Under the pieces are notes generated by a model. That model searched no databases, had not been told where the DNA came from, and saw nothing but the letters and a program-made list of their open reading frames with translations. 64,000 bases of DNA, from NCBI GenBank assembly GCA_016868775.1, contig VGFT01000002.1, forward strand, positions 321,830 to 385,829. The letters are read 5' to 3'. Shown here in pieces: positions 1 to 64,000 of the stretch. The stretch's first letter is position 1, and each line of letters begins with the position of its first letter. Source of the stretch: Bacteroidota bacterium (GTDB lineage Bacteria > Bacteroidota > Bacteroidia > Chitinophagales > Chitinophagaceae). Made by a program: the position numbers and the translations under genes.

Positions 1-139
1 ACATCTCTCCATTGTCCATTGCCCAAATACAGGCATTGAGACCCACGTGTACGATCAGGAAAAGGACCAGGAAAATTCCGGTTAGTCCCATTACCCATTT
101 CTTTCCAACCGAAGAAGTGAAAATTTCAGACCATTTCAT
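1..139 (-). CDS. sdhC: Succinate dehydrogenase cytochrome b subunit, N-terminal part (cut by window edge)
   Basis: Only the first 46 codons are present; the gene runs off the left edge. The reverse strand reads MKWSEIFTSSVGKKWVMGLT and then a hydrophobic helix with VHVGLNACIW. This matches the start of the Bacteroidota-type b-heme membrane anchor of succinate dehydrogenase/fumarate reductase, where the His near the end of helix 1 is typical of this family. The protein would anchor complex II in the inner membrane and pass electrons to quinone. The flavoprotein and iron-sulfur subunits would be expected further left, outside the window. A TAATTTTG element lies about 28 bases upstream of the start. 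Identification rests on a short fragment but is a good match. Confidence 0.8.
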   Translation of the reverse strand, partial: MKWSEIFTSSVGKKWVMGLTGIFLVLFLIVHVGLNACIWAMDNGEM

Positions 140-167
140 AGAAGCAATTTTTTTCAGTACAACAGGG

Positions 168-175
168 CAAAATTA
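168..175 (-). promoter_or_regulatory. Promoter -7 element for the succinate dehydrogenase gene
   Basis: TAATTTTG on the minus strand matches the Bacteroidota consensus TAnnTTTG. It lies 28 bases before the ATG at 139, giving a short leader. No clear -33 element was found. Confidence 0.45.
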
Positions 176-210
176 CGGTCGGAAATCCAAATAACTCGTC
201 CGAAAACCGA

Positions 211-777
211 TTATTCGAGACGGGGCAATTCAAATTCGGCTTTTAATTTTCGGAATAAATGGATGGGCTTAAAATTTCGCCAGTCGAGCTGTTCTCGAAG
301 GGGCAAAAATCGATCCAGTCCCGCTTGTTCAAATTCATTGCGGGATGCTTCGGGCATATTTAAACAGACGACCCAGCCGCCCAATTCGGCCAGTTCCTCA
401 GCCAGCTCCTCGTAATAATCGGAGATATCACTGTGAAAATTCAGTACGTTCTCTGCGATGAGGATGAAGGAACGGATCCCTTCGGACTCAAAGGGCTCCA
501 GCACCTCCCGTTTCAAGGTCATGATGTCGTTTTCCACTGCATCATTCCACTCCCCGATCAGCTCCAAGATCACATATCTTTCCTCGTAATCAGCGATCAG
601 CACTTTGCCATATAAGGTTTTGCTACCGAGGTCATCCCACTGCGGATGGATATAGAAATTATAAATGGTGTGTGAATATTCGAACTCCGAATGCTGTCGG
701 CCATAAAAAGGCGAGCGGGGGTCTGCTTCGCTCACATATTGATGTTGCCAGTTGTAAAAGGGTTCAAGGGCGTGCAT
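211..777 (-). CDS. Conserved hypothetical protein, possibly STAS-like fold
   Basis: The 188-residue soluble acidic protein has no signal peptide. I do not recognise the family by name. Residues about 60-165 alternate short beta strands and helices and end with GGWVVCLNM and then GLDRFLPL. That ending resembles the last strand and helix of STAS/anti-sigma-antagonist domains, but the phosphorylatable Ser motif of such antagonists is not evident. Its start overlaps the 3' end of murQ by 14 bases, so it is very likely translated with the amino-sugar recycling genes. A regulatory role there is only a guess. Confidence 0.75.
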   Translation of the reverse strand: MHALEPFYNWQHQYVSEADPRSPFYGRQHSEFEYSHTIYNFYIHPQWDDLGSKTLYGKVLIADYEERYVILELIGEWNDAVENDIMTLKREVLEPFESEGIRSFILIAENVLNFHSDISDYYEELAEELAELGGWVVCLNMPEASRNEFEQAGLDRFLPLREQLDWRNFKPIHLFRKLKAEFELPRLE

Positions 778-1594
778 CTTCGTTTGGTATCGCTTCCATG
801 GCCTTTTTAACGCTGCCGTGTTTTAGCAACAAGACGCGGGCCTGGTCATAGTCCTGAATGTTTCTTTTTTCCATGAGCATGCGGGTACCCCGGTCGAGTA
901 GTTTATCGTTGACCAGTTGCATGTTCACCATCCGATTGTCCTCTACCCGGCCCAGCTGGATCATCAGCGTGGTGGAAATCATGTTCAATACCAGTTTTTG
1001 AGCCGTTCCGCTTTTCATCCGGGTGCTGCCGGTAATGAACTCCGGACCCACGATCACGTCGATGGGATGTTCGGCGGCCTGGCTGACCGGCGAGTCGGGA
1101 TTGCAACAGATGCTGGCGGTCAATAGTCCCTTTTCTCTGGCCTTATTGAGTGCCCCGATCACATAGGGCGTGGTGCCACTGGCGGCAATGCCAATCAAAA
1201 TATCTTTCTCGGTTGGATGATGCAGCTGAAGATCTTTCCAGCCCTGTTCGGGATCGTCCTCCGCATGCTCTACCGCACGGGTAATGGCTTTTTCACCTCC
1301 GGCAATCAGCCCAATCACCAATCCATATGGAACCCCAAAAGTAGGCGGACACTCACTGGCATCCACAATACCTAAACGACCACTGGTGCCCGCTCCGATA
1401 TAAAAAAGCCTGCCCCCCGCCAACATTTTATCGGCAGCGGCCTCAATGAAAAGCGTTAACTGGGGAATGACTTTTGCCACCGACGCGGCAACCGTTCTGT
1501 CTTCTTCATTGATTCCATTTAGCAAATCCGGTATGGATTGCTGTTCCAAATACCGGTGCTTACTGGGTGATTCCGTAATGCGTTCAAATGCCAT
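764..1594 (-). CDS. murQ: N-acetylmuramic acid 6-phosphate etherase MurQ
   Basis: This cytosolic enzyme cleaves the lactyl ether of MurNAc-6-phosphate to give GlcNAc-6-phosphate and D-lactate during peptidoglycan recycling. The 276-residue protein has the SIS-fold signatures of the family: YIGAGTSGRLGIVDASECPP around residues 65-85, GIAASGTTPYVIGAL around 135-149, and the substrate loop TGSTRMKSGTAQK around 188-200. Length is slightly below the usual ~300 because the C-terminal helical part is short. It lies 6 bases downstream of the sugar kinase gene and overlaps the next gene by 14 bases, so the three form an operon. Confidence 0.95.
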   Translation of the reverse strand: MAFERITESPSKHRYLEQQSIPDLLNGINEEDRTVAASVAKVIPQLTLFIEAAADKMLAGGRLFYIGAGTSGRLGIVDASECPPTFGVPYGLVIGLIAGGEKAITRAVEHAEDDPEQGWKDLQLHHPTEKDILIGIAASGTTPYVIGALNKAREKGLLTASICCNPDSPVSQAAEHPIDVIVGPEFITGSTRMKSGTAQKLVLNMISTTLMIQLGRVEDNRMVNMQLVNDKLLDRGTRMLMEKRNIQDYDQARVLLLKHGSVKKAMEAIPNEDARP

Positions 1595-1600
1595 GGCTGC

Positions 1601-2446
1601 TCATTTTTGGTGATAACGAATCAGTCCCGGCATGGGCTTATGAAGGATCTGCCCAAGCGTATAGCCGTGTGACTGACACAGAAACCGGATCCAATCCCGA
1701 AATACATATGCGATCGAACCCGTAAAATGAATGGGCACCCGATCGGTCGCTTTGTACCTGCGAATGTGATGAAAAAAGAAATCCTGAAATCCATCTTCCA
1801 AGATGTTCTCGATCATGTAGTGTCCTCTATTCTCAGATAAAAAGGTTGTAAAGGAAGCGAGTAGTCGACTGGGATTGGGCTTTTTGTAAACCGCCTCCAG
1901 AATAACTGCTCGATCCATTTTGTATTTCGATTTAAATTTCTTCTCTAATTCCCTGTCAAATAGTTCATATAAAAAGTACTGGATCAATTTTTTACCCAAA
2001 TATGCCCCACTCCCTTCATCTCCTAAAACGTAGCCCAATCCCGGACGCTGCTGACGGATCTTTTTGCCGTCGTAATAGGCAGAACTGGATCCGGTTCCCA
2101 GAATACAGGAGATGCCTGGCGCATGACCACAAAGCGCGCGGGTGGCCCCCAACAGGTCATCTGCCACGTGTATGCTTGCCTTGGGCCAAAGTTGTTGAAG
2201 GGCTTTTTTCACGACGCGGGCATTGGCTAGGGCAGCGCAACCGGTTCCATAGAAATGCACCTCTTGAATCTTGGCCTGGCGTATGGAGGCTGGAAGTTGA
2301 TTGGTTAAGGATTGAGCAATCGTAGCCCCATCCATGAAATAAGGGGATATCCCCGCGGTTTGAGCTCGTTTTGACTTGTTGTTGGACAAGAGCACCCACT
2401 CGGCTTTGGTGGCCCCGCTGTCGGCTATTAGGATCTGTCTAAGCAT
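1601..2446 (-). CDS. BadF/BadG-type N-acetylglucosamine/N-acetylmuramic acid kinase
   Basis: The predicted ATP-dependent sugar kinase has the ASKHA fold. It starts MLRQILIADSGATKAEW, giving phosphate loop 1 of the BadF/BcrA family. Further motifs are GTGCA (about residue 77) and ILGTGSSSAYYDG (about 116-128), followed by GDEGSGAYLG. The start at 2446 is chosen because upstream codons lack homology and a GTG or TTG start there would extend into the divergent promoter region. Adjacency to MurQ suggests the kinase supplies its substrate by phosphorylating MurNAc (as in MurK enzymes) and/or GlcNAc; the exact sugar cannot be told from sequence. It is divergent from the S41 protease gene at 2515. 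Confidence 0.88.
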   Translation of the reverse strand: MLRQILIADSGATKAEWVLLSNNKSKRAQTAGISPYFMDGATIAQSLTNQLPASIRQAKIQEVHFYGTGCAALANARVVKKALQQLWPKASIHVADDLLGATRALCGHAPGISCILGTGSSSAYYDGKKIRQQRPGLGYVLGDEGSGAYLGKKLIQYFLYELFDRELEKKFKSKYKMDRAVILEAVYKKPNPSRLLASFTTFLSENRGHYMIENILEDGFQDFFFHHIRRYKATDRVPIHFTGSIAYVFRDWIRFLCQSHGYTLGQILHKPMPGLIRYHQK

Positions 2447-2514
2447 ACGTGAATAACTGTGGGTTTTCAAACAGGTTCTATGCCCTATTTTGCACAAAAT
2501 TCCTGATTAATCGA

Positions 2515-4074
2515 ATGCAAGCCAATAAAAAGAGTTCTGCTGGACGGCTGATGCTGTTATTCGTGCTGATCGCCCTGGGTACTACTTTATTTTTTTGGCA
2601 ACTTGCCGGCAGACCCAAAAAGTGGTTTCAGTGGGGCCAACCCGACGCTCTAACGCAGGTGCTTCAATTGATTCAAGAGCGGTACGTTGACAGCCTGGCT
2701 GCCGACTCCTTGGTCGGACTGTCCCTGGACAGTTTGGTCGCTCGACTTGATCCGCATTCCACTTATTTAAATCCCTTGGAACTTCAAAAGGCTAATGAGG
2801 ATTTGTCTGATCGATTTGCTGGTATTGGTATTGGTTATGGTTGGCTGAGGGATACCCTGACCGTTTCTTTTGTCTACGCGGGTAGTCCCAGCGAAGCCGC
2901 CGGTCTGAAGGTGGGCGATCAACTGTTGGCTATTGGGACAACGTCGCTCCTTGGTTTCCAGAAATATCCCGACACGGTGCTCAGGCTTATTCGCGGTCCC
3001 ATTGGATCCATCGCATCCCTAACCGTTTCAAGTCAAGGGAAGATCCGTCCATTAACGATTCGACGGGCCGCCATCGCTACCCCGGCGGTGACCCATGCCC
3101 ACTTGATCGACGACAGCATCGGGTACATCAAACTCATTAAATTTTCAACGGGAAGTTATCGTGAGTGTGTCAGTGCGCTTGACAGTTTGATCAAAAAAGG
3201 GATGCGCTCGCTGATCCTGGATCTACGATCGAACGGGGGAGGTTTCTTGCAGGAAGCAATCGATTTGGCGGATGAATTTTTGGCAGACGACCGGCTGATC
3301 GTTTATACGGAAGGTGCCCACTTGCAGAAACGATCTTATTTGTGCAAAAGACCCGGTTTATTTGAAGAAGGAAAATTAACGGTCCTAATCAACGAATCAT
3401 CCGCCAGTGCCAGTGAAGTACTGGCAGGTGCCTTGCAGGATTGGTGTCGGGCCAAGATCGTTGGCCGTCGCAGTTTTGGGAAGGGGTTGGTTCAGGAGCA
3501 ATTTGAATTGTCCAACGACGCGGCTTTACGTCTTACAGTAGCTCGTTATTACACACCGTTGGGGCGTTGTATACAGCGGCCTTACCCGAGCAGCTTCCTT
3601 CCTTTCGGGTCGGATGGGCAATTAAATAATGCAGACAACCTGCCTTCCCAAATGAAAAAATATCGCTCCCCTTGTGGAGATACATTGATTGGAGGCGGTG
3701 GCATTCGACCAGACCTCGAAATACTTAACGAGGAGGTGCAATCCGACAACCCGGCCGTATTTCATTTTCTCAATTCACCGGATTTTATAATCTGGTCGTA
3801 TCGTTATTTCACACAGTACAACGTCCGGATCGATTCCTTTAAAGATCCAGCCCAATGGGCAAGGCTTCAGCCAGATAATCAAATGAAGCGCTACTTTCTG
3901 CAAGAGGCAATTCCGGATAGCATTTCCCTTCGACCCTCCGATTGGAGCCGGATCCAGCTTGAAGTATACCTGCAAGGCATTCGCCTGCAGCGTTCTGAGG
4001 CGGAATTCTTTCGACTCCAACAACTCAAAGACCCCTTTGTGTTAAGCGCCATCCAGTTATTAAAATCCCATTAA
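2515..4074 (+). CDS. S41-family C-terminal processing peptidase (CtpA-like)
   Basis: This 519-residue membrane-anchored periplasmic protease begins with one N-terminal membrane segment (LMLLFVLIALGTTLFFW). A short CtpA-type N-domain, a PDZ domain (about residues 95-180, with GIGIGYGW and GSPSEAAGLKVGD) and the S41 catalytic core follow. The catalytic Ser lies in NESSASASEVLAGALQD and the general-base Lys in GRRSFGKGLVQ. The ATG at 2515 directly precedes the signal anchor; a longer open frame exists upstream but lacks an ATG context. Such proteases trim or degrade C termini of envelope proteins. The stop lies 12 bases before the next gene, so co-transcription is likely. Confidence 0.93.
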   Translation: MQANKKSSAGRLMLLFVLIALGTTLFFWQLAGRPKKWFQWGQPDALTQVLQLIQERYVDSLAADSLVGLSLDSLVARLDPHSTYLNPLELQKANEDLSDRFAGIGIGYGWLRDTLTVSFVYAGSPSEAAGLKVGDQLLAIGTTSLLGFQKYPDTVLRLIRGPIGSIASLTVSSQGKIRPLTIRRAAIATPAVTHAHLIDDSIGYIKLIKFSTGSYRECVSALDSLIKKGMRSLILDLRSNGGGFLQEAIDLADEFLADDRLIVYTEGAHLQKRSYLCKRPGLFEEGKLTVLINESSASASEVLAGALQDWCRAKIVGRRSFGKGLVQEQFELSNDAALRLTVARYYTPLGRCIQRPYPSSFLPFGSDGQLNNADNLPSQMKKYRSPCGDTLIGGGGIRPDLEILNEEVQSDNPAVFHFLNSPDFIIWSYRYFTQYNVRIDSFKDPAQWARLQPDNQMKRYFLQEAIPDSISLRPSDWSRIQLEVYLQGIRLQRSEAEFFRLQQLKDPFVLSAIQLLKSH

Positions 4075-4086
4075 ACGTTTTTGCAA

Positions 4087-5448
4087 ATGAAGCGAATCAA
4101 AAACAACATCCTAGAGACCATTGGCGACACTCCGTTGATTCGGTTGAATAAAATTACCCGTTCGCTTCCCGGCACCATTTTGGCCAAAGTCGATTATTTC
4201 AACCCAGGTAATTCCATAAAAGACCGGATGGCCTTGAAAATGGTGGAGGTTGCCGAGAAAGAGGGTCGCCTGAAACCCGGAGGCACCATCATTGAGGGAA
4301 CCAGCGGCAACACGGGAATGGGACTGGCCCTGGCGGCCGTAGTGAAAGGATACAAATGCATTTTTGTTACCACAGATAAACAATCGAAAGAAAAAGTTAA
4401 CATTCTAAAAGCCGTTGGCGCGGAGGTGATCGTTTGTCCCACCAACGTCCTTCCGGAGGACCCAAACAGCTATTACAGCGTTGCGGCACGCCTGGCAAAG
4501 GAGATCCCAAACTCCTGCCACATGAACCAGTACGACAACCTGGCCAACCGTCAGGCGCATTATGAGTCAACCGGACCGGAGATCTGGGACCAAACCGACG
4601 GAACGATCACCCATTTGGTTTGTACGGCCGGCACCGGAGGTACGATCACAGGTACGGCGATGTTCTTGAAAGAAAAAAATCCGAACATTCAAATTTGGGC
4701 CATCGACGTTTATGGCTCTTTGCTGACAAAATATTTTCGAACCGGGGAGGTAGATATGAACGAGGTACATCCCTATATCAGCGAGGGTTTTGGACAGGAT
4801 TTTGTTCCCGAGAATTATGACATGAGCGTTATTGATCATTTTGAGCAGGTTACCGATAAAGACGGTGCCTTGATGGCCCGGCGTTTGGCCAAAGAGGAAG
4901 GATTGTTTTGCGGGTACAGTGCAGGCAGTTGCATACAGGGATTGATGCAGTTGAAGGATCGATTAAAACCAACCGATGTGGTGGTTTGCATCTTGCATGA
5001 CCATGGCTCTCGTTATGTTGCCAAGATCTACAACGATCAATGGATGCGGGATCGGGGCTTCCTGGAAGTCAAAACCGTGCGAGATGTGGTGAGTTCCAGG
5101 GGACCTAAAAAACTTATCACGCTAACGGCCACCGATCTGATCTCGGAGGCCATACACCTGATGCGAAAATACGACATAGAGCACATACCCATTTTTTTGG
5201 CTTCGGGTCCGGTTGGATCCATCAGTGAAGGCGGACTCTTCCAAAAGCTGATCGATAACCCGGGGTTGCCGCAGGATAACATTGGCGGTCATTTGGAGCC
5301 GGCGTTTCCGGTAGTGCCACTGGATATGCCCTTGGAGAAACTTAGTCGAAGCATCAACAAGGACCTCGGGGCGGTTCTTACCAAAGATGAAGCGGGTCAA
5401 TATCATATTGTAACCAAGTACGATATCATTCAATCGGTCGGCAGTTGA
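4087..5448 (+). CDS. Cystathionine beta-synthase / PLP-dependent beta-synthase with C-terminal CBS domains
   Basis: This PLP fold-type II enzyme condenses serine (or O-acetylserine) with homocysteine or sulfide. The catalytic domain spans residues 1-320: PLP lysine K45 in NPGNSIKDRM, phosphate and substrate loop GTSGNTGMGL at 71-80, and the PLP-phosphate loop GTGGTITG. A tandem CBS pair covers about 340-452, the layout of eukaryotic-type cystathionine beta-synthase rather than plain CysK. ATG at 4087 is preferred over TTG at 4081. It follows the S41 protease by 12 bases. Whether homocysteine or sulfide is the real acceptor cannot be decided here. Confidence 0.9.
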   Translation: MKRIKNNILETIGDTPLIRLNKITRSLPGTILAKVDYFNPGNSIKDRMALKMVEVAEKEGRLKPGGTIIEGTSGNTGMGLALAAVVKGYKCIFVTTDKQSKEKVNILKAVGAEVIVCPTNVLPEDPNSYYSVAARLAKEIPNSCHMNQYDNLANRQAHYESTGPEIWDQTDGTITHLVCTAGTGGTITGTAMFLKEKNPNIQIWAIDVYGSLLTKYFRTGEVDMNEVHPYISEGFGQDFVPENYDMSVIDHFEQVTDKDGALMARRLAKEEGLFCGYSAGSCIQGLMQLKDRLKPTDVVVCILHDHGSRYVAKIYNDQWMRDRGFLEVKTVRDVVSSRGPKKLITLTATDLISEAIHLMRKYDIEHIPIFLASGPVGSISEGGLFQKLIDNPGLPQDNIGGHLEPAFPVVPLDMPLEKLSRSINKDLGAVLTKDEAGQYHIVTKYDIIQSVGS

Positions 5449-5501
5449 TCCCAATCGTTTGATCGGGAACCAACCCCTTAAATTTCACCTACAGAATGCC
5501 C

Positions 5502-5509
5502 TATATTCG
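5502..5509 (+). promoter_or_regulatory. Possible -7 element for aldolase gene
   Basis: TATATTCG, a one-base variant of TAnnTTTG, lies 23 bases before the aldolase ATG at 5533. No convincing -33 element is visible. Confidence 0.35.
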
Positions 5510-5532
5510 CCTTAAGAAATAAATTCAATCGC

Positions 5533-6600
5533 ATGAGCAAGTATCCTGCCGGTGTATTACACGGCGATTCACTTCGAGCCCTTTATCAAGATGCGAAGAA
5601 CAACCACTTCGCCTTACCGGCCGTTAACACCATTGGCCACTCGAGTATTAACGCCACATTGGAGACCGCAGCCAAGGTCAATTCGCCTGTGATCATCCAA
5701 TTTTCCAACGGCGGTGCCCAGTACATCGCCGGAAAGGGAATGCCCAATGATAAACTCCAAGCCAACATTCAAGGGGGCATTTCCGGGGCCTTGCACATAC
5801 ATCAGGTAGCCCAGTATTACGGTGTCCCGATGGTAATTCATACCGACCATGCAGCCCAAAAATGGCTCCCGTGGATAAGTGCGCTGTTGGATGCCGGGGA
5901 AAAATTCTTTAAGGAAAAAGGACAACCCTTATTCAGCTCACACATGTTAGACCTGAGCGAAGAGCCGATCGAAGAAAACATTGCTGAATGTATGCATTTC
6001 TTTCAGCGCATGAAGCCGTTGGGGATGAGCATTGAGATTGAACTGGGAGTAACGGGCGGCGAGGAAGATGGGGTAGATAACTCGGACGTGGAAAATTCCA
6101 AACTCTACACGCAACCCTCCGAAGTAGCATATGCCTACGAAAAGCTTTCTGCGATTGGAGATCTATTCACGGTGGCAGCCGCCTTTGGCAACGTACATGG
6201 AGTGTACAAACCGGGGAACGTGGAGCTTCGTCCCGATATCCTGCAAAACAGTCAACTGTACATCCAAGAGAAATTCAAAACCGCTGAAAAGCCCGTTTAT
6301 TTTGTCTTTCACGGCGGCAGTGGCTCCCCTCAGCATCAGATCCGGGAAGCCATTGGTTACGGCGCCATCAAGATGAATATCGATACAGACTTGCAGTGGG
6401 CTTTTTGGGAAGGGGTAATGAATTATCACAAGGCAAATGAAAAATACCTGCAGGGCCAACTGGGTAATCCGGAGGGAGATGACAAGCCCAACAAGAAGTA
6501 TTACGACCCGCGTGTTTGGCTCCGAAAAGGGGAAGACTCCTTTGCCAAACGTTTGGAACAGGCATTCATCGACCTGAATTGCATAAACAGAAACGGCTGA
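5533..6600 (+). CDS. fbaA: Class II fructose-bisphosphate aldolase (FbaA type)
   Basis: This zinc-dependent glycolytic/gluconeogenic enzyme splits fructose-1,6-bisphosphate into DHAP and glyceraldehyde-3-phosphate. At 355 residues it has the length of the E. coli FbaA (class IIA) group. Visible signatures: PAVNTIGHSSINA, the zinc His in MVIHTDHAAQKW, ELGVTGGEEDGVDN (a metal-ligand Glu region), NVHGVYKPGN and FHGGSGS with two further zinc His residues, and the phosphate-binding KMNIDTD loop. The gene stands alone between the CBS gene and a convergent protease gene whose stop is only 9 bases away. Confidence 0.96.
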   Translation: MSKYPAGVLHGDSLRALYQDAKNNHFALPAVNTIGHSSINATLETAAKVNSPVIIQFSNGGAQYIAGKGMPNDKLQANIQGGISGALHIHQVAQYYGVPMVIHTDHAAQKWLPWISALLDAGEKFFKEKGQPLFSSHMLDLSEEPIEENIAECMHFFQRMKPLGMSIEIELGVTGGEEDGVDNSDVENSKLYTQPSEVAYAYEKLSAIGDLFTVAAAFGNVHGVYKPGNVELRPDILQNSQLYIQEKFKTAEKPVYFVFHGGSGSPQHQIREAIGYGAIKMNIDTDLQWAFWEGVMNYHKANEKYLQGQLGNPEGDDKPNKKYYDPRVWLRKGEDSFAKRLEQAFIDLNCINRNG

Positions 6601-6609
6601 TTAGGCCCC

Positions 6610-8730
6610 CTATCGATTCGCTGGTGTGCCCTCTAAGCGGATCATGTCCGTAGTTACTTGGATCGTTTCCTCGAGGTAAATGTCCAATTCCAGGGATTTC
6701 AGCCAAGCTTTATAACGTTCTTGCTTCGGCTTGTCGTTGTTCCATCGTTCAAGATCACCTGGAAGCGGAGTCACGGTTAGAGGGATTTCCAATTTCGATA
6801 ACTGATCGTTTAGTTTTACGGTTTCTTGGATTTTACGTTGCAGTTGCTGATAGCGCACCAAGTCGAGCGGATAGTCTTGCTCTCTTGTCTTGGCTAACCA
6901 GCTGGAATTTTCTCGGATTTTCTGAAAGCGGGTATTATTCGCCATGCGCTTCAGATGTTTTTGTTTCAGGGCAGCCAGGTTTATTGTGGGGGACCAAGGT
7001 TGATAGGTCACTTTGTTTATCTCATCCCACGTAAGTGCATCCTCATTATCTTTTTCCCGGATTTTTAGAGTTTCTAAGTTATCGGGGAGAATAATATCCG
7101 AGCTAACCCCTTTTAGCTGCGTAGATCCGCCGTTGATCCGGTAAAATTTCTGAAGCGTCATCTTAACGGTTCCCAGGTCAGAGTTGGAGCTAAAAAAACC
7201 GGAAGCAGGATCTAAGCCCATGTTTCGCTGCACGGTTCCTTTGCCGTAGGTAGAGGAACTTCCGATTACAATACCCCTACCATAATCCTGTATGGCAGCG
7301 GCAAAGATCTCGGAGGCGGAGGCACTAAATTCATTCACCATTACCGTAAGCGGACCGTCATACAAGATCCCCTTGTCTTTATCCCGTAAAACGGTAGGTC
7401 TTCCAGCTCGGTCTTTGACCTGAACAATTGGGCCTTCATCGATGAAAAGTCCAACCATTTGTACTACATCGTATAAAGAACCACCTCCATTGTTCCTAAG
7501 ATCCATGACCAGTCCCTCTATATTTTGCTGCTTAAGTTTCCTGATCTCTTTTGATACATCCAGAAAGCATCTGGCTCCGTCGGCCCGATCGAAATCAGCA
7601 TAAAATTCAGGAAGGAAAATATATCCAATTTTCTGACCATTTCGGGTAAAAATGGCACTACGGGCAAATGATTCGTCTTGTACAATTTCATCCCGGATCA
7701 AAGCAACTGTTTTGAGGCTTCCGTCGGGTTTTCGGATGGTCAGACGGACTTCTGTTCCTAGTTTGCCTCGAATTAATTTAACGGCGTCGGTCACCAGAAA
7801 ACCTGTTAGGTCGACGGGCTCTTCGGGTCCTTGTGCAACTTTCAGAATGATATCTCCGGATTGAATCTGACCGGATTTATAAGCCGGGCTACCGGTTACC
7901 ACGCTGGTTATCTTGATGTTCCCTTCATCGTATTGTAGGGACGCGCCGATGCCATAAAAACGACCGCTCATCTCTTCGTCAAAATACCTCTTATCGATCG
8001 GCGGAAAAAACTCGGTGTGGGGGTCCATGGCATTTGTAACTGTATTCACATACAAGTTGAATTGATCATCGGCTGAAAATTTATTTCGGTACCGATCAAA
8101 GGTTCGATCCATGACTTTGCGTACCCGATCCCGAGCTTCTTTCTCCAACTCCTGGTCAGACTTAACCACAAAATCAGGTACTTTTCGATTTTTCTCTCGC
8201 TGTTCAATCAATTCATTGTACCGCTCAAGCACTTGATATTTAATCTGTTTCCGCCACCTTTCTTGACGCTCTTTTTCATTGGCCGGCCACATCAGTTTAT
8301 CATCTTCCAGCCGTATGTTTTCATTTTTAGTGAACTCAAGCGGCTTCTCCAACAGACTTCGAGTGAGCGTGGCTACCTCCTCCATTCGTTCCTGAAAACG
8401 TCCTCCGGCAACCAGAAAGAACCGAACCGGCTTTCCCAGCATCTCGTTGTCAAGCCGAGTGGCGTAGGATTGAAACTGCTCGATATCGGCATTTAAAAAA
8501 TAATTTTTATTGCCATCCAACTCACTTAGGTATTTGTTGAAGATCTTTTTGGAAAAACCATCGTCGATTGACTGTGGTTGATAATGATCCTCTTGAAGCA
8601 TTTGTACAACCCGGTGAAGCACCTCTTCGTACTTGCCCGGGGGCGTTGATTTCTTATTGGATCCTATACTGGAAAGGGTAAGCAAAAGGGCTACCCCGAA
8701 AAGGGCCAAAACCACCGGTAGTCTCTTCAT
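6610..8730 (-). CDS. prc: Tail-specific protease (Prc-type S41 carboxy-terminal protease)
   Basis: This 706-residue protein has an N-terminal signal anchor (MKRLPVVLALFGVALLLTLS). A long N-terminal helical Tsp domain (YLSELDGNKNYF, then DRYRNKFSADDQFNLYVN) is followed by a PDZ domain (GIGASLQYDEGNIKI... GSPAYKSGQIQSGD), the S41 core with catalytic Ser in NEFSASASEIFAAA and Lys in SSTYGKGTVQ, and a C-terminal DUF3340-like part. ATG at 8730 is chosen over GTG at 8760 because it gives a clean signal sequence. Prc degrades or processes periplasmic and lipoproteins and, in E. coli, controls peptidoglycan hydrolases. It is convergent with fbaA. Confidence 0.93.
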   Translation of the reverse strand: MKRLPVVLALFGVALLLTLSSIGSNKKSTPPGKYEEVLHRVVQMLQEDHYQPQSIDDGFSKKIFNKYLSELDGNKNYFLNADIEQFQSYATRLDNEMLGKPVRFFLVAGGRFQERMEEVATLTRSLLEKPLEFTKNENIRLEDDKLMWPANEKERQERWRKQIKYQVLERYNELIEQREKNRKVPDFVVKSDQELEKEARDRVRKVMDRTFDRYRNKFSADDQFNLYVNTVTNAMDPHTEFFPPIDKRYFDEEMSGRFYGIGASLQYDEGNIKITSVVTGSPAYKSGQIQSGDIILKVAQGPEEPVDLTGFLVTDAVKLIRGKLGTEVRLTIRKPDGSLKTVALIRDEIVQDESFARSAIFTRNGQKIGYIFLPEFYADFDRADGARCFLDVSKEIRKLKQQNIEGLVMDLRNNGGGSLYDVVQMVGLFIDEGPIVQVKDRAGRPTVLRDKDKGILYDGPLTVMVNEFSASASEIFAAAIQDYGRGIVIGSSSTYGKGTVQRNMGLDPASGFFSSNSDLGTVKMTLQKFYRINGGSTQLKGVSSDIILPDNLETLKIREKDNEDALTWDEINKVTYQPWSPTINLAALKQKHLKRMANNTRFQKIRENSSWLAKTREQDYPLDLVRYQQLQRKIQETVKLNDQLSKLEIPLTVTPLPGDLERWNNDKPKQERYKAWLKSLELDIYLEETIQVTTDMIRLEGTPANR

Positions 8731-8850
8731 GGAAAACAAGTATTTTAGGATGGAAATCACATGGTAAAATTAATTGAATTTCAGGCGATAATCTTGAGCA
8801 ATACGTCTTTAACAGCGATTTTATTGTAAAAGGATGGTTAGATTTTCCCC

Positions 8851-8858
8851 TATTTTTG
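8851..8858 (+). promoter_or_regulatory. -7 promoter element of tRNA-His
   Basis: TATTTTTG, a perfect TAnnTTTG match, lies 11 bases before the tRNA 5' end. Confidence 0.6.
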
Positions 8859-8869
8859 TAGCCGTTTCT

Positions 8870-8944
8870 GGTGGCTGTAGCTCAGCTGGTTAGAGCATCA
8901 GATTGTGGTTCTGAGGGTCGCCGGTTCGAACCCGGTCAGCCACC
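8870..8944 (+). tRNA. tRNA-His (anticodon GTG)
   Basis: The cloverleaf is complete: acceptor stem GTGGCTG/CAGCCAC, the extra 5' G(-1) at 8870 paired with C73 at 8944 that is the hallmark of tRNA-His, D arm GCTCAGCTGGTTAGAGC, anticodon loop with GTG, and T loop GGTTCGAACCC. The CCA end is not encoded (CCT follows). A TATTTTTG promoter element lies just upstream. It is a single, isolated tRNA gene. Confidence 0.97.
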
Positions 8945-9000
8945 CCTTGTTAATCCCGTTCCGGTTGAAATTGCCTGGACGGGATTCCTGATTTTTAAAT

Positions 9001-9597
9001 ATGACTTGGATCCTAACCGCGCTTGCGGGTGCTTTTATGGGCGGCTTCTTTAGCTTACTGCTGATCCTGTTGATTCGTTTTCCGCGCAAATCTCTAAGGG
9101 TAGGTCCGTTTAGCTGGATGGGCCTCTTGCCCTATTGGGTCCAAAACCAGTTTAAGAAACAAGTTCTTCAGGTGGTGAGAACCGCTAAACTTACGGAGCA
9201 GGTCCACCACTATCTGTTGGCTGACTCAACCCGTGATTTGACCGATCGCTGGGTTCAATCTCAAATTGCACGCTACCTGACAACGACTCTACCTGAGAAA
9301 TGGCCAATGCTAAGCCTAATGATCGGAGAAAAAACCCAAGACAAGGTCTGCGCAGCAGTATCTGAACATATTCAATCCGCTTGGACGCCCTCCCTTCTTG
9401 AACTTCAGAAGAATCACCTTACCCCGCAGAAATTTGAGGAACTATTGATCCGGATCATGCAGCTGGAACAAACAGAGTGTTGGACGGAGAAAATATGGAC
9501 TTCCCTCAAGCAGGCAATCCCTATTGTAATGTTATTTTTTGTCCTGGCAGGCTCAACCATAGCCCTACTGGTCAAATTATTAATCCCTTATCTGTAA
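9001..9597 (+). CDS. Membrane protein of unknown function, weakly DUF445-like
   Basis: This 198-residue protein has one N-terminal membrane helix (about residues 4-26) and one C-terminal helix (about 175-197) around a soluble, helix-rich middle. The segment after the first helix (RFPRKSLRVGPFSWMGLLP, then a run of charged helices with Lx2Tx patterns) recalls the DUF445 membrane-protein family, where a membrane segment is followed by a glycine-proline turn, but the match is weak and the protein is much shorter than typical members. It lies between tRNA-His and a TonB receptor gene 51 bases downstream. Function unknown. Confidence 0.8.
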   Translation: MTWILTALAGAFMGGFFSLLLILLIRFPRKSLRVGPFSWMGLLPYWVQNQFKKQVLQVVRTAKLTEQVHHYLLADSTRDLTDRWVQSQIARYLTTTLPEKWPMLSLMIGEKTQDKVCAAVSEHIQSAWTPSLLELQKNHLTPQKFEELLIRIMQLEQTECWTEKIWTSLKQAIPIVMLFFVLAGSTIALLVKLLIPYL

Positions 9598-9648
9598 TAA
9601 ATCGATGAACATTCATCCGAAAAAGCTGTTAGAATAACTCGTACCCAC

Positions 9649-12255
9649 ATGAAACGCACTACTCCTACCCTCCTGAAGCTGCTTGTCAGCATTTTTCTGA
9701 TCCCCGCGGCACTGTTTGGTCAGGTACCGGGCGGTCGCCCACTTATGAGCAGAGCGGGTTCTACCGGAACGATTTACGGTAAAATCGTGGAAAGTAAATC
9801 CGGTAAACCCATCGAATTGGCCTCTGTACAGCTTTTGTCGCAATTGGACTCCAACAATAAGAACACCAAGCCTTTGATTGTGGCAGGAGCGATTACTCGA
9901 AATAATGGCGAGTTTCGTTTTGAAAACATTACAATCAAACGGTCCTACGACCTGGTAGTAAGTGTAATTGGATATGATTCCTATCGGCAGACGTTGGCAT
10001 TGTCCAGCAGCTCGTTTGACGCTACCTCGGAAAGAGACCTGGGCAACATACGCATTCAGATTCAAGAAAAGCAGTTGGAGAATGTGACTGTCACCAGTAC
10101 GGGCTCCGGACTCAAACTGGGCATCGATCGAAAAATATTCTCGGTCGACAAGAACATCGTAGCGACCGGCGGCACGGCGATCGATGTGGTTCGGAATATT
10201 CCATCGCTCAACGTAGACCTGGATGGAAACCTGACCATGCGCAACAACACGCCCCAATTGTTTGTAGATGGAAGACCCACCAACCTCACCCTCGAACAAC
10301 TCCCGGCCGATGCCATTGAATCCATCGAGCTGATCACAAATCCATCCGCTAAATACGACGCTTCGGGCGGTACGGCCGGCATTCTGAACATCATTCTCAA
10401 AAAGAACAAGCGCGTGGGTTACAACGGGAGCATACGGACCAATATTGACTCCCGGGCGCGTGTGGGCGGCAGTGCAGATTTGAACTTTCGTCAAAACAAA
10501 GTCAATTTCTTTTTAAATGCTAATTATAACCAGCGAAAATCCATAAGCACCGGCACCACCGAACGGCTTACGTTAGTTGGAAATCCACTTACGGACCTTT
10601 ATCAACTCGACACCAATACCTCCATTGGCCGACATGCTTTCGTTCGCTCCGGAATCGACTGGTTCATTGATAATCGCAATACCCTTTCGCTGACCATGAA
10701 TCTTGGACAGGGTCGTTTTCGTCCGGAAACTGAAAGTTCGATCTGGATCGACTCCCTTCATAGCAGTCGACCCGTCACCACTTCGTTCAATCAGCGCCTG
10801 GCCAACAACAAAGGGGCTTTTGACAATCGAGGGCTGACACTTGGCTTCAAGCATCTTTATCCAAAAGCGGGACAAGAGTGGACTGCCGACCTGACCTTTA
10901 ACGGCATGACCAATGAAAACACCAACTCGATCCTTACAAACTTTTACAAGACTTCCAATGCCCCACTGCTTTTCAGCAACCAGCAACTTCAATTGGGAAC
11001 CGGGCGAAACAATAACCTGGTGATCCAGACCGATTATGCGCTTCCGCTCTCCGACAAGAAAAAATGGGAAGCGGGACTCCGAGCACAGATCCGACAAGTT
11101 GATAACCGCAATAATTTTTATCTGATTACCTCCTCAGGCGGGACCCTTTATCTTCCCGACCTATCGGTCAATTATAAAAGCGATGACCGGGTATACGCTG
11201 CCTATACAACCTACACGAGCGTATTGGGAAGTTGGAATTATCAGGTCGGACTTCGGTTGGAAAGTTCTGACTATCGAGGCGAACTACCTGACAAAAATCA
11301 ATCGTTCGACATCCAATTCCCCCTTAGCCTCTTTCCCAGCGTATTCCTTAGCCGCAAAGTTGAAAAGGAACAGGAGATTCAGCTGAATTATACCCGAAAG
11401 ATTAACCGCTCCAATTTCTGGCAACTCTATCCATTCACGGACTATTCTGACTCGCTGAACATTAACCGGGGCAATCCGAACCTGCGCCCCGAATTCACCA
11501 ACTCATTGGAATTTTCCTATCAAAAGACATTCAAAAACAAGGATAATTTGATCGCTTCCCTTTTTTACAAGCGAACCGAAGGACTGATCACCCGTTTTCA
11601 AGACAAAGAGATCTTGCCCACCAACGGAAACGATGTTCTGGTTAATACGTTTATAAATGCCCTCTCTAGCTATTTGGCGGGAATGGAACTGATATCCAAA
11701 AATATAATTACCCGCAGCTGGGAACTGACCACCAACCTCAACCTTTTTCAATCTGGCATCGAACTGGCTGATCCAAATCAGGCGGTTGCCGATCCCATTC
11801 CTAGCTGGCAACTAAAAATGAATCACACCGTCAAAATTGGGAAAAGAATGACGTTGCAGCTGAATATGGAATATCTCTCGAAAACCGTTCTCCCCCCCAG
11901 CGGCTCCGGTCGCGGTGGCTGGGGTGGTGGCGGTGGCGGAGGTGTGTGGGGACAAACCGCCAGTACGGCGCAAGGATATTCTCTTCCAAATTATTTTATG
12001 GATGCCGGTTATCGAATTGACATGGGAAAGACACGTCAAACCAGTTTATCCGTTAATTGGAGTGATGTATTTCGCACAAGACGTCAACAATCCTTCACTT
12101 CCTCCGAATACTTTGTTCAAGAGGTATTTCGCAGAAGAGATCCACGCTTGTTACGAATTAATTTCAATTGGCGTTTCGGGAAAGTGGATGCCAGTTTATT
12201 CAAGCGTAAAAATAATAAAGGAGGTGGCGAAGGCATGGAAGGCATGAGCATGTAA
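9649..12255 (+). CDS. TonB-dependent receptor / outer-membrane beta-barrel protein with CarboxypepD-reg-like domain
   Basis: This 868-residue outer-membrane protein has a signal peptide ending near VPAALFGQ. A carboxypeptidase-regulatory-like beta-sandwich (about 35-115; TGTIYGKIVESKSGKPIELA) precedes a plug domain (about 120-230; DVVRNIPSLNVDLDGNLTMR, IESIELITNPSAKYDASGG) and a large beta barrel with many aromatic-rich strands. The layout matches the OMP_b-brl_3 type of TonB-linked proteins. A Gly/Trp-rich run around residues 745-765 probably forms a surface loop. Nothing in the neighbourhood (glycosyltransferases follow 10 bases later) identifies the substrate. Confidence 0.9.
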   Translation: MKRTTPTLLKLLVSIFLIPAALFGQVPGGRPLMSRAGSTGTIYGKIVESKSGKPIELASVQLLSQLDSNNKNTKPLIVAGAITRNNGEFRFENITIKRSYDLVVSVIGYDSYRQTLALSSSSFDATSERDLGNIRIQIQEKQLENVTVTSTGSGLKLGIDRKIFSVDKNIVATGGTAIDVVRNIPSLNVDLDGNLTMRNNTPQLFVDGRPTNLTLEQLPADAIESIELITNPSAKYDASGGTAGILNIILKKNKRVGYNGSIRTNIDSRARVGGSADLNFRQNKVNFFLNANYNQRKSISTGTTERLTLVGNPLTDLYQLDTNTSIGRHAFVRSGIDWFIDNRNTLSLTMNLGQGRFRPETESSIWIDSLHSSRPVTTSFNQRLANNKGAFDNRGLTLGFKHLYPKAGQEWTADLTFNGMTNENTNSILTNFYKTSNAPLLFSNQQLQLGTGRNNNLVIQTDYALPLSDKKKWEAGLRAQIRQVDNRNNFYLITSSGGTLYLPDLSVNYKSDDRVYAAYTTYTSVLGSWNYQVGLRLESSDYRGELPDKNQSFDIQFPLSLFPSVFLSRKVEKEQEIQLNYTRKINRSNFWQLYPFTDYSDSLNINRGNPNLRPEFTNSLEFSYQKTFKNKDNLIASLFYKRTEGLITRFQDKEILPTNGNDVLVNTFINALSSYLAGMELISKNIITRSWELTTNLNLFQSGIELADPNQAVADPIPSWQLKMNHTVKIGKRMTLQLNMEYLSKTVLPPSGSGRGGWGGGGGGGVWGQTASTAQGYSLPNYFMDAGYRIDMGKTRQTSLSVNWSDVFRTRRQQSFTSSEYFVQEVFRRRDPRLLRINFNWRFGKVDASLFKRKNNKGGGEGMEGMSM

Positions 12256-12265
12256 TTGATATAAC

Positions 12266-13366
12266 ATGAGCGGCCCACAACCCGTTGTTTACTTAACCGT
12301 TACCAACTGTCTCACGTACGATCAGCGCATGTATCGTATCTGTCAAACCTTGCACGAAGAGGGATTTCAAGTGATTTTGGTTGGTATACGAAGAAATGAT
12401 CCGCTCCCGGATCGTCCGTACCGGCAAATTCGACTTACCAGTTGGTTTAAAAAAGGGAAATTTTTTTACCTCGAAAATCACATCCGTCTCTTTTTTTACT
12501 TGCTAACGAAAAAGGCCAATCTGTTCGTGGCAAATGATTTGGATACCGCCCTGCCGGTGTGGCTGGTCTCCCGATTACGCCGTATTCCACGCATACTGGA
12601 TACCCACGAACATTTTACGGAGATGAAGGAGGTACGGACGCGTCCAACGATTCATCGAATCTGGTCGATCCTGGCTCAATTTCTCATTCCTCGATTTCCC
12701 ATCGGGTATACGGTGGGAGAAAAGATTGCAGCGAGATTCAAAGAGTTATACGGAGTTTCGTACGTATTAGTACGAAATGTACCCGTAAAACAGCCCTCCA
12801 TCGAACGTCAGGAGAACGGGGAACCCTTTCTTTTGTATCCAGGTGCCGTCAACCATGGACGTGGATTTGAAACCTTGATCCCGGCGATGCGCGATATCCC
12901 GTATAGATTGGTAATCTGTGGTGATGGAAATTTTATGGGAGCGCTAAGGGCTTTACTACAACGTGAAAAAGTAACCGAGAAAGTTGTCTTAACCGGAATG
13001 GTTTCGCCCGAAGAATTAAGACAGTGGTCCTTGCGGGCAACGGTGGGAGTCTTTTTGCCCGACCAAGAAGGAGCCAACCAATATTTGGGCTTGGCAAACA
13101 AATTCCTCGACAATATTGAAGCCGGACTACCTCAAATCATCCGTCGCTTTCCCGAATATGAACAAATCAATCAACTTTATCCGGTAGCAATTTTATTAGA
13201 TGATATCCATCCCAAAGCAGTCGCGGCTACGGTCAATCGGCTTATCGAGGACAAGAATCAAAGAGCCGCGATGACTGCAGCCTGTTACCAGGCACGGGAA
13301 GTCTTTTGCTGGGAAAATGAAAAAAATACACTCATCAGCTTATACAAAAGTGTTTTCGTTGCATGA
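12266..13366 (+). CDS. Glycosyltransferase, family 4-like
   Basis: This 366-residue protein has the GT-B two-domain pattern: an N-terminal Rossmann half (YLTVTNCLTYDQRMYRICQ; HEEGFQVILVG) and a C-terminal half with LLYPGAVNHGRGFETLI, LVICGDGNF, VVLTGMVSPEELR and a late GLANKFLDNIEAG region typical of nucleotide-sugar binding. The next glycosyltransferase overlaps its stop by 4 bases (ATGA), so the two are translationally coupled. It probably helps build a surface polysaccharide; donor and acceptor are unknown. Confidence 0.87.
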   Translation: MSGPQPVVYLTVTNCLTYDQRMYRICQTLHEEGFQVILVGIRRNDPLPDRPYRQIRLTSWFKKGKFFYLENHIRLFFYLLTKKANLFVANDLDTALPVWLVSRLRRIPRILDTHEHFTEMKEVRTRPTIHRIWSILAQFLIPRFPIGYTVGEKIAARFKELYGVSYVLVRNVPVKQPSIERQENGEPFLLYPGAVNHGRGFETLIPAMRDIPYRLVICGDGNFMGALRALLQREKVTEKVVLTGMVSPEELRQWSLRATVGVFLPDQEGANQYLGLANKFLDNIEAGLPQIIRRFPEYEQINQLYPVAILLDDIHPKAVAATVNRLIEDKNQRAAMTAACYQAREVFCWENEKNTLISLYKSVFVA

Positions 13367-14487
13367 ATAGGATCTTACACTTGGTATGCCTTCGCGCACC
13401 CTGGCCGGATGATACGGGTGGGGCCCGAGATATGTTTGACCGGCTAAAAATGCTGCACCAAAATGGAATTCGCATCCACCTACATTATTTCACTGCCAAG
13501 GATACCCCTACGACCCTAGAAGTGCTATCCCCTTATTGTGTTTCTATCCATTCCTATCCCAAAAAATTAACCTGGGGGAAGTTACTTAATGGATTGCCTT
13601 ATATTCTTGCTTGTCGAACCAGTACAGCACTTCGAAACTGGCTTTCTGCCGATTCACATCCGATACTGTTCGATGGCATACATACCACCGAATCGCTTTC
13701 TGCACTGGCAAAACCCGGTAGAAAAATGGTGGTTCGAATGCACAATAATGAAGTATTTTACTATCGAGAACTGGCTAGAACGAAAAAAAATCTTTGGAAG
13801 CGCATATATTTTTTATGGGAATCGATTCAATTACATCGATGGATAAAAAAATTACCTGCAGGACTTTCCCTAGGATGCATTCAAGAGCATGAAAAAAACA
13901 GGCTACAAACCCTCTATCCCAACCTATCGACATTCCTACTTCCGCCCGTGATACCCCAATCGGTATTTTCCCAAGTAGGATCCGGAGGGTATTGCTTGTA
14001 TCACGGTGATCTATCGGTGGCAACGAATGAACGGTCAGCCATTTGGTTGCTCAAGCGTGTTTTTGCCAAGTTAAAATTACCCTTGGTGATCGCCGGAAAA
14101 TCTCCCAGCCCCAAATTGGAAAAACTTGTACATTTCTATCAACATGCCTGCTTAGTTGCCAATCCCAGCCGACGAGAGCTAATAGACCTCATCGGCAAAG
14201 CACAAATAAATGTACTACCTGCCAGTACGCGTTCGGGCATAAAGCTCAAAATATTTGATGCCCTTCAATATGGACGACATTGTGTAATCAATCAGGAGAT
14301 GCGTGCCTCCGCCCCGTGGACGGACTCCTGCGTGGTCGTATCGAATGATGAGGAAATGGTCGAACAGCTAAGAAAATTGTATGTTACCCCCTTTACAAAA
14401 GAGCAATTTGAAGCGCGTCGGACAAGGCTACTATTTTGGGGAGAACAACTCAATCCCCTTACAGAACTACTTAAACGTTTATGGTAG
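13363..14487 (+). CDS. Glycosyltransferase (GT-B fold, putative)
   Basis: This 374-residue protein has an N-terminal APWPDDTGGARDMFDRLKML segment, the open-face pattern of GT4 enzymes that scan for a sugar acceptor. The C-terminal part has GYCLYHGDLSVATNE, LVIAGKSPS and RSGIKLKIFDALQYGRHCV, the last resembling the donor-binding loop of GT1/GT4 enzymes. It starts inside the stop of the upstream glycosyltransferase and its own 3' end overlaps the convergent ftsE-like gene by 17 bases. The sequence looks richer in A/T than its neighbours, which may hint at separate acquisition. Confidence 0.82.
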   Translation: MNRILHLVCLRAPWPDDTGGARDMFDRLKMLHQNGIRIHLHYFTAKDTPTTLEVLSPYCVSIHSYPKKLTWGKLLNGLPYILACRTSTALRNWLSADSHPILFDGIHTTESLSALAKPGRKMVVRMHNNEVFYYRELARTKKNLWKRIYFLWESIQLHRWIKKLPAGLSLGCIQEHEKNRLQTLYPNLSTFLLPPVIPQSVFSQVGSGGYCLYHGDLSVATNERSAIWLLKRVFAKLKLPLVIAGKSPSPKLEKLVHFYQHACLVANPSRRELIDLIGKAQINVLPASTRSGIKLKIFDALQYGRHCVINQEMRASAPWTDSCVVVSNDEEMVEQLRKLYVTPFTKEQFEARRTRLLFWGEQLNPLTELLKRLW

Positions 14488-15157
14488 CATTTTCCGTTAT
14501 GCCGGCGTTTTCTGTACGAATCATCCGAGCGGGGTATTTCTGAACCACGATATAGTCATGAGTAGCCATGACCACAGCCGTTTGATAATCCCGCGCGATG
14601 TGAAAGAGCAATCGCATGATTTCATCAGATGTTTCCGGATCGAGGTTTCCGGTGGGTTCGTCTGCCAATATCAACTTAGGGGAGTTTAATAAGGCACGAG
14701 CAATATCAACACGTTGCTGCTCTCCCCCACTCAATTCAAAAGGCATTTTAAAACCTTTGGATTTAAGACCCACTTTATCGAGCACGTCTGTAATTTTCTC
14801 CTGTATGAGTTTTTCGTCGGTCCAACCCGTCGCTCGTAGAACAAATCGCAAATTATCGGTAACATTTCGATCGGTCAACAATTGGAAATCCTGAAATACA
14901 ACGCCTAATGTGCGACGCAAATACGGCACCTTTTTCCAGTCCAATTCCCGCAAGTTGTATCCGGCCACCCATCCTTCCCCGGCCGTCAGGGGTAGTTCTC
15001 CATAAAGCGTTTTTAAAAGGCTGGATTTCCCGGTTCCGGTCTTTCCCACCAGGTAAACAAACTCGCCAGGATATACACTCAGGTTGACATTGTTCAAAAT
15101 TAGATTTGACCCCTGGTAAATATTGGCTTGGCGGATTTGAATAATAGGTTCTGCCAT
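14471..15157 (-). CDS. ftsE: FtsE-like ABC transporter ATP-binding protein
   Basis: This 228-residue ABC ATPase has Walker A GKTGTGKS (38-45), Q-loop [10 protein letters not shown], signature LSGGEQQR, Walker [15 protein letters not shown] and the switch His in ATHD. The FQDFQLL and NLDPETS wording is characteristic of FtsE, which works with FtsX to activate cell-wall hydrolases at division. No FtsX-type membrane partner lies in the window, so it must be elsewhere; a LolD-like role is the main alternative. It is convergent with, and overlaps by 17 bases, a glycosyltransferase gene, and lies 27 bases downstream of purM. Confidence 0.85.
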
Positions 15158-15184
15158 AAGAAGATTTAAATTGAAGGTAAAAAA

Positions 15185-16360
15185 TTATCTAGGATATTGT
15201 AAAGGTGATTTTCCGGCAGATTCGATTCGCACGTAGGAGGCTTCGGCATTTACAACGTGGCCTATAATTTGAGCGTCTATGCCAAATGATCTGGCCAAGT
15301 TGATCAGTGTATCAGCCATTGAAAGTTCCAGGTAAATTTCCAGACGCGTTCCCATATTAAAAACCTGATACATTTCGGAGTCGTCTGCACCGCTAACCGA
15401 CTGGATCAATTCAAAGATGGGAGGAGGTGCAAATAGGTTATCCTTGATAATGCCTAGCGGCCTGGGCAAGTACTTTAGGCATTTGGATTGACCGCCGCCG
15501 GAACAATGAATCAATCCATGAATCTGATCAAAATAGGTGTCCAACATGGCTTTCAGAACCGGAGCAAAGGTTCGGGTGGGGCTGAGTAAATGTTGTCCAA
15601 TGTTCATTTTGTACCTACCGGGCATGGCATCCGTGAGTCGATATGGCCCCGTATAGACGACAGAGGCATCCATAGTGGGTTCAAACGATTCAGGATGGTT
15701 TTGGGCATAGTAACTCGACAAAAGATCGTGCCGCGCACTAGTAAGTCCATTGCTACCAATTCCGCTGTTGTATTGATGCTCGTATTTTGCCTGTCCATAG
15801 CTTGCCAAACCAACGATCACATCCCCGGCCTGAATTTTTTCATTGGTGATAATGCGATTTGCGGGCCAACGAGCCGTAAGTGTCCCATTTACGCCAACGG
15901 TCCGTACCAGATCCCCTACATCAGCCGTTTCGCCGCCCAGGTAGGCGATCCGGATGCCCTGGTCTTCCATCCGAGCCAAGAAAGATCGGGAACCCTCTAT
16001 CAGCGCCGAAATTACTTCGCCCGGTATCCGATGTTTGTTTCGATCAATGGTGGAAGAAAAAATGAATTGGTCAGTGATGCCCACACAAAGCAAGTCATCC
16101 AGATTCATTACAATGGCATCTTGGGCGATTCCCTCCCACACAGAGAGATCACCCGTCTCTTTCCAGTATAGATAGGCCAGTATACTTTTTGTTCCCGCCC
16201 CATCGGCATGGGATAGATTCACCCATCCCGGGTCGCCGTAGAGTAAATCAGGATAAACTTTACAAAATGCATGGGGAAACAGTCCTGGATCCAGCTGCTT
16301 AACCGCCTGATGAACCTCCTCTTTCTGCGCAGAAACACCCCGTTGGCTGTATCGGGACAT
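15185..16360 (-). CDS. purM: Phosphoribosylformylglycinamidine cyclo-ligase (AIR synthase) PurM
   Basis: PurM catalyses the ATP-dependent ring closure of FGAM to AIR, step five of purine synthesis. The 391-residue protein is of the longer Bacteroidota type. Motifs: SHADGAGTKSILAY (residues ~54-67), AIVMNLDDLLCVG, AYLGGETADVGDLVRT, GDVIVGLASYGQAKYE and IHCSGGGQSKCLKYL. ATG at 16360 (MSRYSQRGVS) is chosen since the family starts with this SxRGVSA box; the upstream extension falls in the purM/ribF divergent promoter region. A TAATTTTA stretch about 20-30 bases upstream may be its promoter. Confidence 0.93.
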   Translation of the reverse strand: MSRYSQRGVSAQKEEVHQAVKQLDPGLFPHAFCKVYPDLLYGDPGWVNLSHADGAGTKSILAYLYWKETGDLSVWEGIAQDAIVMNLDDLLCVGITDQFIFSSTIDRNKHRIPGEVISALIEGSRSFLARMEDQGIRIAYLGGETADVGDLVRTVGVNGTLTARWPANRIITNEKIQAGDVIVGLASYGQAKYEHQYNSGIGSNGLTSARHDLLSSYYAQNHPESFEPTMDASVVYTGPYRLTDAMPGRYKMNIGQHLLSPTRTFAPVLKAMLDTYFDQIHGLIHCSGGGQSKCLKYLPRPLGIIKDNLFAPPPIFELIQSVSGADDSEMYQVFNMGTRLEIYLELSMADTLINLARSFGIDAQIIGHVVNAEASYVRIESAGKSPLQYPR

Positions 16361-16425
16361 AAAAACCGGTTGAATGAGGGGTAAAATTACTGAATTCTGC
16401 ACCTATTTTCAGAAGCGGGCCGACG

Positions 16426-16433
16426 TATCTTTG
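16426..16433 (+). promoter_or_regulatory. -7 promoter element immediately before ribF
   Basis: TATCTTTG, a perfect TAnnTTTG match, lies only 6 bases before the ribF ATG. Transcription starting 5-8 bases downstream would begin at or next to the start codon (leaderless mRNA). Confidence 0.65.
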
Positions 16434-16439
16434 CGCGCC

Positions 16440-17396
16440 ATGCAAATCCATCGATCCATTGATCAATTGCCCACTTTTCGACGGGCAGTGGTTACGGTTG
16501 GCACCTTTGACGGAGTACATACCGGACATCGTCAAGTACTGGATCAGGTCCGATCGGAAGCCTTTCGAATCAATGGTGAAAGTGTACTCATCACCTTTCA
16601 CCCGCATCCACGGAGTGTTGTATCCTCACCCATCCTGGGCATTCGGCTGATCAACACACTCGAAGAACGGATCGAATTGCTTCAATCCTGCGGCATTGAT
16701 CACTTGGTGATCGTACCCTTTACCGAACTATTTGCCAATTTATCGGCCGAACAATATGTAAGGGATTTCCTTGTAAACATATTTCATCCCCATACGTTGG
16801 TCATCGGGTATGATCATCGCTTTGGAAGAGACCGCGACGGGGATTTTCAGTTTCTCAAAGAGCAGTCAAACACTTATGGCTTTTCGCTTATGGAAATCTC
16901 CCCCCATCTGCTGGAAGCCAACGTCATTAGCTCTTCTCGGATCCGCGATACCTTGCTACATCATCAAATAGAGTACGCAAACCGGCTACTGGGCTATCCC
17001 TTTTTCTTCAGCGGGATGGTTGTTCACGGCAATAAAATCGGACGTACGCTGGGGTATCCGACGGCCAACTTACAATTTCCGCACGACGATAAAATTATCC
17101 CCGGAAATGGAATCTATGCTGTCTTTGCACAGCCTGAGCAATATGAAAAACCTTTCCAGGGAATGATGAGCATTGGATTCAGGCCCACGGTGGGCGGCAC
17201 CCAACGAGTGGTAGAAGTTAATTTGTTTGCATTTGATGCCGATATTTATGATCGCACCCTTAAAGTACATGTCTTTCAGTATCTGCGCGCGGAAGTGAAA
17301 TTTGACGGGTTACCCGAACTGGTAGCGCAAATGCACCTCGATAAGCAACAAAGCTTGCGGATGTTGCCTACTTCCCTCCCGACCGGACAATCTTAA
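16440..17396 (+). CDS. ribF: Bifunctional riboflavin kinase / FAD synthetase RibF
   Basis: RibF converts riboflavin to FMN and then FAD. The N-terminal FAD synthetase half (about 1-185) has the nucleotidyltransferase motif VTVGTFDGVHTGHRQVL, then FHPHPRSVV and YDHRFGRDRDGDF, and the SSSRIRD box. The C-terminal flavokinase half (about 190-310) has GNKIGRTLGYPTANL and GMMSIGFRPTVGG. ATG at 16440 gives a normal 318-residue protein and lies directly after a TATCTTTG element. The 3' end overlaps the convergent holA gene by 29 bases. Confidence 0.95.
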   Translation: MQIHRSIDQLPTFRRAVVTVGTFDGVHTGHRQVLDQVRSEAFRINGESVLITFHPHPRSVVSSPILGIRLINTLEERIELLQSCGIDHLVIVPFTELFANLSAEQYVRDFLVNIFHPHTLVIGYDHRFGRDRDGDFQFLKEQSNTYGFSLMEISPHLLEANVISSSRIRDTLLHHQIEYANRLLGYPFFFSGMVVHGNKIGRTLGYPTANLQFPHDDKIIPGNGIYAVFAQPEQYEKPFQGMMSIGFRPTVGGTQRVVEVNLFAFDADIYDRTLKVHVFQYLRAEVKFDGLPELVAQMHLDKQQSLRMLPTSLPTGQS

Positions 17397-18369
17397 TGAT
17401 CAACTCTTTCATCAGTTCCCCATCCGAGGTGCCCGGATCTCCCACACCAACCGCGCGCAAGTTGTACTCATGCAAAAGCAGTAATATTTGTTCCAAACCA
17501 CTGTATCCGTACAGCTGAACAGCCGTTTGATATTCTTTTACGGCAAAAGGAGGCACCCCCAACAAGGCGGCTACATTACCACTGCTAGGCCCAAAAAGAA
17601 GCATGCACTTACTGAAAAAAGAATAAAGCGTAGGAAGCAATAACTGAATCGGTCCGGCTTTGGGATTCGATTCAAAATATTGAATGATTTGGATAGCCTT
17701 TTGCAGCTGTCTGTTAGCCAGGGCCCGCTGCAATTCGAAGGGATTGTAACCCCTACTGATTCCGACGTATTTTTCTATATGACTATCCTGAATGGGGATG
17801 GAGGCAGGAACATTCAGTACTAATTTTTCCAGCTCATTCACCATTCGACTCAGGTCATCGCCTACGAAATCGATCAACAGCGCCAATGCTCTTTCACTCA
17901 TCATCCGGTTTTGGGCACGCAACCACTGCTCACCCCAACCAAGCAATTCGTTGGCATACAACTTTCTTGTTGTCAGCACTACCCCCTTCTCTTTTACGAG
18001 TTTGGAAAACCGTTTGCGGGCATCCAGCTTTTTATCCTTATATCCAACCACCCATACTGTGGTAGCCATGGGTTGTTCCAAATACGCTTCCATCTTATCC
18101 AGATCCCGCATTGATTGTGCCTCCCGCAAAATGACCACTTGACGTTCTGCGAACATCGGATAACGCCGACAGGCATTTAGTAAATCAGCCCATTGACAAT
18201 CCCGGCCATAAAAAACAGTCAAATTAAAATCGCGTTGCTCCGCCGGCAGTAAATATTCGCCTGCGCTGGATAAAAGCTGCTCAATAAAATACTCCTCCTC
18301 TCCCTCCAACCAATAAACCGGTGCAGGGCTACCAGTTTTCCAATGATGGAGAATATCTTCCGGTTTCAT
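17368..18369 (-). CDS. holA: DNA polymerase III subunit delta HolA
   Basis: The delta subunit of the clamp loader opens the beta sliding clamp. The 333-residue protein has the typical start with YWLEGEEEYFIEQL, then RRYPMFAERQVVILREAQSM, VVGYKDKKLDARKRF and FVGDDLSRMVNELEKL, and a C-terminal helical collar with residues 215-330. Length matches the family. It is transcribed toward ribF and overlaps it by 29 bases. A short unoccupied stretch separates it from the coiled-coil gene at 18545. Confidence 0.92.
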   Translation of the reverse strand: MKPEDILHHWKTGSPAPVYWLEGEEEYFIEQLLSSAGEYLLPAEQRDFNLTVFYGRDCQWADLLNACRRYPMFAERQVVILREAQSMRDLDKMEAYLEQPMATTVWVVGYKDKKLDARKRFSKLVKEKGVVLTTRKLYANELLGWGEQWLRAQNRMMSERALALLIDFVGDDLSRMVNELEKLVLNVPASIPIQDSHIEKYVGISRGYNPFELQRALANRQLQKAIQIIQYFESNPKAGPIQLLLPTLYSFFSKCMLLFGPSSGNVAALLGVPPFAVKEYQTAVQLYGYSGLEQILLLLHEYNLRAVGVGDPGTSDGELMKELIIKIVRSGGK

Positions 18370-18544
18370 GATGGCTAAGATACAGCCTTTCAGGCAGTTA
18401 GCTCTGAAAAACTACCTGCTTGGAGGTAGGTAGAAAGAACGCGCAGAAAAGCATCATTCGTTAAAATGATGAAAAACAGAAGACAAACTTGCCCAATGGG
18501 TGTGGATTTATCGTGTACTTTGTATTTAACTTAAAAAATAAATT

Positions 18545-19480
18545 ATGGTAAATCAACTGGATCAATCTGGAGAACACTCCGTTTCCAAACAAAAGAATTG
18601 GATTATTGCCATACTGGCGCTGGCATTGGTTGCCACCTGGACTTTCTTGCTGATTGATCAACAAGAAAAGAAGGGAACCATCCAACAACAACAGGCCGAC
18701 ATAAGCAACTTGGATGCAGCGAAATTACGCCTACAAGAAGCATTTGATGAAAGCTTGACACGATTGGACTCGGTTGGCAATGTGAGCGACTCCCTAAAAA
18801 AGAAAGTGGCTAGCTTACAAACAGATATTAATTCAAAAAAAGCTGAGATCCGTCGCATTCTCAAAGACAACAATGCCAAAGAAGCCGACCTGGAAAAAGC
18901 CCGTAACCTCATTGCCGAATTGAACGACCGAATACTGACATTAGACGAAGAGGTAGCGCGGCTGACTGGTGAAAATAAAATACTGCGGTTCGATAACGCC
19001 CAACTGCAGCAAGACAAAAAAGAACTTGAAAAAGATCTGAATCGGACAAAAGGAGAAAATAAAAATTTGTCTGCAACCGTCGACAAGGCCTCCACTTTTG
19101 TTGCCTCCAACATTCAGGTGCAAGCAGTCGACGAGCGGAAAAGCGGAAAAGAAAAAACGACCGCCAAAGCCAAGCGGGTTGATAAATTGGTCGTCAGTTT
19201 TGATGTAGAAAACCGAATCGCACAATCGGGCCCAACCCCCATCCAATTGATCGTTACCGGTCCGGATGGCCAGGTAATCACCACCGGTGCTGAAAGTATA
19301 TTCAACACCCGGGAAGAGGGCGCCCGAACTTTCACCGCGCAAGTGGATGTAAACTATACGCAAGGAACAAAACAAAATGTTCAATATCCCATTCGCGGAT
19401 CATTTGGCTCGGGTTCGTATCGGATTGAGATCTATCAGAACGGATTTAAGATCGGGGAAGCCTCTCGACCACTGAAATAA
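18545..19480 (+). CDS. Membrane-anchored coiled-coil protein, conserved hypothetical
   Basis: This 311-residue protein has one N-terminal membrane helix (NWIIAILALALVATWTFLLI, about 19-38) followed by a long coiled coil (about 40-185, heptads rich in L, E, K and D). A C-terminal beta-rich domain spans about 205-311 (LVVSFDVENRIAQSG; PIRGSFGSGSYRIEIYQNG). It looks like a periplasmic protein held by the inner membrane. Similar proteins recur in Bacteroidota but I know no function. A bidirectional terminator lies just downstream. A TGTACTTTG stretch about 25 bases upstream is a possible promoter. Confidence 0.85.
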   Translation: MVNQLDQSGEHSVSKQKNWIIAILALALVATWTFLLIDQQEKKGTIQQQQADISNLDAAKLRLQEAFDESLTRLDSVGNVSDSLKKKVASLQTDINSKKAEIRRILKDNNAKEADLEKARNLIAELNDRILTLDEEVARLTGENKILRFDNAQLQQDKKELEKDLNRTKGENKNLSATVDKASTFVASNIQVQAVDERKSGKEKTTAKAKRVDKLVVSFDVENRIAQSGPTPIQLIVTGPDGQVITTGAESIFNTREEGARTFTAQVDVNYTQGTKQNVQYPIRGSFGSGSYRIEIYQNGFKIGEASRPLK

Positions 19481-19497
19481 TTAACCTCCCCATAATA

Positions 19498-19529
19498 AAA
19501 AAGCCCTCCAGCAACCGGGAGGGCTTTTT
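19498..19529. terminator. Bidirectional intrinsic terminator
   Basis: A perfect stem AAAAAGCCCTCC with its complement GGAGGGCTTTTT encloses a short loop. Runs of A and T on both sides let it work in either direction, which suits its place between the ends of two convergent genes (coiled-coil protein and TonB receptor). Confidence 0.9.
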
Positions 19530-19551
19530 GTTGGCAGCTAACGAGAGTTGC

Positions 19552-22488
19552 CTAGAATAGGTTATATCCATAGCTCACGTAGTAGAGACCTCCTACATAT
19601 GGAGAGCCAAAACCCGTGCGCTGATATTTGTTCATGATGTTGGTTCCACCGACACGGAAAGTGCTCTTGGTATCTTTCGGGTTGTAGGTAACCTGTGCAT
19701 CCAACCAGCCAAAGCTGGGAAGGGTGCCGGTGATGAAAGTTCCTTCGTAGTAGTTCTCATCCTGCCACTTGTAAACAACGTTGAACCCGAAATTTTTATA
19801 CACGTTGTCGTTGCGAACCCCCAGGTTGAACCGGTAGCGTGGCGCATTGAAATAGGTAACAACAGTGGGATCTACATCACGCAGTTCATCCGAGAACACG
19901 TTTCCGTAAAGAATGAAGTTCTTGATCCACTGATACTGCAAGCTTACACCCCAACCGATCGAACGAACATCATCGGTAGAATTCTGGTTATACGAAACGT
20001 TATTGGTGGTGAAAGGGGAATAAAGTTCGGCATTGGCCCCATTACGGGATTGTGCAACGGCTACACCCACCAGGAAATCCTGATACAAGCTACTGTATAC
20101 ATAGGCATCCACTAACATCTTCTTTCCGATGATTCCCTTGTAGCCCAATTCGTAGGACTTTACGGTTTCCGGCTTCACCTCTCTGTAGGTAGCACGAACC
20201 AGTCGGCTGGAATCGGCAAAAGATCCGGCCCGGTAGGCCAGCACGCTGGCAGCGGTGTAACCCGGACGATCAGAATTCAGACGATAGTAATCTTGGAATT
20301 GAGGCAAGCAACCAATAAGGGCACCAGAACCGGTGACCAAACTGATGTATTGGTTTTGGTTGGTCGGAAAGCGATAAGCGGTTTGGTAAGAAAGACGAAC
20401 AAAGTTCTCCGGAACCACTTTAAGTACCGCAGATACACGGGGGGTGAATTTGCCTTCGAAGTTGGTTTGCTTATCGTAGCGTCCGGAAGCGGTAAGGGTC
20501 AGGTTATCGTTGAAAAGTTTCTTCTTCAATTGGATATATCCACCGTACTCGTTGACACGAAGACGTTGAACTGTATCGGCAAAGATGGTTCCCTGAGAAT
20601 TCATGATCCACTGTTTCCAGCTGGCACCTGCGATCACTTCAACCGCGTTCGAGAAACGGAAGATATCAGATAGGTTGAACTGTCCGTCAGAGGCATAGAG
20701 GTCCGACTTGTCCAGGAAGAGGGCTCCTCCTCTGGGGTCACGGATTGGACGGCTTTTGATGGTGCGGGCAGCATTGTTAAAGGCCGCGGTACCTGGAATA
20801 AAACGACCGGCATCGGCAGCAGCACGGGCAGCCTGATGCAATACAAAATCACTGGCCAGTCCACCATTCAAACGACGACCTTCTGAGAAGGTACCGATGT
20901 ACTGCGGGAACCAGGTTCCACTAGGTTTGTGCGTTTCATTCAAGAAAGCACCCAATGCACTGGCGTTGTAGGATTCACCGGCGTTTTCCTGCGTCGTATA
21001 CCCGCGCACATACCAATTCTTGTGGCGCAGTTCCAACTTGTGCTGAGCCATTTTCAGGTTGCGAAGGGAGTAACGATCAGCACCCGTATAAACCGTTGTA
21101 CCGGTTCCGAAATAAGTATTGAAAGATGCTTCCAGTTTGTCGGTCAGTTTGTAATGAACGCCACCGGTAAGTTTAACGTTGATGGTGCCATAATCAACCA
21201 GATCCTGTTCATTGTAACCGGTACGGGAAACGCTGGCACGGTTGAAATAGTTGTTGCGCAGGCCAATATAGAAAGGCATCATATTTTGCACGGCTTGCTG
21301 TCCGGATGGTCCCAAGAAAGCCAGATTACCGATAAAGGCACCGATCTGGGCATTGGACGGATACATGGGGTTACCGATCAAGGTAAAGTAACCGTTTGCT
21401 GCATTGACCACATCGAACAAACCGCCCGTGCCCTGCAAAAGTGCTCGACGGGTCTGCTCCTGTACAAAAAAGGAGAAGGCGTTCATATCGGCGCTTGTCT
21501 CATCGCCATACACGTTAATTCCGTTGAAATTCGGATCGCTGATACGGTTTCCATCAGCTACCGTGCTCAGGATACCGATCTGACGCTTGTTGCGATAGTC
21601 CTCTGCTTCCCAATCGGCACCACGAACCAATTGAGCAGAAAACTTAACGCCCAATTTATTTTTATACACCTTGGCATACCGGATCGCCCAATCGTAGAAA
21701 GGCGAGGCGGAACGCTGGCGACCATCGGCGTGCATCAACCCTTGTTTAATGTTGTAGCTGAGGCCCTGGAATTTGAAGGGACTTTTGGTGGTGATCAAAA
21801 CCGTTCCGTTCATACCACCGGAACCATAAAGTGCCGAAGAGGCACCCGACAGGATCTCCACGTTGTCGACATCGAGATCAACCGGTCCGGCAACGCTACC
21901 AACGGAGAAGTTCAACCCAGGTGCTTGGTTATCCATACCGTCAATCAACTGGTTCAACCGAGTATTACCACTGCTCACGAAACCGCGGGTGGTAATGGTA
22001 CGGAAGGTTAAGCTGGCGGTGTGAACGTCCACTCCCTTCAGGTTACCCAATGCCTCATAATAGTTCGGGGCAGCAACTGCACGAAGCGCGGTGTTGCTCA
22101 AACGCTCCACGGTTACGGGCGACTCAAGTATACGAGTAGCCGTACGGGTGGCGGCTACCACTACTTCCTGTCCCAAATTGGTGCTGGCTTTGAAATCAAC
22201 GCTTACCGGATTGGCGGCGCTGGTCACATTCACCTCTTGGTCTTCGAATCCAATCGAGCTGAACACCAGGGTAACGGGAAGCTTAGCCACTTTCAGGCTA
22301 AAGACTCCGTCTGAGTTGGTGTAGGTACCCTGACTGGTTCCTTTCACGGACACAGAAACAGCCGGAACAACTTCCTTGGTGGAACTGTTTCGTACGGTTC
22401 CGGAAACGGTAACTGCCTGAGCATTAGCCAGAACAGAAAAACAAACCGTCAAGACCAATGAAGCTAAATAACGGTAGCTTATTCTCAT
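19552..22488 (-). CDS. TonB-dependent receptor with CarboxypepD-reg-like N-domain
   Basis: This 978-residue outer-membrane transporter has a signal peptide ending at SVLANAQA and a carboxypeptidase-regulatory-like domain (about 27-110, VSGTVRNSSTKEVVPAVSV). The plug spans about 120-240 (TRTATRILESPVTVERLS; GNTRLNQLIDGMDNQAP; VEILSGASSALYGSGGMNGT, the last a canonical plug strand), followed by a 22-strand-type barrel ending in an aromatic residue (YNLF). It resembles the plug and barrel of general TonB receptors rather than SusC, and no SusD-like partner is adjacent. Substrate unknown. A bidirectional terminator follows it. Confidence 0.93.
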   Translation of the reverse strand: MRISYRYLASLVLTVCFSVLANAQAVTVSGTVRNSSTKEVVPAVSVSVKGTSQGTYTNSDGVFSLKVAKLPVTLVFSSIGFEDQEVNVTSAANPVSVDFKASTNLGQEVVVAATRTATRILESPVTVERLSNTALRAVAAPNYYEALGNLKGVDVHTASLTFRTITTRGFVSSGNTRLNQLIDGMDNQAPGLNFSVGSVAGPVDLDVDNVEILSGASSALYGSGGMNGTVLITTKSPFKFQGLSYNIKQGLMHADGRQRSASPFYDWAIRYAKVYKNKLGVKFSAQLVRGADWEAEDYRNKRQIGILSTVADGNRISDPNFNGINVYGDETSADMNAFSFFVQEQTRRALLQGTGGLFDVVNAANGYFTLIGNPMYPSNAQIGAFIGNLAFLGPSGQQAVQNMMPFYIGLRNNYFNRASVSRTGYNEQDLVDYGTINVKLTGGVHYKLTDKLEASFNTYFGTGTTVYTGADRYSLRNLKMAQHKLELRHKNWYVRGYTTQENAGESYNASALGAFLNETHKPSGTWFPQYIGTFSEGRRLNGGLASDFVLHQAARAAADAGRFIPGTAAFNNAARTIKSRPIRDPRGGALFLDKSDLYASDGQFNLSDIFRFSNAVEVIAGASWKQWIMNSQGTIFADTVQRLRVNEYGGYIQLKKKLFNDNLTLTASGRYDKQTNFEGKFTPRVSAVLKVVPENFVRLSYQTAYRFPTNQNQYISLVTGSGALIGCLPQFQDYYRLNSDRPGYTAASVLAYRAGSFADSSRLVRATYREVKPETVKSYELGYKGIIGKKMLVDAYVYSSLYQDFLVGVAVAQSRNGANAELYSPFTTNNVSYNQNSTDDVRSIGWGVSLQYQWIKNFILYGNVFSDELRDVDPTVVTYFNAPRYRFNLGVRNDNVYKNFGFNVVYKWQDENYYEGTFITGTLPSFGWLDAQVTYNPKDTKSTFRVGGTNIMNKYQRTGFGSPYVGGLYYVSYGYNLF

Positions 22489-22628
22489 AAAAAGGGAGTT
22501 TTGGTTTTTGAAATTTGGGAGGGAAATTAGTCATTGTAGGGGGAAACGGGAAATTTTATTTTGACCCCGCAGGAGAATATGTTGAAATCTTGAGCCCCAA
22601 TCAATTGGGTGCTTTTTTGGAGGGGTTT

Positions 22629-22636
22629 TATCTTCG
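22629..22636 (+). promoter_or_regulatory. -7 promoter element immediately before purC
   Basis: TATCTTCG (one change from TAnnTTTG) lies 5 bases before the purC ATG, predicting a leaderless transcript. Confidence 0.5.
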
Positions 22637-22641
22637 GCCAA

Positions 22642-23583
22642 ATGAGCCCCTTACAACTACCCGGTCAAACCGCCTTTTACCAAGGCAAGGTAAGGGACGT
22701 ATACACCATCCAAGATCGACTCTTGGTGATGCTGGCCAGCGACCGGATTTCGGCTTTTGATGTAATCTTGCCCCGTCCGATCCCCTTTAAAGGTCAGGTT
22801 CTCAACCAGATAGCAGCCTACATGCTAGAGGCAACTCGAAGTATCTGCCCCAATTGGCTGATCGAGTCGCCGGCCCCCCAAGTATCGATCGGACATAAAT
22901 GCAGCCCTTTTGCGATTGAAATGGTCGTAAGAGGTAATTTGACCGGACATGCCTGGCGAACGTATCGATCCGGCATGCGGATGCTCTGTGGCGTTGAAAT
23001 GGCAGAAGGTCTCCGAGAAAACGATTTCTTTCCCACCCCGATTATGACCCCCAGCACCAAGGCCGCCGTAGGGCACGATGAAGACATCAGCGCAGTTGAA
23101 ATTCTTCAGCGTGGCTTGGCCACTGCAGAACAATGGGAAGAACTTTGCCGCTCTGCCCTCGCGCTTTTTGAAAAGGGAAAAGCAATGGCAGCTGCAAACG
23201 GACTCATCCTGGCCGATACCAAATATGAGTTTGGACTGCTGGATGGGCAGATTACCTTGATGGACGAGGTACACACGCCCGACAGCTCCCGGTATTTTTA
23301 TGCAGAAGGCTTCAACGAACGGCAAGCACAAGGGGAAAAACAAAAACAACTTAGTAAAGAGTTTGTCCGGGAATGGCTCATCGCCCATGATTTCATGGGA
23401 AAAGAGGGACAATCCGTTCCCCCCATGTCAGATGAATGGATCCAGACCATCTCAAACCGATACATCGAACTGTATGAAAAACTGATCGGCCAACCCTTCG
23501 TGCCGCAACCACAGACCTCAGAAGAGACACAAAAAAAGATTCAGCAGTCCCTAGACCGGATCCTCACCGCCCCTACTCGATAG
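22642..23583 (+). CDS. purC: Phosphoribosylaminoimidazole-succinocarboxamide synthase PurC
   Basis: PurC (SAICAR synthetase) joins CAIR and aspartate in purine synthesis. The protein has [12 protein letters not shown] (ATP P-loop-like start), [44 protein letters not shown] and [27 protein letters not shown] split over two neighbouring segments. At 313 residues it is the longer, eukaryote-like single-domain form common in Bacteroidota. ATG at 22642 follows a TATCTTCG element by 5 bases, which supports it over the open frame upstream. It is convergent with trhO and overlaps it by 33 bases. Confidence 0.95.
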
Positions 23584-24603
23584 CCGACCGATCCGCTGGC
23601 GGGATTTATTAAAAATATGCTGTCCCCGATCGATTCCCTGACGAAGCTTTTTTCGCTCCGCAACCGGTAAGTGCATTTGTTGCTGGCAGGTGGCAGAACA
23701 GCAGCTGTCCAGTTTACGGGCACAAGACTCACATTGGATGAAAAGAAGGTGGCAAGCATCGTTGGCACAATTCACATGGGTATCCGCCGGCTCACCGCAT
23801 AGGTGACAAACCGCCAGCACATCATTCGTGATCCGCTCCCCCAACCGATCATCAAAAACAAAATTCTTGCCGATAAAATAATTTGGCAACCCCTGTTCCC
23901 GAACCTGGTTGACATAATGAATGATGCCGCCTTCCAGGTGATAGACATGTTGAAACCCATGATGCAGTAAAAAAGCTGAGGCCTTTTCACAGCGAATGCC
24001 CCCCGTGCAATACATCACGATGTTTTGATCTTTTTTTTCTGATAATAGGGATACGGCCATGGGAAGTTGCTCTCGAAACGTATCGGAGGGCACCTCGACG
24101 GCCCCTTTGAACCGCCCTACTTCATACTCGTAATAGTTACGCATGTCCACCAAGATCGTATTCGGATCTGCAGCCAGCTGATTAAAGGCTTCGGCTGACA
24201 GGTATTTCCCTTTCTGATCGATCCGAAAACTGGGATCTTCAATTCCATCGGCCACGATCTTTTTTCGCACCTTCACATCCAGCACAAAAAAAGATTTACC
24301 GTCATCTTGAACGGCAATGTTCAGCCGAAGTTGTTGCAACCCAGGAATTGAATCCAGACAATCTCTAAGCGCACTCAGATTTTCGGCGGGCACACTGATC
24401 TGAGCGTTGATGCCCTCAGTGGCTACATAGATCCTTCCGAGTACTCCAATCGGACGAAGCAATCGGTACAACGCGTCACGAAAATGGACCGGATCCAACA
24501 GTTCTACATACCGATAAAAGGAAAGGGTGGTGCGGGGTGTTTGGTCGGAAAGGACTTTTTGCTTGAGTTCCTTGCGCGACACCCGATTGTGTAAAGGGGC
24601 CAT
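23551..24603 (-). CDS. trhO: tRNA uridine(34) hydroxylase TrhO (YceA-type rhodanese)
   Basis: TrhO enzymes make 5-hydroxyuridine at position 34 of tRNAs in an oxygen-dependent reaction. The 350-residue protein has an N-terminal ferredoxin-like domain ([17 protein letters not shown]) and a rhodanese domain (about 140-245: [19 protein letters not shown] and active-site [17 protein letters not shown]). A C-terminal cysteine-rich segment ([30 protein letters not shown]) probably binds zinc. The overlap of 33 bases with convergent purC and a TATCTTTG element about 65 bases upstream are visible. Confidence 0.9.
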
Positions 24604-24667
24604 CGAATTGAATTTTAATTCTTGTTCAGAATCCCAATGGCAGGTTGGGCAAAATTCTAAACCAATG

Positions 24668-24675
24668 CAAAGATA
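24668..24675 (-). promoter_or_regulatory. -7 promoter element for trhO
   Basis: TATCTTTG on the minus strand is a perfect consensus match, 64 bases before the trhO ATG at 24603, so this transcript has a real leader unlike many neighbours. Confidence 0.5.
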
Positions 24676-24681
24676 CTACCC

Positions 24682-25041
24682 TCAGTACTTTTCTTTTGGA
24701 AACAGGGCACGCAGGTATTTACCTGCCTGGGAAGCAAGTCCGGCAATCAGTCCCCCCAATCCAGCCGTCAGCAAATGAAGATAGATGACCTGTCCCTTCA
24801 TGGGCAGTACCCAAGCCATCCGCGCCGAAAGGATGCCACCGTTAGCCGAATCGATCCAAAGGGTCAATCCCAGCCATAGCAAGAATATACCCAGAAATCC
24901 GCTTACAAAATTCCAGCCTCCTTTTTGAGGCATCAGGGCCCCGATAAGAAGGGCCGCAACAGCAAAAGTCCACCAAGGGAAAAACAATCCGGTCAAAAAA
25001 CCAGCCAAGGCAACGGCGAGCTGCGATATCAAAAATTTCAT
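24682..25041 (-). CDS. Small integral membrane protein, unknown function
   Basis: The 119-residue protein has about four hydrophobic helices (near residues 3-20, 22-38, 45-65 and 82-105) and ends in a basic tail (KYLRALFPKEKY). I do not recognise the family. The ATG at 25041 lies 5 bases after the stop of the penicillin acylase gene, so both are probably one transcript. No motif suggests an enzymatic role; it could assist the acylase or simply share its promoter. Confidence 0.75.
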   Translation of the reverse strand: MKFLISQLAVALAGFLTGLFFPWWTFAVAALLIGALMPQKGGWNFVSGFLGIFLLWLGLTLWIDSANGGILSARMAWVLPMKGQVIYLHLLTAGLGGLIAGLASQAGKYLRALFPKEKY

Positions 25042-25046
25042 AGAGG

Positions 25047-27494
25047 TCAATTAGTGGGTTTAAGATTCAACGTCCAGGCCGATTGATTTACTTCCGACGG
25101 ACGCATTAGCCAAAGTTTGTTGTATTTCCCCTCAACCCAAGTATCCACATATCCATCATAAAAACGGCTGCCAGGATTTCCGCTTTGTCCGCCTGGATAA
25201 ATACCATACGCTTCAATCTCTTTGCTGAGGTGTACCACCATTCGCCAACTGGGACCATGGCTTTTGGTTATCGCATTTACGATGTTTCCATTTCCACCAA
25301 CTTTTAATTTCTTCCGCGCAAAGGAGGGCAACGCATCGCGTAACAAGTGATTAACGGAGGGCTCTTTAAAAAGTGACCAATTCAGCCTACCTTCTTTCTC
25401 ATATGGAAGCAAGTAGGCGGTTGTCATTTTAAGGGAAGCCGTGACCAACTCGGACAGCGTTTCCTTGACTGGCGTATTTCGGTCATCGATGAACGGCATG
25501 TCTTCCTGTTCCCGCGCCAACCACTCAAAGGTTGTTTGCTCCTCAGGCCATGGTGCCGTTGGTTTTACTCGCTCCAGGTCATCGCGCCAGATTGCGGCTT
25601 GCAAACTATCAAACCAACACTCGTAGATGGTTTGCCCTTTTGAGTCCGGCGAGGCGAGTAGGTCCCATTGCTCAAACAGCTCGAGGTATCGACGTTCCGT
25701 CGCACTCAAGGAATCGCGTTTGACATAGTTGAGCAACAGGGGACGAACATCGGCCGCCAATGAATTGTAGTAATCATTGTGCAGGTCCATCACATCCTGA
25801 ACCGTTACCTGCTGCATGGCTTTTAACTTATTATCAATGGTCACTCCCCGAGGAGTGATGTATCTACCCGGAATAAAATACGGATACCGATTGTCGGCCG
25901 GACGCTGATTGGCGCTTTGCAAAAAACCTTGATCGGGATTTTTAGCGTGCGGGTTTTCATTGTATGGAATATAACCCTGCCAGAAATAGGTAGTATCCTC
26001 TCCGGGCATCACATACAAGCCCTGATCCTGCCAGCGCGCCGGGAAACGACCTTGTTGCCAAATGGCAATGTCTCCGTTTTTGGAAGCAAATACGAAGTTT
26101 TGTCCGGGACAAGTAAAATATTGCAAGGCCGATTCGTACTCCTCATAACTCCGGGCCCGGTTCAGGTAATAAAAGGTCATCGCTTCGTTGCTGGGATCGT
26201 GACCGGTCCACCGCACAGCCAAGTTCTCCCCGCGTGACAAACTATCGCCAAAAGATTCATCGAACATAACCGGTCCAATCACCGTATAAGCCACCGTGTC
26301 ATAAACGGTAGCTTGACCTTTCACTCGTATGGCTTCAATCCGCAAACGGGATTTTTGCCACTGCCCATTGAACCAATATTCCGACTTGGATCGGTCTTTG
26401 AATCGAATCCGGAAATAATCTTTTACATCCCGCTGCGAGTTGGTTACTCCCCAGGCAATGCTGTCGTTAAAACCAATGATCACAAAGGGAGAACCGGGCA
26501 AGGTAACGCCGTAAACACTGGAGACGGGTCCGTTTAACTGCATCTCATACCAAATGGAGGGCAACGACAACTCCAGGTGCGGATCATTACAAAGAAACGG
26601 AGCGCCGGATTTCGTTTTGGATCCGGACAGCACCCAATTGTTGCTTCCATTGTTTGGATCCGGGCGGTTTTCTTCTGTCGACAAGATGGGTTCCCGGGCA
26701 GCGCGACCGAACAAGTCTGAATCAGCCGACTCGGGTCGTTTCGGCTCGATGCTGGCATCCTCAAAGCGCGTTCCCTTGGGTATGATCGGCACCAGCGAAT
26801 CATGCACCTGCGGATAGAGCATCCGCAGTTCATCCGGGACAAAGACCGATTTGGCATTTGTCATCCCCAGGTCGATCTCGGTGCTGCTGGAGAGATTTCG
26901 AGCCATCATTTTCAATAGCAGCGCCGAGCGGATATTGCTCCACCGCTCCGGTTTTACACCGAGTAATTTATACTCCAGAGGCAATTCGGCAACGGTGAGG
27001 TTGTCGATGTATGCATTCACACCCTGGGTATAAGCATCAAAGATTTGTTTGGATAAAGGATCTTTCTCTACTTCCGTCAACGCATTTTCGGCAGCGTAGC
27101 GCATACCCAGTCGACGTTGTTCTCGATCAAAGCGCAAGGCCTTTTCACCGGCAAATTCACTGGCCCTCCCTTCTGCGGCGCGGGTTTGCAAGTCGAGCTG
27201 GAACAATCGAAACCGAGCGTGTAAATACCCCTGAGCATAATAGAGATCCTCATCGTTTTCAGCGAATACATGCGGCACCAACCGGTCATCTATATGCACC
27301 TGTACGTTGCCTTTTAATCCGGGTAGCTTCAACTCCCCTCCATAATTTTTTTCGCGCGACTCCGCGTTCTGCCAAAAGCCATGCTGTGGACTCAGTAAAG
27401 GTCCTAAGGGTGGCAACGCCCCAAACGGTTTATCCAATAAATAAATCAGACCGGCCGTTAAGCCGGCAAACAGAATGGCAAGGAAATATTTCAT
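25047..27494 (-). CDS. Penicillin acylase family protein (Ntn hydrolase)
   Basis: This 815-residue periplasmic amidohydrolase has an N-terminal membrane/signal helix (MKYFLAILFAGLTAGLIYLL), then the alpha chain with GYLHARFRLFQLDLQTR. A linker region precedes the autoprocessing site NNGSNNWVLSG, where Ser284 would become the N-terminal nucleophile of the beta chain. PFLCNDPHLELSLPSIWYEM and FVIIGFNDSIAWGVTNSQRD are further family motifs. Family members cleave amide bonds of beta-lactams or acyl-homoserine lactones; the natural substrate is not predictable. It lies 44 bases downstream of pcm in a pgm-pcm-acylase-membrane protein run. Confidence 0.93.
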   Translation of the reverse strand: MKYFLAILFAGLTAGLIYLLDKPFGALPPLGPLLSPQHGFWQNAESREKNYGGELKLPGLKGNVQVHIDDRLVPHVFAENDEDLYYAQGYLHARFRLFQLDLQTRAAEGRASEFAGEKALRFDREQRRLGMRYAAENALTEVEKDPLSKQIFDAYTQGVNAYIDNLTVAELPLEYKLLGVKPERWSNIRSALLLKMMARNLSSSTEIDLGMTNAKSVFVPDELRMLYPQVHDSLVPIIPKGTRFEDASIEPKRPESADSDLFGRAAREPILSTEENRPDPNNGSNNWVLSGSKTKSGAPFLCNDPHLELSLPSIWYEMQLNGPVSSVYGVTLPGSPFVIIGFNDSIAWGVTNSQRDVKDYFRIRFKDRSKSEYWFNGQWQKSRLRIEAIRVKGQATVYDTVAYTVIGPVMFDESFGDSLSRGENLAVRWTGHDPSNEAMTFYYLNRARSYEEYESALQYFTCPGQNFVFASKNGDIAIWQQGRFPARWQDQGLYVMPGEDTTYFWQGYIPYNENPHAKNPDQGFLQSANQRPADNRYPYFIPGRYITPRGVTIDNKLKAMQQVTVQDVMDLHNDYYNSLAADVRPLLLNYVKRDSLSATERRYLELFEQWDLLASPDSKGQTIYECWFDSLQAAIWRDDLERVKPTAPWPEEQTTFEWLAREQEDMPFIDDRNTPVKETLSELVTASLKMTTAYLLPYEKEGRLNWSLFKEPSVNHLLRDALPSFARKKLKVGGNGNIVNAITKSHGPSWRMVVHLSKEIEAYGIYPGGQSGNPGSRFYDGYVDTWVEGKYNKLWLMRPSEVNQSAWTLNLKPTN

Positions 27495-27538
27495 AAAGAA
27501 CGTGTGAAGCACAAGGTAAGAAAATGTGCTTTCCCAAC

Positions 27539-28198
27539 TCAAGTCTTTCCCTTCAGCATGGGTACGAACTGAAATTCACCAAAGATTTCTTCTTTTGTTT
27601 CGGTTTCAGACACCCGCAGCACCCGGTACATCCGTTGGGCATCCCCCTCTCCAACCGGAACAACCAGTATACCTCCAACTTTCAGTTGCGCGATCAATTT
27701 CTCCGGTATATGAGGAGCCCCGGCTGTAACCAGGATCCGATCAAAGGGGGCATAGGTAGGCTGACCCGCGTAGCCATCGCCATAAAAAAATTCGATCATC
27801 GGGTATTTCTTGGACAACCACTGAAACGTTCGCACCTGATCGTATAAAGTCCGCTGACGCTCGACCGTAAACACGCGAGCCCCCATTTCAGCTAATACCG
27901 CGGCTTGGTAGGCACTGCCAGTACCCACCTCCAAGACCCGCGCCCATTTTTTTACTTCCAACAATTGTGTTTGAAAGGCAACCGTGTAGGGGTGCGAGAT
28001 GGTTTGATCCGCTTCAATGGGAAAGGCGCGGTCCTCATACGCAATCTCCTCAAAACCCACATCCAGAAAGAAATGACGCGGTACCCGTTCCAGGGCCCCC
28101 AACACCAATGGATCTGAAATGCCTTTGGCTTCGAGCTGTTTGACCAGCTTTTTTCGCAACCCTTGGTGACGAAAGGTATCCGTGTTGGGTCTGTGCAT
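27539..28198 (-). CDS. pcm: Protein-L-isoaspartate O-methyltransferase
   Basis: This SAM-dependent repair enzyme methylates isoaspartyl residues in damaged proteins. The 219-residue class I methyltransferase has RVPRHFFLD and AYEDRAFPIEADQTISHPY, the substrate-binding part unique to Pcm, motif I VLEVGTGSAYQAAVL, and the late GDGYAGQPTYAPFDRILVTA and LKVGGILVVPVG motifs. Its start lies 4 bases after the pgm stop, a clear operon arrangement. Confidence 0.94.
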   Translation of the reverse strand: MHRPNTDTFRHQGLRKKLVKQLEAKGISDPLVLGALERVPRHFFLDVGFEEIAYEDRAFPIEADQTISHPYTVAFQTQLLEVKKWARVLEVGTGSAYQAAVLAEMGARVFTVERQRTLYDQVRTFQWLSKKYPMIEFFYGDGYAGQPTYAPFDRILVTAGAPHIPEKLIAQLKVGGILVVPVGEGDAQRMYRVLRVSETETKEEIFGEFQFVPMLKGKT

Positions 28199-28202
28199 GT
28201 AA

Positions 28203-29930
28203 TTACCCCTTCAGATTCAGTTCCTGAATGATTCCCTGAATATGTGTTTCCAACTCCGCATCGACCCGGTGATACGCATCGGCCAATGGCAATGGTTTAT
28301 GCACACTGAAATAGAATTTTATCTTGGGCTCCGTACCACTGGGGCGGGCCGCGATCTGGCTTCCATCCGCCAATTCGAAGATCAATACATTCGATGCCGG
28401 TAGGGTCAAATCGGTTTTAAGACCGGTTCGCAGATCAAGCGACTTGCTCGTTTGATAATCATCCAACTTCACGACGGCTACACCATTTATTTGCTTGGGA
28501 GGTTGCGTTCGATACCCTTCCATCATCGCGGCGATCTGCTGTTGTCCGTCCATTCCTTTTTTAGTCAGGGAGATCAATTTCTCTTTATACAATCCATATT
28601 CCACATACAAATCGATCATTTTTTGGTACAGACTTCTGCCGTTGGCACGTTCAACGGCGGCCATCTCACAAAGCAGCGCTACTGCGCTGACGCCATCTTT
28701 ATCCCGGATCTGATCGCCGATCATCAACCCAAAACTCTCTTCGCCCCCGACAATATAATTTTCCTTTCCCTCTTTTTGTCGGATGAGATCCGCGATCCAT
28801 TTAAAACCCGTAAGTACCCGGTAACAGGCGATGGAATTCTTTTGAGCAATGGCATCGATCATGGGGGTGGTGACGATGGTGGTGATCACCATGTCGTTGG
28901 GTTGGGCCAACCCCTTGCTGCGCCGCGCTTCCATCAGATAATTAAACGCCAGCACGGCGGTTTGATTGCCATTCATCAGCATCCATTCCTCTTGATCGTT
29001 GCGTACCCCGATGGCAATGCGATCGGCATCCGGATCGGTGCCACAAAGAATATCCGCATTCAACGCTTTTGCCAGATTCAGCCCTAAACGCATGGCTTCG
29101 GATTCCTCCGGATTGGGATAGTCAACAGTTGGAAAATTTCCATCGGGCGTAGCTTGTTCTTCCACGATATGAACGTTCCGAAATCCAAAGGCTTTCAATA
29201 CATCCGGGACCAGCTTAATGCCCGTTCCATGAATGGGCGTATAGACAATCTTTAAGTCGGATTGCTGCTCGATCTTTTCCGGGTAGACACTGAGGCCCTT
29301 GACCATTTGAATGTACTGTCGGTCGAATTCGGCACCGAGTGAATGAATTCGGTGTTCCCCACCGGACCACATTACTTCCTGCACCGTAGCGATCTTTTCA
29401 ACTTCCGTAATAACATTTTTGTCGTGCGGAGGCACCAATTGAGAACCATCGTTCCAATAGGCCTTGTAGCCGTTGTATTCTTTCGGGTTATGGGAGGCGG
29501 TACAAACCACACCGGCTTGACAACCCAATTGGCGGATCGCATAAGAAAGCTCGGGTGTTGGCCGCATGTCCTCAAATAAAAAAACTTCCATGCCATTGGC
29601 TGCGAAAACCTGTGCAGTGGTTTCAGCAAAAAAACGGCTGTTGTTGCGGCTGTCGTGTGCAATAGCCACTTTCACCCCACCCGGAAAACATCGATTCAAG
29701 TAATTGGAAAAGCCTTGGGTAGCCATGCCCACGGTGTATTTGTTCATGCGGTTGGTACCCGCGCCCATCAATCCCCTCAATCCGCCCGTACCAAACTCAA
29801 GGTTTCGATAAAACGCATCGGCCAGTGCCGCCGGATCCGTTTGCTGAAGCAGGCGGACTTCCTCGCGTGTTTGCAGATCAAATTGATCGGACAACCAAGT
29901 GGCTATACGGTTTTCGATCAGCTCATTCAT
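28203..29930 (-). CDS. Phosphoglucomutase/phosphomannomutase (alpha-phosphohexomutase)
   Basis: This enzyme interconverts hexose 1- and 6-phosphates. At 575 residues it is the long PGM2/YbbT-like type. Visible: substrate loop GTGGLRGLMGAGTNRMNKYT, the phosphoserine loop CTASHNPKEYNGYKAY, metal loop CGTDPDADRIAIGV, sugar loop GGEESFGLM and the phosphate-binding loop RPSGTEPKIKFY. It provides glucose-1-P or mannose-1-P for glycan building and glycogen. A TATTTTTG promoter element lies 14 bases upstream of the ATG, divergent from the DUF2279 gene. Confidence 0.94.
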   Translation of the reverse strand: MNELIENRIATWLSDQFDLQTREEVRLLQQTDPAALADAFYRNLEFGTGGLRGLMGAGTNRMNKYTVGMATQGFSNYLNRCFPGGVKVAIAHDSRNNSRFFAETTAQVFAANGMEVFLFEDMRPTPELSYAIRQLGCQAGVVCTASHNPKEYNGYKAYWNDGSQLVPPHDKNVITEVEKIATVQEVMWSGGEHRIHSLGAEFDRQYIQMVKGLSVYPEKIEQQSDLKIVYTPIHGTGIKLVPDVLKAFGFRNVHIVEEQATPDGNFPTVDYPNPEESEAMRLGLNLAKALNADILCGTDPDADRIAIGVRNDQEEWMLMNGNQTAVLAFNYLMEARRSKGLAQPNDMVITTIVTTPMIDAIAQKNSIACYRVLTGFKWIADLIRQKEGKENYIVGGEESFGLMIGDQIRDKDGVSAVALLCEMAAVERANGRSLYQKMIDLYVEYGLYKEKLISLTKKGMDGQQQIAAMMEGYRTQPPKQINGVAVVKLDDYQTSKSLDLRTGLKTDLTLPASNVLIFELADGSQIAARPSGTEPKIKFYFSVHKPLPLADAYHRVDAELETHIQGIIQELNLKG

Positions 29931-29944
29931 GTAAAAAATTTACG

Positions 29945-29952
29945 CAAAAATA
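29945..29952 (-). promoter_or_regulatory. -7 promoter element for pgm
   Basis: TATTTTTG on the minus strand, 14 bases before the phosphohexomutase ATG, is a perfect TAnnTTTG match. Confidence 0.6.
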
Positions 29953-29986
29953 ACCAAATTGAAGCAGGTCACACAGACTCTTTGAA

Positions 29987-29994
29987 TACCTTTA
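29987..29994 (+). promoter_or_regulatory. Possible -7 element before DUF2279 gene
   Basis: TACCTTTA, a one-base variant of the consensus, lies 4 bases before the ATG and predicts a leaderless mRNA. It is divergent from the pgm promoter 35 bases away. Confidence 0.4.
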
Positions 29995-29998
29995 GGCC

Positions 29999-30958
29999 AT
30001 GCACACGCGGCTATCCGTTGTATTTTTTTTCTGTTGGTCGGCCTCCCTCTCCCAACCCAATTCCTACTCCGACACAACGCAATCCGATCGCCCCGATTCG
30101 ACAAAAAAAATCTCCTACAATTCCAGACGGATCTGGGCGGGTGCCGGACAAACCCTGGGTTATGGCACGGCCCTCGTATTGTTGAATCAAACTTGGTACA
30201 GCCAATACCCGCGTAGTTCCTGGAAAGTCTTCAACGACTGGAGCGAGTGGAAACAAATGGACAAATTCGGCCACGTATACGGTACCTATGTGCAAGGACG
30301 GGCCAGTATGGAGATCTGGCGCTGGGCCGGTGTGCCGCGTAAAACCCGGATTTGGGTAGGCGGACTCACCGGTACCGCCTTTCAAACCTTGGTGGAGTAT
30401 ATGGACGGCCGGAGCGCTGCATGGGGATGGAGCTGGGGCGATATCGGTGCGAATTTGCTGGGAAGTACAGCCTTGATTGCGCAGGAATTGGCATGGGACG
30501 AACAACGCATTCAATTGAAACTCTCGTTTCACCCTACCCGCTATAGCGACCCCCAACTTCAGCAAAGAAGTATTGAACTCTTCGGAGAAAACTGGGCTTC
30601 CCGGATAATGAAAGATTACAATGCGCAAACCTACTGGGCCAGCGTACGAATCAAATCTTTTTTAAAAAAGGCGAAGGTGCCTGAGTGGCTCTGCGTCTCT
30701 TTTGGCACGGGTGCCTCGGGTCTTTGGGGCGGAGCGCGCAACATCAAAAAAGATGCGGCCGGAAATGTGTTGTTCGATCGCAGCGATATCCCCAGACGCA
30801 GACAATGGTATTTATCGCCCGATATCGACCATACCAAAATACACACGCGGAAAAAATGGGTACGATTCGCCCTGCTTGCGCTTAGTGCTTTCAAAGTTCC
30901 CCTGCCCACCCTGGAAATGGAGGCCGGAAAATGGAGACTTCGGCCCCTGTATTTCTAA
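29999..30958 (+). CDS. DUF2279 family periplasmic/outer-membrane protein
   Basis: This 319-residue exported protein has a signal peptide ending near SASLSQ. The central part has the DUF2279 pattern WKQMDKFGHVYGTYVQGR, followed by glycine-rich amphipathic segments (GGLTGTAFQTLVEYMDG, WGWSWGDIGANLLGS). The C-terminal half has YWASVRIKSFL and LCVSFGTGASGLWGG, which look like strands of a small outer-membrane barrel. Function is unknown. A promoter-like element sits 4 bases before the start; a lipoprotein gene follows after 16 bases. Confidence 0.85.
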   Translation: MHTRLSVVFFFCWSASLSQPNSYSDTTQSDRPDSTKKISYNSRRIWAGAGQTLGYGTALVLLNQTWYSQYPRSSWKVFNDWSEWKQMDKFGHVYGTYVQGRASMEIWRWAGVPRKTRIWVGGLTGTAFQTLVEYMDGRSAAWGWSWGDIGANLLGSTALIAQELAWDEQRIQLKLSFHPTRYSDPQLQQRSIELFGENWASRIMKDYNAQTYWASVRIKSFLKKAKVPEWLCVSFGTGASGLWGGARNIKKDAAGNVLFDRSDIPRRRQWYLSPDIDHTKIHTRKKWVRFALLALSAFKVPLPTLEMEAGKWRLRPLYF

Positions 30959-30962
30959 TCCC

Positions 30963-30970
30963 TAATTTCG
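30963..30970 (+). promoter_or_regulatory. Possible -7 element before lipoprotein gene
   Basis: TAATTTCG lies 4 bases before the lipoprotein ATG and predicts a leaderless start, although the gene is also close to the upstream stop and may be read through. Confidence 0.35.
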
Positions 30971-30974
30971 TAGC

Positions 30975-31367
30975 ATGAGAAAATCAATTTGGGCACTCTG
31001 GCTGGCACTGACCCTTACCGCCTGTAAAAAGAATACGACTCCGGAGCCGGATGTGGCCGCCGAGATAACGATCACCAATCCGACGGCCGGAACCATTTTC
31101 CTAAACGGCAGCGCGCTGCAAATCCGCGGATCGGCTACGGATAATAATGTACTGGCCTCGGTTACCTGCACCATACGAAACAGTAACAACAATGCGATTT
31201 TGTACAACCGTACCCTCAGCACCGGCAACGTAGGTTTTTTTGATTATTCTCAAAATTGGACCATCACAGGCATTACTACTATAACCCCTGCCAAACTAAT
31301 CGTTACCACCACAGACAAGCTTGGCTTCTCCGTCAGCAAAGAGGTATCCTTTCAACTCATCGACTAA
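30975..31367 (+). CDS. Putative lipoprotein with Ig-like domain
   Basis: The 130-residue protein has a type II signal sequence with lipobox LTAC (Cys about residue 17) followed by KKN. The remainder is a single beta-sandwich (ITITNPTAGTIFLNGSAL; LIVTTTDKLGFSVSKEV) similar to bacterial Ig-like domains of surface proteins. It should be lipid-anchored. It lies between the DUF2279 gene and an iron-sulfur membrane protein whose start is one base after its stop, so all may be cotranscribed. No function is recognised. Confidence 0.82.
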   Translation: MRKSIWALWLALTLTACKKNTTPEPDVAAEITITNPTAGTIFLNGSALQIRGSATDNNVLASVTCTIRNSNNNAILYNRTLSTGNVGFFDYSQNWTITGITTITPAKLIVTTTDKLGFSVSKEVSFQLID

Positions 31368-31368
31368 T

Positions 31369-32685
31369 ATGACTTGGATCTCCCCCCTCCTTTTTCTGAT
31401 CGCCCTCGGCACGGGGGTGTTTCTGTTTGCCCGCCGGATCCAATCGATCCTTAAAATGATTCGGGTTGGCCGACCCGATCTACCGTCCGACCAACCAATA
31501 AAAAGATGGGCACAAATGATGCGACTGGCCTTGGGGCAGCAAAAAATGTTTCGCAACATTCCGGTGGCCCTCCTGCACTTGATTATCTATGTCGGATTCA
31601 TCATCATCAACATCGAAGTATTGGAGATCGTGCTGGATGGACTGACCGGTGCGCACCGTTTGTTCCTCAATCCGCTGGGTACCATCTATCCCCTGCTAAT
31701 CAATAGTTTTGAATGGTTGGCCCTGGGAGTCTGGGTGGCCTGTGTCTTCTTTTTGGTCAGAAGAAATATATTATACATAAAGCGGCTACGATCGAACGAC
31801 CTAAATGGCTGGCCCCGTACCGATGCAAACCTGATTCTCGCCATAGAGATCGTACTGATGAGCTTGTTTCTATTGATGAATGCGTCCGATACACTCTTGC
31901 AAACACGCGGAATTGAACCCTACGCAACCGCCTACACCGGCAACTTTCTCATTTCCCAATATCTACATCCCCTGTTGTCGGGATGGGGCGACGCCTCCCT
32001 CATCTTTTTGGAACGAGGGTGCTGGTGGCTGCACATCCTGGGCATTTTGGCTTTCCTGAATTACTTGCCCTACTCCAAACACCTTCACATCCTTTTTGCC
32101 TTTCCAAATGCCTACTATGCCCCGCTCGAGCCAAAAGGAAAAATGGTTAACATGCCCTCGATCCAACAGGAAGTGGAATTGGCCATGAATCCGGCCGCAG
32201 TTACCACCCCGTCAACTGAGCCCCCCGGACGATTTGGTGCCAAGGATGTGCAAGATCTGGGACAAAAAAATTTATTGGATGCTTTCAGTTGCACGGAGTG
32301 TGGACGTTGCTCTGCCGCTTGTCCCGCGCAGCACACCGGCAAACTCCTCTCTCCTCGTCGAATCATGATGCAAACCCGCGACCGGATGGAAGACCTGAAC
32401 AAATTGCCCCCGGACCAACGCACTAACGACGGAAAGTCACTCTTGCACGACTACATTACGGTAGAGGAACTTCGCGCTTGCACTACCTGTCAGGCCTGTG
32501 TGGAGGAATGTCCGGTCAGCATCAATCCGCTCGACATCATCCTGCAACTTCGGCGCTATTTGGTCATGGAAGAAAGCAATGCACCGGGCGAGTGGACCGG
32601 CATGTTCGGAAACGTAGAAAACAACTTTGCTCCCTGGAAATTCTCCCCCGAAGATCGAGACGCCTGGATGCGGGTGGATAGCTAA
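31369..32685 (+). CDS. Membrane iron-sulfur protein, HdrC/NarI-like (two 4Fe-4S clusters)
   Basis: The 438-residue protein begins with about five membrane helices (roughly residues 4-25, 70-92, 110-130, 165-185, 210-245) of NarI/heme b type. A cytosolic domain follows with two 4Fe-4S motifs: CTECGRCSAACPAQ (about 305-318) and CTTCQACVEECPV (about 372-384). It is a member of the HdrC/GlpC-like electron-transfer group that pairs with a CCG-domain subunit. That partner (at 34468) lies 1.8 kb away, separated by two genes on the other strand. The stop abuts the convergent LysE gene with no gap. The physiological donor and acceptor are unknown. Confidence 0.9.
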   Translation: MTWISPLLFLIALGTGVFLFARRIQSILKMIRVGRPDLPSDQPIKRWAQMMRLALGQQKMFRNIPVALLHLIIYVGFIIINIEVLEIVLDGLTGAHRLFLNPLGTIYPLLINSFEWLALGVWVACVFFLVRRNILYIKRLRSNDLNGWPRTDANLILAIEIVLMSLFLLMNASDTLLQTRGIEPYATAYTGNFLISQYLHPLLSGWGDASLIFLERGCWWLHILGILAFLNYLPYSKHLHILFAFPNAYYAPLEPKGKMVNMPSIQQEVELAMNPAAVTTPSTEPPGRFGAKDVQDLGQKNLLDAFSCTECGRCSAACPAQHTGKLLSPRRIMMQTRDRMEDLNKLPPDQRTNDGKSLLHDYITVEELRACTTCQACVEECPVSINPLDIILQLRRYLVMEESNAPGEWTGMFGNVENNFAPWKFSPEDRDAWMRVDS

Positions 32686-33342
32686 TCAATCTTCCGGCGC
32701 CGCAGCATTTTTTTTACAAGAACGCCACATCCGCCATCCCTGCCAGAGCGCCGTGATCAAATAAAAACTACCAATCACCCAATGCAAGGTTGATGGATCT
32801 TCCTGGAAACTTTTTCCGGCCAATTGTCCGGTGTAAATAAAGACGCCGTTGGCAAAAAAAGTACCCAATCCAATTCCGATCAGATACTCCCAATACGTAC
32901 CTCCATTGGGATAAAGGATCTTACGCTCCATCAGAACGGTTGACCAGCCTAACCAAAAAGGAATCTGGGCGGTACTGATCGAACAGAGGAACATACCAAA
33001 AAGTAGCGGGGGCAATACGTTGCTAATAGCTACAGGAGTGACATTTTCCGGATACAAGGCCGTATGAAAACTCTCGGTCGTCAAAAGGATCAAAATGAGA
33101 AGCGTAATTCCATTCAAGTAGCGCATGAACGTTTTGTTTCGATGTAGCCAATCCACTGCAAACAGCGATAACCGCACATAAATCAGCTCCACCGTCAGGG
33201 ATCCGATCGAAAATTGAATGGCAGCCGAAAGTCCCCGATCGATCGACAACTGCATGGCCGCCACATTGGTGGTACCCAACGGCAAGGAACCCAGAAAACT
33301 GACGGTCAATCCGGCCAAAAAAACTTTCAGGAATCGGGGCAT
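32686..33342 (-). CDS. LysE-family amino-acid exporter
   Basis: This 218-residue inner-membrane protein has about six hydrophobic helices. It starts with FLKVFLAGLTVSFLGSLPLGTTN, a variant of the LysE/RhtB opening (GxxPGP becomes GSLPLGTTN), and QLSIDRGLSAAIQFSIG matches the family's second motif. LysE proteins export amino acids or small organic cations; the cargo here is unknown. It is transcribed after the ATP-grasp gene (9 bases between) and ends directly against the convergent iron-sulfur gene. Confidence 0.83.
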   Translation of the reverse strand: MPRFLKVFLAGLTVSFLGSLPLGTTNVAAMQLSIDRGLSAAIQFSIGSLTVELIYVRLSLFAVDWLHRNKTFMRYLNGITLLILILLTTESFHTALYPENVTPVAISNVLPPLLFGMFLCSISTAQIPFWLGWSTVLMERKILYPNGGTYWEYLIGIGLGTFFANGVFIYTGQLAGKSFQEDPSTLHWVIGSFYLITALWQGWRMWRSCKKNAAAPED

Positions 33343-33351
33343 GATATAAAG

Positions 33352-34389
33352 TTACAAACTCGGCCGGGGGCGCCATTCCAACTTTTTGAAATGCTTACCG
33401 GATGCATGCAAAAATTTCAAACCCCGCATGAAGGACCAGTACCGATGCCCCTGTTGGTGGTTGTGTCGGCTGATCTCAAACAGTGCTTCCCAATGCTTCA
33501 GGATTTCGCGATAGGCCTGCCACAAACTCTTCCCGCAATCATAAATGTGATTGGGCTCGGCCCCGCACCCATTGAACTCCAAGATCGAAAAATCACCTCC
33601 GGTGCAGAAATCATCAATGGAACGAACCTTCAGATCGTACCGACCGTAGTAAAATTGGGTGCGGTGGCTGATGGCGTCGAAGCGCAAAGTCAGCGAATCC
33701 GAGATGTGATCGGATAAATTATAAAAAAAAGCCCCCCGGTTGTGATTGGCTGCATGCGATAAGAAATAGGGCTCCTGGTCGGGAATGACCCGCTCAAATT
33801 GGGCCGCATGACGATCCGATAATTCCTCGATCCGACTCGAAGCCTTCGGATGCTGCCGAATCAATTCCAACAACGTAGAACGTCCATCTCCCCGTACCTG
33901 AAGCATCGTTTTATGAATGAATCCACTGATGGTTCCGGTCGGACTGGATGGATGTCGGTAATAAAAAATACTGACCTCAGCCGGCCAATCGATCCATTCT
34001 TGAACCACATACTCGACGGGTACCGATCGATGATAATTCAATAGCTGGTCATTTTGATCAATGCGCTCAAACCATAGCCCCTTCATGCCTACATCGGGCT
34101 TTACAACCAGGGGAAATTGATACCCCGTCTCGATCTGCTTGAGCAGTTCGGCTTCGGGCAGCTTGGGATCTATATAAATAGTGCGCGGATACGACTCCAA
34201 GGGCAGCTGGTCATACATCTCTTTCTTCCCCTCCCCCTCCATTCCGCCAAACGTAATCGTTGGATTGGAGGAACTAAAGAACCAAAAGGAACCGCTTCGC
34301 AGGCAATACCACAACCAAAAAGGGGTCAGAGGAAAATAAATCAGCTTGAAAGGCCATTTCTCCCAACGCATCCAATCAGGCAGTTTCAT
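33352..34389 (-). CDS. ATP-grasp domain protein, unknown substrate
   Basis: This 345-residue protein has the ATP-grasp features of D-Ala-D-Ala ligase-like enzymes: a nucleotide Lys in FPLVVKPDVGMKGLWFER, hinge VVQEWIDWPAEVSIFYY, and a metal site ILEFNGCGAEPNHIYD. The N-terminal 45 residues are rich in aromatic residues and could anchor it at the membrane. Such enzymes join a carboxylate to an amine, but the substrate is unknown. ATG at 34389 is chosen as the start because TATTTTTG lies 9 bases upstream. The LysE gene follows 9 bases later, so a product-export pair is plausible. Confidence 0.82.
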   Translation of the reverse strand: MKLPDWMRWEKWPFKLIYFPLTPFWLWYCLRSGSFWFFSSSNPTITFGGMEGEGKKEMYDQLPLESYPRTIYIDPKLPEAELLKQIETGYQFPLVVKPDVGMKGLWFERIDQNDQLLNYHRSVPVEYVVQEWIDWPAEVSIFYYRHPSSPTGTISGFIHKTMLQVRGDGRSTLLELIRQHPKASSRIEELSDRHAAQFERVIPDQEPYFLSHAANHNRGAFFYNLSDHISDSLTLRFDAISHRTQFYYGRYDLKVRSIDDFCTGGDFSILEFNGCGAEPNHIYDCGKSLWQAYREILKHWEALFEISRHNHQQGHRYWSFMRGLKFLHASGKHFKKLEWRPRPSL

Positions 34390-34398
34390 CGGCATGGG

Positions 34399-34406
34399 CA
34401 AAAATA
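34399..34406 (-). promoter_or_regulatory. -7 promoter element for ATP-grasp/LysE genes
   Basis: TATTTTTG (minus strand) lies 9 bases before ATG 34389 and 3 bases before the alternative ATG at 34395. Confidence 0.6.
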
Positions 34407-34438
34407 AAGGGGCTTATCCGGAGCCCATCGTTTTACGT

Positions 34439-34446
34439 TAATTTTG
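34439..34446 (+). promoter_or_regulatory. Possible -7 element for the CCG iron-sulfur gene
   Basis: TAATTTTG (consensus) lies 21 bases before the ATG at 34468; it is divergent from the ATP-grasp promoter 33 bases away. Confidence 0.5.
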
Positions 34447-34467
34447 TTTGATCAAAACAAAACTGGC

Positions 34468-35265
34468 ATGTCGCTTCCCCCCATAAAAACCATGGCTGAA
34501 TGGCTGGCCGAAGGAAAAGAACCGGAAGTGCTGTTTTGGATCGGCTGTTCCGGGAGTTTTGATCAACGGGCACAACGGATCACGCGGGCCTTCGCCCGCA
34601 TCCTTCAAAAATTGGAGATCCCCTTCGGTATTCTGGGCAAAGAAGAAATGTGCACCGGCGATTCGGTACGCCGCGCCGGCAATGAGTTTCTCTTTCAGAT
34701 GATGGCCTATCAAAACATCCAAATTCTGAACGGATACAACATCAAAAAAATCGTGACGGCCTGTCCCCACTGCTTCAACACGCTAAAAAACGAATACCCC
34801 GAACTGGGCGGAAACTACGAGGTTATCCACCACAGCGTCTTTTTACAGCAATTGATCGATTCCGGGCAAATCCGACTACAAGAGGGCGGCATCTTCAAGG
34901 GCAAACGCATTACCTATCACGACAGCTGCTACCTGGGCCGCGCCAACCAGATCTATGATGCACCGCGTAAAGTGCTGGAGGCATTGGATGTGGAACTGGT
35001 CGAGATGAAACGCTGTCGCTCAAAAGGAAGTTGCTGTGGCGCCGGCGGCGCCCAGATGTTCAAAGAAGAAGAAACCGGAAAAATCCGCATCAACATCGAT
35101 CGCACCCAGGAAGCGCTCGAAACACAAGCTTCCATCATCGCAGCCGCCTGCCCCTTCTGCAACACCATGATGAGCGATGGCGTGAAACTGGCCGAACGAG
35201 AGTCCGTCGTTCAAGTCTTGGACATCGCAGAGATCGTGGAATCTTCTCTTAATTTTTCTGAATGA
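34468..35265 (+). CDS. CCG-domain (Fe-S)-binding protein, HdrB-like
   Basis: This 265-residue cytosolic protein has duplicated cysteine-rich CCG domains: the first with WIGCSGSFDQR, MCTGDS and ACPHCFNTLKNEYPE, the second with HDSCYLGRANQIYDAPR, CCGAGGAQMFKEE and AACPFCNTMMSDG. These bind an unusual iron-sulfur cluster in HdrB and related oxidoreductases. It should pair with the membrane protein at 31369; the pair is usually adjacent but is split here. The start at 34468 (MSLPPIKTMAEW) is an ATG; an upstream TTG is also possible. The next gene overlaps its stop by 4 bases. Confidence 0.9.
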   Translation: MSLPPIKTMAEWLAEGKEPEVLFWIGCSGSFDQRAQRITRAFARILQKLEIPFGILGKEEMCTGDSVRRAGNEFLFQMMAYQNIQILNGYNIKKIVTACPHCFNTLKNEYPELGGNYEVIHHSVFLQQLIDSGQIRLQEGGIFKGKRITYHDSCYLGRANQIYDAPRKVLEALDVELVEMKRCRSKGSCCGAGGAQMFKEEETGKIRINIDRTQEALETQASIIAAACPFCNTMMSDGVKLAERESVVQVLDIAEIVESSLNFSE

Positions 35266-35786
35266 AGCTCGAATATCAACACCTGATCGACCCAAGCCTA
35301 GCGCCTCAATCCCGGGTTTGGATCTACCAGTCCAACCGAACCTTCACCATTGCAGAAGCACTTAAATTGGAAAAACAACTGGAGGCGTTTACAGCGGAGT
35401 GGACCAGCCACGGCGCAGCCGTAAAAGGAGCCGGATATTTATTCTTTGGACAATTTCTGATCCTGATCGCCGACGAAACCGCCGCAACCGTCAGCGGTTG
35501 CAGCACCGACAAATCCGTTCACTTCATTCAATCCATCGAAAAAGAATACGGCGTACTGCTGCTCGACTTTACCACTCTGGCGTTTTTACTTAAGGATAAG
35601 ATCCAATTACTTCCGATGGCTCAATTGCCTTACGCAATCGAACATGGTTATATTGGACCTGCTACACCCTATTTCAATAATCTGGTTTCTACCCTCTTTG
35701 AATTTCAGACGCAGTGGATCATTCCCTGTGGTCGTTCCTGGTTGGCAAAGCGACTTCCGACGCTGGCCTTCAACGAGCCGGCTTAG
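35262..35786 (+). CDS. Conserved hypothetical protein (no ABC motifs)
   Basis: This 174-residue soluble protein starts inside the stop of the iron-sulfur gene (ATGA overlap). Visible: KGAGYLFFGQFLILIADE, CSTDKSVHFIQSIEKEYG and a final SWLAKRLPTLAF. Such proteins are present in Bacteroidota next to similar iron-sulfur genes and are sometimes annotated as ABC transporter ATPase, but no Walker A, signature or Walker B motif is present, so I do not accept that label. Its 3' end overlaps the convergent TonB gene by 17 bases. Function unknown. Confidence 0.78.
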   Translation: MKLEYQHLIDPSLAPQSRVWIYQSNRTFTIAEALKLEKQLEAFTAEWTSHGAAVKGAGYLFFGQFLILIADETAATVSGCSTDKSVHFIQSIEKEYGVLLLDFTTLAFLLKDKIQLLPMAQLPYAIEHGYIGPATPYFNNLVSTLFEFQTQWIIPCGRSWLAKRLPTLAFNEPA

Positions 35787-38205
35787 TCGGCTTGGAGGGC
35801 TTGGACTGAATGTTCCAGGCGGCTGTTAACCTAAAATTCCGGGTGCGGGTTCGGCTAAAACTCTCCAACGAAAAATTGGGTGCATAGGTGAACGTATATC
35901 TTCGCTGGTCGCGCAGCGGGTCGATCGCATTAAACGAAATCACCAATTTTTTCTGCAGGAATTTCCATTGCGTCCCCAGATTCAAACTCCCGTTCCACCG
36001 CGCATAGCCCTGTGGAGAAGCAAACCGGTTCAGGTTAAACTGCCCTGTGAAACTCGCCCGGTCGTGTGGCGTAAAACTAGCTCCAACCGTCGAGGTCAGC
36101 GATCCCCCATCACGAAAACGACGAACCAGCTTGTCATAACTTCCATATAAGTTATAGATGTAGCTTGCATTTGAATTGATCTTGAGCTTTTTGTAAACTG
36201 TAAAACTGCTCCAAAAACTGACCTCCCATTCATTTCGATTGCTGATATTCTCCCAGGTGAGCAGGGTCTCTCCCTCTTCGGCCAAGGTGCGTACCTGGCT
36301 GTATACATCCTTCACGATGTTGTGTCCGAAACCTATGTTGAAGAAACGGCCGGATCGACTCCACCCCGTCACCAGATAGATGTTATGGGAGGCGGATGCG
36401 ATGAGGTCGGGGTTTCCGAATCGAGTATTGTACGGATCTGAAAAATCAACCGTAGGGTTAAGTTCTGCGAGTCCGGGTCGACGAATGGTTTGCTTGTACG
36501 ATAGGGTCAGGTTGTAGCGATCCTTCCAAGATCGATTCAACGTGGCAAAGGGAAGCCAATTCCCGTATTGATTTTCCCGGATCTGGTTTTCCTTGTGAAG
36601 ATCGAACCGGATCAACGTGTGCTCGTAGATCAGTCCCGCCAGCAAACTAAAATGTTCTGTGAAAAGCTGTTTGATGGACAGGCGGTACTGCTGGATATTT
36701 TGTCTGAATTGAAAATCCTGATTCAGCGCCGGCATATCCACCAGCTGAAACGCGGGTACTTTCAGATATTGAGCCAATACATCGACCCAATTGAGGGATT
36801 GGCTGTAGAAAATTCCGCTTGATAAATAGGTTTTTTTTGCAACCAGCATCCGATCGTAATTCAGTCGGGTACTCCAGCCAAGGATGCGGGTGAAATTGTC
36901 TTGGTATTGGATAGAATCTTTCCCGGTAGGGGTCCTGTCGTTGAATAAAAAGTTCTGTTCAAATCGACGCAGGTTTGAATTATCGGAAGCATTGGTTTGA
37001 AAAATGAACCGAAGGGTCTCTCCGGGTTTTGGTCGCCATGTATAGGTGGAAATTTGAGCGAGGGATTGATTGGCTCCGGTTGAAGTAACGGCACGCAAAC
37101 TATATCGCCACTGCTCCCCCGACCGATTGATGTTGCTGAAGTAGGTATTGTTTTCGTTGTTGAACTGATTGTCGTTGTACTGCAACACCAGGTTGATCGA
37201 ATGCTTTTTATGCCATTCATAATCGAGCGATACCCGCGCGGAGGGTCTTTTCGATCGATTCTGATAATCCGAGACCGTATTGAATTGGTTTGTAGAGTCG
37301 CGGTAAATATTCTGCCGGTTCGAATATCCATCCCCGGCAAATCGATTTTGATTGAATCCTGCATTGATCTGTAGCGAGAGCCGGTCTTTTCGATAGGTGA
37401 AATGCCCGTTGGCCGACCACTCGCCTCTAGTTCCGCCCGACTGCGCCAAGCGGCCCGATCGCCCCACGCGGCCTTTTCGGGTGACGATGTTTATCACTGC
37501 CGATTCCTGCGCAAATTGAGGCGGGGGGTTGGTCATTACCTCGATCTTCTCAATCGAACTACCTTGCATCGACTCCAACAATTCCTGCAATTGCTGCATA
37601 TTTAACTCCACTGGCTTGTCATCGATCAAGATCTTAGGCTCTTTTCCCCGTACGGTCAATTTTCCGTCCGGATCCTTATTTACCAACGGTACCTGCGTCA
37701 TCAGGTCCGATACGTTGGAACCGGCCGCCAGCGGTGAATCACCCGCCATAAACGTAACGTTCCCGTCCTTGGATTGAATCAAGGACCGATCAACCACAAT
37801 AACCACCGAATCGAGCTGAGCCGCTCCGCTCAGGGATAGCTGAATCGAACCCAGCGAATACAAGCGACGTCGATTATCCAACTGCAGACTATCGATCCGA
37901 ATCGTGCGGTATCCGGCAGCACTTACCCACAACGAATACCTTCCATCAATTAAATCTTCCCATATAAACTCGCCGCTTGCACCCGTCTGTTTGTTTTTGA
38001 CAACCTCAATGGCATTTTTTGCACCTAGCGAATCGGTCAAAAACATCAACCGCAGGTTCGCTCCCGGTAAGGGTTGCTGGTTCGCATCCACCACAAACCC
38101 GGAAATCCGACCCAAATTCGTCTGTGCCCCCAACGTGCCTCCTGTAGATAATATAGCAAGAAGCAATAGCCAACTTTGAATTATTGCAAAGACTCGGTAA
38201 GACAT
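35770..38205 (-). CDS. TonB-dependent outer-membrane receptor
   Basis: This 811-residue protein has a signal peptide (MSYRVFAIIQSWLLLLAILS, cleavage near TLGAQ). A carboxypeptidase-regulatory-like domain covers about 30-110 and a plug domain about 125-225 (NVSDLMTQVPLVNKDPDGKL and EKIEVMTNPPPQFAQESA). The outer-membrane barrel is of the OMP_b-brl_3 type, like the receptor at 9649. ATG at 38205 is preferred to an upstream GTG because TATCTTTC sits 7 bases before it. No SusD-like partner is adjacent. Ligand unknown. Confidence 0.9.
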   Translation of the reverse strand: MSYRVFAIIQSWLLLLAILSTGGTLGAQTNLGRISGFVVDANQQPLPGANLRLMFLTDSLGAKNAIEVVKNKQTGASGEFIWEDLIDGRYSLWVSAAGYRTIRIDSLQLDNRRRLYSLGSIQLSLSGAAQLDSVVIVVDRSLIQSKDGNVTFMAGDSPLAAGSNVSDLMTQVPLVNKDPDGKLTVRGKEPKILIDDKPVELNMQQLQELLESMQGSSIEKIEVMTNPPPQFAQESAVINIVTRKGRVGRSGRLAQSGGTRGEWSANGHFTYRKDRLSLQINAGFNQNRFAGDGYSNRQNIYRDSTNQFNTVSDYQNRSKRPSARVSLDYEWHKKHSINLVLQYNDNQFNNENNTYFSNINRSGEQWRYSLRAVTSTGANQSLAQISTYTWRPKPGETLRFIFQTNASDNSNLRRFEQNFLFNDRTPTGKDSIQYQDNFTRILGWSTRLNYDRMLVAKKTYLSSGIFYSQSLNWVDVLAQYLKVPAFQLVDMPALNQDFQFRQNIQQYRLSIKQLFTEHFSLLAGLIYEHTLIRFDLHKENQIRENQYGNWLPFATLNRSWKDRYNLTLSYKQTIRRPGLAELNPTVDFSDPYNTRFGNPDLIASASHNIYLVTGWSRSGRFFNIGFGHNIVKDVYSQVRTLAEEGETLLTWENISNRNEWEVSFWSSFTVYKKLKINSNASYIYNLYGSYDKLVRRFRDGGSLTSTVGASFTPHDRASFTGQFNLNRFASPQGYARWNGSLNLGTQWKFLQKKLVISFNAIDPLRDQRRYTFTYAPNFSLESFSRTRTRNFRLTAAWNIQSKPSKPTKPAR

Positions 38206-38212
38206 AACCACG

Positions 38213-38220
38213 GAAAGATA
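38213..38220 (-). promoter_or_regulatory. -7-like element before TonB receptor
   Basis: TATCTTTC, one base from the consensus, lies 7 bases before the ATG at 38205 and suggests a leaderless mRNA. Confidence 0.4.
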
Positions 38221-38316
38221 CCATTTACCTCAACCGCTTGAATTCAATGACATAATATATTGTTAATCAATGATCTTTATATGACTGACAGGATGTCACG
38301 AAACTCATATATTCTT

Positions 38317-38324
38317 TATATTTG
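38317..38324 (+). promoter_or_regulatory. -7 promoter element of miaB operon
   Basis: TATATTTG, perfect consensus, 15 bases before the miaB ATG at 38340; it probably drives the whole miaB to secG run. Confidence 0.6.
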
Positions 38325-38339
38325 CAGTCCGTTTTTACC

Positions 38340-39764
38340 ATGCAAACGTTGACCACCGAAAAACAACACCACGAATCGAGGCAGGGAGAGGCTTATGCGC
38401 CTTTTTCTGCTGATCCGAACCAATACGACCGGCTCTTTTACATCGAGAGCTACGGATGTCAGATGAATTTTGCCGATAGCGAGGTTGTTGCCTCTATTTT
38501 ACAGGATCAGGGCTATGGAGCTACGCGTTTGCCGGACCAAGCCGATCTGATATTATTGAATACCTGTTCCATCCGGGAGAAGGCCGAACAGACTGTCCGC
38601 AAGCGTCTCACCGAATTCAAGCAGCTCAAAAGAGAAAAAAAAGGCTTGCTGATTGGTGTATTGGGTTGCATGGCAGAGCGGTTAAAATCAAAATTCTTGG
38701 AGGAAGAGCGGCTGGTGGATCTGGTAGTAGGACCGGACGCGTACCGAACCCTTCCACAGTTGATTGACGAAGCCGGTACAGGACAAAAAGCGGTGAACGT
38801 ATTATTGAGTCGGGATGAAACCTATGCCGACATCGCTCCGGTTCGATTAAGCAGCAACGGCGTGAGTGCTTTTGTCAGCATCATGCGGGGCTGCAACAAT
38901 ATGTGTTCGTTTTGCGTGGTGCCCTTTACGCGTGGAAGGGAGCGCAGCCGGGACAATTCTTCCATACTGGGTGAGTGTTCCGATCTCTTTGAAAAAGGAT
39001 ATCGGGAGGTAACTTTATTGGGGCAAAACGTGGATTCCTATCATTACACGCCCGCGTCGGGAAGCAACTCCATCAATTTTGCACAACTGCTGGAGCAGGT
39101 TGCACGGATCTCTCCCCAGCTACGGGTACGTTTTTCCACTTCTCACCCCAAAGACATTACCGATGAGGTATTGCATACCATGGCGCGGTTTTCAAATATC
39201 TGTCGCTATATACACCTGCCCGTTCAAAGCGGATCGACCCGGGTGCTCCAACTCATGAACCGCACCTATACCCGGGAGTGGTATAAGGCCAAGGTGGATC
39301 GAATCCTGGAGCTCCTGCCGGATTGCGGCATCTCTTCCGATATCATCGCAGGTTTCTGTACGGAGACCGAGGAGGATCATCAGGATACGCTTGACATTAT
39401 GCGTTACAGCCGATATGATTTCAGCTATATGTTTTTTTACAGCGAGCGACCCGGCACCTTGGCACAGCGCCGTTATGCCGATGACATCCCGGAGACCGTT
39501 AAAAAGGAAAGACTGCAGCAGATCGTAGCCGTTCAAAACGAATTGTCTCTGCTCAGCAACCAACAAGACATTGGAAAGGTATTTGAGGTGCTGATTGAAG
39601 GAAACAGCAAACGAGACGACCAGGCTTGGATGGGCCGAAACACGCAGAACAAAGTGTTGGTATTCCCAAAAACCGAAAAAATATTAAAGCCCGGCGACTA
39701 TGTGCAGGTAAAAGTGGATGCCTGTACACAGGCCACCTTGCTGGGCAGCCTTGTAACAGAATAA
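38340..39764 (+). CDS. miaB: tRNA (N6-isopentenyladenosine(37)-C2)-methylthiotransferase MiaB
   Basis: MiaB is a radical-SAM enzyme that adds a methylthio group at A37 of tRNAs reading UNN codons. The 474-residue protein has the UPF0004 N-domain with cluster cysteines in [18 protein letters not shown] and VLGCMAERL. The radical-SAM [19 protein letters not shown] motif and a C-terminal TRAM domain ([17 protein letters not shown]) follow. ATG at 38340 follows a TATATTTG promoter element. It heads a tight run with the sigma-54 activator 6 bases downstream. Confidence 0.96.
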
Positions 39765-39770
39765 TTTTTT

Positions 39771-41015
39771 ATGTCAGAATTACAATCCATAAAAAATCGA
39801 TTTGGCATCATTGGCAATGCTCCTGCGCTGAATTTTGCGTTGCAAGTGGCAGAACAAGTTGCCGGCACCGACCTGACGGTTTTGATCAATGGAGAAAGCG
39901 GTGTAGGTAAAGAAGTTTTTTCACAGATCATCCATCACTTGTCGGCCCGCAAACACAATCCCTTTATCGCGGTGAACTGCGGTGCCATACCGGAAGGAAC
40001 CATCGACTCTGAATTATTCGGCCACGAAAAAGGGTCATTTACCGGCGCCGTGGAATCGCGCAAAGGCTATTTTGAAGCAGTGAACGGAGGCACGATTTTT
40101 TTGGATGAGGTAGGCGAATTGCCGCTGGGAACGCAGGCCCGGCTGCTTCGGGTATTGGAGACCGGCGAATACATTCGGGTGGGATCTTCCAAAGTACAAC
40201 GCACCGATGTACGGGTGGTGGCTGCCACGAACCGCGACCTCCTGCAGCAGGTACAGGAAGGAAAATTTCGGGAAGACCTTTATTATCGATTGAACACGGT
40301 TCCGATTCGGGTGCCGGCACTGCGGGATCGGGCGGAGGATATTCATCTGCTGTTTCGAAAATTTTCGGCAGATTTCGCCAATAAATACAAGACGCCTTCC
40401 ATTCAGTTGGATGAGGAGGCCCAACGGGTTTTGAACGAATATCCCTGGCCCGGAAACGTACGCGAATTGAAAAACATTGCTGAACAAATCTCTGTACTGG
40501 CCAAAGATAAGCGCATATCGGCTACTGCCTTAAAACAGTTTCTCCCTCCGGTTTCAGCAAACCGAATGCCGGTGCTGGCTAGTAGTGTAGCGGCTGGACC
40601 GGAGTTTGCCAATGAACGGGAAATCTTATACAAACTTTTTTTTGATATGAAAAAGGATGTGACCGAGCTGAAGCGTCTATTCCTGGAGTTGATTCAAAAC
40701 CCGGAGCTGGCCGCGCAGCATCCTCAGTTTGTACATGAATTGGAACGTTTACAACCCATTCCGGAGCACAACAATCCAATCTCTTTTACGCGCGTAGCCG
40801 GAGCCGCTCATCCCACAGTGCCTGTATCCGTTCCAACAACTGTCGATGCACACGTGGAAGTGGAGGAAAGTTTAAATATTTTAGACAAGGAACGAGAGCT
40901 CATTCTAAAAGCCCTAAAAAAACACAAAAGCAAACGAAAGGATGCTGCGGCGGATTTAGGAATAAGCGAACGAACACTATATCGAAAACTCAAAGAATAT
41001 AACATAGAAGAGTGA
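39771..41015 (+). CDS. Sigma-54-dependent transcriptional activator without sensor domain
   Basis: This 414-residue bacterial enhancer-binding protein has an AAA+ domain from about residue 10 with Walker A GESGVGKE (41-48), the sigma-54 contact loop as GSFTGA (88-93), GGTIFLDEVGELPL, sensor motifs around VAATNRDL, and YPWPGNVRELKN. A linker (about 260-365) is followed by a Fis-type DNA-binding helix-turn-helix (KKHKSKRKDAAADLGISERT). It has no receiver or GAF domain, so control must come from the linker, partners or its level. It lies between miaB and lptE, whose GTG start overlaps its stop by 4 bases. Confidence 0.93.
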   Translation: MSELQSIKNRFGIIGNAPALNFALQVAEQVAGTDLTVLINGESGVGKEVFSQIIHHLSARKHNPFIAVNCGAIPEGTIDSELFGHEKGSFTGAVESRKGYFEAVNGGTIFLDEVGELPLGTQARLLRVLETGEYIRVGSSKVQRTDVRVVAATNRDLLQQVQEGKFREDLYYRLNTVPIRVPALRDRAEDIHLLFRKFSADFANKYKTPSIQLDEEAQRVLNEYPWPGNVRELKNIAEQISVLAKDKRISATALKQFLPPVSANRMPVLASSVAAGPEFANEREILYKLFFDMKKDVTELKRLFLELIQNPELAAQHPQFVHELERLQPIPEHNNPISFTRVAGAAHPTVPVSVPTTVDAHVEVEESLNILDKERELILKALKKHKSKRKDAAADLGISERTLYRKLKEYNIEE

Positions 41016-41536
41016 AAAAAATCATCTATTCAATAGCCTCTTTGGGTGCTGTAATCATTGCACTGTTTATCGTAGGTAGCATACCCATCAGTTGCGGCGT
41101 ATACAAATTCAACGATGCAACCGTGCCCGATAGTATAAAGACCATTAAAATCAATTTTATTGAAAACCGGGCCAGCTATGTCAACCCGCAGCTGAGTCCG
41201 CGTCTCACCGATCGGCTGCGGCAAAAGGTTATCGGGCAAACCCGGTTAACACAAACCAATGCAGCAGCCGACTGGGAAGTCATTGCCACCATCACCCAAT
41301 ATTCCTTTTCCACTGCTGCCATCAGCGGTCAGCAAGTAACTACCAACCGACTAACCGTTGGCATCAATGTAGTGGTGAACGATTTGAAGGCCGGGAAAAC
41401 AGATCGATCGGACATCAGCCGAAGTTTCGATTTTAGAAGTAACTTGTCATTCACCCAGGCAGAGAATGCGCTACTGGATGAAATGTTGAGAACCTTAACG
41501 GATGAAATATTCAATAAAATATTTTCGAAATGGTAA
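41012..41536 (+). CDS. lptE: LPS-assembly lipoprotein LptE
   Basis: LptE plugs the LptD barrel that inserts lipopolysaccharide into the outer leaflet. This 174-residue Bacteroidota-type protein has a signal helix and lipobox ISCG (Cys about residue 28), then GVYKFNDATVPDSIKTIKI and a helix-strand pattern typical of LptE. It starts with GTG, overlapping the stop of the sigma-54 activator by 4 bases, and its end overlaps the next gene by 7 bases. lptD is not in the window. The coupling suggests one operon. Confidence 0.86.
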   Translation: MKKIIYSIASLGAVIIALFIVGSIPISCGVYKFNDATVPDSIKTIKINFIENRASYVNPQLSPRLTDRLRQKVIGQTRLTQTNAAADWEVIATITQYSFSTAAISGQQVTTNRLTVGINVVVNDLKAGKTDRSDISRSFDFRSNLSFTQAENALLDEMLRTLTDEIFNKIFSKW

Positions 41537-42156
41537 ACCCGGGGCAGTACATAGAAAAAAAATGGAGCATCTGGGTTAACCAACTTCCTCAGCCGGCCTC
41601 TGAGCTGGTCGAGCAGTTTCCTTTCAGCGGTCCCCTTCAACTACACGCCCACTCCGGATCCGCTTCGGCCTCCATCCGTCAAGCACTTTTTAGTACTTTC
41701 CCTACCCCTCAGATTCCCTTGGAATCCTCTGCTGACCCAAAAAATTCGAACAGCAAGTTGTCCCCCCCATCCGAAAATGAGCCTTTTGTTTTTGAACCGT
41801 ACCACACGGTCGACTATTTTGCCTCCCAGGGCATAAAACCCCCTGCGCTGGATCATACGACGGACAGATTTGGTCAGCAACTTAAGAGTTTTACGGACTG
41901 GCTAAAGGTGATGAAGCGACTCCCTCTCACGGAGGTTACCCGGCAGATCCCGGTAGAGAAGGAAAAACAAGTGGCGGATCTGGCGCATGAATCACTGGAT
42001 GAAAAACAAATCTGGACAGAGGCCATGGCAGCGGTCTGGATTAAGCAAGGGGAAAAACAGAAAGCCATTGAAACCTATCGACAATTGAGTTTGCTTGATC
42101 CCTCGAAAAGTGCTTATTTTGCAGCAAAGATTAACGAACTTAATACCCTGTCATGA
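41530..42156 (+). CDS. Conserved hypothetical protein with C-terminal TPR-like helices
   Basis: This 208-residue soluble protein has a proline/serine-rich, probably disordered middle (about residues 55-85). A helical C-terminus (about 110-208) contains a TPR-like repeat: AMAAVWIKQGEKQKAIETYRQ and LSLLDPSKSAYFAAKINEL. It lies between lptE and secG and overlaps both by 4-7 bases. Its role is unknown, but the overlaps point to tight cotranslation with envelope-biogenesis genes. Confidence 0.78.
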   Translation: MVNPGQYIEKKWSIWVNQLPQPASELVEQFPFSGPLQLHAHSGSASASIRQALFSTFPTPQIPLESSADPKNSNSKLSPPSENEPFVFEPYHTVDYFASQGIKPPALDHTTDRFGQQLKSFTDWLKVMKRLPLTEVTRQIPVEKEKQVADLAHESLDEKQIWTEAMAAVWIKQGEKQKAIETYRQLSLLDPSKSAYFAAKINELNTLS

Positions 42157-42548
42157 CGCTATTTTTCCTGATTATGATCATTTTGGCTTGCGTAATTCTG
42201 AGCCTTATCGTATTGGTTCAAAACCCCAAAGGAGGTGGTTTAGCCGGTAACATCGCAGGGCTTAGCAACCAGTTCATGGGGGTAAAACAAACAACCGATG
42301 TGCTTGAAAAAGGCACCTGGATTTTTGTAGGTTTGATAGCAGTTCTATGTATGATATCCGTTTGGTTCATGCCCGGCGACAATGTAAAAGGCGGAGTAGA
42401 CAGGATCAATCAAGCAACCGGCACTTCCATCCCAGCACCCACAAAAACGAACACCGATGCCAAGGGTCCGGTTACCGCTCCCCCTGCCTCCGGAAATTCA
42501 TCTGGTTCATCCACTCCTCCCAACACAACTCCCGGTAGCGGAAAATAA
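42153..42548 (+). CDS. secG: Preprotein translocase subunit SecG
   Basis: SecG is the small two-helix subunit of the SecYEG protein-export channel. The 131-residue protein has an N-terminal helix, then VLVQNPKGGGLAGNIAGLSNQFMGVKQTTD, here split as VLVQNPKGGGLAG and NQFMGVKQTTDVLEK, matching the SecG signature, and a second helix (about 50-70). The Pro/Ser/Thr/Gly-rich tail (about 85-131) is longer than in E. coli SecG, as in other Bacteroidota. Its ATG overlaps the stop of the upstream gene, and an intrinsic terminator follows. Confidence 0.93.
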   Translation: MTLFFLIMIILACVILSLIVLVQNPKGGGLAGNIAGLSNQFMGVKQTTDVLEKGTWIFVGLIAVLCMISVWFMPGDNVKGGVDRINQATGTSIPAPTKTNTDAKGPVTAPPASGNSSGSSTPPNTTPGSGK

Positions 42549-42570
42549 TCAACCGCTTTTATGTTTAACC

Positions 42571-42597
42571 AACCCCGACTTATCGGGGTTTTCTTTT
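42571..42597 (+). terminator. Intrinsic terminator after secG
   Basis: Stem AACCCCGA/TCGGGGTT with a 4-base loop (CTTA), then TTCTTTT. It ends the miaB-secG run, 11 bases before mltG. Confidence 0.88.
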
Positions 42598-42607
42598 AAA
42601 TTGTATC

Positions 42608-43645
42608 ATGCGGCTACGAATTACGATCGCGGTTGTGCTGTTGATGCTTGGGGGATCGATGTGGGTATTCTTGCATCCGCTTGTGCAGAATCCAAAGGAG
42701 AATCGCCTTCAACTATACACGGATACCCCCATTGAAATCGTAGGCAAACAATTAGAAGAAAAAGGCATGCTAAGCAATGCGTCGTGGCTTACCGGTTCGG
42801 CGCGAATCATGGGACTCCGGTCAGTCAAACCCGGCTCGTACCTCGTATCCGACGGAGAAAATTTATACCAATTGTTGCAACGATTGGCGAAGGGAAGACA
42901 AACGCCCATAAAATTGATATTGGGAAATGAACGAACACGCTTGCGCACCCCCTATCAATTCGCCTCTAAAATGCAACGATCCGATTTTACCCGGGCCGAC
43001 TCAATGGCCTGGATTCGTTTTTTGAGATCCAATGACTCCTTGAAAGTATTTGGCGTAGATACCCTTACCGTAATGTCTCGATTATTACCGTTGACGTTCG
43101 AGATCTATTGGACCGATTCACCCCACCAGGTATATCAAACGTTCATGAAATCCTGGAATGTTTTTTGGAATGCGACCCGCAAACGTCAAGCTGAAACGAT
43201 CAACTTGAATCCCACCGAAGTTCATATACTGGCATCCATCGTCGAGGAAGAAACACAACACGGCCCCGATCGCCCACTGATTGCCAGCACGTACTTGAAT
43301 CGGCTTCGCACCAACATGCGTTTACAAGCAGATCCATCCGCAAAATTTGGGTCTGGCGATTTTGGCGCCAAGCGAGTCACGTTCGCGCACCTTCGCCATG
43401 AATCGCCCTATAATACTTACCTGCATGCCGGCCTTCCGCCTGGCCCCATTTGCCTGCCCTCCATCGCTGCCATTGATGCCGTGCTACAAGCCCCTTCCAC
43501 TGAATACCTTTTTTTTGTGGCCAGTCATCTTTTTGACGGAACCTCTGTATTCTCCAAAGACTATGGAGAGCACCTAAAAAAAGCACGCCTCTATCAGGAA
43601 GAACTGACCAAACGATTGAATAAGAAAAAGACTTCATCGCCATGA
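42608..43645 (+). CDS. mltG: Endolytic murein transglycosylase MltG
   Basis: MltG cuts nascent peptidoglycan strands and sets glycan chain length. The 345-residue protein has an N-terminal membrane helix (about 2-22), a LysM-like segment with YLVSDGENLYQLLQRLAKGRQ (about 77-97 region) and a YceG core with ASIVEEETQHGPDRPLIAS (catalytic Glu in VEEET). The STYLNRLRTNMRLQADPSAKF and SPYNTYLHAGLPPGPICLPS motifs follow. The YihY/BrkB gene starts 4 bases before its stop. Confidence 0.93.
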   Translation: MRLRITIAVVLLMLGGSMWVFLHPLVQNPKENRLQLYTDTPIEIVGKQLEEKGMLSNASWLTGSARIMGLRSVKPGSYLVSDGENLYQLLQRLAKGRQTPIKLILGNERTRLRTPYQFASKMQRSDFTRADSMAWIRFLRSNDSLKVFGVDTLTVMSRLLPLTFEIYWTDSPHQVYQTFMKSWNVFWNATRKRQAETINLNPTEVHILASIVEEETQHGPDRPLIASTYLNRLRTNMRLQADPSAKFGSGDFGAKRVTFAHLRHESPYNTYLHAGLPPGPICLPSIAAIDAVLQAPSTEYLFFVASHLFDGTSVFSKDYGEHLKKARLYQEELTKRLNKKKTSSP

Positions 43646-44595
43646 GCTGGCAACGATTCATTCATCGGCTTTCCCAAAGCACCCTATCAACCTGGGCTAT
43701 CAACTGGAGCCAGACACACTCCCTACCCGGATTTCGTCGCTTACCGATCTATGAAGTCGTTGTTTTTTTTATGGGACAGGTTCGTGCCATTGGAATGACA
43801 GAAAGAGCCTCTGCCATTGCCTTCAACTTCGTTATGGCCATCCCTCCCGCTATCATTTTCCTATTCACCCTCATTCCCTACTTTCCGATCACACAGGCCT
43901 TTCAAGAGGAACTGAACACTCTGATAAAAGATGTTATTCCGGGTGAAAAAGACAATTCCGTATTAATTAATTTTTTAAATGATTTCATCAGTCGCCCCAG
44001 AAATGGTTTGCTCTCGGTGGGGTTTATCCTTTCTCTATTCTTCTCCTCCAATGCCATGATGGGTATTATGCGATCTTTCGACAAAAATTACCCCGGTTTT
44101 ACCAAGAGAAAGGGCTGGCAAAAAAGGTTTGTTGCCCTCAAGATCACCACCATGCTTTATCTGTTTGTCATCGGTTCGGTTGCGCTGCTGGTAGCACGGG
44201 AAGCGGTACTAAGATGGTTCGGCGTAACCGATACCTACTTGATTGACCTGATCGATAAATTGAGGTGGATCGTAATTGTCATGCTTTACTTCTTCTGCAT
44301 CTCCTTTATTTATCGATATGCCCCCTCGATCCCCAAGAAATGGAAATGGATCAATCCGGGATCGATATTGGCTACCGGACTGATGTTACTAATGACTCTG
44401 GCCTTCTCCTGGTGGGTCACCAATTTTGCACAATACAATCAGATCTATGGATCCATCAGTACGGTTCTGATCATCATGATACTGCTATTTGTGAATTCCC
44501 TTTTCTTGCTGATCGGGTTCGAGCTGAATGTGAGCATTCAATCCTTGTTGCAACGAGCGGCCGATCGAAAAGCCGATCAGATCGAACCGGCCTAA
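43642..44595 (+). CDS. YihY/BrkB family inner-membrane protein
   Basis: This 317-residue protein has about six membrane helices. It starts with a cytosolic segment (LPIYEVVVFFMGQ) and the motif RASAIAFNFVMAIPPAIIFL, which is the typical YihY/BrkB opening; YAPSIPKKWKWINPGSILA, then FSWWVTNFAQYNQIYGSIST, follow. Despite an old RNase BN label, the family is a membrane protein, possibly a transporter. It overlaps mltG by 4 bases and its stop overlaps the convergent trmH-like gene by 4 bases. Confidence 0.9.
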   Translation: MSWQRFIHRLSQSTLSTWAINWSQTHSLPGFRRLPIYEVVVFFMGQVRAIGMTERASAIAFNFVMAIPPAIIFLFTLIPYFPITQAFQEELNTLIKDVIPGEKDNSVLINFLNDFISRPRNGLLSVGFILSLFFSSNAMMGIMRSFDKNYPGFTKRKGWQKRFVALKITTMLYLFVIGSVALLVAREAVLRWFGVTDTYLIDLIDKLRWIVIVMLYFFCISFIYRYAPSIPKKWKWINPGSILATGLMLLMTLAFSWWVTNFAQYNQIYGSISTVLIIMILLFVNSLFLLIGFELNVSIQSLLQRAADRKADQIEPA

Positions 44596-45191
44596 TGAAC
44601 TGGGGGCTCCTCTGTATTCGACCAACTTCGCCAAATCCCCTGTTTATACGCCGAGTCAAGATCGGCTCGGCTATAATGTCCGGCGATTTCTTTTTGACGG
44701 AACGCCTCATACAACGTTACGGCACAGGCTACGCTGATGTTCAATGACTGTATCACCCCAACCTGTGGAATGAGAAAATTGCCATCGGCTTTGGTGCGTA
44801 TCTCATCGCTTACCCCAGTGTGCTCGTTCCCAAATACCAACGCGGTAGAACAGGTCAGATCGAGCTGGTACAAGCCTGTAGACTCATCCCCCAAATTCGT
44901 CGTAAGGATTCGATCGTAGCGACGACGGATCGCCTCAAAACAACGTTCCACATCTTCGAATGCATGGATGGTGAGCCACTTGGCAGCGCTGGAGGAACTG
45001 CGTGACCCGAATTTCTTATGCCGTGGGATCTTTGTATTCAAAATATAAATTTCCTGCACCCCCACCGCATCGCAGGTTCGCATGACCGCCGAAATATTGT
45101 GCGGGTCAAATACATTTTCCAACACGACGGTCAGATCCGGTTGACGGCGCATTAGCACGTTGGTCAATTTATCGGTTCGGGCGGGGGTCAT
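44592..45191 (-). CDS. trmH: TrmH-family tRNA/rRNA 2'-O-methyltransferase
   Basis: This SPOUT-class enzyme probably makes 2'-O-methyl-G18 in tRNA. The 199-residue protein has the N-terminal RRQPDLTVVLENVFDPHN and AVMRTCDAVGV of TrmH, then the knot motifs LVFGNEHTGVS and IPQVGVIQSLNISVACAVTLYE. ATG at 45191 (MTPARTDKL) is chosen over GTG at 45215 because TrmH proteins begin just there. It is convergent with the YihY/BrkB gene (4-base overlap). Confidence 0.9.
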   Translation of the reverse strand: MTPARTDKLTNVLMRRQPDLTVVLENVFDPHNISAVMRTCDAVGVQEIYILNTKIPRHKKFGSRSSSSAAKWLTIHAFEDVERCFEAIRRRYDRILTTNLGDESTGLYQLDLTCSTALVFGNEHTGVSDEIRTKADGNFLIPQVGVIQSLNISVACAVTLYEAFRQKEIAGHYSRADLDSAYKQGIWRSWSNTEEPPVH

Positions 45192-45254
45192 ATCGCAGAG
45201 GAATAGATTGGTCACACAAGATAGGAATTGAAAGTTTACTTACTAATCCAATAG

Positions 45255-45284
45255 AAAAGCCCGCCCTCGCTCTGATGAGCTTCG
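45255..45284. repeat. Degenerate second copy of the tRNA-Pro terminator arm
   Basis: The 30 bases here match 45332-45361 at 27 of 30 positions (AAAAGCCCGCC, then TCGCTCT and GAGCTTCG). The 3' arm (GGCGGGC) that completes the hairpin is absent here, so this copy cannot fold as a full terminator. A further small inverted repeat TCGGGCTTGCCCGA lies between the copies at 45304-45317. Confidence 0.6.
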
Positions 45285-45330
45285 AATGTGTCTCCTAATC
45301 CTGTCGGGCTTGCCCGATGTAGCCCGCATT

Positions 45331-45367
45331 AAAAAGCCCGCCTTCGCTCTAACGAGCTTCGGCGGGC
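45331..45367 (-). terminator. Intrinsic terminator of tRNA-Pro
   Basis: On the minus strand the stem GCCCGCC/GGCGGGC, with an inner GCTC/GAGC stem, is followed by TTTTT. It starts 5 bases past the tRNA 3' end. Confidence 0.85.
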
Positions 45368-45371
45368 GAAG

Positions 45372-45445
45372 TCGGGACGACTAGATTCGAACTAGCGACC
45401 CCTTGCACCCCATGCAAGTGCGCTACCGGGCTGCGCTACGTCCCG
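45372..45445 (-). tRNA. tRNA-Pro (anticodon GGG)
   Basis: The minus-strand cloverleaf has acceptor CGGGACG/CGTCCCG with the C1-G72 pair typical of tRNA-Pro, D arm AGCGCAGCCCGGTAGCGC, anticodon stem CTTGC/GCAAG with loop ATGGGGT (anticodon GGG), T loop TAGTTCGAATCTA, and discriminator A. The CCA end is not encoded. A TACATTTG element lies 16 bases upstream. Confidence 0.97.
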
Positions 45446-45461
45446 GACCGAAAAGGGAAGG

Positions 45462-45469
45462 CAAATGTA
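45462..45469 (-). promoter_or_regulatory. -7 promoter element of tRNA-Pro
   Basis: TACATTTG (minus strand), consensus TAnnTTTG, 16 bases before the tRNA 5' end. Confidence 0.6.
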
Positions 45470-45508
45470 GGCAGAAAACACCAATTTCCCAGTACGATAT
45501 GGGTTGCT

Positions 45509-45516
45509 TATCTTTG
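45509..45516 (+). promoter_or_regulatory. -7 promoter element before dihydroorotase-like gene
   Basis: TATCTTTG, perfect consensus, 7 bases before the GTG start at 45524; predicts a leaderless mRNA with a GTG start. Confidence 0.65.
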
Positions 45517-45523
45517 TCCTTTA

Positions 45524-46786
45524 GTGAAACTACTCATTAAAAAAGCCCGGATCGTCGACCCGGAAAATCCCCTGAATGGCCAGATTCTGGATATCTTGGT
45601 TCACGAGGGCCGTATCGAACAAACCGCTTCTTCCATCAACGCTAAGGCTGATCAGATCCTTGAACTCCCCGGTTTGTGTGCATCGCCCGGATGGGTGGAT
45701 GTATTCTCTCATTTTGGCGAACCCGGTTACGAACAGAAAGAAACAATTATATCCGGATCCCGCGCGGCACTGGCCGGCGGATACACCGATGTTTTTTTGA
45801 TCCCCAATAACAAGCCCGTCACACACGACAAAGCCAGTGTCGAGTACTTGAAACAGCAAGCGGCAAACGGGGCGGTCGATCTACATCCGATTGGTGCCAT
45901 CACCAAAGGAACCGAAGGAAAAGAATTGGCCGAACTCTATGACATGCACCGATCCGGTGCACGGGCCTTTAGCGACGGCACCCAAAGCATCCAATCGGCC
46001 GGCTTACTCCTCAAAGCGCTTCAATACGTCAAAGCGGTTCAGGCCACCATCATTCAATTGCCCGATGATCGTTCCATTCAGCCACAAGGACTCATGCACG
46101 AGGGCATAGCATCTACGCGAATGGGATTGCCCGGTCGACCCGACATCAGTGAATCAATCCAATCCCACCGCGACATCGCACTGAATCATTACACCGAATC
46201 CAACTTACACCTCACCGGAATCAGCAGCCGAGCAACCGTAGAAACCATCCGGACGGGCAAAAAATCACAACCGGGTCTCTCTTGCTCTGTTACTCCCTAC
46301 CACCTGCACTTCTGCGATGAGGATCTTGCCGGATACAACACCCTGCTTAAAACCATTCCGCCGGTTCGTACCAATGAAGACCGCGACGTGCTCAAACAAG
46401 CGGTGGCAGACGGCACCATCGACTGCCTCGCCGCGCACCATTTCCCCCAGGAGAATGATCGAAAAATCTGCGAATTCGAACAAGCCGCACCCGGCATGAT
46501 CGGATTGGAAACCGCTTTTGCAGCCCTGAGAACCGCACTCCCGGAGGCAACCCTAGAGCGACTCATAGAGATGATGGCGATCAACCCCCGAAAAATATTC
46601 GGACTCCTCCCCTCCAACCTTGTGTTGGGGAGCGAAGCCTGCATCACGTTGTTTCAACCCGATCAGGAATGGCTGGTGGAAGAATCATCCCTTCACTCCC
46701 GATCCAAGAACACTCCGTTTCTAGGGAAAAAACTGATGGGCCGATCCATTGGCACCATCCGAAACGGAACATTCCGCCACTCCTGA
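45524..46786 (+). CDS. Dihydroorotase-like amidohydrolase with altered metal site
   Basis: This 420-residue protein has the class I dihydroorotase fold and length and keeps family segments such as AGGYTDVFLIPNNKP, GLMHEGIASTRMGLPG and SCSVTPYHLHFCDEDL. The metal-ligand motif DxHxHxREPG reads DVFSHFGEPG (F61 for the first His, G65 for the Arg), and the catalytic-Asp motif ATDHAPH reads LAAHHFPQ. It is therefore probably an inactive or altered paralogue, like the PyrC-prime type partners of aspartate transcarbamoylase. The start is GTG at 45524, supported by the TATCTTTG element. The DUF4199 gene follows after one base. Confidence 0.88.
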   Translation: MKLLIKKARIVDPENPLNGQILDILVHEGRIEQTASSINAKADQILELPGLCASPGWVDVFSHFGEPGYEQKETIISGSRAALAGGYTDVFLIPNNKPVTHDKASVEYLKQQAANGAVDLHPIGAITKGTEGKELAELYDMHRSGARAFSDGTQSIQSAGLLLKALQYVKAVQATIIQLPDDRSIQPQGLMHEGIASTRMGLPGRPDISESIQSHRDIALNHYTESNLHLTGISSRATVETIRTGKKSQPGLSCSVTPYHLHFCDEDLAGYNTLLKTIPPVRTNEDRDVLKQAVADGTIDCLAAHHFPQENDRKICEFEQAAPGMIGLETAFAALRTALPEATLERLIEMMAINPRKIFGLLPSNLVLGSEACITLFQPDQEWLVEESSLHSRSKNTPFLGKKLMGRSIGTIRNGTFRHS

Positions 46787-46787
46787 T

Positions 46788-47294
46788 ATGCGCCGTTTTT
46801 TCAACCATCCTGCAGCCCGGGGGGCACTGACCGGCATTATTATGATCACAACCGGGGTGACACTGCGAGAAACCAACTCGGGAAATGAGATTTGGGCAAA
46901 GTACTTGCTGTTCATCGAATACGGATTTGGAATTATTTGGTCGATCTGGATGGCCAGGAAAGATTCATCCCGATCCGGCAGTTTTGGTAATCTGTTTCAA
47001 CAGGGCTTTCGTCATTTTGCCGTTACCGCCTTATTGATGGTCGGATTTACTTTATTCATCCTTTGGCGTCATCCGGAATTTGCCAGAGAAGAAGCGGCTT
47101 ATCAACGAACCCTACTAACGGAAACCAAGAAATATACGCCCAATCAGATCGAGGAGTTGGTGACGGAGGCCGAGAAACAATTCCCGGTTCGCTTTATTTC
47201 CGCCACTGTTTTCGGATATTTGTTATTGGGTGCCGTTTTCGCTGCCGCCGGCAGTGCCCTACTCACCCGTAAGAACCCGCCATATGGACCTTAG
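46788..47294 (+). CDS. DUF4199 family membrane protein
   Basis: The 168-residue inner-membrane protein has helices at about residues 11-25, 35-50, 72-92 and 140-160. The pattern (a Gly-rich first helix, ARKDSSRSGSFGNLFQQGFRHF between helices 2 and 3) matches DUF4199, common beside glycosyltransferases in Bacteroidota. It starts one base after the dihydroorotase-like stop and overlaps the GT2 gene by 11 bases, so it is in the same operon. Function unknown, possibly related to lipid-linked sugar handling. Confidence 0.83.
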   Translation: MRRFFNHPAARGALTGIIMITTGVTLRETNSGNEIWAKYLLFIEYGFGIIWSIWMARKDSSRSGSFGNLFQQGFRHFAVTALLMVGFTLFILWRHPEFAREEAAYQRTLLTETKKYTPNQIEELVTEAEKQFPVRFISATVFGYLLLGAVFAAAGSALLTRKNPPYGP

Positions 47295-48225
47295 CATCGC
47301 CATCCCCCTATATAACGAGGCAGAATCGCTCCCGGAACTGACCGCCTGGATCGAGCGCGTGATGCAGGAACAGGGACTCACCTATGAAGTGATTTATATT
47401 GACGATGGAAGTACCGATGATTCCTGGTTGGTGATCGAAGCCCTCCATAAAAAAAATGATCGAATCAAAGGGTTCAAATTCCAACGCAATTATGGAAAAT
47501 CGGCCGGACTCTATGAGGCCTTCAAAGCAGCTACCGGCAAAGTCGTGATCACCATGGACGCCGACCTACAAGATAGTCCGGATGAAATCCCCGAGCTGCG
47601 CCGAATGATCCTGGAGGAAGGATACGATCTGGTCAGCGGATGGAAAAAGAAACGATACGACAATACCCTTACCAAAAACATCCCCTCCAAATTCTTCAAT
47701 GCCGTTACCCGCTCCATGTCGGGCATCAAACTGCATGATTTCAATTGCGGACTCAAAGCCTACCGCTTACAAGTGGTCAAGGGCATCGAGGTATATGGGG
47801 AGATGCATCGATACATTCCGGTGCTGGCCAAATGGTCGGGTTTTCATAAGATCGGAGAGAAAGTGGTCGAACACCGCGCCCGCAAATACGGATATTCCAA
47901 ATTTGGATGGGACCGTTTCATCAACGGATTCCTGGATCTACTCTCCATTTCGTTTGTAGGACGATTCTCCAAACGCCCCATGCATTTCTTCGGGCTCTGG
48001 GGAAGCCTTTGCTTTCTGGCGGGATTTGTCATGGCGTTTTATCTTCTTTTATCCAAATTCATCGAACCCAGTTTTTCCCTAACCAACCGTCCGGCCTTCT
48101 ACATTTCCCTGACCTCCGTTATCCTGGGCATGCAACTTTTTCTGGCTGGATACATCGGTGAACTGATCGCCCGCAACTCCTTCACGCGCAACCAATATCT
48201 GTTGGAATCGAAAATTGGTCTCTAA
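47284..48225 (+). CDS. Family 2 glycosyltransferase (polyprenyl-phosphate sugar synthase type)
   Basis: This 313-residue GT-A enzyme has an N-terminal catalytic domain with DLSIAIPLYNEAESLPEL, YIDDGSTDDSW and TMDADLQDSPDEIPEL (DxD-like site). GLKAYRLQV follows, then two C-terminal membrane helices (about 235-258 and 270-290) as in DPM1/GtrB/ArnC enzymes. It transfers a sugar from a nucleotide donor to polyprenyl phosphate. ATG at 47284 is favoured; it overlaps the previous gene by 11 bases, and the GT4 gene shares its stop codon base (48225). Confidence 0.93.
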   Translation: MDLSIAIPLYNEAESLPELTAWIERVMQEQGLTYEVIYIDDGSTDDSWLVIEALHKKNDRIKGFKFQRNYGKSAGLYEAFKAATGKVVITMDADLQDSPDEIPELRRMILEEGYDLVSGWKKKRYDNTLTKNIPSKFFNAVTRSMSGIKLHDFNCGLKAYRLQVVKGIEVYGEMHRYIPVLAKWSGFHKIGEKVVEHRARKYGYSKFGWDRFINGFLDLLSISFVGRFSKRPMHFFGLWGSLCFLAGFVMAFYLLLSKFIEPSFSLTNRPAFYISLTSVILGMQLFLAGYIGELIARNSFTRNQYLLESKIGL

Positions 48226-49361
48226 TGAAACGGGTGATGATCATCGGTCCCGCCCATCCGCTGCGTGGCGGACTCGCCACTTTCGACCATCGCCTAGCTA
48301 GCGCATTCCAAGAAAAAGGATATACCGCCGAGATCATCTCCTTCAGCCTCCAATACCCCTCCTTCTTATTTCCTGGTAAAACGCAATTCACCGACGAACC
48401 CGCCCCCGCAGGCACCCCCATTCGTTCCCTGATCAATTCGATCAACCCCATCAACTGGATCCAGGTAGGCAATAAACTCTCCAAGGAAAAGCCCGATCTG
48501 GTTATCGTGCGCTACTGGCTTCCATTCATGGGTCCCTCGCTCGGAACCATCCTGCGCCGCATTAGAAAAAATAATCATAGCCGTATCGTTTGTTTGGCCG
48601 ACAATATCATTCCCCACGAAACCCGGCCGGGCGACGAGACCTTCACCCGCTATTTTATCCGTACCTGTGAGGCCTTCCTTACCATGAGCGAAAAAGTAAA
48701 AGAAGACCTACTGCCCAGAGTAAAAAGACAATCCGTTACCCTGGCCGCTCACCCGCGCTATGATAATTTCGGCGCGGCCATCGATTCCACCACGGCCCGT
48801 GCCAAACTGGGGATCGCCCCCAACCAAAAAATAATTCTGTTCTTCGGATTCATCCGACGATACAAAGGTCTCGATCTGCTACTGCAAGCCATGTCGAATT
48901 CAACCATCCGCGAACAAAACATCAAACTGCTGGTGGCCGGTGAGTTTTATGAGGACCGTGCGGCTTACGACAAGCTGATCCAGCAATTGAATATTCACGA
49001 TCAGTTGATTCTAAAAACCGATTTCATCCCTGATTCTCAGGTGCGGGATTATATATGCGCCGCTGATTTTGTAATCCAACCCTACAAAAACGCTACGCAA
49101 AGCGGGGTTACCCCCCTGGCCTATCATTTTGAAAAGCCCATGCTGGTCACCAATGTGGGTGGATTGCCCGGACTGGTCCCTCATGAACAATCCGGACTGG
49201 TCTGTGAACCCAATCCCGAATCCATCGCGAATGGCGTTTTAAAATTATACCAACTGGGACCACTCTATTTTCAACCACATCTTCTTCGAATCAAGCAGGA
49301 ACTCAGCTGGACAAGATTTATTGATAAATTGATCGACCTGGCTAATGGTATTCAAAAGTAA
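48225..49361 (+). CDS. Family 4 glycosyltransferase
   Basis: The 378-residue GT-B enzyme opens with MKRVMIIGPAHPLRGGLATFD (split at 20: MKRVMIIGPAHPLRGG), a GT4 donor-half start. Late motifs are FFGFIRRYKGLDLLLQAM, KLLVAGEFYEDRAAYD and KNATQSGVTPLAYHFEKPML (the EX7E-like region is replaced by QSGV). It lies directly after the GT2 gene (1-base overlap) and before the heptose kinase (17-base overlap), so it probably adds a sugar, perhaps heptose, to the same glycan. Confidence 0.9.
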   Translation: MKRVMIIGPAHPLRGGLATFDHRLASAFQEKGYTAEIISFSLQYPSFLFPGKTQFTDEPAPAGTPIRSLINSINPINWIQVGNKLSKEKPDLVIVRYWLPFMGPSLGTILRRIRKNNHSRIVCLADNIIPHETRPGDETFTRYFIRTCEAFLTMSEKVKEDLLPRVKRQSVTLAAHPRYDNFGAAIDSTTARAKLGIAPNQKIILFFGFIRRYKGLDLLLQAMSNSTIREQNIKLLVAGEFYEDRAAYDKLIQQLNIHDQLILKTDFIPDSQVRDYICAADFVIQPYKNATQSGVTPLAYHFEKPMLVTNVGGLPGLVPHEQSGLVCEPNPESIANGVLKLYQLGPLYFQPHLLRIKQELSWTRFIDKLIDLANGIQK

Positions 49362-50367
49362 AGCTCCGCTACGGATTGGATTGGCCGGTGGGGGGACGGA
49401 TGTCAGTCCCTATAGCGACCTCTTTGGCGGCGCGATTCTGAATGCCACCATTTCCCTTTACGCCAGAGCGAGTATAGCGTTTCTGGAGGAACCGATCGTG
49501 CTTATTGAAGCAACGGACCGCTCCGAGTCCATCACCCTCCCCCTTACCGATCAACTTCCCATCAATGGAGAGCTGGATTTAGTCAAGGGTGTTTTCAACC
49601 GTCTGAAAAGAGAAAATAAATTACCTACTCGTGGCATCCGCATCCAAACCGAGGTAGATGCACCAGCCGGTTCCGGATTGGGAACCTCCTCCACCCTCAT
49701 GGTTGCCATTCTTGGAGCTTTTGCGAAGGCCTGCAAACTTTCCTACGGCGAGTACGACCTGGCCCACCTGGCTTATGAGATCGAACGAAAAGACCTCGGA
49801 CTGGCCGGAGGCAAACAGGATCAATATGCCGCCACTTTTGGCGGCGTAAATTTCATGGAATTTTCTTCAGACGATAAAGTGATCGTAAATCCATTACGAG
49901 TGAAACCGGAATATTTGGATGAATTGGAAAACAACCTGCTGCTTTATTATTCGGACACCAGCCGGGAATCGGCCCGCATCATTGCCATCCAGCAAAAAAA
50001 TGTTCATGAAAAAAATATCCGTTCCATCGAGGCCATGCATCAACTAAAAGATCAAGCGCATCAAATGAAAGAAGCCCTGATGCAAGGCCGGCTAGACTTG
50101 ATCGGAGAAATCCTGGATTATGGGTTTCAGCAAAAGAAGCGCATGGCAGAAGGAATCAGCAACGACTGGCTGGAAGAGATCTATCAAACGGCCCGTAAAG
50201 CGGGGGCCAGTGGGGGCAAGATCTCAGGAGCCGGCGGGGGCGGCTTTATGATCTTCTATTGCCCGGCCAAAACCCGTAATGCCGTAGCCGAATCCCTTAC
50301 CCGATTGGGTGGACGCGTGCAGTCCTATCAATTTACCTGCAGCGGCATCCGATCCTGGACCGCTTGA
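49345..50367 (+). CDS. hddA: D-glycero-alpha-D-manno-heptose 7-phosphate kinase HddA (GHMP family)
   Basis: HddA phosphorylates heptose-7-phosphate at C1 in GDP-heptose synthesis. The 340-residue GHMP kinase has APLRIGLAGGGTDVSPY at the start, ATP loop PAGSGLGTSSTLM (about 106-118) and GGKISGAGGGGFMIF near the end. These match HddA rather than galactokinase or mevalonate kinase. It overlaps the GT4 gene by 17 bases; gmhA follows after 23 bases that contain a perfect promoter element. Confidence 0.93.
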   Translation: MVFKSKAPLRIGLAGGGTDVSPYSDLFGGAILNATISLYARASIAFLEEPIVLIEATDRSESITLPLTDQLPINGELDLVKGVFNRLKRENKLPTRGIRIQTEVDAPAGSGLGTSSTLMVAILGAFAKACKLSYGEYDLAHLAYEIERKDLGLAGGKQDQYAATFGGVNFMEFSSDDKVIVNPLRVKPEYLDELENNLLLYYSDTSRESARIIAIQQKNVHEKNIRSIEAMHQLKDQAHQMKEALMQGRLDLIGEILDYGFQQKKRMAEGISNDWLEEIYQTARKAGASGGKISGAGGGGFMIFYCPAKTRNAVAESLTRLGGRVQSYQFTCSGIRSWTA

Positions 50368-50378
50368 GATTCTCCCGC

Positions 50379-50386
50379 TATCTTTG
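50379..50386 (+). promoter_or_regulatory. Internal promoter element before gmhA
   Basis: TATCTTTG, perfect consensus, in the 23-base gap between hddA and gmhA, 4 bases before the gmhA ATG. An internal leaderless promoter within an otherwise overlapping operon. Confidence 0.6.
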
Positions 50387-50390
50387 AGGG

Positions 50391-50981
50391 ATGGAAAAGA
50401 TCCGTTCAATACTTCAGGCCTCCATTCATACCAAGCAACTGATCCTGAATGATGAAACGCTGTTGGAGCAGATCTATCGATCGGCCCATTGCATCACTCA
50501 CTCTTTCCAACAAAAAAATAGGCTTTATCTCTGCGGCAACGGTGGAAGCGCCGCTGATGCCCAACACCTGGCTGCCGAATTTTCGGGACGGTTTTATAGC
50601 GACCGAAAAGCCCTCCCCGCCGAGGCCCTGCATGCCAACACTTCTTATCTGACCGCAGTAGCCAATGATTATGGATACGACCAGGTCTATGCCCGATTGA
50701 TCGATGGCATCACCGAACCGGGAGATGTATTGATCGGACTCTCCACCTCTGGAAACGCGCCCAATGTGGTAAAGGCATTTGAATCTGCCCGCCGGTTGGG
50801 CGTCACGACCATTGGATTTACCGGTTTGGAGGGCGGAAAAATGAAAATGTTGTCCGACTACTGGATCGGCATCCCCAGTTCCGATACCCCTCGGATTCAA
50901 GAGGCACACATTACGGTGGGACATATCATTTGCCAACTCGTTGAAGAATCATACTTTCAACCGAAGGGACCAACAAAATGA
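50391..50981 (+). CDS. gmhA: D-sedoheptulose 7-phosphate isomerase GmhA
   Basis: GmhA turns sedoheptulose-7-phosphate into D-glycero-D-manno-heptose-7-phosphate, the first step of heptose synthesis. The 196-residue SIS-domain protein has LYLCGNGGSAADAQHLAAEF (about 44-63), SYLTAVANDYGYDQVYAR and DVLIGLSTSGNAPNVVKAF, all characteristic of GmhA. The downstream fusion gene overlaps its end by 4 bases. A TATCTTTG element 4 bases before the ATG suggests an internal promoter. Confidence 0.95.
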   Translation: MEKIRSILQASIHTKQLILNDETLLEQIYRSAHCITHSFQQKNRLYLCGNGGSAADAQHLAAEFSGRFYSDRKALPAEALHANTSYLTAVANDYGYDQVYARLIDGITEPGDVLIGLSTSGNAPNVVKAFESARRLGVTTIGFTGLEGGKMKMLSDYWIGIPSSDTPRIQEAHITVGHIICQLVEESYFQPKGPTK

Positions 50982-52237
50982 TCCGCGAAGCGATCGTACT
51001 GGCAGGTGGATTGGGCACTCGTCTCCGCTCCGCAATCCCCGATACCCCGAAATGTCTGGCGCCGGTGGCAGAACGCCCTTTTTTATTTCATGTCATCAAT
51101 TATTGGAGAACTCAAGGCGTGGAAAAATTTATATTCTCCCTCGGATACAAACACGAGCAAATCCAAGAATATCTATCAACGTATTTTCCAACGCTCTCCA
51201 AAATCGAAGTAATCGAAGAGGAACCCCTGGGAACCGGTGGCGCACTCTTACGGGCATTGAGAAGTTGTGAACAGCCACACGTGCTGGTCCTAAACGGCGA
51301 TACCTTATTCAAAGGCGACCTCCACCGCGCTGCGCGTCTACATCAGGAACAAGCCGCTGCGTGTACACTGATGCTAAAATCGCTTGAACATTTTGACCGC
51401 TACGGCGTGGTAAGAACGGATGCAAAGGGACAGGTGTTAGCCTTTTTAGAGAAAAAACCCACCGCAGCCGGACAGATCAATGCCGGGGTGATCTTGGTAG
51501 ACCGACACAAGTTGCTGGAAGAAGAGCTGCCCGAGAAGTTTTCCTTCGAGAAAGATTACCTGGAAAAAATGGTGGGTGAACGCAAATTCATGGGACTCTC
51601 ACAAGACGGTTACTTTCGGGACATAGGCATTCCGGAAGATTTTCAAATGGCCGATCGAGAACTTCGTCCCCTCCCTTTACGACCGGACCGGATCGATCGA
51701 ACGTGGACCCTATTTCTGGACCGGGACGGAGTCATCAACCAAGAAAAAAATGAGGATTATATCCGAGATCCGTCTGAATTCATTTTTTATAAAGAAGTAA
51801 CCGAAACGTTGGCTCGTTTAAGTGGGCGGGTTGGTCGACTGATCATTGTTACCAACCAACGCGGTGTTGGCAAGGGATTAATGACTGAAAAGGACCTGCG
51901 GGACATCAACCAACTTATGCTGGATCAGATCGAGGCCGCAGGAGGCCGCATCGACCGGATCTATTATTGTACCAGCCTGGATAACCTGCACCCCGATCGC
52001 AAACCCAATCCGGGAATGGCCTACCGAGCACGTCAAGAATTCCCGGACATCGATCCCGACCGATCCCTGATGGTAGGTAATAAGCACAGCGATATGTTGT
52101 TCGGGAAAAATGCCGGGTTTTATACCTGCTACATGGCGACAACAAATCCCGAATTCAACTTTCCACATCCCGATATTGACATTCGATTCGATTCCCTTCC
52201 GGAATTCGCAAAATGGATTCTAAAAAATAAATATTGA
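50978..52237 (+). CDS. Fused HddC guanylyltransferase and GmhB phosphatase (bifunctional)
   Basis: Residues 1-230 form a nucleotidyltransferase (LAGGLGTRLRS, then GTGGALLRAL and NGDTLF) as in HddC, which makes GDP-heptose from heptose-1-phosphate. Residues 240-419 form a HAD phosphatase with DxD at D248/D250 (LFLDRDGVINQE), VTNQRGVGKG and late MVGNKHSDMLFG, as in GmhB. Thus steps three and four are on one polypeptide. The cysteine/histidine zinc loop seen in E. coli GmhB is replaced by YYCTSLDNLHPDRKPNPGM. It starts 4 bases before the gmhA stop. Confidence 0.93.
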   Translation: MIREAIVLAGGLGTRLRSAIPDTPKCLAPVAERPFLFHVINYWRTQGVEKFIFSLGYKHEQIQEYLSTYFPTLSKIEVIEEEPLGTGGALLRALRSCEQPHVLVLNGDTLFKGDLHRAARLHQEQAAACTLMLKSLEHFDRYGVVRTDAKGQVLAFLEKKPTAAGQINAGVILVDRHKLLEEELPEKFSFEKDYLEKMVGERKFMGLSQDGYFRDIGIPEDFQMADRELRPLPLRPDRIDRTWTLFLDRDGVINQEKNEDYIRDPSEFIFYKEVTETLARLSGRVGRLIIVTNQRGVGKGLMTEKDLRDINQLMLDQIEAAGGRIDRIYYCTSLDNLHPDRKPNPGMAYRARQEFPDIDPDRSLMVGNKHSDMLFGKNAGFYTCYMATTNPEFNFPHPDIDIRFDSLPEFAKWILKNKY

Positions 52238-52292
52238 CAAATCTTTCACGCTTCCCGAACCCTCAAACGAAATCTCTGTCGACTGCATTTAT

Positions 52293-52300
52293 TACTTTCG
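52293..52300 (+). promoter_or_regulatory. -7-like element before secreted-protein gene
   Basis: TACTTTCG (variant of TAnnTTTG) lies 5 bases before the ATG at 52306. Confidence 0.4.
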
Positions 52301-52305
52301 ACAGC

Positions 52306-53238
52306 ATGATACGCCTATCAATGATCTCCCTCCTGATTACGTGTTGGATGTGTAGTTCTGCCTTTGCCCAGCCGTCCGCCTTAAATAAGGCAAATCGAAT
52401 ACAACTTTCTGCCAAAGAAGACACCCTCCTGTCGCTCTCCTTAAAGTTGAACACAGATTCCATTCAAGCCATTCGGATGAAGGCAGATAGCCAATTTACC
52501 CGCGTCCTGGTTCGCGCGCTGCAAATACCATATTCTTTCTGGTACTCATTTGATTCGCTTATAGGAATATCTAAACTCTATGCCCCCGATAGCAGCTTTC
52601 GGATTTTTACTTGGAACCTTTCGTATGATGATTATTATCACCGACAGCGAGGCACAATTCAAATGCGAACAAAAGATGGTTCGCTGAAGATGTATCCCTT
52701 ACGCGATGTTTCGGAGTTTATTGAAAATGCGACCGATTCTGCCCGCGATCGAATGAATTGGATCGGTGCGGCCTACTACAACATGATCAAAACGCAACAT
52801 CAAGGGAAAAGTTTTTACACCTTATTTGGCTTTGATCCTAATGGAGCCATGAGCAGCATGAAGTGGATGGAGGTATTGCATTTCAACGCAAAAGGAGAAC
52901 CTGTTTTTGGCGGACCTTTCTTTAGTTACGAGAACGATGCCACTCGAAAACCCACACAATATCGGTACCAACTTGAATTCAAGAAGAATGCACAAGTGCT
53001 ATTAAACTTTATTCCCGATCTAAACATGGTATTGGTCGATCACCTGATCTCTGAAAACAATGATCCCGACAATAAGTGGACCTATATACCCGATGGCGAT
53101 CAGGAAGGATTCACGTGGAAAAACGGAAAATGGATACATGTAGAAAAAGTGTTTACGCAAATACTTCAAGAAGGCGAAGCACCCCGAGAAATCCCTATAT
53201 TGGAACAGAAATCCAACCAGAAAGTAAAAGGTCAATAA
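52306..53238 (+). CDS. Conserved secreted protein, unknown function
   Basis: This 310-residue protein has a signal peptide (SMISLLITCWMCSSAFAQP, cleavage after AFAQ). The mature part is rich in aromatic and charged residues and has no membrane helices; residues 110-260 look beta-rich (FRIFTWNLSYDDYYHRQ, FYTLFGFDPNGAMSSMKWM, YRYQLEFKKNAQVLLNFIPD). I do not recognise the family. It lies between the GDP-heptose fusion gene and the flippase, whose reading frame continues in phase straight after its TAA stop. A role in the glycan locus is possible but unproven. Confidence 0.82.
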   Translation: MIRLSMISLLITCWMCSSAFAQPSALNKANRIQLSAKEDTLLSLSLKLNTDSIQAIRMKADSQFTRVLVRALQIPYSFWYSFDSLIGISKLYAPDSSFRIFTWNLSYDDYYHRQRGTIQMRTKDGSLKMYPLRDVSEFIENATDSARDRMNWIGAAYYNMIKTQHQGKSFYTLFGFDPNGAMSSMKWMEVLHFNAKGEPVFGGPFFSYENDATRKPTQYRYQLEFKKNAQVLLNFIPDLNMVLVDHLISENNDPDNKWTYIPDGDQEGFTWKNGKWIHVEKVFTQILQEGEAPREIPILEQKSNQKVKGQ

Positions 53239-53358
53239 TCTTCGGGTACGTTCCGTCAATTTCCATATCAGATCTTAAACGGTATCACCGGGCTACTGTT
53301 CCCGCTGATCACCTACCCATACCTGGCACGGGTATTAGGACCTGAACGGCTGGGTGCC
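53239..53358 (+). other. In-frame coding extension of the flippase without a canonical start codon
   Basis: Forty codons directly after the TAA at 53236-53238 are open in the flippase frame and encode family-typical sequence: FRQFPYQILNGITGLLFPL and ITYPYLARVLGPERLG, the usual first membrane helix and first loop of Wzx proteins. There is no ATG, GTG or TTG before the GTG at 53359. The true start must be a rare codon (for example ACG or CTG), readthrough of TAA, or a sequence error. Confidence 0.7.
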
Positions 53359-54678
53359 GTGAATTTTATGGAATATGCCGTTGGCTTGATCTGGAGTCTT
53401 GCATCGATCGGCATCCCGGCCTACGGGATGTACCGAATCGCACAATTACAGGCACTTGGACTTTCCAAGCGTACAATCTTTTGGCAATTGATCAGACTTC
53501 ATACGCTATTCAGCGTGGTTTCATACGGACTCTTTTATTGGTTGGTAAAAGATAAAAGTCAATGGAACTATGTACAAGTCCTCCTACCCATCGGACTGTT
53601 CCACCTGATCGGAAACTGCCTTCAAGCTGAATGGTATCTGCAAGGAATGCAGCGATTTGACATTTCGGCGTACCGAACCATGATCCTACGAATTGCCGGC
53701 GTTGCGGCAATATTATTTATGATCGGAAGTCCGGGTGATTACCGTATTTACTATTGGATCATCTTAACAACGGTCGCCCTATCTGTTTTATACAACATCT
53801 ATTGGATCCGGCGAGACCTACGCACCGAAGCCCCCACGCGAAACCATCCAACCATCGAATGGAAATTGTTGCTCTTGTTTTACAGCGGTTCGGTATTCAT
53901 CAGTTGCACCGTCTTCTTGGATGCAACCCTGCTGGGGATCTTTACAAATGAAGAACAGCTGGGCTATTACAGCAATGCAGCAAAATTGACGCGCATATCA
54001 CTGGTAATCATTCTTGCCTTGAACACGGTCGTTTATCCGCAATTCTCGGAGCAACGGGCAAAAGGAAACCAGGAGCGGTTAACCGAACTACTGAGCCGCT
54101 CGGCCGATTGGCTACTCTATCTCAGCTTGCCGATCTGTTTTTTATATTGGCTGTATGCCGATGTCTTGGTGAATCTTATAGCCGGAGAGGCATTTGCCTC
54201 TTCGATACCTATGGTCAGATGGATGGCCGGGATCCCGCTCTGCATCAGTCTGTCAAACTTGTTGATCTACTATGGGCTGTCTGCCGGAAACAAAACGACA
54301 AAAAAATGGATCGTGATAGGGGTTGCAGCGGGACTACTCCTGAGCGTAGGGTTGAACACCTGGTTGATCGATCGGTTCGGGGCCGTAGGAACAGCCATTA
54401 ACTCAATGGCCATTGAATGTGGCTTTGCCGGATTTTTTATTCTTCTGCTGAAGCCTCAGCTACATCTGAAGCGAATAACCACCACTTTTCTTTCTTGCCT
54501 AGTTTTCATACCACTCCACGAGGCATTGAACGTTACCTCATTGACCGATCTGAGTAAACTTCTGATCGGGGGCATCTGCTCCGGAATAATCTACTTGGCA
54601 ACCCAACATTTTATTTGGAAACACCCGATTCTTCCTGAGCTGGACCAGCTTTACTTACCCAACCGCTCAACCAAATAG
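53359..54678 (+). CDS. Wzx-type polysaccharide flippase (MVF/MATE-like), start unclear
   Basis: The protein is a multi-helix polysaccharide transporter that would move lipid-linked glycan units across the inner membrane. At least twelve hydrophobic segments are visible, including ASIGIPAYGMYRIAQLQALG, FHLIGNCLQAEWYLQGMQRF and DATLLGIFTNEEQLGYYSNA, typical of the Wzx/oligosaccharide flippase family. The first usable start is GTG at 53359, but conserved sequence for helix 1 continues 120 bases upstream in the same frame (see the separate entry), so the annotated start is too short. It closes the glycan locus. Confidence 0.88.
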   Translation: MNFMEYAVGLIWSLASIGIPAYGMYRIAQLQALGLSKRTIFWQLIRLHTLFSVVSYGLFYWLVKDKSQWNYVQVLLPIGLFHLIGNCLQAEWYLQGMQRFDISAYRTMILRIAGVAAILFMIGSPGDYRIYYWIILTTVALSVLYNIYWIRRDLRTEAPTRNHPTIEWKLLLLFYSGSVFISCTVFLDATLLGIFTNEEQLGYYSNAAKLTRISLVIILALNTVVYPQFSEQRAKGNQERLTELLSRSADWLLYLSLPICFLYWLYADVLVNLIAGEAFASSIPMVRWMAGIPLCISLSNLLIYYGLSAGNKTTKKWIVIGVAAGLLLSVGLNTWLIDRFGAVGTAINSMAIECGFAGFFILLLKPQLHLKRITTTFLSCLVFIPLHEALNVTSLTDLSKLLIGGICSGIIYLATQHFIWKHPILPELDQLYLPNRSTK

Positions 54679-54730
54679 CCAAGGACGGACGACTTGAAAC
54701 GAAAAACGAAACGCTAAACTCTGAACGAAC

Positions 54731-56524
54731 CTATTCGTCTAATTTCAGCACCGCCAAAAACGCCTCCTGCGGTACTTCTACGTTTCCGATCTGACGCATC
54801 CGCTTTTTTCCCTCTTTTTGCTTCTCCAATAATTTCCGCTTCCGGCTGATGTCGCCACCGTAACACTTGGCGGTAACGTCTTTTCGCATTGCGGAGATAT
54901 TTTCTCGTGCAACCACCTTTGCGCCGATGGCTGCTTGTATCGCAATCTGAAATTGTTGGCGGGGTAATAATTCCTTCAGTTTTTCACAGAGCTTTCGGCC
55001 AAATTCCTGTGCGCGGCTGCGGTGGATCAGTGCAGAAAGCGCATCTACCTTGTCGCCGTTTAGCAGAATATCCATTTTACAGATGTCGCTTTCGCGATAT
55101 CCGATCGGGTGATAATCGAATGAGGCATACCCGCGGGTCTGGGACTTTAACTTGTCGTAGAAATCAAACACGATCTCGGTGAGCGGCATCTCAAAGATCA
55201 GCTCCACCCGGGTTTGGGTGAGGTAGCTTTGATTGATCAGGATCCCGCGTTTTCCCAAGCAAAGGGTCATGATATTGCCAATGTACTCGGGCTTGGTAAT
55301 GATCTGGGCCTTGATGAATGGTTCTTCGATGTGTTCGGTTTTGACGGGATCGGGGAATTCGGTGGGATTGTTAACGACTACGCTCTCTCCTTTGGTGGTA
55401 AAGGCGATAAAGCTCACGTTTGGAACCGTGGTGATCACCGTCTGGTTGAACTCCCGCTCCAGTCGTTCCTGGATGATCTCCATGTGCAACATTCCTAGAA
55501 AACCGCATCGAAATCCAAATCCCAGGGCTTGCGAGGTTTCCAATTCGAAGGTCAGCGAGGCATCGTTCAGCTGAAGCTTATCCATGCAATCGCGGAGTTC
55601 TTCAAATTCATCGGTATTTACCGGAAAGATTCCGGCAAAGACCATGGGCTTCACTTCCTCGAATCCTTTGATCATCTGCGGATTCGGGTTGCTGGCCAAG
55701 GTGATCGTATCGCCCACCTTTACTTCCTTAGCATTTTTGATACCGGTAATGATGTAGCCAACGTCGCCCGCATGGACAGACTCTTTTTCCGTAAGCTTGA
55801 GTTTTAGAATGCCGATCTCCGTGGCTTCGTATTCTTGTTCGGTGCTGACGAATTTCACTCTGTCTCCATTTCGGATCGAACCGTTCAGGATTCGGTAATA
55901 GACGATTATCCCTCGAAACGAGTTAAAAACAGAATCAAAGATTAACGCTTGTAAAGGCTCCTCCGGTTTTCCTTCCGGCGCCGGAGTGCGCTCCACTATC
56001 GATTCCAGGATCTTGTCCACTCCCAAACCGGTTCGGGCACTGGCGTGCAAAATCTCTTCCCGCTTGCAACCGATCAGGTCCACGATCTGGTCTTCCACTT
56101 CCTCCACCATTGCCCCATCCATGTCGATCTTATTGATCACCGGGATGATCTCCAAATCATTTTCAATTGCCAGGTATAAATTGCTGATCGTCTGAGCTTG
56201 TATGCCTTGTGTAGCATCGACCAAAAGCAGGCAACCCTCGCAGGCAGCCAGGGCGCGGCTGACCTCATAGCTGAAATCGACGTGGCCGGGAGTATCAATC
56301 AGGTTCAGGGTATAGTCCTTTCCGTCTTTGTACCGATAATTTATCTGAATGGCGTGACTCTTGATGGTGATGCCTTTTTCCCGCTCGAGATCCATGTCGT
56401 CCAGCACCTGTTCCATCATTTCGCGTTCGGTGATGGTGTTGGTGGACTGAAGCAGGCGGTCGGCCAGGGTCGACTTCCCATGGTCGATATGGGCAATGAT
56501 GCAAAAATTCCGGATCTGCTTCAT
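54731..56524 (-). CDS. lepA: Elongation factor 4 LepA
   Basis: LepA is a translational GTPase that back-translocates or rescues stalled ribosomes. The 597-residue protein has G1 [16 protein letters not shown]3 [17 protein letters not shown]4 NKIDM, domain II and the LepA-specific C-terminus with [20 protein letters not shown] and [23 protein letters not shown] at 56524 is chosen over an upstream TTG; a TACCTTTG element lies 24 bases before it. Gene order lepA/mazG is divided by about 60 bases. Confidence 0.96.
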
Positions 56525-56548
56525 GGATAAGGGCCGTTTTCGGCCGGG

Positions 56549-56556
56549 CAAAGGTA
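56549..56556 (-). promoter_or_regulatory. -7 promoter element of lepA
   Basis: TACCTTTG (minus strand), perfect consensus, 24 bases before the lepA ATG. Confidence 0.55.
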
Positions 56557-56584
56557 CGGGATGATCGGGGGACGGACAAGCTAT

Positions 56585-57370
56585 TTACTCCGATCGCTTG
56601 ACCTCCTCCCAGAGAAGATCCAGCTCAGATAATCCCATCGAATGCAGATCCAGACTTCGCTCGGAAGCTAGGGCCTCCAACGCCTGAAACCGTCGGATAA
56701 ATTTCTGGTTGGTACGACTCAACGCAGACTCCGGATCCACTTGTATAAAACGGGCATAATTCACCCAGGCAAAAAGCAGATCGCCAAATTCCGCTTCGGT
56801 TTCAGCGGGATCTTTTTTGGCAAGTGCCTCGTTCAATTCAGCTTCTTCCTCGCGAACTTTTTCCAAGACCTGACCGGCATAATCCCAATCAAACCCGACC
56901 TGTCGGGCCTTCTCCTGCAACCGAACGGCTTTGACCAGCGCCGGCAAGGAAGCAGGTACGCCGGCAAGGACTGATTTTTTTCCCTCTGATAATTTGATCC
57001 GCTCCCAATTTCGTTTTACATCCGCTTCACTGTTTACCTTTACGTCTCCATAGATATGTGGATGACGCTTAATGAGTTTCTCACAGATTCCCGTTAAAAC
57101 ATCCGACATGCTGAATGCCCCCTGCTCCAAAGCGATCTTGCTGTAAAAAACGAGGTGAAGGATCAGATCGCCCAACTCTTCCCGGATGGCCGACCAGTCG
57201 CCGACCGTTATGGCATCGGCCAATTCATAGGTTTCCTCCAGCGTAAGGGATCGAAGGCTGTCGATGGTTTGTTTTTGATCCCATGGACATTTTTCCCGTA
57301 ACTCATCCATTATGCGAAGCAATCGCGCAAAGGCGATCGAAGCGGATACTTTATCATCAATTGGTGGCAT
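56585..57370 (-). CDS. mazG: Nucleoside triphosphate pyrophosphohydrolase MazG
   Basis: MazG hydrolyses NTPs (house-cleaning; also lowers ppGpp in E. coli). The 261-residue protein has two MazG domains: LREKCPWDQKQTIDSLRSL and EETYELADAI, EELGDLILHLVFYSKIA in the first, and REEEAELNEAL and EAEFGDLLFAWVNYAR in the second. The start at 57370 (MPPIDDKVSAS) fits the TATTTTTG element 5 bases upstream; longer open frames to 57388 and 57481 exist but lack a promoter so placed. It is divergent from the secreted-protein gene with only 38 bases between start codons. Confidence 0.93.
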   Translation of the reverse strand: MPPIDDKVSASIAFARLLRIMDELREKCPWDQKQTIDSLRSLTLEETYELADAITVGDWSAIREELGDLILHLVFYSKIALEQGAFSMSDVLTGICEKLIKRHPHIYGDVKVNSEADVKRNWERIKLSEGKKSVLAGVPASLPALVKAVRLQEKARQVGFDWDYAGQVLEKVREEEAELNEALAKKDPAETEAEFGDLLFAWVNYARFIQVDPESALSRTNQKFIRRFQALEALASERSLDLHSMGLSELDLLWEEVKRSE

Positions 57371-57375
57371 CTGCT

Positions 57376-57383
57376 CAAAAATA
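57376..57383 (-). promoter_or_regulatory. -7 promoter element of mazG
   Basis: TATTTTTG (minus strand), perfect consensus, 5 bases before the mazG ATG at 57370. Confidence 0.65.
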
Positions 57384-57395
57384 GACATGAACCGG

Positions 57396-57403
57396 TAAAT
57401 TTG
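57396..57403 (+). promoter_or_regulatory. -7 promoter element of secreted-protein gene
   Basis: TAAATTTG, perfect consensus, 5 bases (GGGGG) before the ATG at 57409; it lies back-to-back with the mazG promoter. Confidence 0.65.
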
Positions 57404-57408
57404 GGGGG

Positions 57409-58281
57409 ATGGGTTACCAACATTTATTAATATTAACCGGGTGGGTCCCCCTCCTGCTGCTCGGATCAACCGTACAGGCACAATATTATTACAGCGATCT
57501 GGTTGCAGCCAAGCAAACCGAAAAAAAACAATCGACCTATCGACTGCTAAAGGTCAAAAAGATAAACGAATTGGCTTCTCTTCCTAGCGGGGAGCAGCAA
57601 GCCGACTATCAGCAATACACCTTAGTCTCCTCAAATGCAGATACCAACAAACAGTACCGAGTAGAGTCCGGTAAGTCAATTATCCTGACCACCTTATTTG
57701 ATCGAGAAGGAAAATTGACCGAACAAACCGAAAAACAAATAGACCGCTTGATCTCCACGCGCTACAGCCGAAACAATCTAGGATTGATCAAATGGATCGA
57801 AAATTCAGTTAACGACAGACTGATATCGCTAATCATCCGCGAAACGCATAACTGGGAATATGACGAAAAAGGCAGACCCGTTCGCATGTGGAAACGAGTT
57901 GAACAATCAGACGGAACCATAGACTCCTCTGAGATACGATTGGAGTTGGATGCGATGGGTCGTGTAATGGAGGAGCGAACATTCAAAAAAGGCATAGAAA
58001 CCGACTTCCTCTACTATTATTATAGTGAAAACGGGCTGATCAGTGATATGGTTCGGTATAACAAAAAATGGAAAAAACTTTTGCCCGACCAACTCTTCGA
58101 GTACGATACAACCGGGAACATGATTCAGCGCATACAACTAACCGGCATGCGAGAGGCATCCTATTTGATCTGGAGATTTGATTATGAGCGCAATGGACTA
58201 CTGACGGAAGAGGGGCTATTCAATAACTTAAAGCAACATACCGGATCTATACGGTATACATACGAATTTTATCAGCCATAA
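57409..58281 (+). CDS. Secreted protein with YD-repeat-like segments, unknown function
   Basis: This 290-residue protein has a signal peptide (LILTGWVPLLLLGSTVQAQ). Several segments of the kind NWEYDEKGRPVRMWKR, DAMGRVMEERTF, FEYDTTGNMIQRIQ and FDYERNGLLTEE resemble RHS/YD or cell-surface beta-strand repeats with a Y-D-x-x-G core. A periplasmic or surface location is likely. I recognise no named family. A perfect 10-base inverted repeat lies just after its stop. Confidence 0.82.
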   Translation: MGYQHLLILTGWVPLLLLGSTVQAQYYYSDLVAAKQTEKKQSTYRLLKVKKINELASLPSGEQQADYQQYTLVSSNADTNKQYRVESGKSIILTTLFDREGKLTEQTEKQIDRLISTRYSRNNLGLIKWIENSVNDRLISLIIRETHNWEYDEKGRPVRMWKRVEQSDGTIDSSEIRLELDAMGRVMEERTFKKGIETDFLYYYYSENGLISDMVRYNKKWKKLLPDQLFEYDTTGNMIQRIQLTGMREASYLIWRFDYERNGLLTEEGLFNNLKQHTGSIRYTYEFYQP

Positions 58282-58288
58282 TTGCTAA

Positions 58289-58314
58289 ATATATCAGCTC
58301 CTGTGCTGATATAT
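58289..58314. repeat. Perfect inverted repeat after secreted-protein gene
   Basis: ATATATCAGC is followed by a 6-base loop and GCTGATATAT. It lies 8 bases past the stop codon and has no T-run, so it is only a weak candidate terminator; it could also be an operator or mRNA-stability hairpin. Confidence 0.6.
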
Positions 58315-58341
58315 GCTTTCTAGCAGTAACAAATAGCCGGC

Positions 58342-58349
58342 TATGTTTA
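58342..58349 (+). promoter_or_regulatory. -7-like element before small ORF
   Basis: TATGTTTA (variant of TAnnTTTG) is 3 bases before the ATG at 58353. Confidence 0.35.
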
Positions 58350-58352
58350 GGC

Positions 58353-58610
58353 ATGATCGCAACAAGCCTGACTCAACCCGCACAACAAAGTAAAAATCAA
58401 CTTTCAGTACCGAAAACTGAGCAGCATCAAGATTGGATGGTATGGTTTCTCATTCGAAACAATACCCATGATCGTTCGGGAATGCTTAAGGAATGGATGG
58501 AGCTACATCAAATTGCAAGCGATCTATTCGTAGAGAAAGAGAATAGCATTCTGAATAAATGGCATCGTTTACTGGAGCAGTATATCCCCCCTTTTCCACT
58601 TTCAGCTTGA
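58353..58610 (+). CDS. Small ORF, possibly a truncated gene (85 residues)
   Basis: The ORF encodes a hydrophilic peptide (QDWMVWFLIRNNTHDRSGM, EWMELHQIASDLFVEKENS). I do not recognise it. A TATGTTTA element 3 bases upstream makes expression possible. Its last ~8 codons are the antisense of the BON gene's second domain, so the natural end has probably been lost at a junction near 58590. Treat as a candidate only. Confidence 0.4.
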   Translation: MIATSLTQPAQQSKNQLSVPKTEQHQDWMVWFLIRNNTHDRSGMLKEWMELHQIASDLFVEKENSILNKWHRLLEQYIPPFPLSA

Positions 58611-58911
58611 TCTTTTCCTCCTGTACAGCGGTATGCCACTTGAGCGCACTGAGGCAGGCTTCTGCGATCTCGGCATCTGATTTACGAAAGCCGGTCGAGA
58701 CCCCTACTTGTATGTCCTCTGCGACCGCTTTTACCCCTTGCACCCGCTTTACGGCTTTTTCGGCGGCCAGCTTTTTTGAATAGGTATCTACCATACCGGA
58801 GAGCGTAACAATTCCATTTTTCACGGAAACGCCCACTTCGGAGGCCGACAGCAGCGGCTCCCACTTGAGTTCATCCATCACATCCTTTTGAAGTTGTGCA
58901 TCTGTTTTCAT
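58486..58911 (-). pseudogene. BON-domain protein, truncated in the second BON domain
   Basis: The 141-residue frame (MKTDAQLQKDVMDELKWEP) has one full BON domain (about 2-70; VGVSVKNGIVTLSGMVD) and the start of a second (EIAEACLSALKWHTAVQEEK, to about residue 110). From about 58590 on the expected GWVTLxGxVxW continuation is replaced by unrelated residues until the stop at 58486. Full-length relatives have two or three BON domains and are envelope or stress proteins. The 3' part is antisense to the small + strand ORF, suggesting a deletion junction. The first domain may still be made. Confidence 0.7.
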
Positions 58912-59017
58912 GTGCATTTGTTTATTGGGTTAAAAGAATTGATATAAGATGATACAAATCAAATGAAACGAACAACCGAATTAAAGGACCGTCATCAGTG
59001 GCCAGTCTGATAATGAT

Positions 59018-59467
59018 TCATTGTCGTTCGTATCGACCGGTCATTCGATCGATCGAAATGGAAAACAGGACCGGCTTCATCCGGGTATCGTCTGCCAGCT
59101 GGGCTTCAACCGCGTGTCCCTGACTGTGAATCTGCGCAGGTGTGCTCAGCGGGTATATGCGATTGAACAACCAACGCCTGGCTTGTGGCATCGATGCCTC
59201 GGGGGTTTCCAGAAACGTACCATATACGATCACACTTTTCCAATTTCGGAGATCGATGAGCTGATCGACCTCAAAGCAGACTTTTGGGTGCTGCCGAAGG
59301 ATGCGGAGTTTGAGTCCGGGGGAAGTTTGTCCGACCAATTCCGTACCCGTAAACGCATAGGCCATCGGTACAATGTAGGGCTCCTCTCCGTTGATGCAGG
59401 CCAAGCGTCCAATTAGTTGGCTGTGTAAGAGGTTTTCCATTTCGGTTCGGGTGAGTTGTCCGGTCAT
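59018..59467 (-). CDS. FMN-binding pyridoxamine 5'-phosphate oxidase-like protein
   Basis: The 149-residue protein belongs to the split-barrel PPOX family (NimA-like): opening TGQLTRTEMENLLHSQLIGR, then YIVPMAYAFTGTELVGQTSPG, and an FMN-phosphate-binding KVCFEVDQLIDLRNWKSVIV region. Members bind FMN and often serve in stress or xenobiotic reduction; substrate unknown. ATG at 59467 is chosen because the family starts here and TAGATTTG lies 8 bases upstream; a longer open frame runs to 59599. Its neighbours BON and YbhB are typical of small stress-gene clusters. Confidence 0.88.
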   Translation of the reverse strand: MTGQLTRTEMENLLHSQLIGRLACINGEEPYIVPMAYAFTGTELVGQTSPGLKLRILRQHPKVCFEVDQLIDLRNWKSVIVYGTFLETPEASMPQARRWLFNRIYPLSTPAQIHSQGHAVEAQLADDTRMKPVLFSISIDRMTGRYERQ

Positions 59468-59475
59468 ACTGGGTT

Positions 59476-59483
59476 CAAATCTA
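59476..59483 (-). promoter_or_regulatory. -7 promoter element before PPOX gene
   Basis: TAGATTTG (minus strand), consensus TAnnTTTG, 8 bases before the ATG at 59467. Confidence 0.55.
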
Positions 59484-59654
59484 TTTTCTCCGGTTTCCAG
59501 AGGAGATGACGAACGGCAATGGGTGCTTTGACATTGTTCGTTGGTGATTGCTACTTGATAAAAAGATGACATTGATTCTTTCTCCGTTCTAGCGCGCATA
59601 CTACTTTGAAAAAATATTGTTGATGCAGATGTCGAAAAAAAATCAAAACGAAAA

Positions 59655-59855
59655 ATGGATCAACCGACGCTTTCCAAGCATGGGGTACATCCCAAACACG
59701 AGCAAAATTCTGCTCCGGCTGCCTTGCAACCATCCGATCCGGAGGATCCCTTGTCGGAAGCAGATGCGGATAAAGATCTGATACGCTGGGAGGATGCGGA
59801 CGAGCGGGATTTACGGCCCGAGTGGGAAGATCCGGACGCTCCCCAATCTTTATAA
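59655..59855 (+). CDS. Small acidic hypothetical protein (66 residues)
   Basis: The ORF begins MDQPTLSKHGVHPKHEQ and ends in a very acidic segment (DADKDLIRWEDADERDL, PEWEDPDAP). Its skewed composition with many D/E/P residues looks like a real, disordered small protein rather than chance. It ends 13 bases before ybhB and could be cotranscribed. I know no function. Confidence is limited by its length. Confidence 0.45.
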   Translation: MDQPTLSKHGVHPKHEQNSAPAALQPSDPEDPLSEADADKDLIRWEDADERDLRPEWEDPDAPQSL

Positions 59856-59868
59856 AAATGGAAAACTT

Positions 59869-60354
59869 ATGCAAAAAACAATATTTAGGAAAGGCATCGC
59901 AAAAACAGTTTTTTACGAAAATCTGGTAGTTCGCAGTCCGGCTTTCCTAGCTGGCGGGTTCATTCCCAAATCCTATACCTGCGATGGGGAAAACATCAAT
60001 CCCCCGCTACAAATTGAGGATTGCCCGCCGGAGGCACAATCGCTGGCTATTATTGTTGAGGATCCGGATGCACCGGTAGGTACTTGGTCACACTGGGTGG
60101 TTTGGAACATTCCCGTAACCACCCGTATCCGATCGAACCATCCACATGGCGAAGCGGGACGAAACGATTTCCAGCGAAATCGCTACGATGGTCCTTGTCC
60201 CCACCAAGGTCGGCATCATTACCATTTTAAGGTGTATGCATTGGATTGTCTTTTAACCTTAGGGAGTCAGACAAAACAACCCGATCTGGAGCGGGCCATG
60301 GGTGGTCATATCCTGGCTTTTGGGGAGTTGATCGGGATTTATCAACGCGAATGA
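59869..60354 (+). CDS. YbhB/YbcL (Raf kinase inhibitor-like) family protein
   Basis: This 161-residue PEBP-fold protein has the conserved ligand-pocket motifs AGGFIPKSYTCDGENINPPL, VEDPDAPVGTWSHWVVWNIP, YDGPCPHQGRHHYHFKVYAL and a C-terminal MGGHILAFGELIGIYQR (the last two at ~100-155). The bacterial family's role is unclear; Raf inhibition is a eukaryotic property. ATG at 59869 gives the usual ~160 residues. The following membrane-protein gene starts in an ATGA overlap with its stop. Confidence 0.92.
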   Translation: MQKTIFRKGIAKTVFYENLVVRSPAFLAGGFIPKSYTCDGENINPPLQIEDCPPEAQSLAIIVEDPDAPVGTWSHWVVWNIPVTTRIRSNHPHGEAGRNDFQRNRYDGPCPHQGRHHYHFKVYALDCLLTLGSQTKQPDLERAMGGHILAFGELIGIYQRE

Positions 60355-60752
60355 TCCATCGAATGCGAAAAAACGCTTTGCTAGCGCTCTGTCTGTTTAT
60401 CAGTTTGGTTTCCTCCGTCATCGGATTGATTTTAATCTTGATGCCTCAGGAAGACTGGATCCTATGGCCCCAGCAATGGTTGTTGGGCACCCCCTTTACA
60501 GACCTTCGCCTGCCCGGTTTGCTGCTGTTGGCGTTGGTGGGGGCAACCAATGGTTGGGCTGCCTTGAATTTAATAAATGAGCATCCCCGGCAGTACTACC
60601 GGTCTATGTTGGGCGGATATTGCCTAACTACCTGGATCATCGTGGAGCTGTTGCAAAGCCGTGAGTTATACCTCATTCACGTGAGTGCTGTTTTGCTCGG
60701 CATCCTGCAAATCCTGCTGGCCTATCAGCAGAAAAGGAAATGGGCAGTATAA
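60351..60752 (+). CDS. Small four-helix membrane protein, unknown function
   Basis: The 133-residue protein has four predicted membrane helices (about 8-28, 48-70, 80-100, 105-125) and a basic C-terminus (YQQKRKWAV). The ATG at 60351 overlaps the ybhB stop (ATGA), which suggests coupled translation; ATG 60363 is also possible. No known family recognised. Downstream lies a hairpin with a poly-T tract on the opposite strand. Confidence 0.78.
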   Translation: MIHRMRKNALLALCLFISLVSSVIGLILILMPQEDWILWPQQWLLGTPFTDLRLPGLLLLALVGATNGWAALNLINEHPRQYYRSMLGGYCLTTWIIVELLQSRELYLIHVSAVLLGILQILLAYQQKRKWAV

Positions 60753-61086
60753 AAAAAGTTCCGCCACTGGGCGGGACTACTGATGAATAAAGCTGGATTA
60801 ACGATGAGATATCAGCATTCATACCTACGATGCCAAAAACGGATTGGAACAATCCAGACACGGCAGCGATCAATCCAGTAACTAAATCATCCAACCCCGA
60901 CAAGGCTTGAGAAATATCCATATGGGTGGACAACGAAGATTTGAATGCAACAGCCAACAGCAAACACAGTGTTTGAAAAAGCAAGATCAAAGCAGACAAT
61001 TCTCCAAAAAACCGAATACCTGTTTTGGCCAGGTCTTTTAATAACAGGGGGATCATTCCGCTGTGCGGGCCAGCGAAACTTTCCAT
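60673..61086 (-). CDS. Candidate hydrophobic protein reading through its own terminator
   Basis: From ATG 61086 the minus strand encodes a 137-residue hydrophobic protein (GELSALILLFQTLCLLLAVA, DDLVTGLIAAVSGLFQSVFG) with codon choice like its neighbours; a TTG at 61158 gives a longer form. The frame passes through an intrinsic terminator (60751-60777) and overlaps the membrane-protein gene by 80 bases, so either it is not a gene or its natural stop has been lost by a frameshift. The terminator itself argues for a minus-strand transcript here. Confidence 0.35.
   Translation of the reverse strand: MESFAGPHSGMIPLLLKDLAKTGIRFFGELSALILLFQTLCLLLAVAFKSSLSTHMDISQALSGLDDLVTGLIAAVSGLFQSVFGIVGMNADISSLIQLYSSVVPPSGGTFFILPISFSADRPAGFAGCRAKQHSRE
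60751..60777 (-). terminator. Intrinsic terminator for minus-strand transcription
   Basis: On the minus strand, GTCCCGCC-CAGT-GGCGGAAC is an 8-bp stem (one G-U pair) followed by seven T. On the plus strand no T tract follows, so it serves a transcript coming from the right. Confidence 0.75.
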
Positions 61087-61159
61087 CACAAAATAACTTG
61101 TTACTGGCCGTTTAAACACCTCCTTTGTAGCCTTCACAAAAAAGATTGATATCAACAAA

Positions 61160-61447
61160 GAATATCAATTTGTCCACATTTCAAAAAAAACATAAAAAAA
61201 CGTGCAGCGTTTCTAAACAACTCATTTACATGTACTTAATACACGATCCAGCCATGATTGAGCAATTCTTAAGAAAAGGGGGGAATTGCAGCACCAATTT
61301 TTTATTTGATTGATAGACAGTTATTTATATCAAAAAAATCATTTGACATTGCTTGAGGGTAGTTCATTTTGAACAATCTCCAACAGCATTAGTTTTACGT
61401 AACTTGTTTAAGCTTGATAACCTAATTCATTAACCAAACCCAATTTT
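61160..61447. other. AT-rich region upstream of the rhodopsin gene
   Basis: About 290 bases without a convincing gene. It is AT-rich and probably holds the rhodopsin promoter; I see no repeat or riboswitch. Confidence 0.6.
61390..61397 (+). promoter_or_regulatory. Possible rhodopsin promoter (-33 at 61368-61371, -7 here)
   Basis: TTTG at 61368-61371 is followed after 18 bases by TAGTTTTA (TAnnTTTG with one change), a spacing within the Bacteroidota range. This would give a leader of about 45 bases before the ATG at 61448. Confidence 0.35.
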
Positions 61448-62188
61448 ATGTCATCATTACTGGACATCACGTTACTAGCGGATGTGTCGAAGATCGACCC
61501 CACCGACTACGTTTCGTTCACTTTCTTCGTTGGCTGTATGGCCATGATGGCCGCCTCTGTGTTCTTCTTTTTTGAGATCAGCAACACAGACAAAGCCTGG
61601 AAAACATCACTCCTAGTTTCAGGATTGATCACGTTCATCGCCGCCGTGCATTATTATTACATGCGCGATTATTACATGGCAAATCACGAATCACCCACGT
61701 TCTTCCGTTATGTGGACTGGTTGTTGACCGTTCCTCTGATGTGCGTGGAGTTTTATCTCATCACCAAAAAGGCCGGCGCGAAGAGCGATCTGCTTTGGAA
61801 GTTGATCTTCGCGGCTGTCGTGATGCTGGTGACTGGTTACCTCGGTGAGGTGGGCGCTTCTGCCGACAACACCAACGCTACCCTGTGGGGTACGGTATCT
61901 GCGATTGCCTACTTCTACATCGTGTACCTGATCTGGGCCGGTGATGTAAAGAAATTGGCAACAGCGGCAGGTCCGGCTGTAGCCAAAGCGAACTCCGTTC
62001 TCGGATGGTTCGTACTCGTCGGATGGGCGATCTATCCGCTAGGTTATTTGGCGGGTACTGCTGCTGGTCAGTGGTATGCCTCTTTCGCTGGAATTGGCAA
62101 CATCGATATTTACTACAACATCGCTGACGCCATCAACAAGATCGGATTTGGCCTGGTTATCTATAGCCTGAGCCGTTCGAATTCTTAA
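61448..62188 (+). CDS. Proteorhodopsin-type light-driven proton pump with fenestration glycine
   Basis: This 246-residue, seven-helix protein has the retinal lysine at K231 (ADAINKIGFG). Helix C (RYVDWLLTVPLMCVEFYLI) gives D90, T94 and E101, equivalent to D97, T101 and E108 of proteorhodopsin, so it is an outward proton pump (DTE). M98 at the colour-tuning position predicts green absorption. H68 equals His75 and R87 equals Arg94. G149 in helix E aligns with Phe152 of proteorhodopsin, which would open a side fenestration for a carotenoid antenna. Followed by blh, which makes retinal, so light energy is used for the proton gradient. Confidence 0.97.
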   Translation: MSSLLDITLLADVSKIDPTDYVSFTFFVGCMAMMAASVFFFFEISNTDKAWKTSLLVSGLITFIAAVHYYYMRDYYMANHESPTFFRYVDWLLTVPLMCVEFYLITKKAGAKSDLLWKLIFAAVVMLVTGYLGEVGASADNTNATLWGTVSAIAYFYIVYLIWAGDVKKLATAAGPAVAKANSVLGWFVLVGWAIYPLGYLAGTAAGQWYASFAGIGNIDIYYNIADAINKIGFGLVIYSLSRSNS

Positions 62189-62199
62189 TTTACTTTCCG

Positions 62200-62234
62200 A
62201 AAAAACCGGGGGAATCAAGTACCCCGGTTTTTTT
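62200..62234 (+). terminator. Intrinsic terminator between rhodopsin and blh
   Basis: AAAAAACCGGGG, a 10-base loop, then CCCCGGTTTTTT and another T: an excellent terminator, 11 bases after the rhodopsin stop. It ends 4 bases before the blh ATG. Confidence 0.9.
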
Positions 62235-62238
62235 ATTT

Positions 62239-63171
62239 ATGTCCATCCCCTTTCGCACGCAATTATATCTGCTGGCCTTCGGTTGGTCACTGGCCATATT
62301 ATGCGGACAAACCAATCTCCCTCTGCCCTGGCAATGGGGATTTTTTATTTTGACGATCGTGGGGCTGGGTATCCCACACGGTGCCTTGGATTTCATCGTG
62401 GCCAGGCACAATGCCGAAAAGCAAAATGGGGCCTACTCCTTAAGTCGCTTTCTTTTTTTCTATGTTGGACAGTCCATCTTGTTTTTACTAATGTGGATCT
62501 GGCCGCCCCTGGCACTAACCTTGTTTTTGATCTTCTCCGCGCTTCACTTTGGGGAGACAGACTTACAAGAGTTTCGGTTGCAGCCGAAGATCAAGACGAT
62601 TGCCGTATTTCTCTACGGAGCCTCTACCTTCATCCTGCTGCTTCTGGGTCACCACCAGGAGCTGATCGGATATATTCCTGAGATTGGGGGCTTTATCCAA
62701 CGAAGTGATTTTATTCGATGGTCGATTCAGCATTTTGATGCAATCTATCAAGGCACGCTGTTTAGTTCACTCTTGCTGCTGTTGATCTTTACAAAAAAAG
62801 ACGAAAACTTATTCTTTCGGGTAATGGTATTGGTACTGGTTCAGTACTTGGTATCCAATCTTCCGTTCTTGATCGGATTTGCTTTCTATTTTGGCCTCTG
62901 GCATTCCTTGCTCTCCATACAGGCCATTCGCCAGGAAGCGCAGTTCACTTCCCTGACATTCATGCGTAAATACATTACGCCACAAACAGTGTCTTTCGCC
63001 GGACTGGCCTTTGTGATCCTGTTCGGGCTGTATTTTTTGATCGATCGGTATTTGAATTACAGCAATGGCTTGTTCATTTTCTTCATTGGCTTATCGATCT
63101 TGGCCATACCGCACATGCAGGTCATGCATGGATTCTTCAGTCGAAACCGCAAACGGGTATCTTCGGAGTAA
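62239..63171 (+). CDS. blh: Beta-carotene 15,15'-dioxygenase Blh (retinal synthesis)
   Basis: This Brp/Blh-family membrane enzyme cleaves beta-carotene to two retinals, the chromophore of the upstream rhodopsin. The 310-residue protein has about eight helices and the family's iron-ligand His candidates: GIPHGALDF (H47), ALHFGETDL (H103), FGLWHSLLSIQ (H222) and IPHMQVMHGFF (H292, H297). It starts 4 bases past a strong terminator, so it either depends on readthrough or has its own initiation. No carotenoid-synthesis genes are in the window. Confidence 0.95.
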   Translation: MSIPFRTQLYLLAFGWSLAILCGQTNLPLPWQWGFFILTIVGLGIPHGALDFIVARHNAEKQNGAYSLSRFLFFYVGQSILFLLMWIWPPLALTLFLIFSALHFGETDLQEFRLQPKIKTIAVFLYGASTFILLLLGHHQELIGYIPEIGGFIQRSDFIRWSIQHFDAIYQGTLFSSLLLLLIFTKKDENLFFRVMVLVLVQYLVSNLPFLIGFAFYFGLWHSLLSIQAIRQEAQFTSLTFMRKYITPQTVSFAGLAFVILFGLYFLIDRYLNYSNGLFIFFIGLSILAIPHMQVMHGFFSRNRKRVSSE

Positions 63172-63251
63172 TCCTGGTTTTATCCCCTCTCAGGCGGTCT
63201 ATCATTCGTATCCCGGCAGTACTTATCTTCACGATCCAAATCATTGATGCC

Positions 63252-64000
63252 ATGAAAATCCTTTGTCGCATTTTTTGCATTATTCTCCTACTAACAGGAA
63301 ACCTGCAAGTATTTGCCCAAGAGCCCATCGGCTATCAAACGCCTCCTGCCCTCTTATCCGATCTCTTATTGGCAAAACCCACCCCCGCGGTAAGTATTGA
63401 CGATAAAGCCAATTGGATGTTGCTCATAGAACGCAACAGTTACCCAACCGTGGATGAATTAGGTCAGCCGGAAGCCCGGATCGCCGGGATGCGGATCAAC
63501 CCATTGAATTTTTCGCCCAGCCGGCAGAACTACATAAACAATTTTCAATTAAAAAATACCCAGGAAAACAAGCTCCTGCAGGTAAAGGGTCTGCCAGCCA
63601 ATATGCTGGCCGGTCAGCCCACGTGGAATCCAAGTCAGACAAAAATTGCCTTCACCAACACCACCAGTGGTCGGGTCGACCTCTATGTCATTGACGTGCG
63701 CACGCAAGTCGCAAAAAAGATCAACCAACGACCCTTGAACACGATCATGGGTGGATCGTTCTCGTGGATTGACGACAATGCGCTTTTGTATAAAACGACC
63801 TTGATGCCTCCCAATGCAGCACCCAAACGACCCGTCACCCCGTCCGGTCCGGCCATGCAGGAAAATATGGGAAAGGCCGCCCCCATACGAACGTACCAAG
63901 ACCTGATCAAGAGTCCATACGATGCAGATCTGTTTGAATTCATGGCAACTGCCCAATTGGTAAAAAATATAAATGGGGTAGAGACCAAGATCGGAAAGCC
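63252..64000 (+). CDS. S9-family prolyl oligopeptidase-like peptidase, N-terminal part (cut by window edge)
   Basis: The first 249 residues of a secreted peptidase: signal peptide (LLLTGNLQVFAQ), then a beta-propeller start. NWMLLIERNSYPTVDELGQP, LPANMLAGQPTWNPSQTKIA, WIDDNALLYKTTLMP and RTYQDLIKSPYDADLFEF match S9D/glutamyl-endopeptidase-type proteins of Bacteroidota and plant chloroplasts. The alpha/beta-hydrolase domain with the Ser-Asp-His triad lies beyond the right edge. It is on the same strand as blh, 80 bases away, but probably has an independent role in peptide use. Confidence 0.88.
   Translation, partial: MKILCRIFCIILLLTGNLQVFAQEPIGYQTPPALLSDLLLAKPTPAVSIDDKANWMLLIERNSYPTVDELGQPEARIAGMRINPLNFSPSRQNYINNFQLKNTQENKLLQVKGLPANMLAGQPTWNPSQTKIAFTNTTSGRVDLYVIDVRTQVAKKINQRPLNTIMGGSFSWIDDNALLYKTTLMPPNAAPKRPVTPSGPAMQENMGKAAPIRTYQDLIKSPYDADLFEFMATAQLVKNINGVETKIGK

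Follow-up and report, generated by a model that had tools for sequence, protein, structure and literature searches.

The rhodopsin encoded at 61448-62188 of the window (the whole 64,000-nucleotide stretch of DNA analysed here) is probably a green-absorbing outward proton pump of the Bacteroidota proteorhodopsin clade, which uses Blh-made retinal and carries a hydroxylated carotenoid (most likely zeaxanthin) at the opening left by G148, where the carotenoid would aid the pump by energy transfer and/or a faster photocycle. The product of 61448-62188 is a genuine microbial rhodopsin, and a preliminary description of this DNA was right in the main. Three features of the window are relevant:

61448..62188, + strand, proteorhodopsin-clade rhodopsin (ORF, 246 aa; H68, R87, D90, T94, M98, E101, G148, Y200, T204, D227, K231)
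62199..62234, + strand, terminator-like hairpin with a 13-pair stem, 10-base loop and T-rich end (minimum-free-energy fold of 62189-62241, -19.9 kcal/mol)
62239..63171, + strand, blh, beta-carotene 15,15'-dioxygenase (Brp/Blh family), 310 aa (TIGR03753, 136.3 bits, cut-off 95.25; PF15461, 127.9 bits, cut-off 28)

Rhodopsin gene and pump residues

The 246-aa ORF product matched PF01036 at 145.6 bits (cut-off 24.6) and was the sole match to this model in the 2.03-Mb genome; an NCBIfam scan of the protein returned only one histidine kinase model, far under its cut-off (19.1 versus 560 bits). In a MAFFT alignment, the retinal lysine (K231), D90, T94, E101 and the helix-B histidine (H68) line up with their counterparts in green proteorhodopsin. 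Conservation was followed in a set of 81 sequences comprising the window rhodopsin and the best 80 of at least 579 confirmed relatives, within which H68, R87, D90, T94, M98, E101 and K231 were each kept in 81/81. The preliminary description had claimed proton-pump residues in a Chitinophagaceae-like genome, and this held: D90, T94, M98 and E101 were all found as numbered there, D90/T94/E101 are accompanied by H68, R87, D227 and K231, and a contig of the same genus (UBA10502) bears a Chitinophagaceae label. By analogy with its relatives, the window rhodopsin would be an outward light-driven proton pump. That it instead senses light, or moves an ion other than the proton, is extremely improbable, given that the D90/T94/E101 motif is present, the NDQ motif is absent and the entry title of the closest solved relative describes proton pumping.

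Clade and relation to xanthorhodopsin

The closest solved sequences were 9jov/9jou (NM-R1; about 309 bits, 65.9% identity over 229 residues), and the PDB title of 9jou is “zeaxanthin-bound light-driven proton pumping rhodopsin, NM-R1”. In a FastTree tree built on 34 of 122 aligned sequences, the window rhodopsin clusters with Bacteroidota proteorhodopsins and NM-R1, and a branch with support of 1.0 parts it from XR, GR, Kin4B8 and psXR. That the protein is a true xanthorhodopsin with a 4-keto carotenoid antenna would agree with the fenestration Gly and the Tyr common to the window rhodopsin and XR, as well as with residue 205, which is Ala as it is for XR in Table 2 of the excerpted PMC12308411. 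However, identity to XR, Kin4B8, psXR and GR is only 27-32%, the tree splits them off at full support, and none of the three FA_desaturase-family proteins of the genome matched a carotenoid ketolase in NCBIfam (which we assume to include a CrtW model), making this reading very improbable. A xanthorhodopsin identity was rejected on the separate clade and the low identity; a ketocarotenoid antenna is disfavoured by the lack of a ketolase match among the same three proteins.

Fenestration glycine

The preliminary description had placed a fenestration glycine on helix E at residue 149, opposite Phe152 of green proteorhodopsin. The glycine stands at that helix-E site by alignment, but its number is 148 (residue 149 is Thr). 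Aligning the protein by MAFFT to six solved chains put G148 in register with G156 of XR, G153 of Kin4B8, G178 of GR, G172 of psXR and G142 of NM-R1 (9jov), and green proteorhodopsin has F153 in this column (chain 8cqc numbering), which we infer to be the Phe152 named above, shifted by a one-residue construct offset. Aligned with xanthorhodopsin, Gloeobacter rhodopsin and proteorhodopsins, the window rhodopsin has Gly, and no bulky residue, at the fenestration. The XR and Kin4B8 glycine numbering used here matches that in PMC12308411, whose excerpted text treats glycine at this position as the main criterion by which a carotenoid site is recognized. The observation of the glycine is confirmed and is not a matter of chance, since Gly occupies the column of residue 148 in 81/81 sequences (the window rhodopsin plus the best 80 of at least 579 confirmed relatives).

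The same column held Gly in all 35 rhodopsins of a second set, drawn from fetched loci only (7 genus/order relatives and 28 phylum-wide loci); one was a repeat (L094, whose last 200 residues are identical to those of L002 in the first set), and three fragments (L096, L097 and L098) and a locus without a tblastn hit (L125) were left out. By motif, these 35 comprised 23 DTE, 11 NDQ (the sodium-pump motif) and 1 DTA. Gly was found in 11/11 of the NDQ types, where the register depends on a MAFFT alignment at roughly 25% identity, so the residue is not confined to proton pumps in this sample. An excerpted 2026 paper (PMC13043013) likewise gives glycine for all proteorhodopsins of Bacteroidota subtree I, and also within xanthorhodopsin subtree III. 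The fenestration glycine is an ordinary trait in Bacteroidota and discriminates little: because it is present in every Bacteroidota rhodopsin read, NDQ types included, it makes an antenna possible but is no proof of one, and by itself it should not be taken as the sign of an antenna.

Other residues of the carotenoid site and colour

Residues Y200 and T204 line up with Y204 and S208 of Kin4B8 and were each kept in 81/81 sequences (window plus best 80 of at least 579 relatives). The excerpt of PMC12308411 ties G153, Y204 and S208 of Kin4B8 to carotenoid binding and reports that the S208A variant retains ∼2% of zeaxanthin binding, while Y209F lowers energy transfer from ∼40% to ∼18%. Of the features associated there with hydroxycarotenoids, the window rhodopsin has the TM6 Tyr (Y200) and, at Kin4B8 position 208, a polar residue (T204); a polar residue at position 209, as in Kin4B8, KR1 and EinA29G6, is absent, residue 205 (equivalent to Kin4B8 Tyr209) being Ala. 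This column is variable (Ala 33, Pro 32, Glu 11, Asp 3 and Lys 2 among the window rhodopsin and the best 80 of at least 579 relatives; n = 81), and a polar residue at 209 is no strict requirement, because NM-R1, zeaxanthin-bound by its entry title, has Pro. According to the same excerpt, lutein and zeaxanthin, both hydroxylated carotenoids, are bound by two proteorhodopsins with Thr at 208, KR1 and EinA29G6.

M98 occupies proteorhodopsin tuning position 105, at which both Leu and Met are listed as green-absorbing in the excerpted PMC5864233. The green absorption proposed in the preliminary description is borne out to this extent, and by analogy with its relatives the window rhodopsin would be green.

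The blh gene and the intervening hairpin

The blh gene starts fifty bases 3' of the rhodopsin gene on the same strand, and the terminator-like hairpin lies after the rhodopsin stop and before the blh start. A standard terminator scan did not list the hairpin at 62199-62234, the likely reason being a loop too long for that scan to accept. Matches to blh were found at 64/80 relative loci (the best 80 of at least 579), 42 of which have the gene directly downstream on the same strand. A comparable hairpin occurred within 90 bases past the rhodopsin stop at 28/42 loci with blh directly downstream and at 19/37 others (one locus, too short, was left out). Under the same rule, which was devised after hairpins had been seen, hairpins occurred in 15/350 control stretches downstream of other ORFs, each 250 codons or longer and called mechanically rather than curated as a gene, and in 3/420 dinucleotide shuffles of the 42 loci. 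Hairpin stem sequences vary from locus to locus. The hairpin would allow rhodopsin to be made in excess of Blh. In the excerpt of PMC3587595, “terminator” is the name of an exonuclease. The recurrence of a terminator-like hairpin between the rhodopsin gene and blh may be one of the less ordinary findings here.

Carotenoid synthesis genes

On contig C8 of the same genome, codirectional genes encode an ECF sigma factor, CrtI, CrtB, Idi, a CrtZ homologue and CrtY. The order crtI-crtB-idi-crtZ-crtY recurred in all five further members of the genus that were inspected; in one of them, the contig ends within crtI. The ECF sigma factor gene at the head of the cluster (L099, 7479-7976 of G000:C8) has a homologue in the same place in G016 and G009; the portions of G003 and G022 that were read showed none.

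The crtZ homologue within this cluster is a gene of the kind for which the preliminary description had suggested a search. Its product (P0003) is 38.6% identical to a protein encoded next to crtB on Pantoea plasmids, where the annotation reads sterol desaturase family protein; P0003 had no Pfam match even at an E value of 5, no NCBIfam match, and only three chance-level matches in the PDB (E = 0.067-0.2). The name crtZ is given on the strength of the Pantoea plasmid match, the place in the cluster and the His motifs of the product. The genome also has four FA_hydroxylase (PF04116) matches, of which three were scanned in NCBIfam (L084 was left out), giving two weak OlsE matches under cut-off and one protein without a match; the crtZ homologue is a separate gene from these and was missed by PF04116. 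Zeaxanthin is the product expected from the crt cluster by known pathway logic. Because CrtI scores above the threshold of a bifunctional phytoene/3,4-desaturase model (739.4 bits, cut-off 640), the pathway may yield other products besides zeaxanthin; no match to CruF (PF04240) was found in the genome.

Distribution in the genus

Among 23 genus genomes (sample g1, G000-G022, including that of the window; several are incomplete, and counts ignore kinship), rhodopsin matches occurred in six: 6/10 genomes at 2.1 Mb or less and 0/13 at 2.6 Mb or more. Matches to crtB and to crtZ fell in the same 15/23 genomes, covering three of the six rhodopsin-bearing genomes and 12/17 genus members without a rhodopsin match. 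Neither crtB nor crtZ was matched in the other three rhodopsin bearers, G002 (74% complete), G006 (86%) and G014 (100%). The rhodopsin of G014 (L092, G014:C20) is 94.6% identical to that of the window, and the ORF 3' of it resembles the window blh by eye. A synteny search for the crt cluster in G014 gave weak matches only with a flanking gene and none with an 8-kb flank; an assembly gap is possible. The combination in this sister genome of a rhodopsin and a blh-like gene with no crtB or crtZ match may likewise be one of the less ordinary findings. It might indicate that rhodopsin and Blh are uncoupled from own carotenoid synthesis in some members (e.g., G014), which would obtain carotenoid, as retinal precursor and as bound pigment, from other plankton and make rhodopsin in excess over Blh via the terminator, but we regard this as a speculative and quite unlikely scenario.

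These distributions also bear on the possibility that the protein is a plain proton pump, its glycine an inherited Bacteroidota trait and the carotenoid a photoprotectant that does not act through rhodopsin. The glycine is invariant across pump types (35/35, 11 of them NDQ), three of the six rhodopsin-bearing genus members (two of these three being incomplete genomes) have no crtB or crtZ match, and crtB with crtZ is also found where rhodopsin is not. On the other hand, the closest solved relative, NM-R1, has zeaxanthin bound, and T204 and Y200 are kept throughout the window rhodopsin and the best 80 of at least 579 relatives; we judge a plain pump unlikely.

Proposed role of the carotenoid

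Under the preferred explanation, a fenestrated pump with a bound carotenoid, beta-carotene would be converted to retinal by the adjacent Blh, and the genome's own crtI-crtB-idi-crtZ-crtY cluster would supply a hydroxylated carotenoid, most likely zeaxanthin. The carotenoid would rest along the protein, one of its rings occupying the gap at G148 beside the retinal, and would hand light energy to the retinal, speed the photocycle, or both. Carotenoids of marine Bacteroidota rhodopsins are reportedly photocycle-accelerating pigments, to go by the title of work by Fujiwara and others from 2025. What was observed here comprises the sequence motifs, the register of the alignment, the clade, a fold model and the presence of blh and of the crt cluster. 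Zeaxanthin binding by the window rhodopsin is likely by close homology, because zeaxanthin-bound NM-R1 is nearest (∼66%), blh is adjacent and the crt cluster predicts zeaxanthin. Antenna energy transfer is plausible. According to the excerpt of PMC12308411, hydroxycarotenoids transfer energy in Kin4B8, and KR1 behaved similarly except with canthaxanthin. Counted against the preferred explanation are the Gly in NDQ types (11/35), Ala205, the crtZ homologue without a Pfam or NCBIfam match, the CrtI match to a 3,4-desaturase model and the lack of a crtB or crtZ match in G014.

Comparison with known systems

NM-R1 has Pro at the Kin4B8 Tyr209 position, where the window rhodopsin has Ala, and is two residues shorter in the stretch that follows. 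KR1 (Dokdonia) and EinA29G6 resemble the window rhodopsin in TM6 at Kin4B8 positions 204 (Tyr) and 208 (Thr), by Table 2 of the excerpted PMC12308411, and differ from it, by the same table, in having Asp and Glu, respectively, at 209. Green proteorhodopsin (8cqc, 7b03), with Phe at the fenestration, Leu at the tuning position and Tyr at the T204 position, differs in all three. XR, GR and Kin4B8 share with the window rhodopsin the fenestration Gly and the conserved TM6 Tyr, but have Leu at the tuning position, belong to a separate clade and are only distantly identical (27-32%). The window rhodopsin is an ordinary member of the already described fenestrated proteorhodopsins and contributes an example from a small, Chitinophagaceae-type genome for which a zeaxanthin pathway is predicted as well.
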